From NCBI RefSeq assembly GCF_000515335.1, contig NZ_KI911563.1, positions 3,000,936 through 3,064,935 on the forward strand: a stretch of DNA of 64,000 nt. Direction: 5' to 3'. The translations under genes were made by a program, and so were the position numbers. The stretch is from Cohnella panacarvi Gsoil 349. Lineage in GTDB: Bacteria; Bacillota; Bacilli; Paenibacillales; Paenibacillaceae. Below the pieces are notes generated by a model. It had not been told where the DNA came from and searched no databases. It saw nothing but the letters and a program-made list of their open reading frames with translations. Positions 1-64,000 of this stretch are shown here, in pieces; positions within the stretch are counted from its first letter, which is position 1; each line of letters begins with the position of its first letter.

Positions 1-1356
1 GTGCAGCTCGATAGATCCGCTATGGGCTTCGACGATTTCCTTGACGATGGCAAGACCGATCCCGAGGCCCTCTCCCTTCCTTCCGCCCTCCACCCGGTAG
101 AAGCGCTCGAATACGCGCGCTTGGTGTTCCGGAGGAATGCCCTTCCCCTTATCGCTTACGCTCAAGCGGACGGAAGTCCCGTCGGCTGTCAATTGAAATC
201 CGAGATAGCGTCCTTGTTTCCCGTATCGGATCGCATTGTCGAGAATGTTCCGCAAAGCCCTCTCTATCAGCGATGCGTCGATGAACAGATGAATATCCTC
301 GTCCGGCAGATCGACATCGAACGCGATCTGCTCTCCGTCAAGGATCATCATATATTCGGCCGCCAGTTTACGAACGATCTCCGATAAATTATCATTCGCC
401 TGGCGGATGGCAAAGCCGGCCGTGTCCTGACGGGAGATATCCAGCATTTGATCCAGCAGCTTGTCCATGTATCTGGAGCGTTGCAGAATGATCTTGGCCC
501 TCGCTTGAAGCTCCTGCTGATCCCGATAATTTCCGGTGCGAATCATCTCCGCGCAGCCGAGCATCGTGGTAAGCGGGGTACGCAAATCGTGCGACAAGTT
601 GGATAGCAAGAGTTTGCGGTTGTTCTCGAACTGCTGAATTTCGGCAAATTGGTTTCGGATGCGCTGTGTCATCGAGTTAAAGTGCTGCGTCAGTTGGCCT
701 AATTCGTCCTTGGATGAATCGGTCAATTGCACGTCGGGAGAATCGCTATGAATATTCAGTTGGTTCAGCGCTTGATTCAACCTGCGAATTCTTTTGTTAA
801 TGGAGAAGAACATCCATAAGGCCAGCAGGAACGGAATCAAAAAGGACAGGATGAGCGGAACCACCAAGGTCAGCAGCGATGTCATCGTGCGAATAAGGAA
901 ATAGATCTCGCCTTGCTTCATGGCGGAGGCCGGAACGATGAGGAGCAAGTAGTACGATTGTCCGCCCGCGGTTGTCGGGGTGATGATGGGGATGTCATTT
1001 TCCCTCAAATAGTTCCCCGGCATATCTTGCATAAGCATGGCTATATCGCGAAACGTAAAGCGGGGATGAATGCCGGCCGTATCGTAGAGGGTTTGTCCTT
1101 GATCGTCGATCCACAACCATCGAATGTCGGGATGCTGCTCGCGGGCGCGATCCAACGTTCTTTTCAGTACGTTCCATTCCAATTCGGGTTGCTGTTCAAG
1201 CGAAGCCGCGACAGATTGCGCGAGTGGATTTAATTGGAACAGCGCGTACCCTTTGTTCGCGACCTTCCCCATCCAAACGGAGGTAATGACGAACAGCGCC
1301 ATGCTTAACATGGCGCCAAGCACAAGCACGAGCCATAGCTTGGTACGTAATTTCAT
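1..1356 (-). CDS. Sensor histidine kinase, OmpR-partner type (3' end cut by window edge)
   Basis: This is a membrane sensor kinase that should phosphorylate the response regulator encoded just upstream. Reading the complement from ATG at 1356, the frame stays open to base 1. Visible in order are an N-terminal membrane segment, an extracytoplasmic loop of about 130 residues, a second membrane segment, a HAMP linker, the HisKA box with SHDLRTPL around the phospho-accepting His, an N box (LRNILDNAIRYG), a G1 box (DKGKGIP) and a G2 box (GLGIGLAIVKEIV). Only a few C-terminal residues are missing. The start codon overlaps the regulator's stop by 4 bp (ATGA), indicating translational coupling. The signal it senses cannot be read from the sequence. 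The kinase assignment is firm. Confidence 0.93.
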   Translation of the reverse strand, partial: MKLRTKLWLVLVLGAMLSMALFVITSVWMGKVANKGYALFQLNPLAQSVAASLEQQPELEWNVLKRTLDRAREQHPDIRWLWIDDQGQTLYDTAGIHPRFTFRDIAMLMQDMPGNYLRENDIPIITPTTAGGQSYYLLLIVPASAMKQGEIYFLIRTMTSLLTLVVPLILSFLIPFLLALWMFFSINKRIRRLNQALNQLNIHSDSPDVQLTDSSKDELGQLTQHFNSMTQRIRNQFAEIQQFENNRKLLLSNLSHDLRTPLTTMLGCAEMIRTGNYRDQQELQARAKIILQRSRYMDKLLDQMLDISRQDTAGFAIRQANDNLSEIVRKLAAEYMMILDGEQIAFDVDLPDEDIHLFIDASLIERALRNILDNAIRYGKQGRYLGFQLTADGTSVRLSVSDKGKGIPPEHQARVFERFYRVEGGRKGEGLGIGLAIVKEIVEAHSGSIELH

Positions 1357-2039
1357 AGTCCAACTCCCGTTAACCGATAGCCGACGCCGCGAACGGTTTG
1401 AATTTCCCACGACGACTGTGAACGCTCCAGCATTTTTCGCAGTCGACTCATATACACGCTCAGGTTATTATCGTCATACCGTTCGTGCTGCCATACTTGC
1501 TGATAGATTTCGAGCTTCGTCATGACACGATCGGGGTTCCGCATGAACAACTGCATCAGACCGCACTCGATCAAAGTTAAGGATACTTTCTCGTTCGCAA
1601 GGTGCAGGATCAGGTTGTCGGCATCCAGAACCAAGGCGTTCAACCGAATGACCGGTGATGAACGTTCTGATGCAGGATATCGTCTGCGCAGGACGGCTTG
1701 AATGCGGGCCATGAGCTCCATTGGACTGAAGGGCTTCGTCATGTAATCGTCGGCACCGAGTCCGAGCGTCGTGATCTTGTCTTGCTCCTGTCTTCTAGCG
1801 CTAACGACGATCGCTAGCGTGTCCAATTGATGACTGCGCAAGTAGCGCAGCACTTCGAGTCCGTCGCCCTCATCCATCATGAGATCCAGAACGATGACGT
1901 CTATGCGATCGGAGTTTAACCGTTCTATTGCCTGTCGTCCGGTCCCCGCCTCGAGCGCAATCATTCCCGCTTGCTCGATAGGAGTGCGGATGATTTCGCG
2001 AATTTGCGGGTCGTCGTCAACCACGAGAATTCGTTCCAT
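1353..2039 (-). CDS. OmpR/PhoB-family response regulator
   Basis: A two-domain DNA-binding response regulator of about 228 residues. The receiver domain (1-115) has the acidic pair D8/D9, the phospho-acceptor D52 in the IVLDLMM strand and the conserved Lys in TKPFSP. The C-terminal half (about 130-228) is a winged helix ending in TVRGVGYRL, typical of the OmpR/PhoB class. I chose ATG at 2039 (MERILVVDDD), which puts the first strand at the usual distance; an in-frame GTG at 2099 would add 20 residues with no family resemblance. It forms an operon with the kinase (4-bp overlap) and is divergent from the SLH gene at 2223, whose promoter region carries 11-bp-spaced direct repeats that could be its binding site. 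Confidence 0.93.
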   Translation of the reverse strand: MERILVVDDDPQIREIIRTPIEQAGMIALEAGTGRQAIERLNSDRIDVIVLDLMMDEGDGLEVLRYLRSHQLDTLAIVVSARRQEQDKITTLGLGADDYMTKPFSPMELMARIQAVLRRRYPASERSSPVIRLNALVLDADNLILHLANEKVSLTLIECGLMQLFMRNPDRVMTKLEIYQQVWQHERYDDNNLSVYMSRLRKMLERSQSSWEIQTVRGVGYRLTGVGL

Positions 2040-2131
2040 TCCAGTCGTCACCGCCGAATGTATGATCGTATTCCTATCATACCATGGGTTTCCATCCACT
2101 GTCGTGGCAGTTCCGACATCGTTTGCACTCT

Positions 2132-2176
2132 ATTAAGATTTCATTAAGACTCTTATCAGACAAATTCTGCTATAAT
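2132..2176 (+). promoter_or_regulatory. Putative response-regulator box and promoter of the SLH gene
   Basis: ATTAAGA occurs at 2132-2138 and again at 2143-2149, an 11-bp period (one helical turn) typical of direct repeats bound by OmpR/PhoB-type regulators. A perfect TATAAT lies at 2171-2176, but no good -35 hexamer sits at the right distance; the repeats occupy the upstream side instead, as in activator-dependent promoters. That the divergent regulator binds here is inference from position. Confidence 0.45.
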
Positions 2177-2222
2177 TTTCACCGTATGCAGACTTGAGGA
2201 TTACAGTGACGGGAGGAAATAG

Positions 2223-5200
2223 ATGATGATCCTAAAAAGGCGAGTATGGCGGATGATGCTGGCTGCTATGATCCTGTTCGGTTCCCTATTGCCGATTGGG
2301 GAATCGGGCCGGGCGTATGCCGATTTTGCGGATGAGCCATGCGGGAGGTCGGGGGAAGACCCTTGCGTCATTACGACAATAGCGCAATTGCTGGAGGTGG
2401 ATGATTCCGCCGACAATTTAACCAAAAATTATGAATTGGGCGCGGATCTTGATTTGGGAGGGATCGCGAATTGGAATTCGATGGCGTTCGATGAGCCCTT
2501 CAAAGGGACTTTGGATGGCAACGGACATACGATATCCCATTTGACCATACACACCGGAGGTGCTGGAACCAACAGACGCGGTTTGTTTGCGAGATCCGAG
2601 AATGCCATGTTTCGAAATATCGGTTTGCTTGATGTATCGATTGACGCCAATAACGGAGACTACATCGGCGGATTAGTCGGAGAAAGTGTACGTACGACGT
2701 TCGAAAATGTGTACGTGGCCGGCTCCATCTTGGGGGGATCGAATGTCGGCGGAATAGCCGGGTACTCAGGCGGTGGAGACTTCAGTTATTCCTACGCGGC
2801 TGTAAGTGCGGTAGGGATAGATTCAGGCTTCACATACGGGGGATTGGTCGGCAAAGTAGATGGGATCGTCAATACCACTTCTATCTACTACAATTCGGAG
2901 CTGACGGACCGTTCGGCGGTCGGGACGCCTCTGACCGAGGATGAGATGACGAATAGCAATAATTATGAAGGTGTAGGTTGGGATTTCTCCAACACGGGAA
3001 ACTGGAGAATCATCGAAGGCGTGACCTATCCGATGCATCGAGCAACCTATAATCGCCTCTTAATGGATACGCTGGAAGTGGCGGATGGCAGCGGCGCGAT
3101 CGCGATTCAACCGGGTTTTCAAGCCGATCAGTTTGCTTACAAGGCTATCGTGCCGAATGAGGTTACATCGGTCACGGTAGCTACATATGCCGAAGGCAGC
3201 GTGTCCGTCGATGATGGCGGCGGCGTGGAGTCCGTTCCGTTGGATGAAGGAGAGAATCCAATCTCGATTAAAGTGTCCAGCACCGGTGTGGCGCTACCCG
3301 GCCCGGACCCATTGCCGAACCCTATCGTCGTCGAATACACGCTTACGATCGCGCGGGAAGACGGCAGCGAGGATTATCCTCACAGCATCACGACAGCCGA
3401 GCAGCTGGGAGCCATTGGGTCGGGCAATTATGGCTTGGACGACTCCTATCAATTGATGAACGACATTGATGTAGCCGATTACTTGAGTGCGGTCGGGGCT
3501 GGTTATCACCTCGGCGCCGGATGGGATCCGATCGGGGATGAAGCGAACCCGTTTACGGGTGTGTTCGAGGGTAATAAGCACGTGATCTCCAATCTCTTCA
3601 TCAATCGAAGCGGGGAAGATCATGTCGGGCTGTTTGCGGCGTTGGCAGGAACAAGCGAGGTTAACCGTCTGGGACTGGTACATGCGGACGTTACAGGAAA
3701 CGGCAAGACAGGGGGATTGGCCGGAGAGATCAACGGAGGGACCGTTACAAAGTCATATGTAACCGGGAATGTAGCGAGTACAGGGGATGAAGTCGGCGGA
3801 TTGGCAGGAAGCCTCTCGTCGGGCAACGTGACGGAATCGTATGTCGCGGCAGCCGTGAGCGGGAACGATCAAGTCGGCGGATTGATCGGGTATGCCGATC
3901 ATGACGGCGTGACCGACTCCTTCTGGGATACGTCGATTAACGGTTTGACGGCATCGGGAGGAGGGAGCGGAGCGGTCGGGATAGTGATGGCGGACATGCA
4001 GGACAAGTCGACTTTTCAAGCAGCCGGCTGGGATTTCGCCGGGACTTGGGCGATGATCGACGGGACGACTTATCCGATGTTTACTGGTGCTTACGACTCC
4101 GTCAAGCTGAGCAGCGTGGGTGTAGGAACCTCGAGAGGGACGTTGAATTGGAGCCCTGGCACGTTCGAATCGGGGAAAGGCGCATACACGGTTCTTGCGA
4201 GCGAGTTCATAACGGCTGTCGATATCGTCGCTAGTCTCGCCGATGCGGGCACGAAAGTGGTCATCGAGGGAACCGAAGACGTATCCGTTACGGTTCCGGT
4301 AACGCCGGGCGATAATGCGATCGGGATCGTAACGACAGATGTTAACGGTTTCGCGCAAGGCGCGTACGCATTCACGATCCGGGTTCCGGCACCTGGGCAA
4401 ACCGGTCTCGAACTTCCGATCGATAGGGTTTACGGGACGGGTGACACGCTTGCCTTCATCGTAACCTATGAAAGCGATGTGGACGTAACCGGTACGCCGA
4501 GAATCCCGATTGCGATTGATAACGGGACCGGTACCGAAACGGTGTATGCCGTATTTACGGGAAAGCCCATCGGAGAGCCGAACAAGCTCATTTTCGAATA
4601 TGTAGTGGAAGCGGGGCTCCTTGACATGGACGGCATCGAGGTAGGAGCCGCCATCGATTTAACCGGGTCCGCGGGGATTACTGCATCGGGCGTAGCCGTA
4701 CCGCTCGGGTTGCCGTCGGCCGACGGCGAGGGCATCACGATCGACGCCAAGGCTCCGACAATCGCGGTTACCCAAGATCCCGCAGACGGTACGTTAACCC
4801 AGGGCAAGGTCAAGCTCACGATTGCGGCCGACGGAACAGGAAGCGATATCGCGGAAGTCAAATGGGCGGCCGGACTGCAAACCGAGAGTTACTTCGGTAG
4901 TGGCGGCACCGTGCTCGTCGATGATTTCTTCGAGGTCGAGACGAACGGGACATATACCGTGTACGCAAGAGATGATGTCGGCAACGAAACGGTAGAGGAG
5001 ATCGAAATCAGGAATATAGAGACAACGCCTCCGCGGCCTGTAACCGGATCCGGGTCCGGGCCCGTCTCTGAACCGTCTCCTCAACCGCCCGCCGTCACCT
5101 TAGCTCCGGACGGGAGCGTTGTCATTACGATCGATCCGTCGCATTTGACGAAGGAGAAGCGGGAAGACGGGACGGTGCTCGAGAAGGCCTCGTTGACCGA

Positions 5201-6374
5201 TGAGGTGCTTCAACGAGCGTTGGAATTGCTCGAGACGGCAAGCAGGTCGTTGGTGATCATCGATGTCGAAGATTCGGCAGAGGCGGTACAAGTGCAGCTC
5301 CCGGCATCATCCTTGGGGGCGGTGAAGGAGTCGTACCCCAATGCCGTATTCGAAGTCAGATTGAACGGAGCCAGTTTCCAACTGCAAACGAATGTACTTG
5401 ATCTGAAGGAATTGGCGGAACGGCTTGGCGTCGGTTCGGATCTGATACAGGTGCATGTCTTGATGGAGCAAATCACGGGCGCGGAGAAGGAACGACTGGA
5501 GCAGGCTGCCGGTAAACAAGGGCTCAAGCTGGTCAGTCAGGCGGTCGACTATACGCTGGCCGTATCTGCAGGCGAACGAACGATTGAAATCAAGGATTTC
5601 GGCAGAACGTACTTGGTCCGGACGATTGTACTGGGCGAGATCGCGCCGGGAGTCCGCTTGACTGCCGTAGAGTATGACCCTGTCGCTCAGAAGTTCCGCT
5701 TCGTTCCGTCGGTGCTGACCGCAGGGAGCGCGGGTCGGCAAGAGATGACGATGAAAGTGCCGCATAACAGCATCTATGCCGTTGCGGAAGCGGAACATCG
5801 GTCTTTCGCCGATCTAAAGGGACATTGGGCGCAGCGAGATGTGGAGCAACTGGCATCCAAGCTGATTGTACAAGGGGTATCCGATAGCTTGTTCGCGCCG
5901 GACGCTCGGATTATAAGAGCTGAATTTACCGCTTTGCTCGTCCGCGCTCTGGGGATCGGGGTGGAAGACGGGGCTCGGAAGCTCACATTCCAGGACGTTG
6001 ACCAGGATGACTGGTATGCATCGGCAATCGAGGCAGGGGTAAGCGCAGGTGTGGTTAACGGGGTATCGGATAGCCGTTTTGCGCCGAACACCCCGATCAC
6101 TCGGGAACAGATGGCCGTTATGGTGGCGGGCTCATTGTCGATTGCGGGACGATCGGGAGCGGATGCCAGTCGGGTAGATAGCTTGTTGAGTAAGTTCTCC
6201 GATCGCTCAGACATCTCTTCATGGGCGACAATGGCGGTTGCGCAAGCTGTCGAGGCAGGCATTATCGATGGATTAACGAGCCATACGATGGCGCCGTCGG
6301 AGTATGCGACGAGAGCGCAAGCGGCCGTCATGCTGACAAAGTTGCTGCAATATATCGAGTTTATGGATCAATAA
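2223..6374 (+). CDS. S-layer-homology surface protein with GLUG-type repeats
   Basis: A 1383-residue exported, cell-wall-anchored protein. A signal peptide (Lys/Arg start, hydrophobic core at about 11-25, cleavage near AYA-D at 34) leads the protein out. Residues about 120-190 and 470-570 hold GG(L/I)xG repeats of the GLUG type found in adhesin-like beta-helices. Around 660-720 there is a cadherin-like beta-sandwich segment, then Ig-like repeats, and a Pro-rich linker near 940-955. The last ~190 residues form three SLH domains (starts near FADLKGHWAQRDVEQL and FQDVDQDDWYASAIEAG) that bind pyruvylated wall polymer. ATG at 2223 follows GGGAGGAAATAG. Alone in its transcription unit, it ends at a hairpin terminator. 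The binding partner is unknown; adhesion or wall structure is inference. Confidence 0.9.
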   Translation: MMILKRRVWRMMLAAMILFGSLLPIGESGRAYADFADEPCGRSGEDPCVITTIAQLLEVDDSADNLTKNYELGADLDLGGIANWNSMAFDEPFKGTLDGNGHTISHLTIHTGGAGTNRRGLFARSENAMFRNIGLLDVSIDANNGDYIGGLVGESVRTTFENVYVAGSILGGSNVGGIAGYSGGGDFSYSYAAVSAVGIDSGFTYGGLVGKVDGIVNTTSIYYNSELTDRSAVGTPLTEDEMTNSNNYEGVGWDFSNTGNWRIIEGVTYPMHRATYNRLLMDTLEVADGSGAIAIQPGFQADQFAYKAIVPNEVTSVTVATYAEGSVSVDDGGGVESVPLDEGENPISIKVSSTGVALPGPDPLPNPIVVEYTLTIAREDGSEDYPHSITTAEQLGAIGSGNYGLDDSYQLMNDIDVADYLSAVGAGYHLGAGWDPIGDEANPFTGVFEGNKHVISNLFINRSGEDHVGLFAALAGTSEVNRLGLVHADVTGNGKTGGLAGEINGGTVTKSYVTGNVASTGDEVGGLAGSLSSGNVTESYVAAAVSGNDQVGGLIGYADHDGVTDSFWDTSINGLTASGGGSGAVGIVMADMQDKSTFQAAGWDFAGTWAMIDGTTYPMFTGAYDSVKLSSVGVGTSRGTLNWSPGTFESGKGAYTVLASEFITAVDIVASLADAGTKVVIEGTEDVSVTVPVTPGDNAIGIVTTDVNGFAQGAYAFTIRVPAPGQTGLELPIDRVYGTGDTLAFIVTYESDVDVTGTPRIPIAIDNGTGTETVYAVFTGKPIGEPNKLIFEYVVEAGLLDMDGIEVGAAIDLTGSAGITASGVAVPLGLPSADGEGITIDAKAPTIAVTQDPADGTLTQGKVKLTIAADGTGSDIAEVKWAAGLQTESYFGSGGTVLVDDFFEVETNGTYTVYARDDVGNETVEEIEIRNIETTPPRPVTGSGSGPVSEPSPQPPAVTLAPDGSVVITIDPSHLTKEKREDGTVLEKASLTDEVLQRALELLETASRSLVIIDVEDSAEAVQVQLPASSLGAVKESYPNAVFEVRLNGASFQLQTNVLDLKELAERLGVGSDLIQVHVLMEQITGAEKERLEQAAGKQGLKLVSQAVDYTLAVSAGERTIEIKDFGRTYLVRTIVLGEIAPGVRLTAVEYDPVAQKFRFVPSVLTAGSAGRQEMTMKVPHNSIYAVAEAEHRSFADLKGHWAQRDVEQLASKLIVQGVSDSLFAPDARIIRAEFTALLVRALGIGVEDGARKLTFQDVDQDDWYASAIEAGVSAGVVNGVSDSRFAPNTPITREQMAVMVAGSLSIAGRSGADASRVDSLLSKFSDRSDISSWATMAVAQAVEAGIIDGLTSHTMAPSEYATRAQAAVMLTKLLQYIEFMDQ

Positions 6375-6397
6375 GGCTAATACCTCCGATTGAACGA

Positions 6398-6432
6398 GTA
6401 CCCTCTATGTATCTACATAGGGGGTATTTATA
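6398..6432 (+). terminator. Hairpin terminator after the SLH gene
   Basis: TACCCTCTATGTA at 6399-6411 pairs with TACATAGGGGGTA at 6414-6426 with one mismatch and a tiny loop, followed by TTTATA. It lies between convergent genes and may act on both strands. Confidence 0.75.
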
Positions 6433-6436
6433 TGCC

Positions 6437-7621
6437 TCAGGTCTCAAGTAAACCTTGCAAGTAATCGCTCAATGTTATCGGATAAGGTTTCTTGTTCCCA
6501 TAGGTGACGAGGTTAAGCATGGATAGCTCTTTTACAATTGCGCTTAAAGTTCTATGCGGCAGCTTGGCGTATTCTTGCAGCTCCGGTTTTGTTATTTTTC
6601 TATTCGGAATGCCCATAATAAAGTTAGAGCCAATGATTCGGAGAACCAAAGCGGCTTTAAGACGAGGTAAATTCATCGTCGACAATACGGTATCGAGTTT
6701 CTTTAATTTGTATTGACTAAGTACGAGTTCGTTGATGATATTCTTCTGTGCATTCTCAATAAACTGCAAGAAATGCATGCAGAAAAAAGTAAGTTCGCCT
6801 TTATTATGCGGGTGATTAGAGAGACCAAAAGAATCGTAGTACTTATCTCGATGTCTCTCGATAGACTGGGAAAGCGAGAGCGCCGTAAACAAATCAAGCT
6901 CGCGGCTTAGCAGCAAACTGCTTATATACCTGGATGTCCTCCCATTGCCATCGTAGAACGGGTGTATATACCCGAACATATAGTGCGCGACGGCGATTTT
7001 ATTTAGTTTCGCCGAGTCGAAATGGTTAAGGAAGCGCAACAGAGTTGCTAAGTATGCATGAATATTCGATTCCGGCTCAAGGCCTTTGTGCAAAATTTCT
7101 CCCCGATTGGATCTGATATACACGGAATGCGAACGAAACAGCCCGCCATCTACGAAAGTAGTCGGATCGGATTCGTTATAGATCAATTCATTATAGATAA
7201 ATCTAATATCCTCAGGCGTGTTCAGGCGTAATAGATGGGGGTTATGGAGGAAATCGTACATTTTAACATAATCGCGCGCTTTACCTGTCTCCTGGTATAT
7301 TTCATTCAAGTCGATAGGGATGCCTTCTATTCGATTCGTGCTTATGATCTCGTTAGCAATGAAATATTTGATGCTCTCTTTAATCGCATACTCCGGCAAG
7401 GAATGCGTAAGGGCGCATATGGTTTTGGAATTCTGATAGAGGGCGTCATTCAATGCATCGAGGGATGCATGGTTGACATAGAACGCTTCATAAGACTCAT
7501 CATGATTATGGGCTTGTATTCTGAACGGCAAGTGCACGGAAGCGTAATCGTTATATCTCTTCTGATACTCAAGCTCGTAACGAGTTGAATGATCGCTCAG
7601 ATATATTAGTGGTTTATACAT
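6437..7621 (-). CDS. Fic family protein
   Basis: A Fic-domain enzyme of about 394 residues; this family transfers AMP (or other phosphate-containing groups) to hydroxyl side chains of target proteins. The active-site loop HPFYDGNGRTSR is intact (catalytic His about 220). Upstream near residue 95-101, TNRIEGI matches the N-terminal inhibitory helix (S/T)xxxE(G/N) of class II Fic proteins, so the enzyme is probably self-inhibited. The C-terminal third looks like a winged-helix DNA-binding or dimerisation region. I chose ATG at 7621 because the N-terminus then aligns with the divergent paralogue; longer frames (ATG 7690, TTG 7756) have no clear ribosome site. It is soluble, with no signal peptide. 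Target unknown. Confidence 0.88.
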   Translation of the reverse strand: MYKPLIYLSDHSTRYELEYQKRYNDYASVHLPFRIQAHNHDESYEAFYVNHASLDALNDALYQNSKTICALTHSLPEYAIKESIKYFIANEIISTNRIEGIPIDLNEIYQETGKARDYVKMYDFLHNPHLLRLNTPEDIRFIYNELIYNESDPTTFVDGGLFRSHSVYIRSNRGEILHKGLEPESNIHAYLATLLRFLNHFDSAKLNKIAVAHYMFGYIHPFYDGNGRTSRYISSLLLSRELDLFTALSLSQSIERHRDKYYDSFGLSNHPHNKGELTFFCMHFLQFIENAQKNIINELVLSQYKLKKLDTVLSTMNLPRLKAALVLRIIGSNFIMGIPNRKITKPELQEYAKLPHRTLSAIVKELSMLNLVTYGNKKPYPITLSDYLQGLLET

Positions 7622-7782
7622 AGGAACACCCGCTCTATATGATGAACTTCCGTATTTTCCAGCCTCTCCATCTCTGTTCAAAGTATTCATTGTAAAAATA
7701 GGAGAATTTCTAAGTTGAATAGTGTAATACGAAATGGTAAATTTAAAATATCCCAATTTTTTAAAATAAGAAGGTGGATTTT

Positions 7783-9021
7783 GTGGAATACGAGAAACTA
7801 TCGCGGCTTTTTTATAAATTAGACAGCAAGGCGTACAACGAGGAACTTGAGAAGAGGAAGCAAAGCTATGGCAGTTATCAAACTCCGTTCACGATCCGTG
7901 CCTTTCGAAAAGGAAAGTTGGATAGCGATTCATTTGATGCTTTCTATGTGACTATCCCTAAACTGATGAACTTGAATAACGAAGTGTTAAAGAACAGCTC
8001 GATCATAACCGGGCTGATTAGCAAATTGCCGGATTTTGTTATCGAACCTTACTTTCAGAAATTAATCATTAATGAAGCGCAAAGCAACAACGAGATTGAG
8101 GGTGTTCGCAGTACTAAGAAAGAGCTGTCGGAAGTTCTGAGCAGACTCGATGAGCCCAAGTCGAAGAGATTTAAAGGCATGATGAAAACCTATCTTCACA
8201 TTGAAAGCATAAAGCCCTTTCAAACCGCCGAGGATTTTAGAAAGCTCTATGACGATTTGGTAGCCGACGAAATCGACAAGAAAAATGCTCCTGACGGAAC
8301 TCTGTTCAGAACCGGTTATGTAGAAGTCAATGACGGTGCGAACGTTACTCATATAGGCCTAAGCTCCGAAGATAAAATAACTCGGGCACTTGAAAAGCTC
8401 ATCGATTATCTAAGCAGTAATGCACATCCTGAACTGTATAGATATATGGTGGCGCACTATTATTATGAATACGTTCATCCATTCTACGACGGGAACGGTC
8501 GGACAGGCCGTCTATTCGTCTGTAGCTACTTATCCAGATATCTGGAAAGGTATTCGGGCATAACCTTCTCTTACGCGATCAATAAGAACAAACAGAAATA
8601 TTACAAAGCCCTTGAGGAAATTCCCAATCCTATGAACAAGGGAGAAATGACCTTCTATTTGATCGATATGCTGGAGCTTCTCGTTGACGGCCAGAAGGAT
8701 ATCATAGACGATTTAGAATTAAATTTAATTAAGATGAAGAAAATAAACGAGTTCTTCAAAGGCCCGCAATGGGTTAGCAGAAGATTAGAGAGCCAGTTTC
8801 TAAAAGCAATCACGCTGATAACCGTATTTAAAATTCCGAACGCCACCATTACGCTTGAAAGTATGATGCAAATCACGAGATATTCCAGATACAAGACGGA
8901 CAAGATGATGAATCGTTTTATAGAAGATAATTATGTAGAGTTGGTAAGCAATCGGCCCAAAAGGTATAGGTTGCGCGACGAGTTTTTGAATCAGACCCTG
9001 GATTTGGACAAGGGAACCTAA
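7783..9021 (+). CDS. Fic family protein (paralogue of the divergent gene)
   Basis: A second Fic-domain protein, about 412 residues, with canonical HPFYDGNGRTGR (His about 232). Its inhibitory helix region reads SNNEIEGV, one residue out of register with (S/T)xxxE(G/N), so its auto-inhibition may differ from that of its neighbour. The two proteins share the segment leading to (D/E)AFYV near residue 50 and the same overall length, indicating an old duplication. GTG at 7783 is preferred because AAGGTGG at 7771-7777 sits 5 nt before it; GTG at 7774 has that motif overlapping it. The gene is divergent from the first Fic gene with a 161-bp AT-rich gap, and base composition is AT-richer than the surroundings. 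It ends at a strong terminator. Confidence 0.88.
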   Translation: MEYEKLSRLFYKLDSKAYNEELEKRKQSYGSYQTPFTIRAFRKGKLDSDSFDAFYVTIPKLMNLNNEVLKNSSIITGLISKLPDFVIEPYFQKLIINEAQSNNEIEGVRSTKKELSEVLSRLDEPKSKRFKGMMKTYLHIESIKPFQTAEDFRKLYDDLVADEIDKKNAPDGTLFRTGYVEVNDGANVTHIGLSSEDKITRALEKLIDYLSSNAHPELYRYMVAHYYYEYVHPFYDGNGRTGRLFVCSYLSRYLERYSGITFSYAINKNKQKYYKALEEIPNPMNKGEMTFYLIDMLELLVDGQKDIIDDLELNLIKMKKINEFFKGPQWVSRRLESQFLKAITLITVFKIPNATITLESMMQITRYSRYKTDKMMNRFIEDNYVELVSNRPKRYRLRDEFLNQTLDLDKGT

Positions 9022-9057
9022 TCGTAGACGAGCTAACTACGCCCGTTAAACAATAAG

Positions 9058-9088
9058 ATCCTGTCTCTCTATGAGACGGGATTTTTTT
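9058..9088 (+). terminator. Rho-independent terminator after the second Fic gene
   Basis: ATCCTGTCTC (9058-9067) pairs with GAGACGGGAT (9073-9082) around a TCTAT loop with one G-T pair, followed by a run of T. Confidence 0.85.
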
Positions 9089-9221
9089 ACTGCCTGTAAG
9101 CTGCATCCCTTTGCGCGCTTCGGTTCGTCTAGAGCTACGAAGGGTATAACCCGTAAAATTTGAGCTTCGGTGAAAAATAATAGAGCTCCCGGTTGTATTG
9201 AAGATGAAAGGAGGTGCTGAG

Positions 9222-9719
9222 GTGTACGATTCATTAGAGCTCAATGAGTCTGTGCGACGGGCCTTGGAACTTTATTCGCATAGTTTGATCAAGATTGCCT
9301 TCGCGTACTTGAAGAACACGGCGGACGCGGAAGAAGTGGCCCAGGAGGTATTCCTCGTCTATTGGCAGAAGCGCCCCGTATTCGATAACGGCGAACATGA
9401 GAAAGCTTGGCTAATCCGAACGACGATCAATAAAAGCAAAAATATGTTGAAGGCCGGGTGGTTTCGCAGCCGCAACCCGGTTCCCGAAGACCTGGGCTAC
9501 CTCCCCAAGGAAGAGAGCGACGTTCTGCAGGCCGTGCTCGCCTTGGACAAGAAATATCGGATTCCGATCCATCTGCACTATTACGAAGGCTATTCCATCC
9601 AGGAGATCGCGACGATCCTTGAGGCCAAACCCGCCACGGTGGGAACCTGGTTGGCGAGAGGGCGTACGCTCCTCAAGAAGAAGATTGGAGGCATGGAGGA
9701 TGAAGAAATCTGTTTATAA
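9222..9719 (+). CDS. ECF-type RNA polymerase sigma factor
   Basis: A 165-residue group IV sigma factor. Region 2 (about 10-75) contains the DAEEVAQEVFLVYW helix that contacts core polymerase and the -10 element; region 4 (about 105-160) has the helix-turn-helix EGYSIQEIATILEAKPATVGTWLARGR. GTG at 9222 is chosen because AAAGGAGGTG at 9207-9216 lies 5 nt before it; the longer in-frame TTG (9198) and ATG (9204) would place the ribosome site inside the gene. The next gene, a single-pass membrane protein, overlaps its end by 20 bp and is probably its regulator. The inducing condition is not visible. Confidence 0.92.
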   Translation: MYDSLELNESVRRALELYSHSLIKIAFAYLKNTADAEEVAQEVFLVYWQKRPVFDNGEHEKAWLIRTTINKSKNMLKAGWFRSRNPVPEDLGYLPKEESDVLQAVLALDKKYRIPIHLHYYEGYSIQEIATILEAKPATVGTWLARGRTLLKKKIGGMEDEEICL

Positions 9720-10227
9720 GTCCGCGATGTCCCGTTTGAAGACCAGCGAGAATTTCCAAGAAGCCACCTATACCAAATTGATGAATCATAAGGAGACGAT
9801 GAACATGGAAATGACGAAGAAGAGCAAAGCAACGGTCTGGACGGCCGGGATCGCGGCGTGCGCGGTGCTCGCGATTGGCTTAATCACTCTCAATCAGAAC
9901 TCCCCGGCGTCGACGCCATCTTCTCAGCCTGCGACGAACGCGCCGGCGAAGCCTCCGATCATGGGCAAGGCGGCGGTGAACATCGAGGGCATCATCTCCG
10001 AGGTGAGCGCGGACGGCAAAAGCTTCAAGGTCGGCGATTTGTGGGTCGCCGTGACGCCGGAGACGAAGATGGGCATCGGCGGTCCTACCGCCGCGGAGCC
10101 TTCCGAGGAGCTGCTGCAGAAGGAATTCAAGGTGGGGAATATCGTATCCGGCTTTACGACCGACGACATCAGCACGGGCAAGGTCAACGCGACGAACATC
10201 TACAACAACATGGCACCGCTGCAATAA
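9700..10227 (+). CDS. Membrane partner of the ECF sigma factor (putative anti-sigma factor)
   Basis: About 175 residues. The first ~45 residues (MKKSVYKSAMSRLKTSENF...) are charged and cytoplasmic, one membrane segment follows at about 50-68 (TVWTAGIAACAVLAIGL), then a Pro/Ala/Ser linker, and an extracytoplasmic domain (about 95-175) with VNIEGIISEVSADGKSFKV, resembling small beta-barrel DUF5666-like modules. There is no HxxxCxxC zinc motif, so this is not a ZAS-type anti-sigma factor. ATG at 9700 is preceded by GGAGGC and lies inside the sigma gene's last 20 bp, an arrangement normal for sigma/anti-sigma pairs. Anti-sigma activity is inferred from gene order and topology. Confidence 0.7.
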   Translation: MKKSVYKSAMSRLKTSENFQEATYTKLMNHKETMNMEMTKKSKATVWTAGIAACAVLAIGLITLNQNSPASTPSSQPATNAPAKPPIMGKAAVNIEGIISEVSADGKSFKVGDLWVAVTPETKMGIGGPTAAEPSEELLQKEFKVGNIVSGFTTDDISTGKVNATNIYNNMAPLQ

Positions 10228-10262
10228 GTACCGAGCGCGGTTCGTTGAGTGAGCGGTCCCAA

Positions 10263-10315
10263 GGGGGTGTTCCGGTAGTCATTGCAACATGACGACCGGA
10301 ACACCTCCTTTTTCC
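10263..10315 (+). terminator. Terminator of the sigma operon
   Basis: GGGTGTTCCGGT (10265-10276) pairs with ACCGGAACACCT (10295-10306) across an 18-nt loop, followed by CCTTTTTCC. Confidence 0.75.
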
Positions 10316-10420
10316 GAATATTCGTCAAAGTCCGTATGTCCGAAAGGGGTCTTGGCTCTGGGTCACGAATAGGTTATTAATCAAATACGGATAAAGTGGT
10401 TGGCAAAGCAACCTATCTAA

Positions 10421-10474
10421 TTGACTCTGCGGATCGCTCCGTGATATATTGTGCATATACAACATACACAATAT
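10421..10474 (+). promoter_or_regulatory. Promoter with overlapping palindromic operator of the GntR/ABC operon
   Basis: TTGACT (10421-10426) is 18 nt from TATATT (10445-10450). ATATTGTG at 10446-10453 and CACAATAT at 10467-10474 form an inverted repeat over the -10 and start site, a typical repressor position. The operon encodes a YtrA-type GntR protein, so autoregulation is likely (inference). Confidence 0.65.
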
Positions 10475-10490
10475 GTCGAGGAGGCACGGT

Positions 10491-11345
10491 ATGTTCGCTT
10501 TGGACGTTCGAAACGTAACTAAGATATACCCCGATTTTCAGATTAAAGACGTATCGTTTCAATTGGAGAAGGGTTATATTATGGGATTTATCGGTGTCAA
10601 CGGCGCGGGAAAAACGACCACGATCAAATCGATCCTGAACATGATTCAAGTCGACGGCGGCGAGGTATGCATTTTCGGCAAGAAAGTGTCCGAACACGAA
10701 CTCGAATTAAAGCAGGAAATCGGATGCGCATTCGGCGATGTCGATTTCTATTCGCGCAGCAAGATAAAAACGCTGACCCAGATCACGAAGAAGTTCTATA
10801 AGAATTGGAATGATGAAACCTACTACAGCTACATAAAAAGATTCAAATTGGATGAAAACAAAAAAGTGGCCGAGCTGTCAACGGGAATGAAAGTAAAGTA
10901 CAGCTTGGCTCTTGCTCTATCCCATGGCGCGAAGCTTCTCGTCCTGGATGAACCGACAAGCGGCCTCGATCCCGTCTCAAGAGACGACCTGTTAGATATT
11001 TTTCAAGAGCTTATCGTTGGCGGAGAGATCAGCATTCTCTTCTCTACTCACATTACGTCCGACTTGGAAAAATGCGCGGATTTTATAACCTTCATTGATA
11101 ACGGGCGAATCGTCGCTAGTTCCGAGAAAAACGAATTTATGGAATCTTATCGTTTACTCAGCGGCAGCGAGGGCCGATTGAGCGAAGTGAAGGAACAACT
11201 AATCTCCTACAAGACCAATTCCTTCGGCTTTACCGGACTGATTCACGCCAAAGACTTCGATCCAACCTCCAACCTGGAGGCCGTCACGCCGAGCCTCGAG
11301 GAGATTATGATTTATTTCGCTAAGAGGGGGGATTCGCATGTATAA
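10491..11345 (+). CDS. ABC transporter ATP-binding protein
   Basis: A 284-residue ATPase subunit. Walker A GVNGAGKTTT, signature LSTGMKVK and Walker B LLVLDEPTSG are all intact, followed by the switch His in STHI. It should energise the membrane protein encoded next, with which it overlaps by 8 bp. ATG at 10491 follows GAGGAGG at a good distance; the longer frame from 10449 lies inside the operator. The set ATPase, PF13346-type permease and short GntR repressor resembles the ytr operons of Bacilli, induced by cell-wall antibiotics; substrate and inducer are inference. Confidence 0.9.
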   Translation: MFALDVRNVTKIYPDFQIKDVSFQLEKGYIMGFIGVNGAGKTTTIKSILNMIQVDGGEVCIFGKKVSEHELELKQEIGCAFGDVDFYSRSKIKTLTQITKKFYKNWNDETYYSYIKRFKLDENKKVAELSTGMKVKYSLALALSHGAKLLVLDEPTSGLDPVSRDDLLDIFQELIVGGEISILFSTHITSDLEKCADFITFIDNGRIVASSEKNEFMESYRLLSGSEGRLSEVKEQLISYKTNSFGFTGLIHAKDFDPTSNLEAVTPSLEEIMIYFAKRGDSHV

Positions 11346-11994
11346 CTTGGTGATGAAGGATTTGAAATTGGGCGTAAATCCGTGGTTCTTCGCCTTACCC
11401 TTATTCACGGGCGTCCTCATGCTTATTCCCGGTTGGATTTATTTCCTTGTCCCGCTTTATTTTTGTTGGTTAACGGTACCGAACGTGTTCGGCGGATTTA
11501 AAAGCCAGAATGATTTGATGTTCAGTATGATGATGCCCGTGACCAAAAGGGACATCGTGAAGGCTAGAATAATCGTCGTCGTCATCCTGGAGCTTATGCA
11601 TCTTTTCGTTGCCATGATCTTTAGCTTCTTTACGTTTCGTCTATATCCGGACATGACTTACTACTTCTTCGCGCCGCACTTAGGCTTCTGGGGATTATGC
11701 TTTATGATGCTCGCGATCTTCAACATCATACTTCTTTCCATGTATTATAAGACGGCGTACAAGTATGGCGCGGCAACGACTGCATCCACTGCGGCGGCTA
11801 TGCTTTTCGCCGGAGCTGTCCAGTGGGCAGGAATCGAGAGTCCTTGGTTGAACGATATTTTCTACGGCGCCGGGGCGGACAATACGGCGTTGCAGCTATC
11901 CATTCTGATCGCGGGCATGGTAATCTTCATTGCGTTCGCCCTGATCGTCTATCGGATTGCAATCCGTCGATTTCACAAAGTGGAGATATTATGA
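11338..11994 (+). CDS. ABC-2 type permease (PF13346-like)
   Basis: A 218-residue membrane protein with about six hydrophobic segments (around 17-35, 38-58, 80-100, 110-135, 150-165, 185-208). The N-terminal half, with PNVFGGFKSQNDLMFSMMMPVTKRDIVKARI, matches small ABC-2 permeases of Firmicutes that pair with a single ATPase. The ATG overlaps the ATPase stop region by 8 bp, and its own TGA overlaps the next ATG, so all three genes are coupled. Transport direction and substrate are unknown; export or cell-envelope-stress sensing is the usual role. Confidence 0.85.
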   Translation: MYNLVMKDLKLGVNPWFFALPLFTGVLMLIPGWIYFLVPLYFCWLTVPNVFGGFKSQNDLMFSMMMPVTKRDIVKARIIVVVILELMHLFVAMIFSFFTFRLYPDMTYYFFAPHLGFWGLCFMMLAIFNIILLSMYYKTAYKYGAATTASTAAAMLFAGAVQWAGIESPWLNDIFYGAGADNTALQLSILIAGMVIFIAFALIVYRIAIRRFHKVEIL

Positions 11995-12365
11995 ACATAA
12001 CGATTTCGAATACATCCGAGAAACCGATTTATCAGCAGCTTTACGAGCAAATCAGCGCTCTGATTTTGAGAGGCGAGCTAGGAAGCGGCTTTTGTCTACC
12101 CCCCATTCGACAGGCGGCTTTGGAGCTTAGGGTTAGCGTCATTACGGTAAAAAAGGCTTGGGAAGAACTCGAACGAAGCGGGTTGATCCATACGGTAACG
12201 GGGAAAGGATGTTTCGTAGCCGAATTCGCAGCAGATGAGATACTGAGAATACGCGACGATATGATCCTGAAGCAAATGAAAAGCGACATCTCCTACTATA
12301 AATCCTTGGGCCTGACCCTAGCGGAAGCGATAGAACTGCTGAAAAAGATATATGCAAGCCCATAA
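11991..12365 (+). CDS. GntR-family transcriptional regulator, YtrA subfamily
   Basis: A 124-residue repressor. The winged helix (about 10-75) reads KPIYQQLYEQISALILRGEL with VSVITVKKAWEELERSGLI as the recognition region, and the short C-terminal tail (about 80-124) is the helical dimerisation arm of the YtrA subfamily rather than a large effector domain. ATG at 11991 overlaps the permease TGA (ATGA). It probably binds the ATATTGTG/CACAATAT palindrome at the head of its own operon; that link is inferred from position. Confidence 0.9.
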   Translation: MNITISNTSEKPIYQQLYEQISALILRGELGSGFCLPPIRQAALELRVSVITVKKAWEELERSGLIHTVTGKGCFVAEFAADEILRIRDDMILKQMKSDISYYKSLGLTLAEAIELLKKIYASP

Positions 12366-12373
12366 ACATCGTA

Positions 12374-12407
12374 CAACGCTACTGACATAAGACTGTCCGT
12401 AGCGTTG
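12374..12407. terminator. Hairpin between convergent genes
   Basis: CAACGCTAC (12374-12382) pairs perfectly with GTAGCGTTG (12399-12407). It has no strong T run but lies exactly between the GntR gene and the convergent GH16-like gene. Confidence 0.45.
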
Positions 12408-12424
12408 CCGGTTCATGGGAGATG

Positions 12425-13246
12425 TCATGCGTCCTCCAGTAAGCGCCGATACCCTCTTACATAATCGACCGCGAACTCGCTCGGATAAACAGGCGGTTCA
12501 ACGTTCCCGTTCTTATGGGGCGGGATTTCATAGACGTTAAGCATCAATTGCATCGGATAACTTGGCGACTGACGCGAGCGATGAATCCGTTCATTATCCA
12601 CGTAGAAGTCAACGCCCTCGGGAGTCCAATCGATCGCGTATACATGGTAGAGCGTCGGGTCCATCGCCAACTCCCGCTCGATAAACTCCTCTTCGATCGT
12701 AGGGTCGCCGAACGCATGAATGCCAAAGCCGAGCGTGCACGACCCGTCCTTCACGTTCCACCCTTTCAATTCGAACGGGCAAATTTCCGCCGATCGTTCG
12801 GGTACATCCTCGAAGCCAATCAACCAGAATGCGCAGACGTTCCGGGGCGTGCCGAGTCCTCTGGCCCGAATTTCGATATAGCCGTATTGCGGGACGAACA
12901 ACCGTTCCTCGGGTTGTTCCTCTCGGACGCGGCAATCCTGCGAGAACCGATGTTGCCCGAGCGCGCTGCCGAGCGGCCCGGAGAACACTCCCGTCTGCAG
13001 GTTGCTCGCTTTCACGTCTCCATCGAATTCCCTGCACCACGGTTGTTGCTCCTCGGTAATACGCAGGAGAAGCTGGCTGTCCTCGAATCGGTAATTTGCG
13101 GTTGTGTTTCGGCGGCTGCTCCATTGCGGCAAGTAATAGGGCAGCCATTTCGCGCGATCCAACTCGACCGTCTCGAAGTCGTCGTGGAACACGAGGGAGT
13201 ACCCCGCTTTCTCTAAAGGGTTTCTTGGGAAATCCAGCCTATTCAT
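12425..13246 (-). CDS. GH16-like beta-glucanase-fold protein with altered active site
   Basis: A 273-residue jelly-roll protein. The N-terminal VFHDDFETVELDRAKW, the YGYIEIRARG strand (about 121-130) and IDWTPEGVDFYVDNERI near 215 are hallmarks of family GH16 (laminarinase/licheninase clan). The catalytic strand, normally ExDxxE, reads E154-I-C-P-F-E159: both glutamates are kept, but the middle Asp is Cys. No signal peptide is visible, so it looks cytoplasmic, odd for a polysaccharide hydrolase. ATG at 13246 has AAGGAG 11 nt upstream. It is monocistronic and divergent from the channel gene. It may act on oligosaccharides or be a lectin-like relative. Confidence 0.8.
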   Translation of the reverse strand: MNRLDFPRNPLEKAGYSLVFHDDFETVELDRAKWLPYYLPQWSSRRNTTANYRFEDSQLLLRITEEQQPWCREFDGDVKASNLQTGVFSGPLGSALGQHRFSQDCRVREEQPEERLFVPQYGYIEIRARGLGTPRNVCAFWLIGFEDVPERSAEICPFELKGWNVKDGSCTLGFGIHAFGDPTIEEEFIERELAMDPTLYHVYAIDWTPEGVDFYVDNERIHRSRQSPSYPMQLMLNVYEIPPHKNGNVEPPVYPSEFAVDYVRGYRRLLEDA

Positions 13247-13311
13247 TTCGGCGATCGCTCCTTCTTCTTATTCCCTATCTATACTCCTCTATTGTGCACA
13301 AACTCCCGAAG

Positions 13312-13340
13312 TTGGTCCATACGTCGCTCAGAGGTATACT
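13312..13340 (+). promoter_or_regulatory. Promoter of the mechanosensitive channel gene
   Basis: TTGGTC (13312-13317) is 17 nt from TATACT (13335-13340), about 38 bp before the ATG; a sigma-A-type match. Confidence 0.55.
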
Positions 13341-13377
13341 ATACTTGTGCCTAATATCGTTCCACAAGGAGTTGACT

Positions 13378-14637
13378 ATGGAAGTAATCAAAGACGCGCT
13401 AACTAGATTCAGAGTTCATGAGGATGTTGCCCTCTATCTCTCGAACATCATCATGATTATGTTTATCGTCTTGCTCTGCGTAGCGGCCAATTTTGTGACT
13501 AAGAAAATCGTGCTTCGGATCATTGCTCATTTCATCACCAAAAACAAGTTCAAATGGAACAGTATCCTGTTGGAGCGAAAGGTGTTTCAGAAGCTTTCCC
13601 ATCTGGTTCCGGCCGTCATCATTTATAACTTTGCGTCCTCATTCCCAGACTATCAGGCACTAATCGAGAAAGCCTCATTTTGCTATATTTTTATCGTGGC
13701 GGTCTTCGCATTGAACGCTTTCCTAAATGCCGTCAACGATATTTATTTAATGTACGAAGAGTCTAGAATCAGGCCGATCAAAAGCTTTATTCAAGTCGCT
13801 AAAATCATCATTTTCATTGTTGCCGTCATCACGCTCATCGCCACTTTGATCGGGAAAAGCCCTCTCCTTCTGCTAAGCGGACTCGGTGCTCTGTCGGCCG
13901 TGCTGATGCTAATCTTCAAGGATTCAATTCTAGGTCTCGTGGCCGGCGTCCAATTGTCCGCCAATGACATGGTTCGCGTCGGCGATTGGATCGAGATGCC
14001 TAAATATAACGCCGACGGCGACGTCATCGAAATTACGCTAAATACGGTTAAAGTTAAAAACTGGGATAAGACGATTACCATGGTCCCGAGCTATGCTTTC
14101 ATATCCGACTCCTTCAAAAACTGGAGAGGAATGCAGGACACGGGCGGCCGGCGAATCAAACGATCCATCTATGTTGATACGTCCAGCATTAAATTCTGTA
14201 CGGATGAGATGATTCGGCAATTCAAGAAAATCCACCTTCTCACTGAATATATTGAAAGGAAAGAGAAGGAAATCGAAGCCTATAATCAGGAGAGCCGCAT
14301 CGACCCGTCAAGTCGAGTGAATGGAAGAAACCTTACGAATATCGGCACCTACCGAATTTATATCGAAAATTACTTGAAGCTTCATCCGCACATTCACAAA
14401 GAACTGACGACAATGGTTAGACAGCTCGCGCCGGGAGAACACGGCTTGCCTTTGGAAATTTACACGTTTACCAGCGATATTCGTTGGCTGTCTTACGAAG
14501 CGATTCAAGCCGACATCTTCGATCATTGCTTGGCCGTGGCGTCGGAGTTCGGCCTGCGAATCTACCAGAATCCGACGGGCTACGATATGCGCGGTTTATC
14601 CGAGCCGACCTCGAGATTCGCGGTAGAACGCGGGTAA
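13378..14637 (+). CDS. MscS-family mechanosensitive channel, YbdG type
   Basis: A 419-residue membrane channel that opens under membrane tension to release solutes during hypo-osmotic shock. Four or five membrane segments fill residues about 20-190; the pore-lining region LLLSGLGALSAVLMLIFKDS and the following GLVAGVQLSANDMVRVGDWIEMP beta domain are diagnostic of MscS. The extra segment KNWDKTITMVPSYAFISDSFKNWRGM and the ~110-residue insert before the C-terminus match the YbdG/MscM subfamily. ATG at 13378 follows AAGGAG; upstream in-frame codons belong to non-coding DNA. Single gene with its own promoter and terminator. Confidence 0.9.
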   Translation: MEVIKDALTRFRVHEDVALYLSNIIMIMFIVLLCVAANFVTKKIVLRIIAHFITKNKFKWNSILLERKVFQKLSHLVPAVIIYNFASSFPDYQALIEKASFCYIFIVAVFALNAFLNAVNDIYLMYEESRIRPIKSFIQVAKIIIFIVAVITLIATLIGKSPLLLLSGLGALSAVLMLIFKDSILGLVAGVQLSANDMVRVGDWIEMPKYNADGDVIEITLNTVKVKNWDKTITMVPSYAFISDSFKNWRGMQDTGGRRIKRSIYVDTSSIKFCTDEMIRQFKKIHLLTEYIERKEKEIEAYNQESRIDPSSRVNGRNLTNIGTYRIYIENYLKLHPHIHKELTTMVRQLAPGEHGLPLEIYTFTSDIRWLSYEAIQADIFDHCLAVASEFGLRIYQNPTGYDMRGLSEPTSRFAVERG

Positions 14638-14652
14638 TCTAAGTCCCACAAT

Positions 14653-14697
14653 GGCTCGTAAGGCTTCGGCTTTGCGGGCTATTTATTTTTTCTTCGA
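14653..14697 (+). terminator. Terminator of the channel gene
   Basis: An 11-bp stem with G-T pairs (14654-14664 with 14669-14679) is closed by a TTCG tetraloop and followed by ATTTATTTTTTC. Confidence 0.8.
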
Positions 14698-14700
14698 CAA

Positions 14701-14747
14701 TTGCGGGCGTATGAAACATATGTTACAATAAACCTATGTTACGATAA
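14701..14747 (+). promoter_or_regulatory. Promoter and direct-repeat operator of the PadR gene
   Basis: TTGCGG (14701-14706) is 17 nt from TACAAT (14724-14729). TATGTTACAATAA at 14719-14731 recurs as TATGTTACGATAA at 14735-14747 (one difference, 16-bp period), covering the -10 and start site. An autoregulatory PadR site is likely but inferred. Confidence 0.6.
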
Positions 14748-14760
14748 GAGGTGTTATACA

Positions 14761-15687
14761 ATGAACATTCAACATGCGATTCTGGGACTATTGCGAAATC
14801 AATCCCTCACGGGATACGACATGAAGAAAGCGATGCAGAAGTCGCCGTTCATCTACTGGTCGGGCAATAACAGCCAAATCTACCGCGCGCTGGCGGAGCT
14901 TGAAGATGAGGGTTTCGTCAGTGTCGAAGTCAAACATGGCGAAGCTTCCCCGACCAAAAAGATCTATACGCTGACGAACGGCGGCCTGGAACAATTGCAT
15001 CGGCTAACGCTAGGATTTCCCGAGGTGCCGGAAATACGCAAAACCTTCCTCATGCAGCTTGTGTTCGGCAGAAACCTTACACAACTGGAGCTTGAATCCT
15101 TGCTTGAACAATACAGCGGTGAAGTGAAGGGGATGGCGCTTGCCGTGCAAGACGAGGTTTCATCTAGTCGAAGTACGCCATATGAATCGGCGATACTGGA
15201 ATTGGTCATGGAGAACATCCGCCAGATTTATGAGTCCGAATTGAGATGGATCGATAAGGTGCGGTCTGTCGCGCTTCCGCTTGCGCCGGTTAAATATGAT
15301 ACACGAGAGAGAGGTCGTCATTCTAATATGAAATACAATAAGGTTCGCCATAACGAGAGAGATTACATTGTGGTCGTTTCCGGTGAAATCAGGCAAGAGC
15401 AGGATGGTTTGAACTTGGTGGCGGCATGTGCGGAGAACGGTACGAATAAAGTGATGCTTCCCGCTGCATGTCTATCGGAAGAGTTTTTACAGCTCTCGAC
15501 TCGCGTTGCAGGGCTGGTTCTCCAGAAGCTCACCAATTACAACATCAAAGCGGCAGCGGTTCTCGATGCCGACAAAGCTCGAGGCAAATTTAAAGATTTT
15601 CTTGCGGAAGCCAATCGCGGGAAGCTATTCCGTGCCTTCGAGAATCGGGAGCAAGCGGAAAGCTGGTTGTTGGAGGATGATCTTTAA
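14761..15687 (+). CDS. PadR regulator fused to a DUF4180 domain
   Basis: A 308-residue protein. Residues 1-85 are a PadR winged helix (QHAILGLLRNQSLTGYDMKK, LYTLTNGG-like turn), 90-180 the alpha-helical Vir_C-type dimerisation region, and about 190-308 a DUF4180 module recognisable by LQKLTNYNIKAAAVLDAD and the end SWLLEDDL. DUF4180 usually occurs as a separate small protein; here it is the natural candidate for a sensing domain. ATG at 14761 lies 4-12 nt after GAGGTG; the longer frame from 14701 starts in the promoter. Its TAA overlaps the hydrolase ATG by 1 nt (TAATG), so the two are co-translated. Confidence 0.87.
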   Translation: MNIQHAILGLLRNQSLTGYDMKKAMQKSPFIYWSGNNSQIYRALAELEDEGFVSVEVKHGEASPTKKIYTLTNGGLEQLHRLTLGFPEVPEIRKTFLMQLVFGRNLTQLELESLLEQYSGEVKGMALAVQDEVSSSRSTPYESAILELVMENIRQIYESELRWIDKVRSVALPLAPVKYDTRERGRHSNMKYNKVRHNERDYIVVVSGEIRQEQDGLNLVAACAENGTNKVMLPAACLSEEFLQLSTRVAGLVLQKLTNYNIKAAAVLDADKARGKFKDFLAEANRGKLFRAFENREQAESWLLEDDL

Positions 15688-16556
15688 TGCCTGCCACGTA
15701 TAAGAGCGAAGAGGGCAAGCAACAGGTGTTGGCTGAATACAGAACAATACTGGCGGACTGGCCTGTTGACAATAAACAGTATCAAATCCCGACTTCATAC
15801 GGCGAGACGTTCGTCATTGAATCCGGGGATCCGACAAGTCCGGCGTTGGTGCTGCTTCATGGGAGCTTGTCGAACTCTTTCTCCTGGTACGGCGATGTGG
15901 CGCTGCTGAGCCGGCAGTTCCACGTGTTCGCCGTCGATTTGCCCGGCGAGGCAGGCCTTTCCTCCGATATTCGGCCTGACTACCTGAGCGGCGCATACGA
16001 GCAATGGTTGGATGAAGTGATTGCCCGCCTCGGCGTTAAGCAATGCTCGATTGCCGGTCAATCTCTAGGCGGTTGGATAGCGCTTCGCTACGCGACCGTT
16101 CATCCGGACAAGGTCGGCAATCTCGCTCTTCTTTGTCCCGGCGGACTCGCGATGCAAAGGCGGAATTTCCTGTTCAAAGTGCTGCTGCAAACGATCTCCG
16201 CTCGCGGAGATCGCTCTAAAGTCATTAAGCGCGTATTAGGAATGGATCGCGGAGGCGACGGAGACACGAACGAGATGCGCAGAGCGCTGGACTTTATTCT
16301 GCTCATCAATAAATATTTAAAGCCTCGTTATGCAACGCTTCCCGTGTTCAGCGATGCCGAGCTCTCCCGTCTTACGATGCCGATCCTCGTTGTTTTCGGC
16401 GACAACGATTGGCTATTGAATGCTAACAAGAGCATAGACCGGATCGAGCATAACGCTCCGAACGTCACGACTGTTCTCTTGCCCGGCGTGGGCCATGCCG
16501 TGTTGGGACAGGCAGAACGGATGCGGGATTTCTTCGTTCGCGCGATGCCTTCTTGA
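15687..16556 (+). CDS. Alpha/beta-hydrolase
   Basis: A 289-residue cytoplasmic esterase/hydrolase-like enzyme. The oxyanion strand LVLLHGSLSNSFSW, the nucleophile elbow AGQSLGGW (Ser near 121), an Asp in VVFGDNDWLL and the His in LPGVGHAVLG complete the triad. A cap insert with RGGDGDTNEMRRAL lies before the last strands. The substrate cannot be told. It is translationally coupled to the PadR-DUF4180 gene through TAATG, so that regulator probably controls it, perhaps responding to its substrate. Confidence 0.88.
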   Translation: MPATYKSEEGKQQVLAEYRTILADWPVDNKQYQIPTSYGETFVIESGDPTSPALVLLHGSLSNSFSWYGDVALLSRQFHVFAVDLPGEAGLSSDIRPDYLSGAYEQWLDEVIARLGVKQCSIAGQSLGGWIALRYATVHPDKVGNLALLCPGGLAMQRRNFLFKVLLQTISARGDRSKVIKRVLGMDRGGDGDTNEMRRALDFILLINKYLKPRYATLPVFSDAELSRLTMPILVVFGDNDWLLNANKSIDRIEHNAPNVTTVLLPGVGHAVLGQAERMRDFFVRAMPS

Positions 16557-16578
16557 TTTGCAGATTCCAATTCTTTTT

Positions 16579-16614
16579 TTGGTTGGATGACTCCATTTTT
16601 GCTATACTAAGAAC
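16579..16614 (+). promoter_or_regulatory. Promoter of the TetR gene, start site at or next to the ATG
   Basis: TTGGTT (16579-16584) is 18 nt from TATACT (16603-16608). Only six bases separate the -10 from ATG at 16615 and there is no Shine-Dalgarno sequence, so the transcript is probably leaderless. Confidence 0.55.
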
Positions 16615-17286
16615 ATGAGAAAAGCGACGAATACCCCAACCGAATCGAATATCGAATCGCAGACCAACCCTATCCCGAAGCTGACGAAAAAAGGGCAGGC
16701 GACGCGGGCTCGCATCGTGGCTGCCGCCGCGAAGCTGATGTATGAACGCGGCGTTGCCGGAACGAGCGTGGAAGACGTCCAACAAGAGGCGGGTGTCAGC
16801 TCTTCCCAGCTGTACCACTATTTCAAGGAGAAGCGGGAGCTCGTCTTGGCCGTGATTCTCTTCCAGAACGAGCAGGTGCTTGGCTCACAGGAGCCGTTGC
16901 TGAGTCATCTTGACAGTATGGAAGCCCTGCAATCCTGGCGCGATGCGCTTGTCCTGTACCAGACGGAACTCGGATTCCAAGGCGGATGCCCGATCGGATC
17001 GCTCGGCAGCGAGCTGGCCGACCTGGAGCCTGCCGCGAGGAGAGAGCTGGCGGCGGGATTCGCGCAATGGGAGATGGCGATCCGCCGAGGGCTCCGGGCG
17101 ATCTACGATCGCGGCGAGATGCGAAGCGACGCCCAGCCGGAGCAGCTTGCGCTCGCGCTGCTCGCCGCGCTTCAAGGCGGGCTGCTGCTGGCCAAGGTCC
17201 GCAAGGAGGCCGGTCCGCTCGAAGCGGGTCTGGACGCGATGTTGGATCATATTCGGTCTTACCTCATTGAGACTTCGGCGAAATAA
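16615..17286 (+). CDS. TetR-family transcriptional regulator
   Basis: A 223-residue repressor. After a polar 22-residue tail, the TetR helix-turn-helix spans about 24-72 (ATRARIVAAAAKLMYERGVAGTSVEDVQQEAGVSSS in two parts, then LYHYFKEKREL). The C-terminal ligand domain resembles the TetR_C subgroup with GCPIGSLGSELADLEP that controls exporters or oxidoreductases. The start is ATG at 16615; no later Met leaves the domain complete. The target is not obvious; the neighbouring hydrolase or the peroxiredoxin-like gene beyond the repeat array are candidates. A strong terminator follows. Confidence 0.88.
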   Translation: MRKATNTPTESNIESQTNPIPKLTKKGQATRARIVAAAAKLMYERGVAGTSVEDVQQEAGVSSSQLYHYFKEKRELVLAVILFQNEQVLGSQEPLLSHLDSMEALQSWRDALVLYQTELGFQGGCPIGSLGSELADLEPAARRELAAGFAQWEMAIRRGLRAIYDRGEMRSDAQPEQLALALLAALQGGLLLAKVRKEAGPLEAGLDAMLDHIRSYLIETSAK

Positions 17287-17304
17287 CCGAAACCGAACGT
17301 AGGT

Positions 17305-17341
17305 AACCCCAAGGAGCGTTATTCTCCTTGGGGTTTTTTTA
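17305..17341 (+). terminator. Terminator of the TetR gene
   Basis: AACCCCAAGGAG (17305-17316) pairs perfectly with CTCCTTGGGGTT (17324-17335), followed by a T run. Confidence 0.92.
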
Positions 17342-17589
17342 TAAACTATTAGAATAAGCCGCACAGCGACGGAGCGAATCCCACTCTCTCTCCGCCATAC
17401 AACAGAACCTGCGATCGTACAGCTATTTCATAGGACCGGTAGGGTGTTAAATCAATAAATGCAAATGTGCAGGTGATAGCTAGCCGCGTGACTCCATTGA
17501 AGGTTTGCAGGACAAATACCTGTAATTTTGCAGGATGAAGGGATAAACGAGCGATTTCGGGTAGGATTAAATGCAGAATTGCAGGTGGA
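17342..17589. other. Non-coding stretch with repeated TTGCAGG motifs
   Basis: No gene is visible. GTGCAGG near 17470 and TTGCAGG near 17504, 17528 and 17578 recur at irregular spacing, including CCTGTAATTTTGCAGG, a small inverted repeat. The segment leads directly into the 41-bp repeat array and looks like a degraded intergenic repeat element. Confidence 0.4.
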
Positions 17590-17853
17590 GCGGCTCAGTA
17601 GGGGGACAAAGCGTGCGAAATCCCGGTGCAGCGGCTCAGTAGGGGGACAAAGCGTGCGAACTCCCGATGGAGCGACTCAGTAGGGGGACAAAGCGTGCGA
17701 AATCCCGGTGCAGCGGCTCAGTAGGGGGACAAAGCGTGCGAACTCCCGATGGAGCGACTCAGTAGGGGGACAAAGCGTGCGAACTCCCGGTGCAGCGGCT
17801 CAGTAGGGGGACAAAGCGTGCGAACTCCCGATGGAGCGACTCAGTAGGGGGAC
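17590..17853. repeat. Tandem array of 41-bp repeats (six units plus a partial seventh)
   Basis: Units begin at 17590, 17631, 17672, 17713, 17754, 17795 and 17836, exactly 41 bp apart; the last breaks off after 18 bp. The shared core is CTCAGTAGGGGGACAAAGCG followed by TGCGAA. Units differ at a few positions (GCGG/GCGA at the start, AATCCCGGTGCA/ACTCCCGATGGA at the end), and the end variants mostly alternate, giving an 82-bp higher-order period. It lies between genes; frames read through it are not protein-like. Function unknown. Confidence 0.95.
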
Positions 17854-18001
17854 GCCCCATCCTGCTGCGCTCTGACCCACGCCGCCTTTGCCGCCAAAAG
17901 CGCACATCGAGAGTCGCGGGAAAAGCAACGGTGCCTAAGCGAATGAGACGAGCACGCCCGACCGATCCGAGTAGGATCGGTTTTTTTAGTTCGCTGATTT
18001 A
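17854..18001. other. Non-coding stretch ending in a hairpin with T run
   Basis: No gene is visible. ACCGATCC (17961-17968) pairs with GGATCGGT (17974-17981), followed by seven T, a good terminator. Since no coding frame precedes it after the TetR terminator, it either marks an untranslated transcript across the repeat array or is a relic. Confidence 0.5.
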
Positions 18002-18040
18002 TATTTTGGAGTTGACACTCCAAAATAAATCGGTTAGGAT
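18002..18040 (+). promoter_or_regulatory. Promoter with perfect palindrome over the -35 of the peroxiredoxin-like gene
   Basis: TATTTTGGAGT (18002-18012) and ACTCCAAAATA (18017-18027) are an exact 11-bp inverted repeat with a 4-nt spacer. The spacer and edges contain TTGACA (18012-18017), 17 nt from TAGGAT (18035-18040). A bound repressor would block the -35. Confidence 0.7.
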
Positions 18041-18119
18041 GGTCTCAGGAACAAAAATGGAGTGTTTAATCCAGAAAAAATGACCTCATTAACTTCGAAC
18101 TCATCAGGAGGAATAGAAC

Positions 18120-18761
18120 ATGTCGTTAACGCAAGCTTTAGCGGAAGTTAAACAGCAATTCGTCGCGAATACCCCTTTCGAGATTCAAGCGGAGATGTTC
18201 CGTCAGATCAGGGAGCAGCAGGAGTCGGGCAATATTTACGGCCGGCGGGAGGGCGAGAAGGCCAAAGATTTTACGCTTAAGAACGCTTTGGGAGAAACGG
18301 TGAATCTGTATGATGAACTGTCCAAAGGCCCGGTCGTTCTAACGTTCTACCGGGGCGGATGGTGTCCGTTCTGCAACACGCAGCTTAAGGCGTATCAGAA
18401 GCTGCTGCCAGAGATTCAAGCCCTCGGGGCCCAGTTGATCGCCGTCAGCCCGCAAAGTCCGGACAACACGCTATCCCAGCAGGAGAAGGAAGAGCTGACC
18501 TTCCAAGTGCTCAGCGACACGAATGGACTTACGGCCGCTATCTATAACATCCTCTACGATGTTCCGGATTACATTCAAGAGATCATGAAACAGATCGGAA
18601 TGGATTTGGCGGAATACAATGCCGCGAGCCGATGGATTCTGCCGATTCCGTCCACCTTCATGATCGACGAATCCGGCATTATCCGTTCGACTTACGTGAA
18701 TCCTGACTTTATGCAGCGGCAGGATCCGGAGGTTATTCTGCGGGAATTGAGAAAACTTTAA
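18120..18761 (+). CDS. Peroxiredoxin-like (AhpC/TSA) protein
   Basis: A 213-residue thioredoxin-fold protein that should reduce peroxides through cysteine chemistry. The fold starts near residue 45 (KAKDFTLKNALGETVNLYDEL) and the active site reads YRGGWCPFCNTQLKAY, a CxxC-type variant (Cys near 82 and 85) of the AhpC/TSA family. The N-terminal 40 residues are helical. ATG at 18120 follows AGGAGGAATAGAAC. It is a single gene with its own operator and a bidirectional terminator. The reductant and substrate are not visible. Confidence 0.88.
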   Translation: MSLTQALAEVKQQFVANTPFEIQAEMFRQIREQQESGNIYGRREGEKAKDFTLKNALGETVNLYDELSKGPVVLTFYRGGWCPFCNTQLKAYQKLLPEIQALGAQLIAVSPQSPDNTLSQQEKEELTFQVLSDTNGLTAAIYNILYDVPDYIQEIMKQIGMDLAEYNAASRWILPIPSTFMIDESGIIRSTYVNPDFMQRQDPEVILRELRKL

Positions 18762-18776
18762 AGCTAAATGACGAAT

Positions 18777-18804
18777 AAAGGCCCCGGTTCCCCGGGGTCT
18801 TTGC
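18777..18804. terminator. Terminator between convergent genes
   Basis: An 11-bp stem (18777-18787 with 18792-18802, one G-T pair) around TTCC, with T or A runs on both sides, serving both the peroxiredoxin-like gene and the WYL gene. Confidence 0.8.
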
Positions 18805-18811
18805 TTTGCGA

Positions 18812-19774
18812 TCATTTCCCGAATACAGACGCTCTCTCCTGCAATCCCTCCACGACTTCCTTCGGTATTTCCCTGACCTTGATGTCCGCGCCTAAGAAAA
18901 GCAGCCAATTGGTTATTTCGGCCAACTCGCCCGGATGATGGATATTGAGGAAAGTCTTCAGAATAGCCGTCGTCTGAAAAGGATTCGTGTATGAAATCGT
19001 CATTTTCAACGGATGGTATTTCTTGAACTGGGCGATCGCCTTGGGACCCAGCTCGAGGACGAGATTGAAGGCTTCTTCCTTCGTGCTTAGCCGTTCCGCA
19101 ATCTTCTTCGGGCTTAATCTTTTCTTCTCGGGGCAAGGCTCGACATCGGCGAGATGGTCGACCGGAATAATCCGCCTCTTCTCCTCCGATAGGTCGAAGC
19201 CTTCGATTTGCCAAGAGCTTTTCTCCCTATAGAGTCGCAAGAGGTAGATCGGGTAATGCTTGATTGCTCTTCCTTCTTCGACAGCAACCATCAGGTAGCG
19301 GTCTTCAAGCAGGATCTGGATGAGCTGTTCCAACATCGGATGGGGCAGGTCCGATAGATCAAGCAGGTCGGGATTGTGCGGGTTGGTACCTTCGAAGAGC
19401 AAAATTCGATTTAACAGAACAAGATCGTCTTGCTGGTTCTGAGAGATGAGGCCGAGCAATTTCTCCGCCAGAGAGTGGCGGCTCTTGAGATAAGGGAGCT
19501 GCAGATTTCTTGTGGCCATGAAAGCGATGAAGAGTGCTTTAATTTCATTATCGGTAAAGCGAACGGTGGGCAGGACGGAGTTGTTCATGACGGAATAACC
19601 CCCGTCCCTCCCGACTTCGGCGACTAAAGGCATTCCCATCGCTTCGATTTCCCTAATGTCCCGGATCGCCGTCGAACGGGAGATGTTAAACTCATGCATG
19701 ATTTCCGAGATGGTGAAATGGGCGCGGTTGTTGATGTACCGCATAATCACGTTAATCCGTTCAACTTTTTTCAT
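18812..19774 (-). CDS. WYL-domain transcriptional regulator (YafY type)
   Basis: A 320-residue regulator: N-terminal DeoR-like winged helix (about 3-60, FTISEIMHEFNISRSTAIRD), then a WYL domain (about 135-235) and its C-terminal extension. WYL proteins sense small ligands or nucleic-acid fragments. ATG at 19774 follows AGAGGAACCG on the complement. It is divergent from the DoxX-like gene at 19867 and convergent with the peroxiredoxin-like gene; the 92-bp divergent gap is the obvious target region, but no clear palindrome stands out there. Confidence 0.88.
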   Translation of the reverse strand: MKKVERINVIMRYINNRAHFTISEIMHEFNISRSTAIRDIREIEAMGMPLVAEVGRDGGYSVMNNSVLPTVRFTDNEIKALFIAFMATRNLQLPYLKSRHSLAEKLLGLISQNQQDDLVLLNRILLFEGTNPHNPDLLDLSDLPHPMLEQLIQILLEDRYLMVAVEEGRAIKHYPIYLLRLYREKSSWQIEGFDLSEEKRRIIPVDHLADVEPCPEKKRLSPKKIAERLSTKEEAFNLVLELGPKAIAQFKKYHPLKMTISYTNPFQTTAILKTFLNIHHPGELAEITNWLLFLGADIKVREIPKEVVEGLQERASVFGK

Positions 19775-19866
19775 CGGTTCCTCTAAACAGTATCATTTTC
19801 TGACATGATTAAAGTTTATTATAAACCCATCAAGCGAAAACACAAATGGATTAAGGAGGAATGAAC

Positions 19867-20289
19867 TTGAGTACGATAATCGGAAATGAAAAGATGGCAA
19901 GGGTTGAATCCCGCCCTGTTGGAAGAAAGGCCGCTTATTGGACCGTCACGATCATTCTCGCATTCTCTATTACTTTAAGCGGGATCGGGCAATTGATGCG
20001 ATACGGCGGCAATGTAGATTTAGTGACCGGGATCGGTTTCCCGTTATACGTCACGAGCATTCTCGGAACTTGGAAACTGCTCGCGGTCATTGCGATCTTG
20101 ATGCCGGGTTTCCCCCGGCTTAAGGAATGGGCGTATAGCGGCCTCTTCTTTCTTATGACGGGTGCGGCTTTATCGCACGCGTACGCTAATGATTACGGCG
20201 ACGGCGGATTCCATGTTATTCTCCCGCTTTTCTATGCGGCGCTCGGCATCGCCTCCTGGGCGCTGCGTCCGAATAGCCGCCGGCTCTAA
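19867..20289 (+). CDS. DoxX-like integral membrane protein
   Basis: A small membrane protein of about 140 residues with four hydrophobic segments (around 25-43, 55-75, 82-100, 112-130), matching the DoxX-like family (PF13564 type) seen downstream of YafY regulators. Role unknown; DoxX relatives are linked to redox or quinone functions. TTG at 19867 is preferred: AAGGAGG (19853-19859) is 7 nt before it, whereas ATG at 19861 lies only 1 nt from that motif. Confidence 0.75.
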   Translation: MSTIIGNEKMARVESRPVGRKAAYWTVTIILAFSITLSGIGQLMRYGGNVDLVTGIGFPLYVTSILGTWKLLAVIAILMPGFPRLKEWAYSGLFFLMTGAALSHAYANDYGDGGFHVILPLFYAALGIASWALRPNSRRL

Positions 20290-20364
20290 TAGTAGTTTCC
20301 TATTTTGGCAATATGGCTTATGTTTATGGTAAACCGATCACATTCATCCAAAGGAGCTGGGAAG

Positions 20365-20844
20365 ATGGCGACGTATTCCTTCGAGGAGAAAGACAGCTTT
20401 ATCGTTCTGGGTATCGGAACGGAGCTGAAGAGCGATTACACGGATTATGCAGGCATGAACAAGGAGAAAGAAAACTTCTGGCGGCAAGTCGAGCAGGATG
20501 GCAGGCTGGACACGTTAAAAGCGATTGCCTCGAACGATTATATATTCGCGGTAAGCGAAGCCGTAAATCGTAAGATGATGTATTATGCAGGCGTCATGAC
20601 GGATTCGTCGATACCGGAAGAACACAGGGTGATCCAATTCCCTAAAGGACAATACCTCGTCGTTAAAGGCGAAGGGAAGTCGGCCGACGAGCTCGGCAGC
20701 ATGCTTACGGGCATTGCTTTCGGTCAAGTCTTGCCGGCAGCCGATCAATACGCCTATGTCGGCGGACCGAATGCAACGGTTGAGATGGGGCAGCGAGACG
20801 GCCTTGTCTACGGCGAGATGTGGGTTCCGGTCGTGCACAAATAA
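20365..20844 (+). CDS. GyrI-like effector-binding domain protein
   Basis: A stand-alone 159-residue GyrI-like/AraC effector-binding domain. The pattern FPKGQYLVVKGEGKSADEL followed by GEMWVPVV at the C-terminus is typical. Such proteins bind small organic ligands or, in GyrI/SbmC, protect gyrase. ATG at 20365 follows AAAGGAGCTGGGAAG; the longer frame is non-coding. The next gene follows after 24 bp with its own ribosome site, and the DoxX-like gene precedes, so the three may be one operon. Confidence 0.8.
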   Translation: MATYSFEEKDSFIVLGIGTELKSDYTDYAGMNKEKENFWRQVEQDGRLDTLKAIASNDYIFAVSEAVNRKMMYYAGVMTDSSIPEEHRVIQFPKGQYLVVKGEGKSADELGSMLTGIAFGQVLPAADQYAYVGGPNATVEMGQRDGLVYGEMWVPVVHK

Positions 20845-20868
20845 ACGAGATCGTCAGGAGGAATAAGA

Positions 20869-21336
20869 ATGTCCCGTATCGTTGATTTTAAACAAGTGTC
20901 TACGGCAGGTCTGGAATCTTCGCCGGTAGCGGAAGCGTTAGCCGGCCTGCGCGCGAACGAAGCCCGGTATTTCATGAACAAATACAATCACGAATTTACG
21001 GTCGTACCGGCGAGCGAAAGCCAGGAGACGCTTGAGTATGTGAACCGGGTGCTTAAGGAAGAACGCGGCATCGCGTTTGCGGCCCGGCCGCTAGAGACAT
21101 CGTGCTTTCAAGTGGACAATATTAGATGGGCGTTCGTCTTTTATGAGGATGGTCTGGCGGTTAACGTCTTGTACACGGTGGACGATCCTAAGAAGCGGGC
21201 CGTAGGGTTTAAGCTGTCCGAGGGGATGGAAGTGCCCAGGGAGCTCGAAGAGAAGAAGTTTAAATTCGCGAGACAGAAGTCCAAGCTGGCGGGGACGATC
21301 CGAGGTTCGTTCTTCGTCATTAAAGGCGAATATTGA
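20869..21336 (+). CDS. Conserved-looking hypothetical protein
   Basis: A 155-residue soluble protein I do not assign to a family. It has no signal peptide or membrane segment. The centre alternates hydrophobic strands (IRWAFVFYEDGLAVNVLYTV) and the C-terminus is basic (KKFKFARQKSKLAG). ATG at 20869 follows AGGAGGAATAAGA at optimal spacing, which supports a real gene. It is 24 bp behind the effector-binding gene and precedes a terminator. Confidence 0.7.
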   Translation: MSRIVDFKQVSTAGLESSPVAEALAGLRANEARYFMNKYNHEFTVVPASESQETLEYVNRVLKEERGIAFAARPLETSCFQVDNIRWAFVFYEDGLAVNVLYTVDDPKKRAVGFKLSEGMEVPRELEEKKFKFARQKSKLAGTIRGSFFVIKGEY

Positions 21337-21340
21337 AGCT

Positions 21341-21365
21341 TGGCACCCGTTCGGGTGCCTTTATT
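21341..21365 (+). terminator. Terminator-like hairpin
   Basis: GGCACC and GGTGCC pair around CGTTCG at about 21342-21359, followed by TTTATTC. Confidence 0.7.
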
Positions 21366-21389
21366 CGTTGTTCTGCGCTTGAAGCTACG

Positions 21390-21599
21390 GAATTTTGGAA
21401 GGCATTGATTTCATCGGACTTCTGGGTAACCAACCTGATTTATGCAGACGGAACGCTTGCGCTCATCGACTGGGATACGTCCGGATGGGGCTACCTGGGC
21501 GAGGATCTCGCAAGCCTGATAGCGGACGAAGCGGATATCGATCACATGGTCGAGTACGATGACGAGAGGGGAGAGGCGTCGTGCAGGAAGAAGTTCTAA
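21390..21599 (+). pseudogene. Relic of an aminoglycoside-phosphotransferase-like gene
   Basis: The frame reads FWVTNLIYADGTLALIDWD, then GEDLASLIADEADIDHM: the catalytic/metal-binding end of an APH-type kinase (the Asp of IDWD corresponds to the metal ligand). The N-lobe, the catalytic HGD loop and the C-terminal helices are missing, and the frame runs into the start of the intact APH-like gene, overlapping it by 19 bp. It looks like an internal scrap of a second, different APH-like gene. No own ribosome site. Confidence 0.7.
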
Positions 21600-22378
21600 C
21601 AGGCGGAAACGTGAATCAAATTGTTCGTCGAGAAAATACGGTCCTCCGCCCTACCGGTTATTGGAGCCCGTCTGTTCATGAGCTGCTTACGCATCTTGAG
21701 CAACAGGGCTTCGAGGGAGCGCCAAGATTGTTCGGAATCGACGGCTCCGAACGCGAAATTCTATCATTCATTGCAGGGGAAGTTCCGGGGAACGATTACC
21801 CTGAACTTGAACCTTATATGTGGTCGGATGCAACGCTAATAGGTTTAGCGCGTCTCTTACGCCGTTTTCACGATGCGACGGAAGGATCCGCGCTCCTGTC
21901 GAAGGGCCTATGGCAGCTCAGTTATGTCGATGAACGCAAGCACGAAGTCATCTGTCATAACGACGCCGCGTTGTACAACGTGGTCTTCCAACAGGGGGCT
22001 CCCGTGGCGCTGATTGATTTCGATATGGCCGGGCCTGGGCCGAGAATGTGGGACATCGCGTACTCTCTGTACACATCGGTTCCGCTTGCGAGCTTCTCGC
22101 CTGACCATTCATCGGGAACAACGGTAGGCTATCAATCGGATTTACACGCTGAAGAGCGCCGTCGACGGATTCAATTGTTTTTCGAATCGTACGGAACTCC
22201 CGTCCCTGACGAACTGCGCCAGTGGATCATTCAACGCCTGGCTACATTGTGCGATACGCTCCGCAATGGCGCTGCCGAAGGAAATGCCGCCTTTCGGAAA
22301 ATGGTCGAAGAAGGACACTTGGCTCACTATGAGAGAGAGATTCGATTCGTAACGGATCGTTTCCATGAGTGGATCTAG
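21581..22378 (+). CDS. Aminoglycoside phosphotransferase-like kinase
   Basis: A 265-residue protein-kinase-fold phosphotransferase. The catalytic loop CHNDAALYNVVF has Asn-Asp in place of the usual His-Gly-Asp and the metal loop is LIDFDMAGPGPRMWDIAY. Its natural substrate may be an aminoglycoside, choline-like amine or sugar; resistance cannot be claimed. GTG at 21581 follows GGGAGAGG. It lies just behind the APH relic. Confidence 0.82.
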   Translation: MQEEVLTGGNVNQIVRRENTVLRPTGYWSPSVHELLTHLEQQGFEGAPRLFGIDGSEREILSFIAGEVPGNDYPELEPYMWSDATLIGLARLLRRFHDATEGSALLSKGLWQLSYVDERKHEVICHNDAALYNVVFQQGAPVALIDFDMAGPGPRMWDIAYSLYTSVPLASFSPDHSSGTTVGYQSDLHAEERRRRIQLFFESYGTPVPDELRQWIIQRLATLCDTLRNGAAEGNAAFRKMVEEGHLAHYEREIRFVTDRFHEWI

Positions 22379-22447
22379 AAGGGTACGAACTCGCACGGAT
22401 ATTAGGGCTTATATTTTAGAAATATTTTCGAATTGGTTTCGAGGGAG

Positions 22448-22468
22448 TTTAGACTCCTCCTTTAGACT
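22448..22468 (+). repeat. Direct repeat TTTAGACT upstream of the five-gene operon
   Basis: TTTAGACT occurs at 22448-22455 and 22461-22468 (13-bp period), with GGAG/CTCC flanking the first copy. Position 50-70 bp before the operon fits a regulator site, possibly for the operon's own response regulator. Confidence 0.35.
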
Positions 22469-22516
22469 AAGGTTGTAAGCAAGAGAAACCGTACAATCTA
22501 AAGGAGCGAGCAGGTT

Positions 22517-23488
22517 ATGAAAAAGAGAAATCAATGGTTGATGGTAGGCGGAGCGGCGGCTGCGGTGACGTTATTTACGGCGACGGCATTCGCGTACACT
22601 CCGAATACGGAAGGGTACAATGCGTTCAAAGAAGTGCTGAAGGCGAACCAATTGTCGGGCAAAGCGTTCGATAGCGCGACGATGAACGGGAACTTCACCG
22701 TAACAGTAGACGGCAAGAGCTTGCTGGACGCGAACGGTACAACGAAGGTGGCGGAAGGGGAAGACGGACACGTCATGAGCAGCGACTTCGACTTCACCCT
22801 CATGGGCGTCGAGCGCAGCGGCAGTCTGTACAGCAGCGGCGAAGATAGCGTCTACATGGTTGACCGCACGCACGGGCTGGACTATCAGGTAATCGACTCG
22901 GACGAGAAGAACGAATGGAAGCACCGCGAACGGTCTCATAAGGACGACTCCCGCGGCCATTCGATGAACAAAGCGGAAGAAGTGCTCCTCGATTTTCTGG
23001 TCGGCGACCTGAAGAATAACTTCAGCGTGACGAACCACGCGGACGGTTCGAAGACGATTACGGCGGACATCGACGAGAAGGACATACCGCTTCCGATTCG
23101 TCTGCTGATGGACGTGGCGGAGTCTAACGACAGGACGGAACGCAAGCATGAGAAGGAAGCGCCGGAACATTGGGAGCGGATCAAGGAGCTGCCTTTCTTC
23201 CAAGGACTCAAGGACATCAACTTCGAAGAGCAATTGCCCAAGCTGACGGAAGACTTCGCGATCGAGCACGTTACGCTTCAGTTCACGGTGAACGCGGACA
23301 ATGAGCTTCAGAACGTGCAAGGCGAGCTTGAAGTAAGCGGCAAGGACGAAGCCGGCGTCGCCCATACGGTGGAGATCGAAGGCGCGGGAGATATCGGCGG
23401 CATTAACGCCACGACCCCGGACGCGTACGACCCTGCCGGCAAGAACATCGAGATCATCGACGCGGCAACGTTCGAAGATCGCGGCTAA
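22517..23488 (+). CDS. Exported protein of unknown function, head of an ABC/two-component operon
   Basis: A 323-residue protein with a clear signal peptide (MKKRNQWLMVGGAAAAVTLF, cleavage near AFA-Y at about 26). The mature part is rich in charged residues, contains a His/Arg/Lys/Asp cluster around 135-155 (RERSHKDDSRGH) and beta-strand-like segments FTVTVDGKSLL and LQNVQGELEVSG; no Cys, so it is not a lipoprotein. I do not recognise a named family. ATG at 22517 follows AAAGGAGCGAGCAGGTT. It leads an operon with an ABC exporter pair, sensor kinase and response regulator, so it may be a substrate-binding or sensing accessory (inference). Confidence 0.75.
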   Translation: MKKRNQWLMVGGAAAAVTLFTATAFAYTPNTEGYNAFKEVLKANQLSGKAFDSATMNGNFTVTVDGKSLLDANGTTKVAEGEDGHVMSSDFDFTLMGVERSGSLYSSGEDSVYMVDRTHGLDYQVIDSDEKNEWKHRERSHKDDSRGHSMNKAEEVLLDFLVGDLKNNFSVTNHADGSKTITADIDEKDIPLPIRLLMDVAESNDRTERKHEKEAPEHWERIKELPFFQGLKDINFEEQLPKLTEDFAIEHVTLQFTVNADNELQNVQGELEVSGKDEAGVAHTVEIEGAGDIGGINATTPDAYDPAGKNIEIIDAATFEDRG

Positions 23489-23514
23489 CATCACGAGAAC
23501 GGGAGGACCCGACT

Positions 23515-24237
23515 ATGTTCGAAGCGAACGATTTGTCTAAGGTCTACCCCGGCGGCCGCGGCATCCAAGGGCTCAATCTCACCGTACTTCCCGGTGAGGT
23601 TGTCGCCTTATTGGGACCGAACGGCGCCGGGAAGACGACAGCGCTGCAAGCGATGGCCGGATGGCTCGACTGCGACCGCGGGAATGCGCGCTTGGACGGC
23701 GTCTCCGTAGCCGACCATCCTGAGCGGACGAGACCGCACATGGGCTTAATGATCGGCGAGCCGACACCGTACCCCTATCTCACGGGTTACGAGTATTTGA
23801 GACTCTATCACAAGCTGTACCCGGGCGTCGACGAAGCCCGCATTCGGGAGACGATCGAGCTCGTGGGCATGTCGAAGCACCAACAGCTCAAGATCAAGAA
23901 GTACTCCACCGGCATGAAACAGCGGATCGAGCTCGCTAGCGCGCTGCTCCACCGGCCGAAGCTGCTGCTGCTCGACGAACCGTTCTCGGGCATGGATATC
24001 GAGGGTCGGCGGGAGATGTCTACGATATTGCGGCGTCTCGTAGCCGAGACAGGGATGAGCATCATCGTCTCGTCGCATCAGGTACGAGACATCGAGGATT
24101 GGATCACGCATGCATGCATCGTCTTCGAGGGACGGCATGTCGGTACCGCGAGCGTCTCGCAGATTCGGGAATCGTTCCCTAGCGTGGAAGACTACTATTT
24201 GCACGGCATCGGGCAGGAAAGGAGCGGGGTAGCATGA
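23515..24237 (+). CDS. ABC transporter ATP-binding protein
   Basis: A 240-residue ATPase subunit with Walker A GPNGAGKTTA, signature STGMKQR, Walker B LLLLDEPFSG and the switch His in SSHQ. It pairs with the ABC-2 permease encoded next, with which it shares an ATGA overlap. ATG at 23515 follows GGGAGG. The whole operon layout (exported protein, ATPase, permease, kinase, regulator) recalls antimicrobial-peptide or bacteriocin response modules; the substrate is unknown. Confidence 0.9.
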   Translation: MFEANDLSKVYPGGRGIQGLNLTVLPGEVVALLGPNGAGKTTALQAMAGWLDCDRGNARLDGVSVADHPERTRPHMGLMIGEPTPYPYLTGYEYLRLYHKLYPGVDEARIRETIELVGMSKHQQLKIKKYSTGMKQRIELASALLHRPKLLLLDEPFSGMDIEGRREMSTILRRLVAETGMSIIVSSHQVRDIEDWITHACIVFEGRHVGTASVSQIRESFPSVEDYYLHGIGQERSGVA

Positions 24238-24959
24238 TCGCGCGATTGAACTATCTCACGGGCGAAGAGCTACGTAAGCTGCTTCGCGGAGGCAAGCTGA
24301 AGGTGCTGCTGCTGCTCTCCTTCCTGATCGGCATCTTTTTCGTCTTCATAGGCGACCGAATCGGACTCGACGACAATCTCCCGTCAACCGCTCTGGAATT
24401 GTTGCTAGCGATCGTGTTCCCCTTATTCATGGCAACGCTTGGCAGCGACCTCATGGTCGGCGAGGTGAAAGACCGTACGATTAAGCATGCGCTGAAGCTG
24501 CCGGTAAGCCGGGAGTCTCTCTTCATGGGGAGAATACTGGCCGGATGGGTGGCCGGTGCGTTGATCGTGCTAAGCGTGTTCGTTCCGACGTTGATCGGAA
24601 GCCTGGTGCTTCAAGGCGTGCCTGCGCTCTCGGAGCTGGGCGCGAGTCTGGCCGAACTCGGCGCGGCGATCGTTTACTGCGGATTGCTTGTGGTGCTGGT
24701 TAACTGCGTGGCCTTGTGGACGGGCAGCGGCGGAGTCGGACTGACGGTAAGCGTCGTGCTGTGGCTGGCGATGGGCGTCGTCGGTTTGCTCGAACCGCAG
24801 CTCAGCCGTTACTTCGTCACCGACTTCGCGGATTGGGTACGGCCGCTTCTGTACGGTGGCGATGCCGGAGCGTCGATCTCGGCATTGCTATTTATTACGG
24901 CCTACTATATCATGGGCACTATATTGGGTTTATTAGCCTTCCAAAGAAAAGAGATCTAA
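24234..24959 (+). CDS. ABC-2 type permease
   Basis: A 241-residue membrane protein with six hydrophobic segments (about 24-42, 55-75, 100-125, 140-165, 175-192, 215-235) and the early cytoplasmic motif GEVKDRTIKHALKLPVSR common to ABC-2 permeases. The ATG overlaps the ATPase stop by 4 bp, and only 3 bp separate its stop from the kinase ATG, so all are co-expressed. Confidence 0.87.
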   Translation: MIARLNYLTGEELRKLLRGGKLKVLLLLSFLIGIFFVFIGDRIGLDDNLPSTALELLLAIVFPLFMATLGSDLMVGEVKDRTIKHALKLPVSRESLFMGRILAGWVAGALIVLSVFVPTLIGSLVLQGVPALSELGASLAELGAAIVYCGLLVVLVNCVALWTGSGGVGLTVSVVLWLAMGVVGLLEPQLSRYFVTDFADWVRPLLYGGDAGASISALLFITAYYIMGTILGLLAFQRKEI

Positions 24960-24962
24960 CCG

Positions 24963-26429
24963 ATGTCTATTCGACTGAAGCTCATCTTAACGTATATCAT
25001 CGGCATTGTGCTGACCGCGGCGATCGTCACGGTGACGGGGATCGGACTCGTCACGGGGATCGTCTCTTATTTTGCCAAGGGCATCGTGAAGGATCAAAGT
25101 CCGCACGAGGCATTGGAGCGGGGCGTCGATGTGATCGTGGACTTGCGCTACGCGGAGCGGTATAAGCCGGAAGAGCTGAGCTCCCCCGCATTCGCGAGTC
25201 GGTTGGGGGACCAACTGCTTCCGTTCGAGGGCTTCCTCGTCGTTCAGGACGGCGAGCGATGGGAAAGCTACGGCGCGCTCAAGCAAGAGGATACGTTCCT
25301 GGAGCAGTTGCGGGAAGACGTGACGTCATCGGGCAAACACGGGGACGTCACGTTCACGGTAAGTTCGCGGGAAGGACGCGATTGGCTCGCGCTGCGGTAC
25401 GATTTTCCGGAAATCGACGATCCCCTATCGTATTACCTCGTCATCGACGTGACGGAGACGTGGAAGAAGGGCGACCGGTTCCCGTTATTCGTGCTTCTCG
25501 GCATCGCGGTCTTGCTGGCGATCATTCTCGTTCCGCTGATCTGGATTACGACGAAGGATATCGTCCGGCCGTTGCGGCAATTGGAGCAAGGTTCCCGCCT
25601 TATCGCGGAGGGGGATCTGAACTTCAGCCTGCAATCGAAGGTACGCAACGAAGTGGGAAGCGTGATCCGCTCGTACGAGAAAATGCGCAGCGAGCTCGCG
25701 CGATCGATCGGCGCGCAACTGGCGCTGGAGGAGAACCGCAAAGAGCTGATCTCGAACATCTCGCATGACCTGAAGACTCCGCTCACTTCGATTAAGGGAT
25801 ACGTGGAAGGGATTCGGGAAGGCATCGCGAACGACCCGGAGAAGCTGAGGAAATATATCGACGTCATTCATGCGAAGACGCTCGACATGGACCGGATGAT
25901 CGACGACTTGTTCCTGTTGTCGAAGCTGGATCTCGAGCAAGAGAAGTTTCGCTTCGATGCGGTGTCGCTGGAGGAGTTCTACCGGCAGACCATGAACGAG
26001 CTGCATATCGAATGCGAGAGAGCGGGCGTGCGGTTGACGGGCGAATACGAGGCCGGATCGGACGCGGTCGCGACGATGGATGCCCAGAAGATCAAGCGGG
26101 CGATTCTGAACGTCGTCGGCAACTCGGCGAAATTCATGGATAAGAACGAACCGCATATCCACGTGTATTTCGGCCGGCAAGCGGATTCGTGGGTTATCGC
26201 GGTTAGAGATAACGGTCCGGGAATGGAGCAGAGCGAGCTTGAGCGGATCTTCGACCGCTTCTATCGGGGGGACGCCGATCGGAATCAGAATGTGGCGGGC
26301 TCGGGGTTAGGGCTAGCCATCGTGAAGCAGATCGTCGCTTTCCATGGCGGGATGATTACCGCAAGAAGCGAGCTCGGGCATTCGATGACGGTGATGTTTA
26401 CGATTCCGATGAATCAGCCTCGGGCGTGA
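24963..26429 (+). CDS. Sensor histidine kinase with HAMP domain
   Basis: A 488-residue membrane kinase. Membrane segments at about 7-30 and 175-196 flank an extracytoplasmic sensor of about 140 residues; HAMP follows (about 197-250), then HisKA with SHDLKTPLTSIKGY (phospho-His 268), the N box (NVVGNSAKFMDKN), G1 (DNGPGM), F (FDRFYRGD) and G2 (GSGLGLAIVKQIV). The TGA overlaps a GTG that begins the regulator's longest frame. It probably signals envelope stress to the response regulator encoded next; signal unknown. Confidence 0.93.
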   Translation: MSIRLKLILTYIIGIVLTAAIVTVTGIGLVTGIVSYFAKGIVKDQSPHEALERGVDVIVDLRYAERYKPEELSSPAFASRLGDQLLPFEGFLVVQDGERWESYGALKQEDTFLEQLREDVTSSGKHGDVTFTVSSREGRDWLALRYDFPEIDDPLSYYLVIDVTETWKKGDRFPLFVLLGIAVLLAIILVPLIWITTKDIVRPLRQLEQGSRLIAEGDLNFSLQSKVRNEVGSVIRSYEKMRSELARSIGAQLALEENRKELISNISHDLKTPLTSIKGYVEGIREGIANDPEKLRKYIDVIHAKTLDMDRMIDDLFLLSKLDLEQEKFRFDAVSLEEFYRQTMNELHIECERAGVRLTGEYEAGSDAVATMDAQKIKRAILNVVGNSAKFMDKNEPHIHVYFGRQADSWVIAVRDNGPGMEQSELERIFDRFYRGDADRNQNVAGSGLGLAIVKQIVAFHGGMITARSELGHSMTVMFTIPMNQPRA

Positions 26430-26446
26430 CGGGAGAGAGTAAGAAG

Positions 26447-27166
26447 ATGACGAAGCGGAAAGTGTTGATCGTCGAAGACGATCAGGCGATCGCCGAGCTG
26501 GAACGGGATTACCTGGAGGTACACGGCTATGAGGTGACCCTTCGGGCAGACGGCCGGCAAGCGCTGGAAGAGGCGCTGGAGCAGGCGTACGATCTTATTA
26601 TTCTAGACGTCATGCTGCCGGGTATGGATGGCTTCGACATCCTGCGGAAGGTTCGCGAGACGAAATTCATCCCGGTCCTGATGGTGTCCGCCCGCAAGGA
26701 GGATATCGATAAGATTAGGGGGCTCGGCTTGGGCGCGGACGATTACGTGACGAAGCCGTTCAGCCCGTCCGAGCTCGTAGCCAGGGTGAAGGCGCATCTT
26801 GAACGATATGACCGATTGACCGGAGCTGCCGCGGCAGGCTTCGGTTCTTCGCCTGTCCGGAAGATGCGCGAGCTGAACATTCGGGGGCTTGCGATTCAAG
26901 TCGATGCCAGACGGGTGACGCTGAACGGGCAAGAGATTACGATGACCGCCAAAGAATTCGACCTGCTGCTCTTCCTCGCGGACAACCCGGACCGTGTTTA
27001 TTCCAAGGAGGAGCTGCTGGATAAGGTGTGGGGAATCGATTATTTCGGGGATTCCGCCACGGTTACGGTCCACGTCGGGAAGATCCGCGACAAGATCCAG
27101 AAGGACCCGGCGCAGCATCAGTTTATCGAGACGGTGTGGGGCGCGGGGTATCGGTTTAAGGTGTGA
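26447..27166 (+). CDS. OmpR/PhoB-family response regulator
   Basis: About 239 residues. Receiver domain with D11/D12, phospho-acceptor D54 (IILDVMLPGMDG) and Lys in TKPFSP; C-terminal winged helix ending in VWGAGYRFKV. ATG at 26447 is preferred, with GGGAGAG about 9 nt upstream; an in-frame GTG at 26426 overlapping the kinase stop (GTGA) is the alternative and would add seven residues. Last gene of the five-gene operon, which it probably autoregulates. Confidence 0.92.
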   Translation: MTKRKVLIVEDDQAIAELERDYLEVHGYEVTLRADGRQALEEALEQAYDLIILDVMLPGMDGFDILRKVRETKFIPVLMVSARKEDIDKIRGLGLGADDYVTKPFSPSELVARVKAHLERYDRLTGAAAAGFGSSPVRKMRELNIRGLAIQVDARRVTLNGQEITMTAKEFDLLLFLADNPDRVYSKEELLDKVWGIDYFGDSATVTVHVGKIRDKIQKDPAQHQFIETVWGAGYRFKV

Positions 27167-27214
27167 GAACATACGTGCGGCAAGAAGGGAGAAAAGGAAT
27201 CGGGGGACGTCGTT

Positions 27215-28018
27215 ATGGACATCAATTCTGCTCGTAGAACGAACATGATAGGCGGTAGCGAGGTTGGCGCCATCACGGTCGAAATGGATCATCGCAGGAT
27301 TCATGAGACGAATAGCCTATTCTGGGATAACAATGGAAACGAAGTTCTAGGAGCAACCGCGCTTCCGTTCTACGGTGCGTTCGTCTCGGAAGACAACCAT
27401 CGTCTCTTCGGAGATGTCTCGGGAAGAAAGGTGCTCGAAATCGGCTGCGGAAGCGGTCAATCTTTGCAGTATCTAGGTGAACGCCAAGCATCCGAACTAT
27501 GGGGAATCGACTTATCGGCGAACCAAATCGAGAAGACGAAGCAGCATTTGACGGCATCCGGTCTATCCGCGACGTTAATCTGTTCCCCTATGGAAGAAGA
27601 ATGCGGCATACCGGACAACTACTTCGACTTTGTTTATTCGATTTATGCGATTGGCTGGACAACCGATCTTGAAAGGACTTTTCGCCGAATCGCTTCTTAC
27701 CTCAAGCAGGACGGGGTATTCATTTTCAGTTGGTCTCACCCGATCCATAAGTGCGTCGCTCCGGAGAATGATAAGCTTGTTTTCAAAAAATGTTATTTCG
27801 ATGAATCCTGGTATTCGGTGACGCTTGGCGAAAGTACGCTGACGTTATCGGACCGAAAGCTGTCAACCTATGTGAATGCGTTAGCCAAAGCGGGATTCGT
27901 CATCGAGTACCTCATTGAAGAATCCGACGAAGATATTATACATTCGAGAAACGGAGATTTTGCCCGGAAAGCCAAGATGCTTCCCGTAACGTTTGTCATC
28001 AAGGCGCGGAAGCCTTGA
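27215..28018 (+). CDS. Class I SAM-dependent methyltransferase
   Basis: A 267-residue Rossmann-fold methyltransferase. Motif I is VLEIGCGSGQSLQYL (about 75-89), the acidic motif II end is ELWGIDLS, and motif IV lies in DFVYSIYAIGW. The N-terminus HETNSLFWDNNGNEVLGATALP matches small-molecule methyltransferases. ATG at 27215 follows GGGGGACGTCGTT; a shorter start at Met24 or so (MDHRRIHE) is possible. The substrate cannot be told. It lies between operons and is probably monocistronic. Confidence 0.85.
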   Translation: MDINSARRTNMIGGSEVGAITVEMDHRRIHETNSLFWDNNGNEVLGATALPFYGAFVSEDNHRLFGDVSGRKVLEIGCGSGQSLQYLGERQASELWGIDLSANQIEKTKQHLTASGLSATLICSPMEEECGIPDNYFDFVYSIYAIGWTTDLERTFRRIASYLKQDGVFIFSWSHPIHKCVAPENDKLVFKKCYFDESWYSVTLGESTLTLSDRKLSTYVNALAKAGFVIEYLIEESDEDIIHSRNGDFARKAKMLPVTFVIKARKP

Positions 28019-28091
28019 TATTTTGGTGCAGAGATTGCACGGAACTCTTAACGGGTCTGCGTTAGTATGAATCTCGAGGGGAGGGACAACG

Positions 28092-28940
28092 ATGGATTGG
28101 TTGGAGAGAATGACAAGCGCCATGGATTATATCGAAGCGAATTTGGCGGACGAAATCTCCTATGACGACGTCGCACAGATCGCCTGTTGCTCTACGTATC
28201 ATTTTCAGAGAATGTTTCCGTTCATCACGGGTGTCTCGTTATCCGAGTACATTAGGCGCCGACGTTTGACATTGGCGGCCTTCGAACTGCAGACCACCGA
28301 CGCCAAGGTTATCGATATAGCTATGAAATACGGCTACCAGTCGCCGGAAGCGTTCACGCGGGCGTTCAAGAATCTCCACGGAATCATGCCTATATCCGCG
28401 CGCGATACAGGCGTTGCTCTGAAAGCCTATCCTCGCATGTCCTTCCATATCTCAATCAAAGGAGATGTCGAGATGAACTACCGGATTGAACAGAGAGGGC
28501 CGTTCGAGATGTTCGGCGTATACGGCGTAGTTAGCCAGGATATGCAACAGGCATTCCGCGATGTTCCTGAGTTCCGCCAACAATGCGACGAAGACGGCAG
28601 CGTTAGTCTAATGAACGAGCTGCTAGGGCGGTTCGGCAATTCCGTATTGCACGCCGCCTTATACGATCACACGGGAGAATCGTTCAAGTACATGGTCTGT
28701 TACCATCTGCCCAAAGGACTTGAAATACCGGAGAAATTCACGAAGTTGTCCGTGCCGGGATCAACATGGGCTATATTCCCGGAGCCGCAGTGCGATCTTC
28801 AGAAGCTATGGGAACGAATCTATTCCGAGTGGTTTCCGATATCCGGGTATGAACAGGTAGAGGGTCCCCAGTTCGAAATGTGCTATGGAATGCCCTGCCA
28901 TACGCAGGGCGAGATCTGGATTCCCGTCAAGAAGAAGTAA
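28092..28940 (+). CDS. AraC-family regulator with GyrI-like effector domain
   Basis: A 282-residue one-component regulator. The two helix-turn-helix motifs of AraC fill residues 8-105 (YDDVAQIACCSTYHFQRMF and YGYQSPEAFTRAFKNLHG), followed by a C-terminal GyrI-like ligand domain (about 125-282) ending GEIWIPVKKK. The ligand domain resembles the stand-alone effector-binding protein at 20365. ATG at 28092 follows GAGGGGAGGGACAACG. Targets are unknown. Confidence 0.92.
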   Translation: MDWLERMTSAMDYIEANLADEISYDDVAQIACCSTYHFQRMFPFITGVSLSEYIRRRRLTLAAFELQTTDAKVIDIAMKYGYQSPEAFTRAFKNLHGIMPISARDTGVALKAYPRMSFHISIKGDVEMNYRIEQRGPFEMFGVYGVVSQDMQQAFRDVPEFRQQCDEDGSVSLMNELLGRFGNSVLHAALYDHTGESFKYMVCYHLPKGLEIPEKFTKLSVPGSTWAIFPEPQCDLQKLWERIYSEWFPISGYEQVEGPQFEMCYGMPCHTQGEIWIPVKKK

Positions 28941-29037
28941 CTTTTACGGTCCAAGAGTTCATGATCAAGATGATTTTCGCATACCAATCTCGTCTATAAC
29001 ATTGAGACGAATAAACGGATGAGAGAGGTGTACGATC

Positions 29038-29487
29038 ATGAAGTTTAAAGCCACGCTTGAACTGAGCAAGAAGACGGCTACCGGCATTCACGTCCCGAAT
29101 GAAATCGTCGAAGCGCTCGGGGCGGGGAAAAAGCCGCCTGTCAAAGTTACGATCCGCTCGTATACTTATCGCAGCACGATAGCGGCAATGGGCGGCAGGT
29201 TTATGCTGCCGGTCAGCGCGGAGCATCGAGAAGGGGCGGGTCTTCAGGCCGGGGATGAATTCGAAGTCGAAATCGAGCTGGACACCGCGCCTCGGGAGTT
29301 GACTGTGCCGGATGACTTTGCAGAAGCATTAGATCGTGAAGGAGAGGCACGGCGATTTTTCGACAGTTTGTCCTATAGCAACAAGCGTCGGTTCGTATTG
29401 AATATCGAGAGCGCCAAAAGCGCCGAAACAAGACGGCGTCGTATCGAGAAGTCCGTCGAGCTGCTGCGTGAAGGCCAGCTTCAATAA
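29038..29487 (+). CDS. DUF1905/YdeI-OmdA-like protein
   Basis: A 149-residue soluble protein. Residues 1-85 are a DUF1905 small beta domain (KFKATLELSKKTATGIHVP, ending FEVEIELDTAPRE) and about 95-140 a YdeI/OmpD-associated helical segment with FFDSLSYSNKRRFVLNIESAKSAETR split over two helices. Relatives are called bacteriocin-protection or OmdA proteins; biochemical role unclear. ATG at 29038 follows GAGAGGTGTACGATC. Confidence 0.82.
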   Translation: MKFKATLELSKKTATGIHVPNEIVEALGAGKKPPVKVTIRSYTYRSTIAAMGGRFMLPVSAEHREGAGLQAGDEFEVEIELDTAPRELTVPDDFAEALDREGEARRFFDSLSYSNKRRFVLNIESAKSAETRRRRIEKSVELLREGQLQ

Positions 29488-29502
29488 GGATTCGCATGAG
29501 AG

Positions 29503-29525
29503 GGCGTCCGAAAGGACGCCTTCCC
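29503..29525 (+). terminator. Hairpin after the DUF1905 gene
   Basis: GGCGTCC (29503-29509) and GGACGCC (29514-29520) close a GAAA tetraloop, followed by TTCCC. Confidence 0.6.
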
Positions 29526-29603
29526 TGCGAACATGGACGGTTAGGCATACTCGCCTATCTACTGCGGCACAATAAGTGCACTTCGGAAAGAGGTGCCGCC
29601 GCC

Positions 29604-30641
29604 ATGAGCCGATCTAGAGGGGAATTCATTCCTGAATTAGCGTACTTTGAGCCGGATGCTCTTCGTTATCCCAAAGGCGAACGCATCTTCGAATGGATCA
29701 AGAGCCAAGGAATCCCGTACCGGATGACGACTTCTCATAATAGAATTACGAATTTGCCTGGAGAGTCGGAGCTCGAGCAATACAAGATCGCCAAACGCAC
29801 GCTTGTCGTCGGGCTCAGGAAGACGCTGAAGTTCGATACGTCGAAGCCTTCCGCGGAATACGCCATCCCGCTCGCCACAGGGTGCATGGGGCATTGCCAT
29901 TACTGTTACTTGCAGACGACTTTAGGGGCTAAACCTTATATTCGGATTTACGTGAACACCGATGGCATTCTCGCGCAAGCGAAGCGGTATATCGAGGAGC
30001 GGGCACCGGATATTACGCGCTTCGAAGCCGCTTGTACGTCCGATCCCGTAGGAATCGAGCACATTTCGGGGTCGTTGAAAGAATATATCGAATTCATGGG
30101 CGGGGAGCCCCTCGGGCGTCTCCGGTTCGTAACGAAATTTCATCATGTGGACTCCTTGCTGGATGCGAAGCATAACGGGCATACCCGGTTTCGGTTCAGC
30201 GTGAACGCGGACTATGTCATCAACAACTTCGAGCCGGCGACCTCTAGCTTCGCCGACCGAATCGAAGCGGCAGGCAAGGTGGCTAGAGCAGGGTATCCGC
30301 TCGGCTTTATCGTTGCGCCGATTATTTGGTACGACGATTGGGAGCAAGGATACGGCGAGCTTTTCGATAAGCTATCCGAAGCCCTTCCGATGGAGGGAAC
30401 GCGGGACCTTACGTTCGAACTCATCCAACACCGGTTTACGAAGACGGCCAAGACGATTATCGAGAGAAGATACCCGAAATCCAAGCTGGAGATGGATGAA
30501 GCGAAGCGACAATATAAGTGGGGACGTTGGGGGCAAGGCAAATACGTGTATCCCAAGGATCAGGCCGACGCGCTGAGAGAGTACATTACAGAGCGCATAT
30601 TCGATAAGTTCCCTGAAGCGAAGATCGAATATTTTACTTAG
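29604..30641 (+). CDS. splB: Spore photoproduct lyase
   Basis: A 345-residue radical-SAM enzyme that reverses the spore photoproduct (a thymine dimer formed by UV in dormant spores). The iron-sulfur motif C94-MGH-C98-HY-C101 matches the lyase, and C144 (AACTSDPVG) corresponds to the conserved Cys that donates the hydrogen atom. The N-terminus FIPELAYFEPDALRYPKGE is typical. I chose ATG at 29604 behind AAAGAGGTG; the longer frame from 29496 runs into a terminator hairpin. In Bacillus it is under forespore sigma-G control; no clear such promoter was verified here. It indicates an endospore former. Confidence 0.94.
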   Translation: MSRSRGEFIPELAYFEPDALRYPKGERIFEWIKSQGIPYRMTTSHNRITNLPGESELEQYKIAKRTLVVGLRKTLKFDTSKPSAEYAIPLATGCMGHCHYCYLQTTLGAKPYIRIYVNTDGILAQAKRYIEERAPDITRFEAACTSDPVGIEHISGSLKEYIEFMGGEPLGRLRFVTKFHHVDSLLDAKHNGHTRFRFSVNADYVINNFEPATSSFADRIEAAGKVARAGYPLGFIVAPIIWYDDWEQGYGELFDKLSEALPMEGTRDLTFELIQHRFTKTAKTIIERRYPKSKLEMDEAKRQYKWGRWGQGKYVYPKDQADALREYITERIFDKFPEAKIEYFT

Positions 30642-30693
30642 AGGAATGAGCGAAGGGGGCGTTTGGCCGATAGCGCAAAGCCTTCCCCGCTAC

Positions 30694-30879
30694 CTCAACT
30701 GCACGGAATACAGTTCGTTATCACAGTATCATCCTTCTTCTATTGAATAACTGCATCGAGTACATCTCATTATCGCCGAAACCGTTAGGACTCTCGTTAT
30801 CTACCCAAATAACAGTACTTCGCACCGTTTACCGGTCCATGGGTGTCCAATCGATTGGAATACCTGCCATTCATGCAGT
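30694..30879. repeat. 186-bp dispersed intergenic repeat, copy 1
   Basis: This block aligns without gaps to 43130-43315. Shared stretches include CAGTTCGTTATCA, TACATCTCATTATCGCCGAA, CTACCCAAATAAC and TGGAATACCTGCCATTCATG. Internally AACTGC-N3-GA(A/G)TACA-N3-TC(G/A)TTATC occurs twice (30697 and 30749). No coding frame. It lies in the 442-bp gap after splB; the remainder of that gap (30880-31033) shows nothing recognisable. Confidence 0.9.
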
Positions 30880-31033
30880 TAGTGTCGAGCAATGACGATG
30901 CGTTGGCCTAGTTGATATCGATCAGTAAAAACAAACGGAAGAGGCGACCCTCGGTCGAATCGACCTTGGGATTCGTGCCATATCGTCGGCGCCCACGATT
31001 GCGACGTATTCAACTCGCCCTCAATCAATTAAG

Positions 31034-31074
31034 CAAGGGCCATCCTGCGCGTAAACTGCACGGGATGGCCCTTG
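31034..31074 (-). terminator. Terminator of the DUF3298 gene
   Basis: CAAGGGCCATCC (31034-31045) and GGATGGCCCTTG (31063-31074) pair perfectly, just after the stop on the complement; the tail on that strand is CTTAATTG. Confidence 0.7.
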
Positions 31075-31083
31075 TACTATATA

Positions 31084-32187
31084 TCAGGTCCGGGAGAAAG
31101 CCGAATAGGGAATGACGAACTCCGGCATGCCGTCCGCGAAGGACGTGTACTCGTATTGGGTAAAGTAGACAACGGCTCCGTTATGCCGCAAGAAGAAATC
31201 GCGATCCGGCTCGATCGTCTTAAACGGCGTGTGCAACGTCAACCCTCGATCCGCGATTTGTTTCTTGATCGCCTCATTGATCGTCGTGACGTAATCCGTG
31301 CGCTCGCCGGCGACATCCTTGAGCGAGAGCCTCTCTCCGGTCGATAAATCGAAGGTGTATGCCACGCGGGCCGTGTTGCTATGCGCTCCGCCCAGGTATA
31401 CGGAATAATCGGCATAGAGACTAAGCAGACCCTTCTCATTGTACGTGACGGTGTACCGGCCATCGAAGGTCGGTCGGCGAACCTGCGCGTTCGGATTCTC
31501 GGCGAGCAGGTCGTCGTTCGCCTGTACGACGGGATTCATTTGCTCCGAACCTGCCGTAACGAATCGGTCGGCTTCTTGTTTCAAGAAGCTGTTGATTGTC
31601 CGCTGTACCTCGGCGTTATCGAGCCCTGATAATACGGGATAATACACCGATAACGATTTGTCGTCCCCGTCCGCGCCGATCGTCTCTGCGGAAATGGAGA
31701 GTTCGTTTTCCTTAAGAGCATGCAACCCGATGAGTTTGGAGCCCTTATCGTACGTCACCTCGTATCCGAATCGCTCGGATAAGAAGCGAAGCGGGAGATA
31801 CGTCGTGCCGTTCTGCAGGATGGGTTCGGGACCGAATATAGGCTGGCCGTTCAGGCTGATGGCACCGGTCGACAGGCCGATTCTAATCGAACGGTTACGC
31901 CCCGTAACTTGCACGAGCCGGCTGGAAGGATCATATCTCGTGGTTAATCCTAACGCGGAGTCGATACTCCGCAGCGCGATGTAAGTCGAACCGTTCTTGT
32001 TGATGGTGCCGATATGAAAGCTCGTCCCATTGATCTTGAACGGCTGCGAGATCGTCGAATATTTCGTAACGGCCGCGGAAGCGATGCCTTGAGGAATCGC
32101 CGATGCGGCGGGGAATGCCATGACGACGGCGAGAGACAGAAGCAGCTTACGGGTACGATCGGATAGAGCCGAAGATTGCATTTGCAT
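31084..32187 (-). CDS. Exported protein with copper-amine-oxidase-N-like and DUF4163/DUF3298 domains
   Basis: A 367-residue secreted or membrane-tethered protein. The signal segment is about residues 12-38 (LLLSLAVVMAFPAASA ... ASA-AVT). Residues about 45-155 form the copper-amine-oxidase N-terminal-like repeat common in Paenibacillus wall proteins (YIALRSIDSALGL, TYLPLRFLSERFGYEV). About 160-367 is a DUF4163-DUF3298 pair (LYADYSVYLGGAHSNT, then FVIPYSAF), as in RsiV and PdaC. ATG at 32187 follows GAAGGG on the complement. Ligand unknown; lysozyme binding as in RsiV is not implied. Confidence 0.85.
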   Translation of the reverse strand: MQMQSSALSDRTRKLLLSLAVVMAFPAASAIPQGIASAAVTKYSTISQPFKINGTSFHIGTINKNGSTYIALRSIDSALGLTTRYDPSSRLVQVTGRNRSIRIGLSTGAISLNGQPIFGPEPILQNGTTYLPLRFLSERFGYEVTYDKGSKLIGLHALKENELSISAETIGADGDDKSLSVYYPVLSGLDNAEVQRTINSFLKQEADRFVTAGSEQMNPVVQANDDLLAENPNAQVRRPTFDGRYTVTYNEKGLLSLYADYSVYLGGAHSNTARVAYTFDLSTGERLSLKDVAGERTDYVTTINEAIKKQIADRGLTLHTPFKTIEPDRDFFLRHNGAVVYFTQYEYTSFADGMPEFVIPYSAFSRT

Positions 32188-32366
32188 TCACATTCCCTTC
32201 TTCGTTATGTGTTTGTTGATGGCAATATAAATAACGAAGGCGGAGAGAGTAAGGTTGCTGGTTCTCGCCGGTTGCCCGATATTACCAACCACGGAATTTA
32301 CCTGCCTAAGAAAGGGCAAACTAACATGAATCACTTTCCTCTAACGGAAGGCGGATATGCGAATCA

Positions 32367-32858
32367 ATGGGGTTGGAACAAAATCTACTTTTGGCGATTT
32401 GGATTTTCAGCTTGCTCGTGATCTCGGCCTTTGTACCTTGCCATAAACGACATTCTTTTGTCATAGCCTTCATAACGGCACAGGGGCTTGATTGGTTTGC
32501 TCAGATGATGTTCTTACAATATAACGTTCTGTCTTTTCCGGTGCGAGAGTTCCCGAAGGCATCCGACATGAGTATTACTTTGATGATTGTATTAATGCCG
32601 CTTTATACGGCGATCTACGTGATTTACGAACCTAGAGCGACTAGGATTGTACGCGCCGTATACTTGGTGTTGTGGACGAGCTTTGCGACTTTGACGGATA
32701 TAACGATATCCCGCTATAGCGGATTGCAGGATCACAAGAGCTACTATTGGTTGGTCGCGGAGCTCGTATTCGGCGTAATCCTCGTGATATCGAACGCGGT
32801 TGTCCGATGGTTTTTTCGCCATTTGCCTTTGTCGCGAGAGGATCGGGGGAACGTATGA
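32367..32858 (+). CDS. CBO0543-family membrane protein (1)
   Basis: A 163-residue integral membrane protein with about five hydrophobic segments and the central motif FPVREFPK, matching the CBO0543 family of Bacillota. Function unknown. ATG at 32367 has GGAAGGCGG further upstream than ideal; a TTG at 32373 is an alternative. The stop overlaps the next gene's ATG by 4 bp, and the next gene is a paralogue, so they form a co-translated pair. Confidence 0.78.
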   Translation: MGLEQNLLLAIWIFSLLVISAFVPCHKRHSFVIAFITAQGLDWFAQMMFLQYNVLSFPVREFPKASDMSITLMIVLMPLYTAIYVIYEPRATRIVRAVYLVLWTSFATLTDITISRYSGLQDHKSYYWLVAELVFGVILVISNAVVRWFFRHLPLSREDRGNV

Positions 32859-33331
32859 CTTTAGAGCGCGGAATTCTGATTGGCGTAACGATCGTTTCTT
32901 TACTCCTGATCCTGGTCATCCCGAGACAACACTATCGGCTAGCCATGGTTGCTTTTCTAACGACCCAATTCATGACCACGATCCTTGGTCACGTTGTCGT
33001 TGACTCCGGCGCGCTGGCCTATCCGGTTCGTGAATTCGCCGAGATCAATCGAACCAGCTTCATCTATGAGTTTCTAGCCTATCCCATGATTTGCGCCCTA
33101 TTCAATGTGTATTATCCCGCGAACCCCAACCGCCTATTGCAGATAGGTTATTTCGTACTCTACTCCTCCGTGCTAACCATAATTGAGGTGGTTATCGAAC
33201 GGTATACGAAATTAATTGACTATATCCAGTGGAATTGGTTTTGGACTTGGGGATCGTTGTTGATTGTTTTTACCGTAACCCGGCTCGTCTGCGTCGTATT
33301 TTTCAGCACGATCCGTCAAGCAAACGATTAA
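32855..33331 (+). CDS. CBO0543-family membrane protein (2)
   Basis: A 158-residue paralogue of the preceding gene, with the same topology (about five membrane segments) and YPVREFAE at the same place. ATG at 32855 (MTLERGILIG) overlaps the previous stop as ATGA and follows GAGGATCGGGGG; the longer frame from 32747 overlaps coding sequence of gene 1. Co-occurrence of two such proteins suggests a hetero-oligomer (inference). Confidence 0.8.
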   Translation: MTLERGILIGVTIVSLLLILVIPRQHYRLAMVAFLTTQFMTTILGHVVVDSGALAYPVREFAEINRTSFIYEFLAYPMICALFNVYYPANPNRLLQIGYFVLYSSVLTIIEVVIERYTKLIDYIQWNWFWTWGSLLIVFTVTRLVCVVFFSTIRQAND

Positions 33332-33334
33332 AAT

Positions 33335-33350
33335 TGTGATTTATTTCACA
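33335..33350. promoter_or_regulatory. Crp/Fnr- or Rex-like palindrome
   Basis: TGTGATTTATTTCACA is an exact TGTGA-N6-TCACA, the Crp/Fnr consensus, and also close to the Rex operator. It lies 235 bp before the DoxX gene. Confidence 0.55.
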
Positions 33351-33533
33351 TTAAATCCGGCAGGACCATGTTAAAGTAAAGATGCAAGGAGAAAGCCACA
33401 CATTATGGCAGCAAGAAGAAGGGAAGATGGATCATGAACATTCGATTTCTGAAGCGATCCCGGTCCGAGCGATCTCGTCAATCCATTCAAAGTCATCGCT
33501 AATGAGTCGCAAACAGATTTTTTTACAATACTA

Positions 33534-33549
33534 AGTGAAAAAAATCACA
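33534..33549. promoter_or_regulatory. Second Crp/Fnr-like palindrome next to the DoxX gene
   Basis: AGTGAAAAAAATCACA is AGTGA-N6-TCACA, one base from the full consensus, 20 bp before the DoxX start codon. With the site at 33335 it brackets a 183-bp leader. Confidence 0.5.
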
Positions 33550-33569
33550 ATAAAACGGAGATGATTGTC

Positions 33570-34109
33570 ATGTTAGCATGGCTTAGAGGAAATAGATACG
33601 CCGCAATTCTAATGGTTTTCGTTCGCGTCTACCTTGGATACCAATGGATCGAGGCAGGCTGGCACAAGTTAACGGGCGGATTCGATGCCGGCGGGTTCTT
33701 GAATAACGCGATCGGCAAGCCGATCGTCGACAAAACAACGCAAGAGCTGGTATATCCGAACTTCGTATACTTCATCAAACACTTCGCATTGCCTAACGTC
33801 AAGGTGTTCAACGTCCTCATCCCGCTCGGCGAGTTCCTCGTAGGCGTCGGACTCATTCTCGGGGGACTAACGGCTGCGGCGGCCTTCTTCGGACTGTTAA
33901 TGAACTTCATGTTCATGTTCGCCGGAACGATGAGCACTAACCCTTGGCTCGTGCTTATCGGAGGCATCGTGCTCTTCGCGGGAACGAATGCAGGACGGTA
34001 TGGATTGGACTACTACCTGATCCCGCTTCTTCGCAAAGCATACGCCAAATTCAAGAAGCCTCGCGGAGACGACACGACAACTCCCGCAGGCGCCGCGCAC
34101 GCCAACTAA
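33570..34109 (+). CDS. DoxX family membrane protein
   Basis: A 179-residue membrane protein with four hydrophobic segments (about 10-28, 75-100, 105-125, 130-150) of the DoxX family, relatives of which are subunits of quinol oxidase-like or thiosulfate:quinone systems. The motif LGYQWIEAGWHKLTGGFDAGGFL is typical. ATG at 33570 is preferred, with ACGGAG 9 nt upstream; ATG at 33561 abuts that motif. The Cys-rich miniprotein gene follows after 32 bp. Two TGTGA-N6-TCACA-like sites upstream suggest oxygen or redox control (inference). Confidence 0.87.
   Translation: MLAWLRGNRYAAILMVFVRVYLGYQWIEAGWHKLTGGFDAGGFLNNAIGKPIVDKTTQELVYPNFVYFIKHFALPNVKVFNVLIPLGEFLVGVGLILGGLTAAAAFFGLLMNFMFMFAGTMSTNPWLVLIGGIVLFAGTNAGRYGLDYYLIPLLRKAYAKFKKPRGDDTTTPAGAAHAN
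34015..34036. repeat. 22-bp direct repeat, copy 1 (inside DoxX gene)
   Basis: This 22-bp string beginning ACCTGATCCCGCTTC, near the 3' end of the DoxX gene, recurs exactly at 34318-34339, 303 bp downstream. Confidence 0.95.
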
Positions 34110-34141
34110 CCGGATTCCTAGATAGAAAAGGAGCGATTACG

Positions 34142-34318
34142 ATGTTTCATACAGATAAAACCAACTTAACCGAGCTTATGCTCCGTCACTGTTATCATTG
34201 CGACAATGCCTGCGAGTGCGACGAACGGATGATCATCGCTTGCATGGAGGATCAAGGTGCCGAGTTCCCGGTCGTACCCAATCAGACAAGAGAACTGCTC
34301 CGATTGTACGAACAATAA
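34142..34318 (+). CDS. Cys-rich 58-residue miniprotein
   Basis: A 58-residue soluble protein with C17, C20, C24, C26 and C34 plus H16 and H19 (HCYHCDNACECDER), a metal- or iron-sulfur-binding pattern. ATG at 34142 follows AAAAGGAGCGATTAC, a strong ribosome site. It lies 32 bp after the DoxX gene, probably same transcript, and ends at a terminator. No named family recognised. The gene is bracketed by 22-bp direct repeats. Confidence 0.75.
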   Translation: MFHTDKTNLTELMLRHCYHCDNACECDERMIIACMEDQGAEFPVVPNQTRELLRLYEQ

Positions 34319-34339
34319 CCTGATCCCGCTTCTTCGCAA
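34318..34339. repeat. 22-bp direct repeat, copy 2
   Basis: Exact copy of 34015-34036, starting at the last base of the miniprotein stop codon and running into the terminator. Confidence 0.95.
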
Positions 34340-34378
34340 GGACGCTCCTACTGCTTAGCAGGAGCGTCCTTCTTCTTG
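34338..34378 (+). terminator. Terminator of the DoxX operon
   Basis: AAGGACGCTCCT (34338-34349) pairs perfectly with AGGAGCGTCCTT (34360-34371), followed by CTTCTT. Confidence 0.85.
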
Positions 34379-34442
34379 CTTCAAGCGGAATTAATAGGCA
34401 TAATTGGAAGATCGAATAGATTAGAAGAGCGGAGGCGCGCGA

Positions 34443-36824
34443 ATGATAAGAGCATCTGAAGACAACGAATATTACATTCTTACGAGTCCAACGATTCTAC
34501 CGAGGGCTTCGGGATTTCTGTGGAACGAGAAAATGATGATTCAGTTGAATTGTCGCGGTTATGCGACGTCGCAGTTCATGCAGCCGGAGCCGGCGAAATA
34601 TTCCCATGCGCCGAATTTGGAAGCGAAATCGTTCATGCAGCCGGAGCAACCTTACTACGCTCACCATCCGGGGCGGTTCGTGTACGTCAAAGACGAGACG
34701 GACGGCAGGATTTTCTCCGCGCCTTACGAACCGGTGCGTTCGGATGCCGATCGTTATACGTTCGCGGTAGGTAAACATCGGATCGTCTGGAATACCGAAA
34801 GCGGCGGGGTGGCCGTCAATATGAGCTTGAGCCTGCCCAAAGAGGATGCGATCGAGCTCTGGCGGGTCAAGATAAAGAACGTGTCGACGAGCAAACGGAG
34901 CATCAGCGTCTACCCGTATTTTACCGTCGGTTACATGTCGTGGATGAATCAATCCGGCGAGTACAACGAACGATTGCAAGCCATCGTATGCTCTTCGATT
35001 ACGCCGTATCAGAAAGTCCACGAGTATGACAAGATCAAACGGCTGAAGGACCAGACGTATCTCCTAGCGGATCGGAAGCCATATGCCTGGGAAACGAGCC
35101 AGGAAGCATTCGAAGGAGAGGGCGGACTTGCCCGCCCTAGCTCGATCGAGAGCGAATCGTTGGGCAATGGAGACGCCCGGTACGAAATGCCGGTCGCCGT
35201 GCTGCAATACCGTCTGGACTTGGAACCGGGGGAGGAGAGCGAATATCGCTTTCTATTCGGTCCGGCTAAGGACGAGGACGAGATCGCGCGGATCCGCGCG
35301 CAATATTTCACCGATGCGAATGCCGACGGCGTCGACGGTTTCGCGCAAGCGGAGCGGGAATACGCGGAATACGTGAGCGAAGGCCGCGGGTGCCTCGAGA
35401 TCCACACGCCGGACGCGGATCTCGATAACTTCGTCAATCACTGGCTGCCGCGGCAAATGTATTATCACGGCAAGACGAATCGGCTCACGACGGACCCGCA
35501 GACGCGGAACTATCTGCAAGACCATATGGGCATGAGTTATATCGATCCCGGGATCGCCAGAAAGTCGTTCCTTACGGCATTAAGCCAGCAGAACGCGGAC
35601 GGAGGCATGCCGGACGGCATTCTGCTGCACGAGGAAGCCGAATTGAAGTATATCAACCAAGTTCCGCATGCGGACCATAACGTCTGGCTGCCCATATGCA
35701 TAAGCGCTTATTTGGACGAGACGAACGACTATTCGCTGTTGGACGAGAAGGTACCTTACGCGGACAACGGGGAACCGGCGGCCGTATCGGAGCATATCGA
35801 CCGGGCCATGCATTGGCTAATGAAAGACCGCGATGAGCGCGGGCTCAACTATATTCATCAAGGCGACTGGTGCGACCCTATGAATATGGTCGGCGTCCGG
35901 GGCAAAGGCGTATCCGGATGGCTGACGATCGCGACTGCCTATGCGTTCAACGTATGGGCGGATATTTGCGAGGCCGGCGGTCGCAAGGAGGCAAGCACGA
36001 CGTTCCGAATGGCGGCCGAGGCGACGAACGCCGTCGTCAATCGCTATCTATGGGATGGCGAGTGGTATGCGCGAGGCATTACGGACGACAACGTGCCGTT
36101 CGGAGTGAAGGAAGACAAGGAAGGCCGCATCTTTATTAACCCGCAAGGCTGGGCTCTGTTAAGCGGAGCCGCGGATGACGAGAAGAAGAAGAAACTCATC
36201 CGATCCGTCGAGGAGCAATTGGAAACTCCGTACGGGGTGGAGAAACTGGCTCCTTCTTACACCGCCATGCGCGAGGATGTGGGACGGGTTACGCAGAAGC
36301 ATCCTGGTTCGGCCGAGAACGGAGCGGTATATAACCATGCGGCGGCTTTCTATATTTTCGGACTTTATGCCGCGGAAGAACGGGACAACGCCTATCGTCT
36401 GCTGCGCAAGATGATTCCCGGACCGGGTCGCGAAGATATCGTTCGGAGGGGTCAATTGCCCGTATTTATTCCGAACTATTATCGCGGGGCTTATCGGCAA
36501 TTCCCGCGCACCGCGGGACGTTCCAGCCATCTATTCAATACGGGGACGGCGGCTTGGGTATATCGGTGCTTGATCGACGGACTGTTCGGCTTGCAGGGAA
36601 ACCCGTCCGGTCTGCGCATCAACCCTCAGCTTCCCGCGGAATGGCAAGAAGCTGCCGTGAAGCGCGAGTTTAGAGGAGCGCGGATGAATATCGAGATGAA
36701 GCGGGATACAAGCGTAATGACGACGGAAGTGTACGTGAACGGCGAGTTTATCGAAGCCGGCGTTATTCATGATCTGCAGCCGGGAGTACAATACGACGTG
36801 CTGGTCAAATTGCCTCGGCAATAG
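34443..36824 (+). CDS. GH94-like glycoside phosphorylase
   Basis: A 793-residue cytoplasmic enzyme of the cellobiose-phosphorylase clan. The N-terminal beta-sandwich (about 1-270, with SGFLWNEKMMIQLNCRGYAT) is followed by a helical linker and an (alpha/alpha)6 barrel. The barrel carries GDWCDPMNMVGVRGKGVSGW, where D475 or D478 sits at the general-acid position of the GH94 DWND motif, and later TGTAAWVYRC. The family cleaves beta-glucosidic disaccharides with phosphate; the exact linkage is unknown. ATG at 34443 follows GCGGAGGCGCGCGA. It is a single gene between terminators. Confidence 0.87.
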   Translation: MIRASEDNEYYILTSPTILPRASGFLWNEKMMIQLNCRGYATSQFMQPEPAKYSHAPNLEAKSFMQPEQPYYAHHPGRFVYVKDETDGRIFSAPYEPVRSDADRYTFAVGKHRIVWNTESGGVAVNMSLSLPKEDAIELWRVKIKNVSTSKRSISVYPYFTVGYMSWMNQSGEYNERLQAIVCSSITPYQKVHEYDKIKRLKDQTYLLADRKPYAWETSQEAFEGEGGLARPSSIESESLGNGDARYEMPVAVLQYRLDLEPGEESEYRFLFGPAKDEDEIARIRAQYFTDANADGVDGFAQAEREYAEYVSEGRGCLEIHTPDADLDNFVNHWLPRQMYYHGKTNRLTTDPQTRNYLQDHMGMSYIDPGIARKSFLTALSQQNADGGMPDGILLHEEAELKYINQVPHADHNVWLPICISAYLDETNDYSLLDEKVPYADNGEPAAVSEHIDRAMHWLMKDRDERGLNYIHQGDWCDPMNMVGVRGKGVSGWLTIATAYAFNVWADICEAGGRKEASTTFRMAAEATNAVVNRYLWDGEWYARGITDDNVPFGVKEDKEGRIFINPQGWALLSGAADDEKKKKLIRSVEEQLETPYGVEKLAPSYTAMREDVGRVTQKHPGSAENGAVYNHAAAFYIFGLYAAEERDNAYRLLRKMIPGPGREDIVRRGQLPVFIPNYYRGAYRQFPRTAGRSSHLFNTGTAAWVYRCLIDGLFGLQGNPSGLRINPQLPAEWQEAAVKREFRGARMNIEMKRDTSVMTTEVYVNGEFIEAGVIHDLQPGVQYDVLVKLPRQ

Positions 36825-36840
36825 AACGATCCGGTAATAA

Positions 36841-36893
36841 GAAGCGCCCCGGCTGCTCGCCGCTGTAAGCGAATGAGCTTCCGAGGCGCTTTG
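36841..36893. terminator. Bidirectional hairpin after the GH94 gene
   Basis: AAGCGCCCCGG (36842-36852) pairs with CCGAGGCGCTT (36881-36891) with one mismatch, between convergent genes. Confidence 0.6.
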
Positions 36894-36909
36894 TGCTTGC
36901 GCGTGACCG

Positions 36910-37020
36910 TTACTTCGAAGATTGTTGCTGTATTCTTGATCTTCCTTGGTCGCTCGGATCGTTAGACCGCGAGGGGCTTTGCTTCGGGTTGTTTTTATCA
37001 GGCTTCGTTTTGGTGCTCAT
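36910..37020 (-). CDS. 36-residue hydrophilic small protein
   Basis: A complement frame of 36 codons reading MSTKTKPDKNNPKQSPSRSN followed by DPSDQGRSRIQQQSSK. It contains no aromatic residue and is dominated by Lys, Ser, Asn, Gln, Pro, so it is almost certainly disordered. ATG at 37020 follows CGGAGGTGAACGATA, a near-perfect ribosome site at ideal spacing, the best evidence that it is a real gene. The composition recalls minor spore proteins, but I cannot assign it. It is convergent with the GH94 gene and shares its terminator hairpin. Confidence 0.6.
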   Translation of the reverse strand: MSTKTKPDKNNPKQSPSRSNDPSDQGRSRIQQQSSK

Positions 37021-37168
37021 TATCGTTCACCTCCGTGATGTCCCTAGTGAGTATTTCACCAAACCGATATCCTTATGATTGAAGCGAATTCCGCGTACCG
37101 ATGATTTTACGGCTACGCATTCGTCTATATTTATGAATCAACCATTTCCCGCATTAGGAGGTACGAAT

Positions 37169-37594
37169 ATGACTTTAAAACTCACCCCTTATATTAATTT
37201 GGAAGGGAAGACAAGCGAAGCGATCCGTTTCTACGAGCAAGCCATCGATGCCAAGGTTCTCTTGATGCTTACTTACGGAGACATGCCGGAAATGCCATCC
37301 ACCTTTAATGACGAACACAAGAACTTGGTGGCACATGCCAAATTGCAGGTTGGCGATTCGGAGCTCATGTTCTCCGATTCTCCGGGCGGTTCAAGGATTG
37401 CATTAGGAAAACAGGTAACCATTTGCATTACCACGAACGATGTGGAGAAATCCAAACGAATCTTCGATGCCTTGAGCCAAGACGGCGGCCAAGTCAATAT
37501 GCCATTCCAAGCGGAGCCGTTCAGCCCCGGATTCGGGGATGTAACCGACAAATTCGGCGTCACCTTTCAGGTTTTCACGGAAGCGCAATATTAA
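37169..37594 (+). CDS. VOC-superfamily protein (PhnB-like)
   Basis: A 141-residue glyoxalase/dioxygenase-fold protein with two beta-alpha-beta-beta-beta modules: LTPYINLEGKTSEAIRFYEQ at the start and FGDVTDKFGVTFQVF at the end match the PhnB-like branch. Function unknown; relatives bind metal or small molecules. ATG at 37169 follows GGAGGTACGAAT; the longer frame from 37079 is not family-like. Strong terminator downstream. Confidence 0.88.
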   Translation: MTLKLTPYINLEGKTSEAIRFYEQAIDAKVLLMLTYGDMPEMPSTFNDEHKNLVAHAKLQVGDSELMFSDSPGGSRIALGKQVTICITTNDVEKSKRIFDALSQDGGQVNMPFQAEPFSPGFGDVTDKFGVTFQVFTEAQY

Positions 37595-37606
37595 CTGCGG
37601 AGCACG

Positions 37607-37634
37607 GGCCATCAGCAAAGATGGCTTTTTTTTT
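37607..37634 (+). terminator. Terminator of the VOC gene
   Basis: GCCATC (37608-37613) and GATGGC (37620-37625) around AGCAAA, then nine T. Confidence 0.9.
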
Positions 37635-37636
37635 AG

Positions 37637-37707
37637 ATTGACTAGTCAATCCGCTTGACTAATTGCACCGGAGACGGTAAAATCGGCACATGGTCAACTA
37701 AATTGAC
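37637..37707 (+). promoter_or_regulatory. Promoter of the ester-cyclase-like gene flanked by TTGAC palindromes
   Basis: TTGACT (37655-37660) is 17 nt from TAAAAT (37678-37683). Just upstream is the exact 14-bp palindrome ATTGACTAGTCAAT (37637-37650), and just downstream GTCAA-CTAAA-TTGAC (37693-37707). Such paired sites suggest tight repression, perhaps by the MarR protein encoded at 38268 (inference). Confidence 0.7.
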
Positions 37708-37727
37708 TATATATCGGAGGGTTAACC

Positions 37728-38162
37728 ATGAGCATGGAAGATAACGTGAGTATCGTTCGTCAGTTTATTCAAAGGTTTTGGAACGAAGGCGACCTCGGGT
37801 GTACCGAACGGTTCTTGACGGAGGATTATGTAGATCATGCTTATATTCCGGGCAATGTAGCCGGACTTAAGCTGACGGCCGGCTCACTGCACGCGGCATT
37901 CCCGGATCAGTCGTCCGTGGAGGAAAGCATCATAGCGCAAGGCGATCGCGTCGTTGTGAGGTTGAAGCTGGAGGGGACGCACAGAGGGAACTTCAGAGGG
38001 ACGGAGGCGACCCAGAATCGGATTAACGTGAAGGTGTACCGGGAGTTCCGCTTGGCGAATGGCCGAATAGCCGAGCACTGGGCGTTACTCGATACGGCCG
38101 CGTTGCTCCGGCAGATCGGAGCAGAACTTAACGAACATCCCGCATGTCGAATCAACCCATAA
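37728..38162 (+). CDS. SnoaL-like (ester cyclase type) protein
   Basis: A 144-residue NTF2-fold protein. NVSIVRQFIQRFWNEGDLG, DYVDHAYIPGNVAGL and the C-terminal REFRLANGRIAEHWALLDT match the SnoaL-like polyketide-cyclase/ester-cyclase group. Substrate unknown. ATG at 37728 follows GGAGGGTTAACC. The promoter has two palindromes, and a MarR gene follows. Confidence 0.86.
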   Translation: MSMEDNVSIVRQFIQRFWNEGDLGCTERFLTEDYVDHAYIPGNVAGLKLTAGSLHAAFPDQSSVEESIIAQGDRVVVRLKLEGTHRGNFRGTEATQNRINVKVYREFRLANGRIAEHWALLDTAALLRQIGAELNEHPACRINP

Positions 38163-38172
38163 ACGGTTACAC

Positions 38173-38205
38173 TAGGCTGCCCTCATAGGCAGCCTTAGTT
38201 ATTCT
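38173..38205 (+). terminator. Terminator of the SnoaL-like gene
   Basis: AGGCTGCC (38174-38181) and GGCAGCCT (38188-38195) around CTCATA, then TAGTTATTCTT. Confidence 0.75.
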
Positions 38206-38267
38206 TACGAAGCATGTTACAATAGGTTCTGTGTTGATTCCGCGGAGAGGTAAGGTGGATAAACCTA

Positions 38268-38735
38268 ATGGCACAAGAACCGGCGGGGTATGAGCTAACC
38301 ATGTTGTTCGCTTCCGCGTTCCGATTGGTTGTCGATGAATTGCATCGCGAATTGGCGCGGATCGGTTACGACGACGTCAAACCCTCCCACGGGTTTATAT
38401 TCCAGAAGCTGTCCTGGGGCAGCGCTACCGGCAATGAAATAGCCGAGCATATGGGGGTCACCAAGCAGGCGGCCAGCGTGATCATCGACTATCTGGAACA
38501 GCACGGTTACGTGGCAAGGGCTCCCCATCCTACCGACGGAAGAGGGAAGCATGTCGTCCTAACGGAACGAGGCTGGCAGTGCATTCGGGCTACCGAAACG
38601 ATATTCTCCGCGATAGAGAGGCGTTGGCTCGACGTGCTGGGGCATGAGGAAATGGAACGGCTTCGTTCCTCGATGCGCCAGATCGTTCATGCGTTCCCCG
38701 GCTCGCAATCCTCACCGTTCCGACCGGTCTGGTAA
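38268..38735 (+). CDS. MarR-family transcriptional regulator
   Basis: A 155-residue winged-helix regulator. The recognition region GNEIAEHMGVTKQAASVIIDYLEQHGYVARAPHPTDGRGK (positions about 62-101, helix and wing with DGR) is classical MarR, flanked by N- and C-terminal dimerisation helices. ATG at 38268 lies behind AAGGTGGATAAACCTA. It may bind the TTGACT palindromes before the upstream SnoaL-like gene; not shown. Confidence 0.92.
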   Translation: MAQEPAGYELTMLFASAFRLVVDELHRELARIGYDDVKPSHGFIFQKLSWGSATGNEIAEHMGVTKQAASVIIDYLEQHGYVARAPHPTDGRGKHVVLTERGWQCIRATETIFSAIERRWLDVLGHEEMERLRSSMRQIVHAFPGSQSSPFRPVW

Positions 38736-38769
38736 CAACATAGACCCGCAGCTAAAGGAGATAGATAGA

Positions 38770-38999
38770 ATGGCACCCGTGCGTTTCCTAGAAGGAACCG
38801 GAACGCGAATATTCGAATCGCTATCAATAATGACGCTTATCAAGGGAAAGGGTACGGAACGGAAGCTCTGCGGCTCATGCTGGATTACGGCTTCGGCATC
38901 CTGAATCTTCACCGTATCGAGCTCAACGTGTTCTCCTATAACGAGCGGGCGGTGCATGTTGAAATCCCTCTGACCGAGGTTTTTTATTTTGCCGAATAA
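38770..38999 (+). pseudogene. Broken GNAT acetyltransferase gene
   Basis: From 38826 one frame reads NNDAYQGKGYGTEALRLM, then LDYGFGILNLHRIELNVFSY and NERAV: the acetyl-CoA-binding motif A and motif B of a RimJ/RimL-type acetyltransferase. An intact ribosome site (AAAGGAGATAGATAGA) and ATG at 38770 (MAPVRFLE) lie just before it but in another frame, so most of the N-terminal half has been deleted across the junction. The end diverges after NERAV and stops at 38999. Confidence 0.75.
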
Positions 39000-39048
39000 A
39001 AGGTAAAATTGAATGCGAGAATACAGCATAACGAAATGAGGTCGTTAC

Positions 39049-39915
39049 ATGGAAAAAAGCCACAAACACCCGGTTCTAAAAAAATGGATACGCGGCCTAG
39101 CCGTGGTTATCGGGGCGTTCGTTACTGCCTATGGACTTGAAGCCGTATTAATTCCGAACAACGTATCCGACGGCGGCGTAACGGGCCTAAGTATCGTGGG
39201 TTCGGAACTTGTCGGAATTCCGCTTGGCGTGTTAATCGCGATCCTTAACGTGCCGTTCGTATTTTTAGGATACAAGCAGATCGGCAAAAGCTTCGCGATC
39301 TATTCCGTGCTCGGGATCGCCTCGCTCGCCGTAGGCACCGTCGTCATGCACGAAATATCTCCGATCATAGAGGGCGATACGCTGCTCGTAACCGTCGTCG
39401 GCGGTATTATCATCGGTTTCGGCATGGGTCTTGCCTTAAGGAACGGCGGCGCGTTGGACGGCATCGACATGCTCGCCGTATTGCTTTCCCGCAAACTGCC
39501 CTTCGGCACCAGCGATCTCATCTTGTTCCTGAATATGTTCGTGTTCATCGTCGTATCGACTGTATTCGGCTTGCAGGGCGCGATTCTGTCGGGCATCGCT
39601 TATTATATCGCGTCGAAGATGATTCACATCGTCGAAGAAGGGTTAAGCGGCGCGAAGACGTTCAAGATTATTACCAAATATCCCGAGGTCATGGTCGAGA
39701 CGATTCGCGATCGCTTAGGGCGCGGGGCTACTTATAGCCTCGTGGAAGGCGGATACTCTAACGAACAGTTCAAAGAAATCGCTTGCGTCATCAACCGATT
39801 GGAAGAAAGCAAGATGAAGGAAATAATTCAGGAGATCGACCCGCATGCCTTCATTGCGGTGTACGACGTCGCGGAGGTCAGGGGCGGGAACTTCGGGAAG
39901 AAGGATATCCACTAG
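39049..39915 (+). CDS. YitT family membrane protein
   Basis: A 288-residue membrane protein with five or six N-terminal hydrophobic segments (about 15-190, DUF161-type repeats with NNVSDGGVTGLSI and RNGGALDGIDMLA) and a cytoplasmic C-terminal DUF2179 domain (about 195-288, GATYSLVEGGYSNEQFKEIACVI split). Role unknown; the family is widespread in Bacillota. ATG at 39049 is preceded by GAGGTCGTTAC, a weak ribosome site. Monocistronic. Confidence 0.9.
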   Translation: MEKSHKHPVLKKWIRGLAVVIGAFVTAYGLEAVLIPNNVSDGGVTGLSIVGSELVGIPLGVLIAILNVPFVFLGYKQIGKSFAIYSVLGIASLAVGTVVMHEISPIIEGDTLLVTVVGGIIIGFGMGLALRNGGALDGIDMLAVLLSRKLPFGTSDLILFLNMFVFIVVSTVFGLQGAILSGIAYYIASKMIHIVEEGLSGAKTFKIITKYPEVMVETIRDRLGRGATYSLVEGGYSNEQFKEIACVINRLEESKMKEIIQEIDPHAFIAVYDVAEVRGGNFGKKDIH

Positions 39916-40039
39916 CGAAGCGCTTGAACGTGTCTCGATTCGGAGTGCCCTTTCGGAACGAAGAAAGCAGTGCTATAGTGTAGATTAGCACTCTGGAAAC
40001 GCTTTCTAACGCGCAACCGGAAACTGGAGGGATGAAGTC

Positions 40040-41269
40040 GTGCAGAAGAACGAATTGGCGCACCGCATGGCGGACAGTTCGATCAAGCTTGTCGATGGAG
40101 CCGGAAACCCCATTGCAGGCCAAGAGATAACGTTAAGGCAAACCAACCATAAGTTCATATTCGGATGCGGCATATTCGACGCGATTCCGGTAGCGAATCG
40201 GAACGTGCCGGCGGACAGGCTTGCTTTTCTGGAACGAAAGCTGGATTTATTCCTTGATGTATTCAATGGCGCAACGTTGCCCTTCTATTGGGCGATGTTC
40301 GAGCCTGAGAAAGGGAGCCCTAAAATTCCGGAACTACAGACTGCCGCACGGTGGTTGAAGGACCGGAACGTTTCGGTTAAAGGCCACCCTCTCTGCTGGC
40401 ACACCCTAACGGCGCCGTGGCTTCTGGATCTCGGCAACGAGGATATCCTGAAGGCGCAGCTAGCCAGAATCGAGCGCGACGTAACCGCCTTCCATGGCTT
40501 AATCGATACATGGGACGTCATCAATGAAGTGGTCATTATGCCGATCTTCGATAAGTACGACAACGGAATTACGAGAATTAGCCAAGACCTCGGACGAATC
40601 GGAATCATTAAGGAAATGTTCGCCAAGACGCGCGAGTGCAATCCTGGCGCCACCTTGTTGCTGAACGACTTTAATACGTCGATCAACTACGAAATCTTAA
40701 TCGACGGATGTTTGAACGCGGGGATTACGATTGACGCCATCGGCATTCAGTCCCATCAGCACCAGGGATATTGGGGGCGCGAGAAGCTGGAAGAGGTGCT
40801 GGAGCGGTTCTCCCACTTCGGGTTGCCGATCCACTTTACGGAGAACACGTTGACGTCCGGACATATCATGCCTCCCGAGATCGAAGACTTGAACGACTAT
40901 CGGATTCCGGACTGGCCGTCCACGCCGGAATTCGAAGAGCGTCAGGCAAGAGAAATCGACGAGATGTATTCGATTTTGTTTAAGCATCCTTTGGTAGAAG
41001 CCATTACGACCTGGAATTTCAGCGATGAGGGCGCTTGGCTCGGGGCTCCCGCGGGAATCGTCAGGGCGGATAACACCCCGAAACCTTCATATGAGATTCT
41101 GAAGAAGCGAATCAAGGGAGACTGGTCTACTAACATGACGGTTACGACCGATGAGAGCGGAACGGTCTCGTTCCATGGATTCGTCGGCGAATACGAACTG
41201 ATTTGCGGAGATCGCAAAATAAGCTTCCAGCTTGAGAAGGATACCGGGACGGCCAGACTGGTCATCTAA
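40040..41269 (+). CDS. Intracellular-type GH10 endo-1,4-beta-xylanase
   Basis: A 409-residue TIM-barrel xylanase. The acid/base Glu163 lies in TWDVINEVV and the nucleophile Glu268 in PIHFTENTL; GHPLCWHT, NDFN and the Trp in TTWNFSDEGAW complete the GH10 active site. There is no signal peptide, so it probably acts on imported xylo-oligosaccharides. The first ~35 residues (IKLVDGAGNPIAGQEITLRQ) form a small beta module and the C-terminal ~50 a beta extension. GTG at 40040 follows GGAGGGATGAAGTC. It lies alone, before a good terminator. Confidence 0.92.
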   Translation: MQKNELAHRMADSSIKLVDGAGNPIAGQEITLRQTNHKFIFGCGIFDAIPVANRNVPADRLAFLERKLDLFLDVFNGATLPFYWAMFEPEKGSPKIPELQTAARWLKDRNVSVKGHPLCWHTLTAPWLLDLGNEDILKAQLARIERDVTAFHGLIDTWDVINEVVIMPIFDKYDNGITRISQDLGRIGIIKEMFAKTRECNPGATLLLNDFNTSINYEILIDGCLNAGITIDAIGIQSHQHQGYWGREKLEEVLERFSHFGLPIHFTENTLTSGHIMPPEIEDLNDYRIPDWPSTPEFEERQAREIDEMYSILFKHPLVEAITTWNFSDEGAWLGAPAGIVRADNTPKPSYEILKKRIKGDWSTNMTVTTDESGTVSFHGFVGEYELICGDRKISFQLEKDTGTARLVI

Positions 41270-41288
41270 TTCCATAAGAGATTCGCGG

Positions 41289-41318
41289 TCCCCCTCAGAA
41301 TGATTGAGGGGGATTTAA
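41289..41318 (+). terminator. Terminator of the xylanase gene
   Basis: TCCCCCTCA (41289-41297) and TGAGGGGGA (41305-41313), then TTTAAG. Confidence 0.82.
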
Positions 41319-41411
41319 GTTTTCAAGGAAGAAGGAGAATGGTAGAAAAACATCGAAATTAGTCATTATTAGGTAACGGATACTACGATTGGACACAGGA
41401 GGAACTTGTCA

Positions 41412-43052
41412 ATGCATAAGCTTGTAAAATCTTTGCTCGTTATTGTGATGATGGCCTCAGGGTTATTGATCGCTCAGCCGCGAACCGAGGCGGCATCCTA
41501 TTCTTCCTACGCGTATCCGCAAGGCAACGTCGGGTTGAAGAAACCTCAGATTCTGTTCGAATTCATGTCAAGCGACATCACGCCCGAACTGAAAAGCTAT
41601 ACGATGACAATCGATGACGTCAAAGTGGATGCTCAATGGAATATCGGCAGAATGATTTTGTCTTATACGCCATCGGAGGATTTACAACCGGGTGAGCATA
41701 CCGTAGACATCGTGTTGGAGCTGAAAGACGATCGCTACCTGCCGCTGGAGAGAAGCTGGACGTTCCGCATCGACGAAAGAGCCGTTTCCGACCTGCCCGC
41801 GGCGCCTACGGCGCAGCAATCGGAAGGCATCGAGGCGATCAACGATTACCGGGTTATGCACGGGTTGAATCCCCTTGCGTTCAATAAGAGTTTGACGTAC
41901 GCGGCACAAGTGCATGCTCGGTATCTAGAAACGAACAAAGTCGCCGAAACGGGAGCATCGATGCACGAAGAAGATAGCGGGCTTCCCGATTATATCGGAA
42001 GCGATTTGAATAAGCGCGGCGAGTATGCAGGATATACCGGCGCTTTCTCGGAAGACGTGTCTTACAACGGAAACCCGGACACCACGATCACGCATGCGAT
42101 CGACGGCCTATTCGATGCCCCTTATCACCGCATGCCTTTCTTGATGCCCGAAGCCGTGGAGATCGGCCTCGATAAACAAGGCAATTACACGGTCATTGAA
42201 TTCGGACTCAAGAATGAAGGGGACTCGCGATTAGTCGTTTCTCCCGCTCCAGGCGACCCTTACGTACCGGTCGACTTCGACGGTAACGAGACGCCGGACC
42301 CGATACGGAATCATTCCGACGCGGAGTACCCCGTCGGTTATCCGATCATGGTCCAGCTCGCGGGGAAATTCGTTAGAGACGTGCAATTAGTAGAATCCAA
42401 GCTGACGGATCGCGCGGGCAACGAGTTGGATCTGCTGCAGAATACGCCGAAAGACGACGATCATCTGCGGAATGAGGTCATGCTGATTCCGATAAAACCG
42501 CTCTCTCCGGATACGGTGTACACGGCATACGTGAAGTTGTCCGTCATTGAGGACAATGAGCCCCGAGTCTACGAGAAGAAGTGGGATTTCCGTACGGAGC
42601 CTATCGAGGACTTAGGGAAGAGTAAATTGCATAGCGATTCCGCCGCGTATGCGAAGCTCATGAATCAACCCGACAAGCTGGTGCGCGTGGTCTCCTTCGG
42701 ACTGGCGGATACCGAATTCGTCTTGGACGACGTTATCGTACCTATGAAGCAGAAGCCGATCGTTAAAGACGGGAGCTCTTATCTGTGGATAAGGGATTTA
42801 GCAGGGGCGCTTGGGGCATCCGTAGACTGGGACGATCAACGGATGGCCGCCATCTATTCCAAACAAGGCAGAACCATCACGCTTTACACGAACCAAAAAG
42901 CTTATGCGTTGAACGGCCAAGAGGTTGCGACGAACTCGCCGGCTATATTGGATAACGGTTCGACGCTTATTCCGGTGAGACTGTTATCCGAAGTGCTTGG
43001 CGCCAAGGTTGATTTCGATGATACGACGCGAACGGTGACCATTAGTTATTAA
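41412..43052 (+). CDS. Secreted CAP-domain protein with copper-amine-oxidase-N-like repeat
   Basis: A 546-residue exported protein. Signal peptide about 1-27 (LVKSLLVIVMMASGLLIA, cleavage near TEA-A). An Ig-like module (about 35-130) precedes the CAP/SCP domain (about 138-275; INDYRVMHGLNPLAFNKSL, then HEED and NGNPDTTITHAIDGLFDAPYH split). Another Ig-like segment (to about 400) is followed by the stalk-like copper-amine-oxidase N-terminal repeat (LWIRDLAGALGASVDWD, ALNGQEVATNSPAI, LIPVRLLSEVLGAKV). ATG at 41412 is preferred, 9 nt after AGGAGGA; TTG at 41406 is too close. Function of CAP proteins in Bacilli is open. Confidence 0.88.
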   Translation: MHKLVKSLLVIVMMASGLLIAQPRTEAASYSSYAYPQGNVGLKKPQILFEFMSSDITPELKSYTMTIDDVKVDAQWNIGRMILSYTPSEDLQPGEHTVDIVLELKDDRYLPLERSWTFRIDERAVSDLPAAPTAQQSEGIEAINDYRVMHGLNPLAFNKSLTYAAQVHARYLETNKVAETGASMHEEDSGLPDYIGSDLNKRGEYAGYTGAFSEDVSYNGNPDTTITHAIDGLFDAPYHRMPFLMPEAVEIGLDKQGNYTVIEFGLKNEGDSRLVVSPAPGDPYVPVDFDGNETPDPIRNHSDAEYPVGYPIMVQLAGKFVRDVQLVESKLTDRAGNELDLLQNTPKDDDHLRNEVMLIPIKPLSPDTVYTAYVKLSVIEDNEPRVYEKKWDFRTEPIEDLGKSKLHSDSAAYAKLMNQPDKLVRVVSFGLADTEFVLDDVIVPMKQKPIVKDGSSYLWIRDLAGALGASVDWDDQRMAAIYSKQGRTITLYTNQKAYALNGQEVATNSPAILDNGSTLIPVRLLSEVLGAKVDFDDTTRTVTISY

Positions 43053-43129
43053 GAACGAGGAATTTGCATGCATGAGTCCGCGATCGATCGCCGGTCGCAT
43101 ACGCTGCAGAACGTACAACCGATTTCCGT

Positions 43130-43315
43130 CTCAACTGCGTGGAGTACAGTTCGTTATCATCCTATCGTCATTTTTTCTAGTGGATAACGGCATCGAATAC
43201 ATCTCATTATCGCCGAAACATCGGATCTCGCATTTTTCTACCCAAATAACTGCACTTCGTACCGTTTACAGATCAAGGAGTATCCCAACGATTGGAATAC
43301 CTGCCATTCATGCAG
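43130..43315. repeat. 186-bp dispersed intergenic repeat, copy 2
   Basis: Gap-free alignment partner of 30694-30879 in the same orientation, with scattered substitutions. It lies in the 637-bp gap after the CAP gene, again behind a monocistronic gene end. The flanks 43053-43129 and 43316-43393 show no gene. Confidence 0.9.
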
Positions 43316-43393
43316 TAAATGACGCCAACGCACGTACGCCCGGAAATGGAGTAGGCTAGAGGTATCTTCGGCTTGCGGGAATACAAGCACATA

Positions 43394-43560
43394 TCAGGGA
43401 ATTAGCCCGGCAATACGGCATCTAAGAACGCGCTTGGAAGCCGAGAAGGAGCGCTTGCCAACGGCATCGAAGACGACATCATATCTTTTGCCCGCTTTCG
43501 TGAAGTCCTCCCGAGTATAATCGACAACGAAGTCCGCCCCTGCTTTTCGTACCGGAATTC
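43394..43560 (-). pseudogene. Relic of an MDR-type (zinc/quinone oxidoreductase) dehydrogenase
   Basis: The complement reads RKAGADFVVDYTREDFTKAG, then KRYDVVFDAVGKRSFSASKR VL, the Rossmann-fold end segment of NAD(P)H:quinone oxidoreductase/zinc-type alcohol dehydrogenases, ending at a stop at 43394. The catalytic N-terminal domain and the rest of the nucleotide domain are absent. Just upstream on that strand lie a 40-bp inverted-repeat block and the palindrome at 43613. Confidence 0.7.
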
Positions 43561-43600
43561 CCCCCTAAGTCCAAGTAATGACTTCATTGTATCTAGGGGG
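43561..43600. repeat. 40-bp block with CCCCCTA/TAGGGGG ends
   Basis: CCCCCTA (43561-43567) and TAGGGGG (43594-43600) are inverted; AGTC and GACT inside are also inverted. It abuts the dehydrogenase relic exactly. Too short for an insertion sequence; could be a hairpin or excision scar. Confidence 0.5.
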
Positions 43601-43612
43601 ATCATTCCTTGC

Positions 43613-43628
43613 ATTGACTTAAGTCAAT
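43613..43628. promoter_or_regulatory. Perfect 16-bp palindrome ATTGACTTAAGTCAAT
   Basis: An exact palindrome upstream (on the complement) of the dehydrogenase relic. It shares ATTGACT/AGTCAAT arms with the 14-bp palindrome at 37637, so the same kind of repressor may have bound both. Confidence 0.55.
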
Positions 43629-43635
43629 AACAGTA

Positions 43636-43661
43636 AAGGCCATCCTGAAGAGGATGGCCTT
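43636..43661 (-). terminator. Terminator of the large SLH gene
   Basis: AAGGCCATCC (43636-43645) and GGATGGCCTT (43652-43661) around TGAAGA; on the complement it follows the SLH stop by about 30 bp. Confidence 0.8.
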
Positions 43662-43689
43662 GGACGAATACTTGATTCTGTTGCCGAAA

Positions 43690-46600
43690 CTATGCGGTCG
43701 TCGCGGCTACTCCGGCTGTCTCCGGCGCGATTACGTTGCGTTGCGCGGATGCGTCGCGGATCGCCTTCACGAGCTGCACGTTCGGCTTCGTACCGGTGAT
43801 GTCCGCCGAGTCTTTCTCCTGAAGCTTCAACGTGACCGTCGTACCGTCGGCGCTTACGTTTACGTCGTTGACCGTATAGCCGTCCACCAGGAACGAGTCG
43901 AAGGCAACGGAAGCGGCTTGAATCGCTTCCGAGAATGTTACGGTCACGGTATCCCACTTGCTGTTCGCATTCGAGTCCGCAATGACGCGGGACACGATGG
44001 ACGGAGCCGCGTAGTCGATCGCGCCGGTTTGCGATATCGCGGTACTCGCAATATTGAGGTCGGACGTAAGACCGCCGGCCGTAATGCCCAAAGCCACCGT
44101 GCTCGGATTGATAATCCCTACGGCGCTTGGAGCTTTAACCGTGACGAGCGCCGTGCCTCCTTCGTTCTTATAGGTCGCCGAAGTCGCCGCTTGTCCGTCA
44201 ATCGTAAATTTCGATACATCGATTGCGTTCAGATACGTGTCGACCTTGAACGTAAGCGTATCTCCGCTGATGGCTCTTACATCGCTAATATTGCCGTTGG
44301 ATAGCGTGACAGCCGTCAGAGCGACCGTATTACTGAGAGCGCTCGTGGCATTGCCCGCCGCGTCTTTCACTTGACCGACGAGAAGCTTCGCGTAATTCCC
44401 GAAACCGAGGCCCGAAATCGCGTTCGGGAGCGTAATGAGAACGCCATTGTTGCCGGCGGTCGGAGTAATCGTCGTGCCTGCCGGCAGCGCGCTTGGATGG
44501 CTGCCGTCGGAAGCGGCCAATCGGTAATAATTCGTATCCAGGATGGAGCCTAGCCCCGTAATGGTCATCGCCTCGCTGAACTTAACGACCACGGTCTTAT
44601 TGTCCGCTGTAAACTCGCCCGTCGTAACGTTTGGCGCGATCGTGTCCGCTACGCTGAACGAAGTGGAATAAGGAAGGTTTTTGTTCTTCGCGAGCGAGGT
44701 ATCCGTTAAGACGCCATCCGCCAAGCTTAACGTGTATGTGGAGCCGTTGATCGGGACCGCAGTAGTCAAGCGATACGTATTGCTTGTCGGGGCGACGCCG
44801 GAGACGGGAATCGTCGTACCGTCCGCCGACTTCAAAGTGAAATCGGCCGGGTCGACGCCTGTTACCGCTTCGCTGAACGTTACGTCCACGTGGGTGGAAT
44901 CGACATAGTTCACCCCGCTAACCGTAGGCGCGGTCGTATCGGCAATGACCGACGTCGTAAGCGTGGTCGTCGCGAATTTGTTCCCCCAAGCATCCTGAAG
45001 CTGAACCGCTGTCGAGGGGCTGTTGTTCAAGAACAAGGTGACGGCGCCTTGCGGCAGCGGGGCGTTGTCGAAATTTACCGTCATCGTAAGGCCGTCCGGA
45101 CTAAGGGACGCCGTTCCTTTATAGCTCGGCACGTTATTGTTCGAATGATATACCGTAAAATCCGTATTCAGAGCGCCTGTGCCTGCCATGCTTACCGCTT
45201 CGTTGAACTGAATCGCAACCGACGTTTGCGTGATCGACGCGACGCTTGCCGCCGGAGCGACCGTATCCGCCGCGTAGCTGAACTTCACATCGCTTTTCGG
45301 TACGGCCAGACCTACGAAGTCTTTGATCTGATTGCCGCTCGCGGTATTCGTCGGGTTGATGGTCAGCGTATAGTCTCCGGCCGGCAATGCGCTGCCGAGC
45401 GTCAGCTCGACGACGTTCGGCTTAACGATCGTCGGCGCTCCGGCTAACGAATACGTATTATTGTTGAGCGAGAATGCCGTGTTGCTCAAGGAAGAGGCCG
45501 TTACGGGCTCCGAGAACGTCACTTGAACTTTGGTCGGTGCCGTCAGCTTGGCGCCGATCGCGCTTGGAATCGTCAAATCCAGGAAGGTGACGGTTTCGCT
45601 GACGTTCGCCAGCTTGCTGCCGGAGACGGATTGCACGTCCTTGATCGCCAGCGAACCGACGGCTTGCTGGCCTTCCGCCTGGGTCAATGTGACGAGAACG
45701 GATTTCTTGTCGTCCAGCAGATCGACGGAGGAAATCCCCGAAGAAGCTCCCGTGTACGTGTAGTTGGATACGAGTTGGGCAGACGTTCTGTCCAGTTCCT
45801 GATTGAACGCGACCTTGATTTGTTTATTATTATCCGCGGTCACGCCCGTCACGCGGAGGTCGGTTACAACCGGCGTAACGATTGCCGGTCCTTTGACGTT
45901 CGGCTTGTTCACGGTGATGGTATAGGGAACGCCGCCGGTCATTCTGTCTGTCGTAACGACAGCGGACATCTTGTCGTCGCTCAAGCTCACATTCGTAATG
46001 TTCAGTGCCGCGCCTGTTGCCGCTTTAATCGTAATGTCCGACGCCGCAAGCGAATCAAGCGCTTTGGAGAACGTTAGAGTTATCGACGATAAATCCGCGC
46101 CGGCCGTAGCCGTAACGGTCGTCGACAGCAAGGCTGCCGCCGCCGATTGCAACTTGTCCTTGTTCGTCAGAAAACGATCCACGACTACGGCAACCTGCTC
46201 TCGCGTGGCGATTGCTTTGCCGTCGAATCGGGTAGGCGTTACCCCCGCGAACAGATCGTTCGCAACCGCGAAGGCGACGGCGTCTCGGGCATATGGCGAA
46301 ATTCTGTCCTTGTCCTCGAATATCAGGGTATCGCCCAATCCCTTCATGTCGTCCGGAGTCAGTCCAAGAGCGCGTACGAATATCGTCGCCATTTGTTCGC
46401 GAGTGATCTGTTTGCCGCCCCCGAAGACGTCCGCGGAAAGCCCCGAGATCCAACCCTTCTTCACCGCGGTTTCTACATAGGTGTAAGCCCAATGATCTTT
46501 GCCAAGGTCGGTAAAGGTAGGCGTACCCGGATTCGCGAGCTCGTTCTCGGGAACGAGCGCTTTAACTAATAGAGTCGCGAATGCGTCGCGATTCATGGCG

Positions 46601-46968
46601 GACTTGGGATTGAAATTTCCCGCTTGATCGCCCGTAATAATCTTCATGTCCATCAATCGTGAAATGGAAGGCCTAGCCCAACTGGAAGCGGAAGTGAAAT
46701 CGTTCGGCGTAGCCGCTTGCGCTTTGCCTACGCCTCCGGCAAGCGGAACCGTCGAGATCAACATCCCGCCTAGAATAATTTTGGCGACATTAATCTTGAC
46801 GTTCGGATATTTCTTCTTCGCGTAATCCTGGACGTCAGAGATGAGTTCTTGTTTGTTGCTCCCGTCAAGGTCGGACTCGCTTGCGAATTCGACTTTCTGC
46901 GGATCAAGGTAAATAATCAGTTCATAGCCTTCACCCGTTTTGATGAGCTCATCGCGCAAGACATTCAA
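43690..46968 (-). CDS. Large SLH surface protein with Ig-like repeats and a cytoplasmic N-terminal extension
   Basis: About 1092 residues. Unusually, the export signal is internal: residues 1-57 form a soluble module (YELIIYLDPQKVEFASESD, SDVQDYAKKKYPNVKINVAK), then a hydrophobic segment (61-78) and a cleavage-like AQA-AT near 85. Three SLH domains follow (about 90-285: SSWARPSISRLMDMKIITGD; GKDHWAYTYVETAVKKGWIS; ISPYARDAVAFAVANDLFAG). The remainder is a string of about eight bacterial Ig-like segments with VTFSEAV(T)-type strands. TTG at 46968 is chosen because TGGAGGAAA precedes it; GTG 47097 and ATG 47064 would prepend residues without a ribosome site. SLH domains anchor it to the wall; Ig-like repeats suggest an S-layer or adhesin role. 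Confidence 0.87.
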   Translation of the reverse strand: MNVLRDELIKTGEGYELIIYLDPQKVEFASESDLDGSNKQELISDVQDYAKKKYPNVKINVAKIILGGMLISTVPLAGGVGKAQAATPNDFTSASSWARPSISRLMDMKIITGDQAGNFNPKSAMNRDAFATLLVKALVPENELANPGTPTFTDLGKDHWAYTYVETAVKKGWISGLSADVFGGGKQITREQMATIFVRALGLTPDDMKGLGDTLIFEDKDRISPYARDAVAFAVANDLFAGVTPTRFDGKAIATREQVAVVVDRFLTNKDKLQSAAAALLSTTVTATAGADLSSITLTFSKALDSLAASDITIKAATGAALNITNVSLSDDKMSAVVTTDRMTGGVPYTITVNKPNVKGPAIVTPVVTDLRVTGVTADNNKQIKVAFNQELDRTSAQLVSNYTYTGASSGISSVDLLDDKKSVLVTLTQAEGQQAVGSLAIKDVQSVSGSKLANVSETVTFLDLTIPSAIGAKLTAPTKVQVTFSEPVTASSLSNTAFSLNNNTYSLAGAPTIVKPNVVELTLGSALPAGDYTLTINPTNTASGNQIKDFVGLAVPKSDVKFSYAADTVAPAASVASITQTSVAIQFNEAVSMAGTGALNTDFTVYHSNNNVPSYKGTASLSPDGLTMTVNFDNAPLPQGAVTLFLNNSPSTAVQLQDAWGNKFATTTLTTSVIADTTAPTVSGVNYVDSTHVDVTFSEAVTGVDPADFTLKSADGTTIPVSGVAPTSNTYRLTTAVPINGSTYTLSLADGVLTDTSLAKNKNLPYSTSFSVADTIAPNVTTGEFTADNKTVVVKFSEAMTITGLGSILDTNYYRLAASDGSHPSALPAGTTITPTAGNNGVLITLPNAISGLGFGNYAKLLVGQVKDAAGNATSALSNTVALTAVTLSNGNISDVRAISGDTLTFKVDTYLNAIDVSKFTIDGQAATSATYKNEGGTALVTVKAPSAVGIINPSTVALGITAGGLTSDLNIASTAISQTGAIDYAAPSIVSRVIADSNANSKWDTVTVTFSEAIQAASVAFDSFLVDGYTVNDVNVSADGTTVTLKLQEKDSADITGTKPNVQLVKAIRDASAQRNVIAPETAGVAATTA

Positions 46969-47177
46969 TTGAAATTTCCTCCAATCGGGTTGTAAAATCA
47001 ACAGACAACGAATAGCCTGCCATATCGTTTCCGTTAATGAAAAATTCAATTCATTGAGGTTCATCGCAGGCGAGCGGTGGAACGCGTCAGGAGCCACCGG
47101 GCCAACATTATCAGCCAGATTGCATCACTGCAGCAGGTCGTCGATTTTATCCGAACCACAGGAGACTGGAGGCACCC

Positions 47178-47780
47178 ATGGCCAATACCGATAAGTTCGA
47201 AATGATCGCCGGCACGTATGATACACCTGAAAGAATCCGAATCGCCAAAGCATCCGCGGAAGCCATCCGTGAATACATCATAGATGCCAAGAGCAAGAGC
47301 GCGATCGACTTCGGTTGCGGGACCGGGCTAGTCGGAATGAACCTACTGGACGAATTTCGTGCCATGCTGTTTCTGGATACTTCCCCGGGCATGATCGACC
47401 AGATAAAAAGGAAGATTACCGAGTCGGCCATTCGGAACGCGGAGACGATGATTTTCGATTTCGAAAAAGAAGGATTGGGCGATGTTCGCGCGGACTATAT
47501 ATTCATGGCACAAGTCCTGCTTCATATTCCCGATGTTCAACCCGTTCTGACCAGGCTATACGAAGTGCTGAACGACGGAGGGCATCTGCTCATCGTCGAT
47601 TTCGATAAGAACGACAAGGTATCTTCAGAACTCGTCCATACCGGATTTAACCAGAACGAGCTGGCGGACCTCATGACGGCAATCGGGTTTAAGGATATCC
47701 ATTCCAGAACCTTCTTGGCCGGCGAGCGGATTTTCATGGGGCAAGACGCGTCGATGTTCGTTCTGGACTCCAGCAAGTAA
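47178..47780 (+). CDS. Class I SAM-dependent methyltransferase
   Basis: A 200-residue methyltransferase with motif I AIDFGCGTGLVGMNLL, motif II FLDTSPGMI and motif IV in YIFMAQVLLHIPD. N-terminal NTDKFEMIAGTYDTPERI resembles small-molecule methyltransferases of the UbiE/TehB group. ATG at 47178 follows GGAGACTGGAGGCACCC. It is divergent from the SLH gene and tail-to-tail with the deacetylase gene, 2 bp apart. Substrate unknown. Confidence 0.87.
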   Translation: MANTDKFEMIAGTYDTPERIRIAKASAEAIREYIIDAKSKSAIDFGCGTGLVGMNLLDEFRAMLFLDTSPGMIDQIKRKITESAIRNAETMIFDFEKEGLGDVRADYIFMAQVLLHIPDVQPVLTRLYEVLNDGGHLLIVDFDKNDKVSSELVHTGFNQNELADLMTAIGFKDIHSRTFLAGERIFMGQDASMFVLDSSK

Positions 47781-47782
47781 AC

Positions 47783-48511
47783 TTATGATCGCCGCTTGTA
47801 AGAGAGCAGCTCGGACACCGTTACGAACCGGAAGCCTCTTCGCTTCAATTCGGGCAATATTCGTTCCAAAGCCGCTATCGTTTGCGTACTCCCCTGGACA
47901 TGATCGTGGAACAAGGCAATATCCCCGTTACGGGCGTTGTTCAACACTTTGTTCACGATCTTATCGACTCCCGGCTTGTTCCAATCCTCCGTGTCTTGAT
48001 GCCAAGACCATAAGACGATTCGATAATGAAAATATTTCGACACGCGGACTAATTGCTCGCTGTAATACCCGCCGGGGGGACGGAACAGGTGAGGTTGCTG
48101 CCCGGTAACTTGCACAATCGCGTCATTGGTCTGCTCCATCTCCTTACGAATCTTCTGACTCGAATCCCGGCGATTGAAGTAGGGGTGACTGTACGTATGA
48201 TTCGCGATTTCATGCCCCTCCAGCGATTCCCTAATGACGAGATCGGGATACTCCTCCACGCGTTTGCCCACGACGAAGAAGGTCGCCTTGGCTTCGTATT
48301 GGCGCAGAAGATCCAGGATCGCCGGCGTGTCCTCCGAATCGGGACCGTCATCGAACGTCAGAGCGATAACTTTCTCCTTCGTCGGAACTTCCCAGACGAT
48401 TTCGTTGCGGGCTTCATAATAATCCCGGCTGTTGGAAGGAGCAGACCAAGCCGGCGTCTGCGACGACAAGAGAAGACAGGCGACAAGAGCACCCGAGCGA
48501 CGAAACGGCAT
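47783..48511 (-). CDS. Polysaccharide deacetylase (NodB homology domain)
   Basis: A 242-residue exported carbohydrate de-N-acetylase. A short signal segment (MPFRRSGALVACLLLSSQTP, cleavage near WSA) precedes the NodB domain: motif 1 TFDDGPD (catalytic base and metal Asp), motif 2 HTYSHP (metal His pair), motif 3 RPPGGYY, motif 4 SWHQDTEDW and motif 5 LFHDH. It probably modifies peptidoglycan or another N-acetylated wall polymer, as PdaA/PdaB-type proteins do. ATG at 48511 follows GGAGGTATTCGC on the complement. Confidence 0.92.
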   Translation of the reverse strand: MPFRRSGALVACLLLSSQTPAWSAPSNSRDYYEARNEIVWEVPTKEKVIALTFDDGPDSEDTPAILDLLRQYEAKATFFVVGKRVEEYPDLVIRESLEGHEIANHTYSHPYFNRRDSSQKIRKEMEQTNDAIVQVTGQQPHLFRPPGGYYSEQLVRVSKYFHYRIVLWSWHQDTEDWNKPGVDKIVNKVLNNARNGDIALFHDHVQGSTQTIAALERILPELKRRGFRFVTVSELLSYKRRS

Positions 48512-48586
48512 GCGAATACCTCCATGAATCCAGATCGTCTCTATACTGCCTTAATGGGGTACATTCGTATACATCGAATAACGAAG

Positions 48587-48611
48587 AAAGGCACCCGTAC
48601 CGGGTGCCTTT
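48587..48611. terminator. Terminator downstream of the YkgJ gene
   Basis: AAAGGCACCCG (48587-48597) and CGGGTGCCTTT (48601-48611) are an exact inverted repeat with a 3-nt loop, with A and T runs on either side. Confidence 0.75.
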
Positions 48612-48619
48612 CATGAATC

Positions 48620-48874
48620 TTATGGGCGAGTCGTCTGTTCGAGCGCGCTAAGGTACGCATGGGCTTCTTCGTTCGTCGTTCCGCACATCTCAAGGGAGGG
48701 CGGCAAGCTGCCGCAGACGGCGGGGCGTTCAGGCTTGCCGAACAAGCCGCACCGGTAATCCTCCGTCAGATTCACGCAAGGGACGCCGGCAGGCTTGCCA
48801 TCCGGCATGCCGGGTATCGGGGAGGAGATAGAGACGACGATGCAACACGCAGCGCAGCCTATTCTACATTCCAT
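48620..48874 (-). CDS. YkgJ-family cysteine-cluster protein
   Basis: An 84-residue protein with C3, C7, C10, C11, C33, C42, C54 and C64 in the pattern of the YkgJ/CxxCxxCC family, thought to bind zinc or an iron-sulfur cluster. Soluble, function unknown. ATG at 48874 follows AAGGAGGAATCGCCAC on the complement, a strong site. Confidence 0.88.
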   Translation of the reverse strand: MECRIGCAACCIVVSISSPIPGMPDGKPAGVPCVNLTEDYRCGLFGKPERPAVCGSLPPSLEMCGTTNEEAHAYLSALEQTTRP

Positions 48875-48919
48875 GTGGCGATTCCTCCTTCACCTCATTA
48901 TAGGTATAGGCGAAGGAGC

Positions 48920-48960
48920 TTGACAATCGGAAATCGAGCGATTAAAATCTAACCAGTTAG
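48920..48960 (+). promoter_or_regulatory. Promoter and operator of the TetR gene
   Basis: TTGACA (48920-48925) is 17 nt from TAAAAT (48943-48948), near consensus. CTAACCAGTTAG (48949-48960) follows at once, covering the start site; the same motif precedes the MFS gene. Confidence 0.8.
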
Positions 48961-48978
48961 TTATAAAGGATCGAAACG

Positions 48979-49665
48979 GTGGTGAACGATACGCCAGGCT
49001 CCAACACAAGATCGAAGAAGACATACGATGCCGCGAAGACCAAAGAAACGATACTGGACGCTGCCGAGCTCATATTCGCGGAGCAAGGGTATTCCGCCGC
49101 GCGAGTCGATGCGATCGCTAAGGCGTCGGGCTACAATAAGAGCCTGATCTATCAGTATTATCAGGATAAAATCGGTCTGTACACCGAGGTCGTCAAGCGG
49201 GCGGACCAATTGGGCGATCGGGTGCTCGGCGAAGTAATCGGACAGTTGCAGATGGACGAATCGCTCACAACCGATGCAACCAAATTCAAGCGTTATATAA
49301 CAACGATCGTGAAACATTCGTATCAATTCATGCTCGATCATCCTCGGTTCATGAAAATTTTCGCTTGGGAAGCGGCGGAGGAATGGAAGACTTGGAATCA
49401 AATCACGTATCGCCCAGACGACATCTCTCTATTCCTTGAGATTGCCAAGAAGGCAAAGCAAAACGGTCTGCTTCGTTCCGATCTCGATCCGACGTTCTTC
49501 CCTTTGTTCCTCTTGAATAACGTATTTTTCGCCACGCTGACGCTATCTCGGTTCAAGAGCTTCGGCAGCGGAACGGACTCCAGTGCCGAGCAAGACATAG
49601 AGCTGGCCAAGGAGCAAACCGCAAGCTTTATCATATGCGGCTTAATGAACCCGTCGTACCTTTAA
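48979..49665 (+). CDS. TetR-family repressor of the adjacent MFS exporter
   Basis: A 228-residue repressor. The helix-turn-helix (about 18-62) reads ETILDAAELIFAEQGYSAARVDAIAKASGYNKSLIYQYYQDK in two parts; the C-terminal all-helical ligand domain has the HPRFMKIFAWE helix. Tandem GTG codons at 48979 and 48982 follow AAAGGATCGAAACG; either could start. The CTAACYAGTTAG palindrome occurs in both this promoter and that of the MFS gene 68 bp downstream, strong evidence for co-repression of self and exporter. Confidence 0.9.
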   Translation: MVNDTPGSNTRSKKTYDAAKTKETILDAAELIFAEQGYSAARVDAIAKASGYNKSLIYQYYQDKIGLYTEVVKRADQLGDRVLGEVIGQLQMDESLTTDATKFKRYITTIVKHSYQFMLDHPRFMKIFAWEAAEEWKTWNQITYRPDDISLFLEIAKKAKQNGLLRSDLDPTFFPLFLLNNVFFATLTLSRFKSFGSGTDSSAEQDIELAKEQTASFIICGLMNPSYL

Positions 49666-49698
49666 ATGAGGGCGACGGTCATTTTTAAGTATTTATAA

Positions 49699-49710
49699 CT
49701 AACTAGTTAG
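49699..49710. promoter_or_regulatory. TetR operator before the MFS gene
   Basis: CTAACTAGTTAG is an exact 12-bp palindrome 22 bp before the MFS start codon, differing by one base from CTAACCAGTTAG at 48949. Confidence 0.78.
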
Positions 49711-49732
49711 ATAATAATAAGGAGGCAGGAAA

Positions 49733-51259
49733 ATGAACGGTATTCAAAACAGTTCAAGAAGATGGTGGATCTTAGGGGTATTGGCGTTAAGCATGCTGGT
49801 GATCGGACTCGACATGACGGTGCTTAATCTAGCGATGCCTGTATTGGCAGATGAGTTGCACGCGACGACCAGCCAATTGCAATGGTTCGCTAACGCCTAT
49901 AATCTGGTGCTGGCAGCGGCTTTATTGCCGGCAGGTTTGCTGGGAGACCGGTTCGGCAGCAAGAGAATATTGCTCTCCGCCCTGCTCTTGTTCGGAGGGG
50001 CGTCGCTCGCATGCGCGCTGGCAGAGGATTCGGGTTTTCTTATCGCGGGAAGAGCCGTGCTAGGGTTGGGGGCGGCGCTAATGATGCCGGCTTCCTTGTC
50101 GATGCTGCCTGTCCTGTTTAAAGAGGAAGAGAGACCGAAAGCGATGAGAATCTGGGTTACGGCGACCGCGCTCGGCATGCCTCTTGGCCCTATATTGGGA
50201 GGCTGGCTGCTGGATGAGTATGCATGGGGATCGATATTCTGGATGAATATTCCGATCGTAGCGATCTCTTCGATAGCCGTCGCGCTAATGTTCCCAAGAA
50301 GCGACGGCGGCAATCGGAATAGAGCGGATATTCCCGGCATCCTGTTATCAAGCGGGGGGCTGGCCGCATTGACTTACGGGGTGACAAGGTCGGGTGACGA
50401 AGGTTGGGGGGACGAACTAACGATTCTATTCGTCGCGGCAAGCGTCCTATTGCTCATCGCGTTCGTATGGCGTCAACGCAAAGCCTCTCATCCGCTCGTT
50501 CCGTTAGCGCTGTTCCGTGCACGCAGATTCGCTTGGGGGGCTTCGCTCGCAACGCTCGTCAATAGCGCGATGTTCGGCGTGTTGTTCGGATTGCCGCTTT
50601 TCTTCCAAGCGGTGAACGGCGTCAATTCGCAGACGACGGGACTGCGCATCCTGCCGTTGATCGGCGGATTGATCGTCGGCGCGCAGTTATCAGGGAAACT
50701 AATCGCGCGATTAGGCGACAAGGCGATCGTCGCGATCGGCTTCTCTTTGATGGCGATCGGACTCGGTCTTGGCGCGTTGACAGACGTCTCGACGGGATAT
50801 GTCTATATCGCATGTTGGGTTGCGCTAGGCGGCGTCGGCATCGGCTTCGCATTGCCTGCGGCGATGGATGCCGCATTAGGAGCATTGCCTGCCGAGAGCA
50901 GCGGCATCGGCTCGGCGCTGACGATGGCGATGAGGCAAGTCGGAGGTACGCTCGGCGTCGCGCTTCTAGGCGCGATTCTGAATGCCGCGTATCGCCGGGA
51001 TCTGCCCATCGACGGGATAACGGGCGAAGCTGCGGAAGCGATGCGATCGAACGTAACCTCGGGCATCGCCGTTGCCAGGCAATTGAATTCCGCCGATTTG
51101 CTGGCATCGGTGAGGGGAGCTTTCGTTAGCGGCATGGATGCCATGCTGTGGGCAAGCGGCAGTATAGCCGTTCTCGGGCTCCTGCTAACGCTAGCTTTTA
51201 TGACGAATAAGAAAAAAGCGAACGCGACTTCCGGGACGAGCGATCAGGTGAACCTCTAA
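49733..51259 (+). CDS. MFS exporter, DHA2 (14-membrane-segment) family
   Basis: A 508-residue proton-driven drug/metabolite exporter. It shows LDMTVLNLAMPVLADEL in the first segment (motif D1 of the QacA/EmrB group), GDRFGSKRI in loop 2-3 (motif A), a long series of hydrophobic segments consistent with 14 and the GxxxGPxxGG-like LGMPLGPILGGWL (motif C) typical of antiporters. ATG at 49733 follows AAGGAGGCAGGAAA. It is controlled by the adjacent TetR via the shared operator. The next gene, the isoprenoid-synthase-like protein, follows after 98 bp on the same strand and may be co-transcribed. Confidence 0.92.
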   Translation: MNGIQNSSRRWWILGVLALSMLVIGLDMTVLNLAMPVLADELHATTSQLQWFANAYNLVLAAALLPAGLLGDRFGSKRILLSALLLFGGASLACALAEDSGFLIAGRAVLGLGAALMMPASLSMLPVLFKEEERPKAMRIWVTATALGMPLGPILGGWLLDEYAWGSIFWMNIPIVAISSIAVALMFPRSDGGNRNRADIPGILLSSGGLAALTYGVTRSGDEGWGDELTILFVAASVLLLIAFVWRQRKASHPLVPLALFRARRFAWGASLATLVNSAMFGVLFGLPLFFQAVNGVNSQTTGLRILPLIGGLIVGAQLSGKLIARLGDKAIVAIGFSLMAIGLGLGALTDVSTGYVYIACWVALGGVGIGFALPAAMDAALGALPAESSGIGSALTMAMRQVGGTLGVALLGAILNAAYRRDLPIDGITGEAAEAMRSNVTSGIAVARQLNSADLLASVRGAFVSGMDAMLWASGSIAVLGLLLTLAFMTNKKKANATSGTSDQVNL

Positions 51260-51357
51260 CGGGACGGGACCAATAGACGAGGCACTCGTTAATCGGGGCG
51301 CGGAGATGATACACTTGGTTCAAGTCGTCCATATGAAAAAGCGGGAGTTGCGAGAAT

Positions 51358-52299
51358 ATGCCGGAGATGCAGGAATATCGCGAGGAAATAGAGTTCGTAT
51401 TTGCGGAAGCGTCGAATGAAATGAAGGAACTTCCGCCTATATTCCGCGAACGGGCGCAGGCGTTACTGACGACTAGCAACCCGTTATGCAATGGGGGAAG
51501 GGCGAATCGGATCAGTTACTTGCTGCCGTACTGGATGCGGGAGCTGACGAACAGCCCGTCCGCGTTGTGCCGCGATATGGCGGTCGGCAATATTTACGCG
51601 ATGCTTCGTTATTTCCTGCTGGACGATGCGATGGACGGGATCGAGAGGAGCGGGGGAACGCTAAGACGTTCCTTGGCCCTTGGCCAGCTGCTCGAGGAAC
51701 GGTTCAGACGGCGCTACGGCCGTCACTTTCCGCACGGTTCCGAGCTGTGGGGCTGCTACAGCAAATACGTAGAGGAGTGGGCGACAGCGGTTCATTCGGA
51801 AACGGAAAAACCGATCGACCCGAACGACTTCGCGCGGTTGGCCCGGAAAGCGGCACCCGTCAAACTAGGCGCGAGCGGGTTGTTGCTGCATGCCGGAATG
51901 CCGGATCGAATTCCGGATACGGAGCATGCCGTCGACCTGGCTCTTGCCGTGCTCCAGATGTCCGATGATTGGAACGATTGGAAGGAAGACCTGTCCGAAC
52001 CGAATGGCAACGCGTTCCTGTCGATCGTACGCGCGGATCTTCCGCCGGCGGAGGCGCTGGATGAACATAAGGTCGGGACGGCCATCTACCACCGTAATGC
52101 CGTTGACCGTCTTGCGGACATTGCCGAGACCTATGTGGAACAGATCGGGCGGATTCCCAACCAACCTGGCGGGCTGCTCGCATTCGCCGATACCGTCGCC
52201 CGGGGAATCCGGACAGTCGCCCTGCGCGTAGAGAATGACAAACGCAGCTTGGCTGAAGAAGGCGCATTCGCGCACTGGTTGTCGAAAATAACAGAATAA
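51358..52299 (+). CDS. Class 1 isoprenoid-synthase-fold protein (ComQ-like prenyltransferase candidate)
   Basis: A 313-residue all-helical protein with both metal-binding motifs of trans-isoprenyl diphosphate synthases: first Asp-rich motif DDAMD (89-93) in MLRYFLLDDAMDG, and second DDWND with WKED (203-211), followed by NGNAFLSI. In this fold they bind Mg-diphosphate of an allylic substrate. The size and single-domain layout fit ComQ-type enzymes that prenylate a peptide Trp rather than chain-elongating synthases. It lies 71 bp before a RiPP precursor gene ending in N-W-S, which suggests peptide prenylation; a small terpene synthase is the alternative. ATG at 51358 has GGGAG about 10 nt upstream. 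No signal peptide. Confidence 0.78.
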   Translation: MPEMQEYREEIEFVFAEASNEMKELPPIFRERAQALLTTSNPLCNGGRANRISYLLPYWMRELTNSPSALCRDMAVGNIYAMLRYFLLDDAMDGIERSGGTLRRSLALGQLLEERFRRRYGRHFPHGSELWGCYSKYVEEWATAVHSETEKPIDPNDFARLARKAAPVKLGASGLLLHAGMPDRIPDTEHAVDLALAVLQMSDDWNDWKEDLSEPNGNAFLSIVRADLPPAEALDEHKVGTAIYHRNAVDRLADIAETYVEQIGRIPNQPGGLLAFADTVARGIRTVALRVENDKRSLAEEGAFAHWLSKITE

Positions 52300-52329
52300 T
52301 GACACATTTTGTATGCGGGATGGTATGAT
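52300..52329 (+). promoter_or_regulatory. Possible own promoter of the precursor gene
   Basis: TGACAC (52300-52305) is 18 nt from TATGAT (52324-52329), which carries the extended -10 TGG in front. A small hairpin GTAGGC-AATA-GCCTAC (52330-52345) follows in the leader. It would give the peptide mRNA a supply independent of the enzyme gene. Confidence 0.45.
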
Positions 52330-52370
52330 GTAGGCAATAGCCTACTTTCTCTATGAAAGGTTGTCATTCC

Positions 52371-52619
52371 ATGTCCTTGAACTCCTTGAAAGTACAGATC
52401 ATTCAGAAAGCATGGGAAGATCCAACGTTTAAGGCGCAACTGCTAGCCGACCCGCGCAAGGCGTTGCAAGCATCGTTCGGTATCGAGCTTCCGGAGGGGA
52501 TTAACCTGAAGGTAGTGGAAGAGACTCCGTCCGACTACTACTTAGTCATTCCGCCTAATCCGGCAGAGCTCGAAGCTCCGCTAACTGAGCCGGGCAATCT
52601 TCGATATAATTGGAGTTAA
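52371..52619 (+). CDS. NHLP-type RiPP precursor peptide ending in Asn-Trp-Ser
   Basis: An 82-residue peptide. Residues 5-65 are the nitrile-hydratase-alpha-like leader (TIGR03793/NHLP type): IIQKAWEDPTFKAQLLADP, ALQASFGIELPEG and VEETPSDYYLVIPPNP match it throughout. The tail after the leader is APLTEPGNLRYNWS, with Trp81 penultimate and Tyr79 next to it. There is no Cys and only two hydroxyl residues in the tail, which argues against a lanthipeptide or thiazole product. ATG at 52371 has AAAGGT about 9 nt upstream; ATG at 52353 adds six residues and has none. The adjacent isoprenoid-fold enzyme is the only candidate modifying enzyme in the window. Stop overlaps the convergent kinase stop by 4 bp. 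Confidence 0.85.
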   Translation: MSLNSLKVQIIQKAWEDPTFKAQLLADPRKALQASFGIELPEGINLKVVEETPSDYYLVIPPNPAELEAPLTEPGNLRYNWS

Positions 52620-54508
52620 CCTTGATTCGAACAAGGGAACCGAATCGTCGCTTCGGTTCCTTTGCCTATTTCGCTGCGAAATTCAAGCGTTCCTTTCATG
52701 ACTTCTATGATGCGGAATGTGACCATAAGTCCTAAGCCCGTCCCTTTGGTTTTCGTAGAGAAATAGGGATTGCCTAGCTTGGCGAGCTGCTCCTCGTCCA
52801 TCCCGTGTCCGTTATCGGATATCCGTATGAACACCGTTGAATTTTCCTCGTAAGCTTTTACCTCTATTTTCCCGTTATCCTGCAAAGATTCGGCGCTATT
52901 CTTCAGCATATTGATCAGCGCCTGTTTGAACTTGGACGGGCTGCCGACGATCGTCAGAGGATTATCGGGCGCGTCTATATGCAGAACACCGCCGTTCAGC
53001 ATGACCATCGGATGGATGATCATGGCGATCGTGTCCAATTGCTGCTTGACGTCCATCGAGACCATCACTTCCTGCTCGGGTTTGGCGAACGTTAAGTAAT
53101 CCGTAATGATGGCGGCTGCCCGGTCCAGTTCGCTGATGGCCATGCCGAACTGAATCCGGTTCTCCTCGCCCGCTTTGCTCGAGAGCAGCTGCAGGAAGCC
53201 TCTCGTCACTTGCAGCGGGTTGCGGATTTCATGGGCGATGGAAGCGGCCATTTCGCTGAGAATCCGCATTCTCTCCGTTTTCTCGAGCTGACTGTTGAAT
53301 AGTGCCAGCTCTTGGGAGTAGGAGAGCAGCTTCGCGTAGTCGGCGGCTATTATTCGATTCAAATTCATGACAAGACAAGCGATCAGGAACACGAGGCCGA
53401 ACTTCCACAAGATGAACTCGTGCATGCCGTGCCCGACGAAGAGGATGGTCATATCGGCGATGCCGGAGATCGCAAAGGCGATAATACCGATCGATAGCAG
53501 CATGGAGTTACCATATCGCCGATAGGCATTCCGAACGGCCAGGACGATCGTGATGAGCAATTGCGCCATGACTAGCGGCGCAAAAATCCAGAACGTAAAC
53601 AGTTTGTAATAGAAATATAACGACCCGCCGACGGTTTGGTATACGACCATGACGGCGAAACACGGGATATAATAACCGAGTAGCCACTTCTCGGCTTTCG
53701 TCAGCCAAACATAGGGTTCGTCGAAAGAACGGATAATGAAGTAGAACAGGGCCGGACCGAGAATGAGAATGAACGTATCGAACAAGAAGAAGAGTATGGG
53801 GCCGAAATCCGGATAGTAATGGTAAGGCAGCGATGAATTAGTGACGATCAGCATGCCCGTAGACAGGATGAACAAACCGAGCGCGTTCGCCGTCTTCGTT
53901 AATTTCCCGTCGAAAAAACCGGTCGAGACGAGCATAATCAGTCCGAGGAAGGCGATCGCGGCTCCGAGCAGCACGTTCGGAAGCATCTGGCGAACGTTCA
54001 GGGTGCTCAGGGTAGCGAACTCGCCGACTCGAACGGGACTGCCGATCCCGGCTCTCTCCGTAGATTCGATACGAATATATAGATTCGATTCGGTCGGTTT
54101 GGCCGTTAGCGGAACCAACACGATGTTGCGCTCGAAATCATAGCCGCGAGAGGAGCGATAGATGGGCTCGGCATCTTCGAATACGGTGACATCGAGCCCG
54201 TATAGCTTCGTAATCAACAGACCCGGATGGTGATAGGGGGACGTGGGCGGTACGACGATATGCACCCAGGAGCCTGCGGCTCCGCTCGGCAACTCGGTAA
54301 GAGGGCGATCCGCCGTTGTGGAATGCCAAGTTAAATCCGCGGAAGGAGTCATGCCCGACAGCTCCGACTTCTGAATCCAAGCCATGTTCCATTCGGTCAC
54401 GGATTGGATGGTTTCGTCGCCATTGGTTTTCGTAGAGAAGGTTGACATAATGGCAAGTACGATACAGACGATCACCAAGATCATGACGGGTTGCCTAAAA
54501 TTACGCAT
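52616..54508 (-). CDS. Orphan sensor kinase with 7TM sensor and extracytoplasmic domain
   Basis: A 630-residue membrane kinase. An N-terminal membrane segment (8-24) is followed by an extracytoplasmic beta domain (about 30-175, 7TMR-DISM-like) and seven membrane segments (about 178-382). Then come HisKA with AHEIRNPLQVTRGFLQLL (His426), the N box (LINMLKNSAESL), G1 (DNGHGM) and G2 (GTGLGLMVTFRII). The HEIRNPL-GFLQLL signature is shared with sporulation kinases that feed Spo0F, and no response regulator gene is adjacent. The TAA overlaps the precursor peptide's stop tail-to-tail. Whether it senses that peptide is speculation from proximity. Confidence 0.88.
   Translation of the reverse strand: MRNFRQPVMILVIVCIVLAIMSTFSTKTNGDETIQSVTEWNMAWIQKSELSGMTPSADLTWHSTTADRPLTELPSGAAGSWVHIVVPPTSPYHHPGLLITKLYGLDVTVFEDAEPIYRSSRGYDFERNIVLVPLTAKPTESNLYIRIESTERAGIGSPVRVGEFATLSTLNVRQMLPNVLLGAAIAFLGLIMLVSTGFFDGKLTKTANALGLFILSTGMLIVTNSSLPYHYYPDFGPILFFLFDTFILILGPALFYFIIRSFDEPYVWLTKAEKWLLGYYIPCFAVMVVYQTVGGSLYFYYKLFTFWIFAPLVMAQLLITIVLAVRNAYRRYGNSMLLSIGIIAFAISGIADMTILFVGHGMHEFILWKFGLVFLIACLVMNLNRIIAADYAKLLSYSQELALFNSQLEKTERMRILSEMAASIAHEIRNPLQVTRGFLQLLSSKAGEENRIQFGMAISELDRAAAIITDYLTFAKPEQEVMVSMDVKQQLDTIAMIIHPMVMLNGGVLHIDAPDNPLTIVGSPSKFKQALINMLKNSAESLQDNGKIEVKAYEENSTVFIRISDNGHGMDEEQLAKLGNPYFSTKTKGTGLGLMVTFRIIEVMKGTLEFRSEIGKGTEATIRFPCSNQG
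52636..52663 (+). terminator. Terminator of the precursor gene, inside the kinase 3' end
   Basis: GGAACCGAA (52636-52644) and TTCGGTTCC (52652-52660), then TTTG. It lies 17 bp after the precursor stop and within the last codons of the opposing kinase gene. Confidence 0.55.
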
Positions 54509-54633
54509 GAGACACCTCGATAGGTCCGGGAGTTATAACCTACCATTTCGACATGACTCGGGATCGATCCTGTAAAAAATGACATTTTATTTAAAAAAGC
54601 GACAAAACGAGGGAGAGGGGCAGCCTGGCGATC

Positions 54634-55386
54634 TCACTCCATGACTAGTCCGCCGGTTACGGGCGTGTAGGTTCCGGTCAAGAACCGCGCTCCGTCTCCC
54701 GCGAGGAAAGCGATGACCTCCGCCACGTCTTCCGGCTCCGCGATCCGTCCGAGCGGCGTGAAGCTGCCGATCACGCGGGCCTCCTCTTCGGCGATCGCCG
54801 AGCGTTCATCGGATCTCACGAAGCCGGGAGCGACGACGTTCGCCGAAATTCCGGAAGGTCCGAATTCCTGGGCGATATAGCGGGCGAAAGCGTCGAGCCC
54901 GCCCATCGCCGTTCCGAAGGCGATATACTCCGGGGTAGGATCTTTGCCTTCCGTGCCGGATAGATAGACGATCCGGCCGGAATGCTGCGCCATCATCGCA
55001 GGGATGACGGCCTTCGTCGGCTCGAACGCGGCTTTCAATTCCTCCGTGAGCTGCCGTTCGAATCGTTCCCAAGAGAGTTCGGCGAAAGCCGCGGCATTCG
55101 CGCCGACGCGGGCATTGCAGACAAGAACGTCGATACGTCCGAATGCGCTCACCGTATCGGCTGCGATTCGGGCCATCTCTTCCGCGCTGCGGACATTCGC
55201 TTGCATCGACGCCGCTTCTCCGCCTCGCGCGACGATCTCGGACACGACCGACTCGGCGTCTAGGCGATGCCGACTATCGTCGCTGACCACGACCTTTGCG
55301 CCTTGACTTGCCAGTTGCAAGCACGTCGCTCGTCCGACGCCTCGGGCACCGCCGGTAACAATCGCAACTTTTCCCAGTAAGGACAT
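54634..55386 (-). CDS. Short-chain dehydrogenase/reductase-fold protein with degenerate catalytic residues
   Basis: A 250-residue Rossmann-fold protein of the FabG type. The nucleotide-binding TGGARGVGRA (11-20) is intact, and Ser143 (YLSGTEG) is present. At the catalytic helix, where relatives read Y-G-T-A-K, it has F157-G-T-A-M161, and the tetrad Asn region reads EELKAAF. So Tyr and Lys are lost unless Y154 substitutes. It may bind NAD(P) without normal reductase activity. ATG at 55386 follows GGGGGAGG on the complement; the longer frame from 55515 overlaps the upstream gene. It lies 5 bp behind the WYL gene, same operon. Confidence 0.85.
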   Translation of the reverse strand: MSLLGKVAIVTGGARGVGRATCLQLASQGAKVVVSDDSRHRLDAESVVSEIVARGGEAASMQANVRSAEEMARIAADTVSAFGRIDVLVCNARVGANAAAFAELSWERFERQLTEELKAAFEPTKAVIPAMMAQHSGRIVYLSGTEGKDPTPEYIAFGTAMGGLDAFARYIAQEFGPSGISANVVAPGFVRSDERSAIAEEEARVIGSFTPLGRIAEPEDVAEVIAFLAGDGARFLTGTYTPVTGGLVME

Positions 55387-55391
55387 GGTTC

Positions 55392-56348
55392 TCAAACCTC
55401 CCCCTGATATTGACTCGCAATCTCCGTCGCAATCCGCTTGATTTTCAAGGCAATAGAAGCAGGCTCTAGCACTAGCACATCCGTCATGAAATAGAGCACG
55501 GTGCCGATCAGCCATCTCTCGTTCGGATAAGTCGTTCGCACCAGCAACTGCCCGTCCGGCAGCCGCTCGATTTCGCTTTCGTCGAAGCGATCCAATACGG
55601 ACACGGCCGCGGATGCCTTAAACCGCAGTACGGCCTGAATCGGCGTATCCGCCGCGTCCTTCTCGGGCTTCTTCCATCTCTCGTTCAGCTCCGCAAGCGA
55701 TTTCTCCCGACGAGTGAAGGATTCCGGCTGCACGCTCCATTCTCGGATTCGCGACAGCTTAAAGATTCGGTAATCTCCGCGCAACCGGCAATAGCCGTGA
55801 AGATACCAAGAATACGTCTTCAGCACAAGCGCCATCGGCTCCACCTCGCGCTCTTGCTCGCCGCTGCCCCTGCTCGTGTACTTAAATCGAATAAGCTTCC
55901 TATCGTTCACCGCTTGGCGAAGCGAATCGTATCGGCTGCGATCCTCCTCGCTGTTCTTCCAAGGGGTGAAATCGACCTGAATGCGCTCGCCCTCTTCCGC
56001 CCGGCCCTTCTCCGCCGTCGCCACCATCGCGCCGACTTTGCTCAGAAGAAGATCCATATTTGAGCGATCGTAGGCTTTGGTCGATTCGAGGCCGCGCAGC
56101 GCGGTCGAGAGGGCGGTCAGTTCGTCCAAGGACAGCAGCTGTCGATCCAGCCGGAAACTGTCCATAATCTCGTAGCCGCCCTCCGTGCCGGTATAGGAGA
56201 CGATGGGAATGCCCGCTTGACCTAGCGTATCGAGGTCGCGATAGATGGTGCGCAAGGACACTTCAAGCCGCTCGGCCAATTCCTGCGCCTGCACTCGCTT
56301 TCGATTGAGCAGCAAGATCGTAATCGTCATTAATCGCTCAAGCTTCAT
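55392..56348 (-). CDS. WYL-domain transcriptional regulator (YafY type)
   Basis: A 318-residue regulator: N-terminal winged helix (about 1-58, RVQAQELAERLEVSLRTIYRD), WYL domain (about 135-210, IRFKYTSRGSGEQEREVEPM, then YSWYLHGYCRLR) and a C-terminal extension. On the complement it lies between the MFS gene (42 bp upstream) and the SDR gene (5 bp downstream), so all three probably form one operon. A TGACAG/CTGTCA palindrome before the MFS gene is its likely target (inference). Confidence 0.9.
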   Translation of the reverse strand: MKLERLMTITILLLNRKRVQAQELAERLEVSLRTIYRDLDTLGQAGIPIVSYTGTEGGYEIMDSFRLDRQLLSLDELTALSTALRGLESTKAYDRSNMDLLLSKVGAMVATAEKGRAEEGERIQVDFTPWKNSEEDRSRYDSLRQAVNDRKLIRFKYTSRGSGEQEREVEPMALVLKTYSWYLHGYCRLRGDYRIFKLSRIREWSVQPESFTRREKSLAELNERWKKPEKDAADTPIQAVLRFKASAAVSVLDRFDESEIERLPDGQLLVRTTYPNERWLIGTVLYFMTDVLVLEPASIALKIKRIATEIASQYQGEV

Positions 56349-56390
56349 CGTTATCTCTCCTATCCGGCATGCCTATCGCCGATATGTCGA

Positions 56391-57920
56391 TTAATGCGCA
56401 GTCGCGAATCCTTCTCCCTCGGCTTCGGGGTCCATTTTATCCTTCGTCATCAGGAACGCGGCGATCAGTGCCAGCCCTGCGGGAATAAGGCTCCAAGCGA
56501 AGGTTGTTCCGATAGAGCTCGACAGCCCGCTTGTGATCGTATCGAGAAGCTGCGAATCGATGGACTCGCGAAACTCCGGGATCAGAAGCGAATGCGGATC
56601 GCTTATATCCAAGTCCGGCGGCAGCGCCGCGCTGCCCGAACCGATCGAATGCGTGAGCTTGGACAGCAGGCTATGGCTCTGCACGATACCGAAGATCGTA
56701 ATGCCGAGCGCCATGCCGAGCGACCGGTTGAAATTCAACGTCGAGCTCGCAGCCCCGCGCTGAGCTACGGGGAACGAATGAAGCACGGAAGAGCCCAATA
56801 CCGAGAAAGAAGCGCCGATCCCCAGACCGATTAGAATCATGATGATCGTAATGAGAAGTCGAGAAGATTCTACTGTAATTTGCGAGAGCATAACAAGACC
56901 CGTCAAGAGCAATGCGAGCGTCCCCATCATAATCGTGCGGTACTGCAGCTTGGTCATCAGCATTCCGCCAAGCGTCGCGGTTACGACCGAGCCGATCATC
57001 ATCGGCAGTAAAGTCAGTCCCGAATTGGAGGCGGAACCGCCAAGCACGCCTTGCACGTAGATCGGAATGAAGATCGCAGCCGTCATGTAAGCGGCGCCGC
57101 TAAGCATGGCAACCAGATTGCTCGTCGCGTACAGTCTGCTGCGGAACAAGCGGAACGAGATGATCGGCTCCGCGGCTTTTTTTTCCACCCGAATAAGCAA
57201 CAGCGTAAGGATCGCGAAACCGGCGAACAGACCGATAATTTGCGGAGAACCCCAGGCGTACGTTTTGCCGCCCAGTTCAAGTCCGAATATGCAGCAGACG
57301 ACGGCTCCCACGAGAAGGACGGAACCCGCCCAGTCGATCTTTTGCTTCGAATGCTCCGCCGTTTCCTTGTAGAGCAAGGCAATGATGAGCAGGGCGATAA
57401 AGCCCAGCGGCAGATTGATATAGAAGATCCAGGTCCAATCGATGTGATCGGTGATGTATCCGCCCAGCAGCGGCCCGATGACGCTCGATAGACCGAACAC
57501 GGCGCCGAACGCCCCCATCATTTTCCCGCGGTCTTTAGGAGACACGACATCGAACACGATCGTGAACGCAATGGATACCATCGCTCCGGCTCCGACCCCT
57601 TGAACCGCCCGATAAAGACTTAGTTCGACGATCGTGGATGCCATTCCGCACAAAGCGGAGCCGATCATGAACACGATAATCCCGAAGATGAAGAAGCGCT
57701 TGCGGCCGTACATATCCGAAAGCTTGCCGAAGATCGGCATGCAGGCCATCTCCGCGACCATATACGCCGAGGTGACCCATACGAACTTATCGAGTCCCCC
57801 CATCTCTCCGACGATCGTTCCCATCGCCGTTGCCACGATCGTGTTGTCCATAGAGGCCATGAGGATCGCAAGCAACAACCCTCCTACGATTACCGCGACT
57901 TTGTTCTGAAGTTTGGCCAC
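56391..57920 (-). CDS. MFS exporter, DHA2 family
   Basis: A 509-residue 14-segment exporter. MASMDNTIVATAMGTIVGEM (motif D1), GKLSDMYGRKRFF (motif A) and IGPLLGGYITDHIDWTWIFYINLPLG (motif C region) are typical of the EmrB/QacA group. GTG at 57920 follows GGAATGGTAACGC on the complement. It heads a probable operon with the WYL regulator and SDR. The substrate is unknown. Confidence 0.92.
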   Translation of the reverse strand: MAKLQNKVAVIVGGLLLAILMASMDNTIVATAMGTIVGEMGGLDKFVWVTSAYMVAEMACMPIFGKLSDMYGRKRFFIFGIIVFMIGSALCGMASTIVELSLYRAVQGVGAGAMVSIAFTIVFDVVSPKDRGKMMGAFGAVFGLSSVIGPLLGGYITDHIDWTWIFYINLPLGFIALLIIALLYKETAEHSKQKIDWAGSVLLVGAVVCCIFGLELGGKTYAWGSPQIIGLFAGFAILTLLLIRVEKKAAEPIISFRLFRSRLYATSNLVAMLSGAAYMTAAIFIPIYVQGVLGGSASNSGLTLLPMMIGSVVTATLGGMLMTKLQYRTIMMGTLALLLTGLVMLSQITVESSRLLITIIMILIGLGIGASFSVLGSSVLHSFPVAQRGAASSTLNFNRSLGMALGITIFGIVQSHSLLSKLTHSIGSGSAALPPDLDISDPHSLLIPEFRESIDSQLLDTITSGLSSSIGTTFAWSLIPAGLALIAAFLMTKDKMDPEAEGEGFATAH

Positions 57921-57993
57921 GCGTTACCATTCCTTTCTTGATCCTATATTGATGGTTGAGCCATCATCTAGGTTCATCTTAAGCTACCGTTGT

Positions 57994-58009
57994 TGACAGC
58001 AGTCTGTCA
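57994..58009. promoter_or_regulatory. WYL-type operator before the MFS operon
   Basis: TGACAGCAGTCTGTCA is an exact inverted repeat (6-bp arms, 4-bp spacer) followed by GGGA, nearly identical to the palindrome at 62424 between the other WYL gene and dinB-like gene. Confidence 0.65.
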
Positions 58010-58059
58010 GGGAGAGAACGGCTCTTTTAATTTCTAAAACTCATTTATTTCGTCAGAAA

Positions 58060-58095
58060 AGGCAGGTACCGTGTATATTCGGTAACCTGCCCTTA
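58060..58095 (-). terminator. Terminator downstream of the adenine methylase
   Basis: GGCAGGTACC (58061-58070) pairs with GGTAACCTGCC (58081-58091) with one irregularity; on the complement it is followed by TTTTCTG. Confidence 0.65.
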
Positions 58096-58230
58096 AAATT
58101 GGTTTTGTAATGTGTACTTCTAAGACGAATTTGTTGAAGAATTCACCGTAATAGTAACAAGATCAGGCGTGTCATAAGTTATGGCTGATCTCAAAAATTA
58201 TAGTGTGCAGAGCCTTCATCGAATATATAT

Positions 58231-59118
58231 TTACCACGTTAGCAATAGGGCATCCTGTACGACTTCGTTCTCCATTGTGTCACCTTGCTTTTGCAATCGG
58301 TTTACCATCGACATTCCACAATTTACGAAAGTACCTCTTTCGAACAACCCTTCTGGAGCGATTACTCCAATATCTTCTGAGCCTGATCGCCTTGTTCCAT
58401 TAATTGAAAGCATTACTTTTACACCACGTTGTTTACATTCGTAAATCTTTTCCCATAAATCGGAAATCCTAAACTCTTGTGCGCCGTATAAAATAGCTTG
58501 ACTATGTGTGTAGGGTGGGTCGCAATATACTAAATCTCCTTCTCTAGCCCTATCCATTACATTTTTAAAGTCTTCATTTAGAAATGTAACGTCTTCTCTT
58601 AAAATGTTGTGCCAAATTGCAACTCGCTCCTCGAACGCTTCAGGTGGAATAGGCTTATGTGGTCCTATGGGTGTACTCATGTAACCATCTTTTCTACGGA
58701 AGCGAACAATGCCGGAGTAGCATGTTCTGGATAGTACTGCAAAATCTAATGCATTAAAACTATTGTTGAATCGTGCTCTTATTTCTAAATATTTATTTTC
58801 CCTATCTTCATTATAGCCTTCGAGGCTTGTCCTATAGTGATCTATCAGTGTTTTCGGATCGTTTTGTACATACTGAAAAATCTCTATCAAAAACGGCAAA
58901 ACGTCTGATCCGACAGCATTTTCGAATCTCCTAAATAATGAATTGTTATTGTAGTTGCACAAAGTACCTAGAACAGCGCCGCTTCCAAGAAATGGTTCAT
59001 AAAATGTTTTTATATCATGTGGCATATAAGAAACAATTTCTTCTGCAAATCTGTGTTTATTCCCTACCCATTTTAACAATTGTGGGATGTCCGCTTTCGC
59101 ATATGATATGCTGCTCAT
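58231..59118 (-). CDS. DNA adenine methylase, D12 class (type II modification enzyme)
   Basis: A 295-residue N6-adenine methyltransferase of the Dam/DpnM (D12) class. LLKWVGNKH near the start and FLGSGAVLG form the SAM site (motifs X and I), and DLVYCDPPYTHSQAILYG carries the catalytic DPPY. The family includes GATC and GATATC enzymes; specificity is not readable. ATG at 59118 follows TTGAGGTGAACTA on the complement. It is divergent from the C-protein and endonuclease genes, a standard type II restriction-modification layout, in clearly AT-rich DNA. Confidence 0.93.
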   Translation of the reverse strand: MSSISYAKADIPQLLKWVGNKHRFAEEIVSYMPHDIKTFYEPFLGSGAVLGTLCNYNNNSLFRRFENAVGSDVLPFLIEIFQYVQNDPKTLIDHYRTSLEGYNEDRENKYLEIRARFNNSFNALDFAVLSRTCYSGIVRFRRKDGYMSTPIGPHKPIPPEAFEERVAIWHNILREDVTFLNEDFKNVMDRAREGDLVYCDPPYTHSQAILYGAQEFRISDLWEKIYECKQRGVKVMLSINGTRRSGSEDIGVIAPEGLFERGTFVNCGMSMVNRLQKQGDTMENEVVQDALLLTW

Positions 59119-59175
59119 TAGTTCACCTCAAGTGATCTTCCTGCACAAGATTATATCAACACAATAGAGTTTTGT

Positions 59176-59202
59176 CACTCATAGTCTGTAGACTTATAGA
59201 CT
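59176..59202. promoter_or_regulatory. C-box of the restriction-modification system
   Basis: CACTCATAGTC-TG-TAGACTTATAGACT closely matches the C-box pattern (GACT/AGTC half-sites repeated twice). It lies between the divergent methylase and C-protein genes, where the C protein would first activate, then repress its own operon. Confidence 0.75.
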
Positions 59203-59258
59203 GCAGAAGAGTATTTTTCAGGTTGAATACATGAATGAAGATGGGTTGAATCTAATCA

Positions 59259-59492
59259 ATGTGTATAAATGAGAACGAAATAAAAACGGATTTTGGAAAT
59301 GCAATAAGGAAAGTTAGAACACAAAAAGATTACAGTCAAGAGAGATTAGCCGAGATTTCCGGTTTACATCGCACATATATTAGCGAAGTAGAACGCGGGG
59401 ATCGAAACATATCCCTCGTGAATATTATAAAGCTTTGCAAAGCATTAGATATTAGTTTGTCACAATTATCAAAAATCATCGAAGAGGAGTAA
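59259..59492 (+). CDS. Restriction-modification controller (C) protein, XRE type
   Basis: A 77-residue helix-turn-helix protein. FGNAIRKVRTQKDYSQERLA, then SGLHRTYISEVERGDRNIS forms the lambda-repressor-like fold of C proteins. These dimerise, bind the C-box and delay endonuclease synthesis when the system enters a new host. ATG at 59259 has no evident ribosome site, as in several C genes with leaderless transcripts. The endonuclease gene starts 3 bp after its stop. Confidence 0.9.
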   Translation: MCINENEIKTDFGNAIRKVRTQKDYSQERLAEISGLHRTYISEVERGDRNISLVNIIKLCKALDISLSQLSKIIEEE

Positions 59493-59495
59493 CTC

Positions 59496-60356
59496 ATGCG
59501 TCCCAACAGTGAATATTTAGAAAAATCATCTGCATTTTGGGCATATGCTAAATTATTATCTGAACAATTGGGTTACTCTAGGGGCAATAAAGTTTTATCA
59601 TACAGTAAAACTCAAGCAGTCGCAAAATTACACCAAATAGGAATTAACACAGATAATTCAATATTAGAAGATGTTCTCGATTATTTGGAATACCGTGCAG
59701 ACATTTTAAATACCACTGTGCAGCATAACTTGATGGATTTACCTATTGCACGGCAAACATTTTATAAAGTATACGAGTTTTATAAACAAAACAGGTTTAC
59801 TTCAGGATTACCTTTTAATAAACAAAAGAATGAAAAGAAGGATGTTGCTTATTTTACGGGTATTATCAATATAGTTACAGAAAAAACCTTACGGGAGTTT
59901 GCTCGTACGAATAACCTAGATTATGGAACAGATGTTGTTTATGATTTTAATCCGATGAATTTATCTTATTTTTTAAGTGAAAATAAAAGTTTAGAAGGCA
60001 TTATGTCCAGGAGATTTGATGGGGCGTATCCATCAATCGTAAACCCAAGTTTGATCTGGGAAATAAAAGAATACTACTATACAACTACCTTTGGCAGCCG
60101 GATTGCAGATGGTGTATACGAAACTCAATTGGATGGATATGAAGTGAAGACGATTCGGGTAGAGACAGGGCACAAGATGAAGCATATTTACTTTATCGAT
60201 GCATACGATACTTGGTGGAATATGGGGAAGTCCTACCTATGTAGAATTATGGACATGCTTCATACTGGCTTAGTTGATGAAGTTATCGTTGGTAAAGAAG
60301 TTTTTGAACGATGGCCCAAGGTACTTCAAAATACACTCGAAAAGCAATTAAAATGA
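59496..60356 (+). CDS. Type II restriction endonuclease
   Basis: A 286-residue endonuclease identified by context and by the PD-(D/E)xK core: D175 (RRFDGAYPS), then E189-I-K191 (LIWEIKEYYY). The N-terminal ~130 residues are helical and may contact DNA. ATG at 59496 uses GAGGAG inside the end of the C gene, so the two are co-transcribed. It should cut the site protected by the D12 methylase; the site is unknown. Strongly AT-rich codon use marks it as acquired. Confidence 0.85.
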   Translation: MRPNSEYLEKSSAFWAYAKLLSEQLGYSRGNKVLSYSKTQAVAKLHQIGINTDNSILEDVLDYLEYRADILNTTVQHNLMDLPIARQTFYKVYEFYKQNRFTSGLPFNKQKNEKKDVAYFTGIINIVTEKTLREFARTNNLDYGTDVVYDFNPMNLSYFLSENKSLEGIMSRRFDGAYPSIVNPSLIWEIKEYYYTTTFGSRIADGVYETQLDGYEVKTIRVETGHKMKHIYFIDAYDTWWNMGKSYLCRIMDMLHTGLVDEVIVGKEVFERWPKVLQNTLEKQLK

Positions 60357-60509
60357 AAATGATTGACATCAAATATCACAACTCTACCCGTAAGGTCGAG
60401 AAATATTTATTTTACTTCTTTTGTTTTTTTATACTTAGTGTGGTATATTTAAGGTGTCGATGTAAGTAGTGATAAGATATTAATTGGTTCTTTATAATAA
60501 TTTGGAGCA

Positions 60510-60537
60510 AAGCATGCCCATTAATAAGGGCATGCTT
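60510..60537 (+). terminator. 10-bp hairpin between endonuclease and extra methylase
   Basis: AAGCATGCCC (60510-60519) and GGGCATGCTT (60528-60537) are an exact inverted repeat, then ATTTG. It may end the endonuclease transcript or lie in the methylase leader. Confidence 0.6.
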
Positions 60538-60557
60538 ATTTGCGTTGGAGGGTAGCT

Positions 60558-61169
60558 GTGAAAAGTGTGATATCGTACCCATGCCGAGGTAAATGGGGAA
60601 GAGCTGATTATCGTGGCAACTGTTCCGGGCATGTGATAAAAGACTTGTTAGAGCTTTATAGACCTCGTACGTTCCTTGAAATCTTTGCTGGAGGTGGGAC
60701 TGGTTTCGAGGTTGCTAGGGAATTGGGATATATAGACTCGGCTCATTTAGATTTGAACCCCAAATGGGGAGGGTGGAACGCGTTAAAAGATGAAGTCCCG
60801 GTTAGCGCAGAGTTTATTTTTTGTCATCCCCCCTATTACGACATAGTTGTTTATTCAGGGGAAGTATGGGGGCATGCGCATGAGGATGACTTATCTCGCG
60901 CTCGCGATTATGAAGATTATATTCGGAAGTTGAATATAGTTCACAGGAAGTTATTCGATAGTCTTCCCATAGGAGGGAGGTTGGCGACGCTGCTAGGTGA
61001 CTGTAGAAAAAAAGGGATTTACTATTCGATCATTAAGGATATGGAGTTTATTGGTTCGCTTGAATCCCATATTATCAAGGTTCAACATAATTTAACCTCA
61101 TCGGCAAGAAAATACCGGGGCTTCTTTATACCAATCATTCACGAGCATTTGTTGATTTTTAGAAAATAA
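60558..61169 (+). CDS. Putative additional DNA methyltransferase
   Basis: A 203-residue SAM-dependent protein. The N-terminal YPCRGKWG...YRGNCSG motif is followed by FLEIFAGGGTGFEVA (SAM motif I, about 39-53) and FIFCHPPYYD (catalytic motif IV; HPPY 90-93 instead of D/N/SPPY). This resembles small amino-methylases found near phages and restriction systems; the base modified is unknown. GTG at 60558 follows GGAGGG at 5 nt. It stands 200 bp behind the endonuclease, in the same AT-rich block, and could protect against a second specificity. Confidence 0.7.
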   Translation: MKSVISYPCRGKWGRADYRGNCSGHVIKDLLELYRPRTFLEIFAGGGTGFEVARELGYIDSAHLDLNPKWGGWNALKDEVPVSAEFIFCHPPYYDIVVYSGEVWGHAHEDDLSRARDYEDYIRKLNIVHRKLFDSLPIGGRLATLLGDCRKKGIYYSIIKDMEFIGSLESHIIKVQHNLTSSARKYRGFFIPIIHEHLLIFRK

Positions 61170-61445
61170 AAGTATGCTACGAACTATGCGAAATAGTAGT
61201 TAAAATATGCTTTATAGAGAGTAAGTACCGTTGGTGTCCGCATTTTCGCCTATTACAGTTGTTTACTGCATTCACTTAAGCGATTGAAGTGTCGAAGATC
61301 TTCATGGAAGAAGCATGGAGTCAGACGGCTAGCATGGGAGGGCAGTTTACAGAAAGATGTTCAAGCTGCTCGATCAATTCGTGGCGGTACCGGGGAACGC
61401 CCTGAACGTCTCGGCTTTATACATATAAGAGAGAGGGAGTTTCAG
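61170..61445. other. Island edge, non-coding
   Basis: Composition returns to balanced here. A frame ending near 61430 (KMFKLLDQFVAVPGNALNVS) resembles the tail of some lost gene but cannot be assigned. No RNA gene or attachment site is recognised. Confidence 0.3.
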
Positions 61446-62417
61446 ATGGCCAAATGGGATAACATGCTGTCCATGCTATGGATGCTGAGGTCCGGAAGGA
61501 AGCTTACCGCCGCGCAGATCGCGGACAGTCTGGAGATTAGCGTTCGCACCGTGTACCGGTATATCGACGCGTTGTGCGCCAGCGGAGTGCCGGTCGTCGC
61601 GGAATCCGGCCATGACGGCGGCGTTCGCATTCTGGAAAGCTTCGAGGAGACGCCGCTGTTCTTCAACCCCGTAGAGCTCAAAGCGCTTGTGGATGCTTAC
61701 AAATTCGCGCAAGGCGCCGGCTATCCGTACACGGAGGAGTTGGAAACCGCGTTGAAGAAGGTAGAGAGCGGCTTGCACGGAGAGCAATGCCGCGATCTGC
61801 TCCGCCAAGCCGGCGGATTGGACGTGATCGCTCCGGCGCGACCGCCTTCCGTCGTTCCGCTCTTGCGGGAGCTGGAGCAGGCCGCGCAAGACGGACGAAC
61901 GGTACGCATCGCCTATCGCAAAGCGAATGCGGAGCAGTCTGGAGAACGGGAGATCGACCCTTACGGCCTTGCTTACGATCGCAACGAATGGTACGCCGTC
62001 GCGTATTGCCGCCGCTCGGAGGCGGTGCGTACGTTCCGAGTCGACCGCATCGAGCGGGTGGAGGCAACCGAAGAACGATTCGCAAAACCTGATCGGTTCT
62101 CCGCGTCCGCCTATTTCCGAGACCAATCCGAACGGGGAAGGGATCCGGACGGGCCGTTGACGGTCATCCGCATCGAGGGAGAGCCCGAGACGCTGAACGC
62201 GGTTTGCGGCCACTGGCATATGCGCCACTATTTGACCGAACGGACCGATCGGGAGGCGCGCTTCCTGCTGGACGTTCCGACGATGAACAAGTATCTCCCG
62301 TTGTACTTGATGATGTTCGGCACGGCCGTACGCGTCCGGGAGCCGCTTGATTTGAGGCGGCGAATCCGGGAATTGGCCGTCGGTATCGCGGGCAATCACC
62401 AAGACGATGCCGATTGA
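61446..62417 (+). CDS. WYL-domain transcriptional regulator (YafY type)
   Basis: A 323-residue regulator: winged helix (about 8-60, KLTAAQIADSLEISVRTVYR), WYL domain (about 130-210, IAYRKANAEQSGEREIDPYG, then WYAVAYCRRS) and C-terminal extension. ATG at 61446 follows GAGAGGGAGTTTCAG; the frame open from 61284 has no homology. The DinB gene lies 95 bp downstream with a TGACA/TGTCA palindrome between, the likely target. Confidence 0.9.
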   Translation: MAKWDNMLSMLWMLRSGRKLTAAQIADSLEISVRTVYRYIDALCASGVPVVAESGHDGGVRILESFEETPLFFNPVELKALVDAYKFAQGAGYPYTEELETALKKVESGLHGEQCRDLLRQAGGLDVIAPARPPSVVPLLRELEQAAQDGRTVRIAYRKANAEQSGEREIDPYGLAYDRNEWYAVAYCRRSEAVRTFRVDRIERVEATEERFAKPDRFSASAYFRDQSERGRDPDGPLTVIRIEGEPETLNAVCGHWHMRHYLTERTDREARFLLDVPTMNKYLPLYLMMFGTAVRVREPLDLRRRIRELAVGIAGNHQDDAD

Positions 62418-62423
62418 ACTTCG

Positions 62424-62462
62424 CTGACAGCGGTTGTCAGGGAACTCGGTATACGATATAGG
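62424..62462 (+). promoter_or_regulatory. WYL-type operator and promoter of the DinB gene
   Basis: CTGACAGCGGTTGTCAG (62424-62440) is an inverted repeat with 6-bp arms. Its right arm contains TTGTCA (62434-62439), 17 nt from TATAGG (62457-62462), so binding would block the promoter. Confidence 0.65.
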
Positions 62463-62512
62463 CATGGCTATTGCGGCCGAACGACATCGTATATAAGGAA
62501 AGGTGATTGGCT

Positions 62513-63028
62513 ATGGTTCATCACTCGCATCAATCGTACGACTATCACGCTTGGGCGAACGACAGGCTGTTTGCGCACCTGCGGCAGCTTCCGGAGGAGG
62601 CGCTCCATACGGAAGTGACGAGCGTGTTCTCGTCCGTATCGCACGTGCTCGGGCACATCTACTTATTCGACCGACTGTACTTGTCCGTGCTCTCCGAAGT
62701 TCCGAACGAGGAAATCTTCCCGAAGATGCAGGGCTGGACGGAGGAAGCGCAGGGCAAAACCGTGGAACAATTGCATACGTTGTTCGCCGACGTAACGGAA
62801 CAGTATCGCGGTCTGCTGCGGCGTACGCCTAATCCGGATAAAGAGATAACGATCGAGCATCCGCGCTACGGCCGTCTGGATACGCGATTCTCCGAAATCC
62901 TGCAGCATGTGGTCAATCACGGCACGTATCACCGCGGCAACATTACCGCCATGCTGAGGCAGCAGGGACATGCCGGAGTTCCGACCGATTATCTCTTTTA
63001 TATACTTGAACGCGGCGGCTCCCTCTAA
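62513..63028 (+). CDS. DinB family protein
   Basis: A 171-residue four-helix-bundle protein of the DinB/YfiT-like superfamily. The metal-binding His residues are in HVLGHIYLFDRLYL (first half) and HVVNHGTYHRGNITAMLRQQG (NHxxHHR-like). Members are thiol-transferases or of unknown role. ATG at 62513 is chosen, 7 nt after AAGGTG; TTG at 62507 overlaps the motif. It is probably under the upstream WYL regulator. Confidence 0.9.
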   Translation: MVHHSHQSYDYHAWANDRLFAHLRQLPEEALHTEVTSVFSSVSHVLGHIYLFDRLYLSVLSEVPNEEIFPKMQGWTEEAQGKTVEQLHTLFADVTEQYRGLLRRTPNPDKEITIEHPRYGRLDTRFSEILQHVVNHGTYHRGNITAMLRQQGHAGVPTDYLFYILERGGSL

Positions 63029-63093
63029 AACCGGAATATTATGCTAGAATGGAGTGAGGCTCGCAGCCATATCGCTTACGGGGATGGTTTAAG

Positions 63094-64000
63094 TTGACCT
63101 TGCAGCAATTGAAATATATTCTGACGATCGTCCGGTGCGGCTCGATCAGCGAAGCGGCCAAGCAGCTGTTTATCTCGCAGCCCAGCTTGTCCAGCGCGGT
63201 CAAAGATATCGAGCAGGAGATCGGCATCGAGATTTTCCTCCGTTCGTCCAAAGGCATCGCGCTGTCGAACGACGGCGCAGAATTTCTCTCTTATGCCAGG
63301 CAGGTCGTGGAGCAGGCGGAACTTCTCGAGCAGCGCTATACGAACCGCAAGCCCTCGAAGAAGCTTTTCTCGATCTCCACGCAGCATTATGCCTTCTCGG
63401 TGCAAGCTTTCGTCGGCTTGTTGAAGGAGTTGGGCGTCGACGAGTACGAGTGCACGCTGCGCGAAACCCGAACCTACGAGATTATCGATGACGTGCGGAA
63501 TATGAGGAGCGAGCTCGGAATTATCTATCTTAACGAGTTCAATCGCAAGGTTCTGCAGAAAATATTAAGAGAGAACGATCTGCGGTTTCATCCGCTCTTC
63601 GCAGCCGAGCCGCACGTCTTCATCAGCTCCGACCATCCGCTCGTTTCCAAGCCGATCCTGGAGATCGAAGATTTGGACGATTATCCTTGTCTGGCTTTCG
63701 AGCAGGGCGCATACAACTCGTTCTACTTCTCGGAAGAAATTCTCAGCACGAGAATCCATAAGAAAAAAATACTGGTGAGCGACCGCGCGACGCTGTTCAA
63801 CCTCTTAATCGGACTGAACGGTTACACGATCAGCTCCGGCGTGCTGAACGAGGATTTGAACGGCGGCCAGATCAAATCCGTACGTCTGCGAACGGACGAG
63901 AACATGACGGTCGGGTACATTACGAACCAGAAGGCCAACCCGAGCCGGCTGGGGCTAACCTATTTGCGGAAGCTGAAATCCGTCATCTCCGAATTCGGTT
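63094..64000 (+). CDS. LysR-family transcriptional regulator (3' end cut by window edge)
   Basis: An open frame of 302 codons to the window end. Residues 1-60 are the LysR winged helix (LTLQQLKYILTIVRCGSISE, AAKQLFISQPSLSSAVKDIE), followed by the linker helix and the periplasmic-binding-protein-like effector domain (about 90 onward; FSISTQHYAFSVQAFVGLLK, then ELGIIYLNEFN). TTG at 63094 follows GGGGATGG. A typical member has about 300 residues, so only the last few are missing. Targets unknown. Confidence 0.9.
   Translation, partial: MTLQQLKYILTIVRCGSISEAAKQLFISQPSLSSAVKDIEQEIGIEIFLRSSKGIALSNDGAEFLSYARQVVEQAELLEQRYTNRKPSKKLFSISTQHYAFSVQAFVGLLKELGVDEYECTLRETRTYEIIDDVRNMRSELGIIYLNEFNRKVLQKILRENDLRFHPLFAAEPHVFISSDHPLVSKPILEIEDLDDYPCLAFEQGAYNSFYFSEEILSTRIHKKKILVSDRATLFNLLIGLNGYTISSGVLNEDLNGGQIKSVRLRTDENMTVGYITNQKANPSRLGLTYLRKLKSVISEFG

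Follow-up and report, generated by a model that had tools for sequence, protein, structure and literature searches.

Two described systems come closest to the locus studied here. In Paenibacillus alvei, a cluster published in December 2023 comprises the histidine kinase PalP, the NHLP precursor PalX and the enzyme PalQ (PMC10853753). According to the available text of that report, PalQ modified PalX in vitro with mass shifts of +68, +136 and +204 Da (C5, C10 and C15), and NMR of the C5-modified PalX core octapeptide showed that C3 of the indole of the C-terminal Trp carries the group and that the ring has closed to a pyrroloindole. The indole NH was proposed to be held by Gln197, ahead of the SARM; a double mutant in the SARM was still active; and addition of Ala after the Trp of PalX abolished activity (PMC10853753). 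The available text of a 2026 review describes the terminus requirement of PalQ as strict, with Gly near an internal Trp permitting low activity, and reports a conserved Gln before the second motif for both PalQ and Ord1 (PMC13290415).

The second system, the quorum-sensing set ComQ/ComX/ComP/ComA of Bacillus, resembles the present locus in having an isoprenoid-synthase-fold enzyme, a Trp precursor with a hypervariable core and a fixed Trp, and a multi-transmembrane kinase encoded alongside (PMC4008528). A genome study of P. polymyxa, in its available text, stated that comQXPA homologues were not found (PMC4209062). Among our loci, those from P. ottowii and P. terrae, both species of Paenibacillus (L136 and L169), carry the Pal cassette.

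The window, a stretch of 64,000 nucleotides of Cohnella panacarvi Gsoil 349 DNA, carries a gene for a predicted palQ-type Trp prenyltransferase (51358..52299, plus strand, 313 aa), a palX-type precursor gene (52371..52619, plus strand, 82 aa) and a palP-type sensor histidine kinase gene (52616..54508, minus strand, 630 aa). It shares with the P. alvei trio a FARM/Gln/SARM enzyme, an adjacent NHLP-led precursor with Trp at its end, and a histidine kinase; that kinase is named once in the available text of PMC10853753. The two loci differ in the position of the Trp: P. alvei PalX ends in it (core DNVRRFFW), whereas in the window precursor it is penultimate (RYNWS) and the very last residue is Ser. 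We nevertheless file the window under the Pal cassette, as a variant, because the enzymes align throughout and the Trp label shifts repeatedly among related enzymes. The best explanation of the whole, which we consider likely, is a Pal-type cassette for lipopeptide signalling that resembles ComQXP but uses an NHLP leader. Gene order, motifs, conservation, the shift of the Trp and the kinase pairing are features of the DNA and protein sequences, and the fold is that of a predicted model.

A sequence-only reading of the stretch had already paired the enzyme with the precursor and proposed a Trp-prenylated peptide made by a combination it took to be undescribed. The first proposal is supported by the mass shifts and NMR data of the P. 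alvei trio (PMC10853753), and by analogy with this published homologue Trp prenylation at the window locus is well supported. The claim of novelty fails, because the combination of such an enzyme with an NHLP precursor is known from PalQ/PalX. Two points had escaped that reading: the convergent sensor kinase, which is the most telling clue to function, and the fact that a penultimate Trp is unusual in comparison with published PalQ.

Both Asp-rich motifs that had been claimed for the 313-aa ORF are present: the FARM reads D89-D-A-M-D93 and the SARM D203-D-W-N-D207-W-K-E-D211, with Q200 ahead of the latter. Seven residues (D89, D93, Q200, D203, D204, D207 and D211) were unchanged in 34 of 34 aligned PalQ homologues and likewise in all 136 labelled rows of the larger set. 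The SARM residues are thus invariant among homologues of the window enzyme although they were non-essential in the published PalQ double mutant. Compared by published residue positions, the motif spacing agrees between PalQ (D89/D93, Q197, D200/D204) and the window enzyme (D89/D93, Q200, D203/D207).

The enzyme gave zero matches to Pfam and NCBIfam models at E up to 1, and a PDB sequence search with the enzyme profile returned nothing significant (best E 0.14). Structure prediction of the enzyme had been proposed as a check by the earlier reading. The AlphaFold2 model built from the 34-row alignment had a pLDDT of 93.8, and Foldseek matched it to trans-prenyl diphosphate synthases in the PDB, with TM up to 0.69 among the best 50 matches listed. 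With a best E of 1.7e-3, and thus no hit at or below 1e-3, the match is remote; it points to the all-alpha isoprenoid-synthase fold of class I prenyl diphosphate and terpene synthases. Judged by the model, PalQ is an isoprenoid-synthase-fold enzyme; the assignment is right, though remote, since it is these synthases that the model matches.

The start of palX is taken as the ATG at 52371, 71 bp after the palQ stop codon; the longest ORF form begins at 52353 and has 88 aa. The leader matches TIGR03793 with 72.4 bits (cut-off 50.9) and Pfam NHase_alpha with E 4e-14, which bears out the earlier description of an 82-aa NHLP-leader peptide ending in RYNWS. The variable core ends in NLRYNWS (...GNLRYNWS), and the presumed acceptor is Trp81 (codon 52611-52613). 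Among the other NHLP precursors in the same genome, two of the three that were read end without Trp. Lanthionine or azole chemistry, which had been called unlikely, was ruled out as a candidate for the window precursor: its tail is free of Cys, and Cys occurs in the last 15 residues of only 9 of the 142 distinct precursors.

The enzyme is present in 251 of 295 genomes of the family of the window, in 91 of 149 genomes drawn from the order (matches in four families) and in 37 of 398 genomes drawn from the class, one of the 37 lying outside the family but inside the order; the window's own genome is counted in each figure. In the best 80 of 220 loci, the relatives that bear a name come from Cohnella, Paenibacillus, Fontibacillus and Thermobacillus, and the closest within these 80 is Cohnella sp. 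REN36 (67% identity). Collapsing 180 loci by identical last 200 enzyme residues left 138 distinct loci. The sequence-only reading had stated that homologues found mostly without the precursor would speak against its proposal; the precursor was found in 134 of the 138, in 126 of these within 500 bp.

The four loci without a linked precursor were considered as counter-examples and rejected for three of the genomes, which have a precursor elsewhere; the fourth locus is L192, where the contig ends. Precursors were sought by profile in 23 genomes, namely 20 of the 44 enzyme-less genomes of the family and the three with an enzyme but no adjacent precursor. The 20 enzyme-less genomes gave no PalX-like match above 60 bits and four weak ones of 60 bits or less. 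In one of them (G010) a 186-aa two-domain NHLP ORF scored 100 bits in total with the precursor profile, with no single match above 60, and ends without Trp. The other three genomes gave strong matches of 107-113 bits, and the unlinked precursors (ending in YTWT, YSWT and YVWS) are each convergent with a PalP-type kinase gene; X therefore stays with P when away from Q. These three loci, L084, L026 and L027, belong to the genus of the window and have their precursor-kinase pairs at L205, L207 and L206; a kinase gene is still found beside the enzyme in L084 and L027.

Excluding the four precursor-less loci and two with a cut or frame-broken precursor left 132 loci for the count of Trp position. 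Of the 134 distinct loci with a precursor, 132 have a Trp among the last three residues of the nearest one; in the other two, the precursor is either truncated where the contig stops (L163) or disrupted by a frame break within a run of C (L035). In L035 (2539-5913) the kinase is also split into two ORFs, and both breaks may be sequencing or assembly errors. When every precursor was counted without selection, the figure was 150 of 152, and in a later sample 18 of 18 loci agreed on the Trp (13 from other families of the order and five from the family of the window). Among 142 distinct precursors, a set chosen for Trp in the last three residues, the entropy of the Trp is zero, and each of the 12 preceding positions has at least 3.0 bits. 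A non-conserved Trp had been named in the sequence-only reading as a second argument against its proposal. The Trp itself is kept, but its distance from the C-terminus varies from 0 to 2 residues: it is final in 79 loci, penultimate in 38 and antepenultimate in 15.

Against this background it is very improbable that the enzyme is a terpene or prenyl diphosphate synthase with free products and the NHLP peptide a regulator or bystander. A class I fold with both Asp-rich motifs would suit such an enzyme, but the near-perfect co-occurrence with a Trp-ended precursor, a Gln conserved ahead of the second motif, a feature that PalQ and Ord1 are also described as having (PMC13290415), and the published activity of the homologue PalQ (PMC10853753) argue against it.

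Several loci contain tandem precursor arrays, with five precursors in L086, four in L118 and four in L280 (one of them cut by the locus edge); members differ around and after the Trp, for example RKYTWV, RKFVWI, RKYNWL and RKYVWF. In eleven other loci (L193-L196 and L198-L204), whose enzymes form one starred clade, precursors end in NCGPWRS or similar, with the Trp antepenultimate and a Cys three residues ahead of it.

The main new point of this analysis is that the penultimate Trp is both inherited and recurrent in the PalQ tree, in contrast with the strict requirement of published PalQ. In a tree of 137 enzymes, made by a quick method with long branches flagged, with the cut enzyme L192 omitted and five of the 137 rows without a label, the starred branches require at least eight changes of the penultimate label. 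For a second tree and for the comparison of enzyme columns, labels were set by hand for four rows: L026, L084 and L027, from their unlinked precursors, and L035, from its broken-frame precursor. In this second tree, a careful one of 57 rows, a branch with support 100/97 separates 21 penultimate-Trp enzymes, that of the window among them, from the rest, and all 21 pair with W-X precursors, three of them via unlinked ones. Grouping a further penultimate row, L081, with this clade was not rejected as a constraint (p-AU 0.08).

No enzyme column was found, across the 136 labelled rows, that tracks the Trp position apart from ancestry. A165 versus S165 was considered as a candidate residue, and it separates the clade of the window, but the penultimate-Trp enzyme L081 outside the clade carries Ser; the A165/S165 difference thus follows ancestry.

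Published PalQ loses activity when Ala follows the Trp (PMC10853753), whereas the window precursor ends in W-S, and therefore prenylation here cannot simply be assumed. By its sequence the window appears as a natural exception to the C-terminal-Trp requirement of published PalQ, placed within a well-supported penultimate-Trp clade. Our literature search found no published statement of an inherited or recurrent penultimate Trp; sequences of this kind may be present in the alignments that supplement PMC10853753.

The W-S end would be trivial if a carboxypeptidase trimmed the residue after the Trp before PalQ acts, the enzyme being an ordinary C-terminal-Trp PalQ. This would agree with the rejection of C-terminal extensions by published PalQ (PMC10853753), with the high variability of the residue after the Trp (3.48 bits over 64), as expected of a discarded part, and with the lack of a W-X signature among the enzyme columns examined. 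We nevertheless consider it rather doubtful. The penultimate Trp is stably inherited across the 21 enzymes of the clade, all with W-X precursors, and a peptidase does not recur near the cassette, though a housekeeping one could act.

The kinase gene palP is convergent with palX, and the stop codons of the two overlap. Its product is predicted to have an N-terminal anchor helix, an extracellular beta domain, a multi-helix membrane region, and HisKA and HATPase_c domains; it carries PF00512 and PF02518, and PF07730 is absent among its matches at E up to 0.01. The predicted structure of the sensor region in the window protein (pLDDT 85.9) shows the anchor helix, the beta domain and the helical membrane part, and the beta domain resembles a domain of GH2 glycosidases over about 150 residues (best E 7e-5). 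Two features liken the PalP kinases to 7TMR-DISM/KinB-type sensor kinases: of 38 sensor regions, 22 contain 7TMR-DISM_7TM (E up to 0.01), and in the PDB the kinase domain is closest to sporulation kinase B (3d36, 193 bits). The window protein differs from this type in that its own sensor region gave zero matches in Pfam. Of 36 matches in the genome of the window, all others leave the first 300 residues uncovered.

The kinase gene is convergent with and adjoins the nearest precursor gene in 119 of 132 distinct loci; the remaining 13 mostly have extra precursors or a longer gap between precursor and kinase. Counted per precursor, and with full-length kinases only, the kinase is convergent in 103 of 150. 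Response regulators are absent nearby: of 86 PF00072 matches in the genome of the window, none lies within 25 kb of palP and the nearest is at about 26 kb, and among relatives a response regulator lies within 1.5 kb of the kinase in 4 of 106 (a profile-search figure that replaces the 3 of 106 from a single-query search). PalP is therefore an orphan kinase, as are the sporulation kinases of Bacillus. The one link between PalP and Spo0F or Spo0A is the resemblance of its kinase domain. A search with PF14689 for a phosphorelay component also matched control genomes such as E. coli.

Distances between cores covary weakly with those between sensor regions (partial r 0.12-0.17, with permutations that leave some phylogeny). 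The core covaries with the kinase catalytic domain too (0.135), and ligand-receptor coevolution is therefore not demonstrated.

In a clustering of ORFs of 90 aa or more from 105 distinct loci of 8.5 kb or more, the recurring families were the kinase (104 loci), the enzyme (102) and the precursor (45, undercounted because it is near the size limit). Beyond these and an antisense shadow (13 loci), no ORF family occurred in more than 10 of the 105 loci, and neither an exporter nor an immunity gene nor a protease or peptidase was a fixed neighbour of the cassette in this set. Since no further ORF family recurs widely, the MFS transporter and TetR genes upstream of palQ in the window are probably not cassette parts.

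We infer signalling from the gene pairing, the hypervariable core around a fixed Trp, the tandem precursors (five in L086) and the X-P pairs found away from Q. The prenylated peptide might instead be an antimicrobial or membrane-active lipopeptide, with PalP only sensing stress or regulating its own cluster. Many NHLP peptides are RiPP natural products, and PalQ-prenylated antimicrobial peptides have been studied (PMC13290415). This alternative is quite unlikely, given that immunity and export genes do not recur, that the cassette enzyme is nearly universal in the family, and that a precursor away from the enzyme still keeps its PalP-type kinase, which looks like a signal with its receptor. 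The lipopeptide signalling cassette remains our preferred reading.

With the kinase characterised, the comparison with ComQXPA can be completed. The Trp near the precursor C-terminus (Trp81 of 82) is common to both, but several other features diverge. ComX has a ComX-type leader, whereas the window precursor has an NHLP leader and no match to ComX-type precursors (PF05952) in Pfam at E up to 1. ComP has a PF07730 kinase domain with ComA adjacent (PMC4008528), in contrast to the PF00512 domain of the window PalP and the lack of a regulator gene adjacent to it, and 7TMR-DISM in the sensor regions of related Pal kinases likewise sets them apart from the PF07730 class of ComP. ComQ is described in the available text of PMC10853753 as being without the second Asp-rich motif, whereas the window PalQ has both, and the four com genes lie on one strand, whereas the window kinase gene is convergent. 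Because its precursor is not ComX, its kinase is of a different class and ComA is not adjacent, the window cassette is not a member of ComQXPA.

Two DNA elements were noted within the cassette. A short stem-loop followed by a T-rich stretch lies between palQ and palX (52330..52345, plus strand) and, as a consensus match, is a possible attenuator, though one such element against a mean of 1.6 in shuffles is not above chance. A 25-nt palindrome, GGAACCGAA-N7-TTCGGTTCC (52636..52660, no strand assigned), lies within the 3' coding end of palP, just beyond the palX stop codon. Perfect stems of 7 or more occur at 40 of 105 kinase 3' ends, compared with 3 of 105 in a control stretch deeper in the gene. 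The palindrome could act as a bidirectional terminator embedded in the gene, or it could arise incidentally from a protein motif that is conserved.

Two further features of this genome were recorded. NHLP precursors of another, unrelated group lie at C1:3616283-3621530 (L032-L034); two of them flank an acyltransferase ORF that looks GNAT-like by eye, and the group could be a fatty-acylated RiPP cluster. At 58231-60356 of the window, what looks by eye like a restriction-modification set comprises an ORF similar to Dam-type DNA methylases, in which a DPPY motif occurs, together with a 286-aa ORF and a small HTH ORF.

For prenylation in the window strain, export, sensing and the downstream target, we infer the following course. 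PalQ would bind the NHLP leader of PalX, with the FARM holding the allyl diphosphate and Gln200 near the acceptor indole, and would put a prenyl group, probably C10 or C15, on the indole of Trp81. As has been reported for both PalQ and ComX, C3 would probably be the site of attachment, and the ring would then close to form a pyrroloindole. The enzyme of the window and those of its clade would have to tolerate one residue beyond the Trp, or else work on a precursor from which it has already been trimmed. A protease would then cut off the leader to give a short lipopeptide ending in ...YNW(prenyl)S, which would exit the cell and be sensed by PalP as a convergent 7TMR-DISM/KinB-type orphan kinase, much as ComP responds to ComX. 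PalP, having no adjacent response regulator, might perhaps feed the sporulation phosphorelay.

A wider proposal goes beyond the locus, and we offer it tentatively, as one that may well fail: the Pal cassette would be an order-wide form of prenyl-lipopeptide quorum sensing, with an NHLP leader and a KinB/7TMR-DISM receptor, an origin independent of that of ComQXPA, and the sporulation phosphorelay as its target. The enzymes of this system would have shifted repeatedly between terminal, penultimate and antepenultimate Trp, with the window enzyme naturally prenylating a Trp that is not C-terminal.

The existence of natural precursors with a penultimate Trp suggests that some enzymes may prenylate a Trp that has a further residue behind it, a reaction that published PalQ performs poorly; enzymes able to do so would serve peptide lipidation. 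If the signalling reading is right, most genomes of the family (to judge by the 251 of 295 sampled) would hold an unrecognised peptide signal with its receptor gene alongside.
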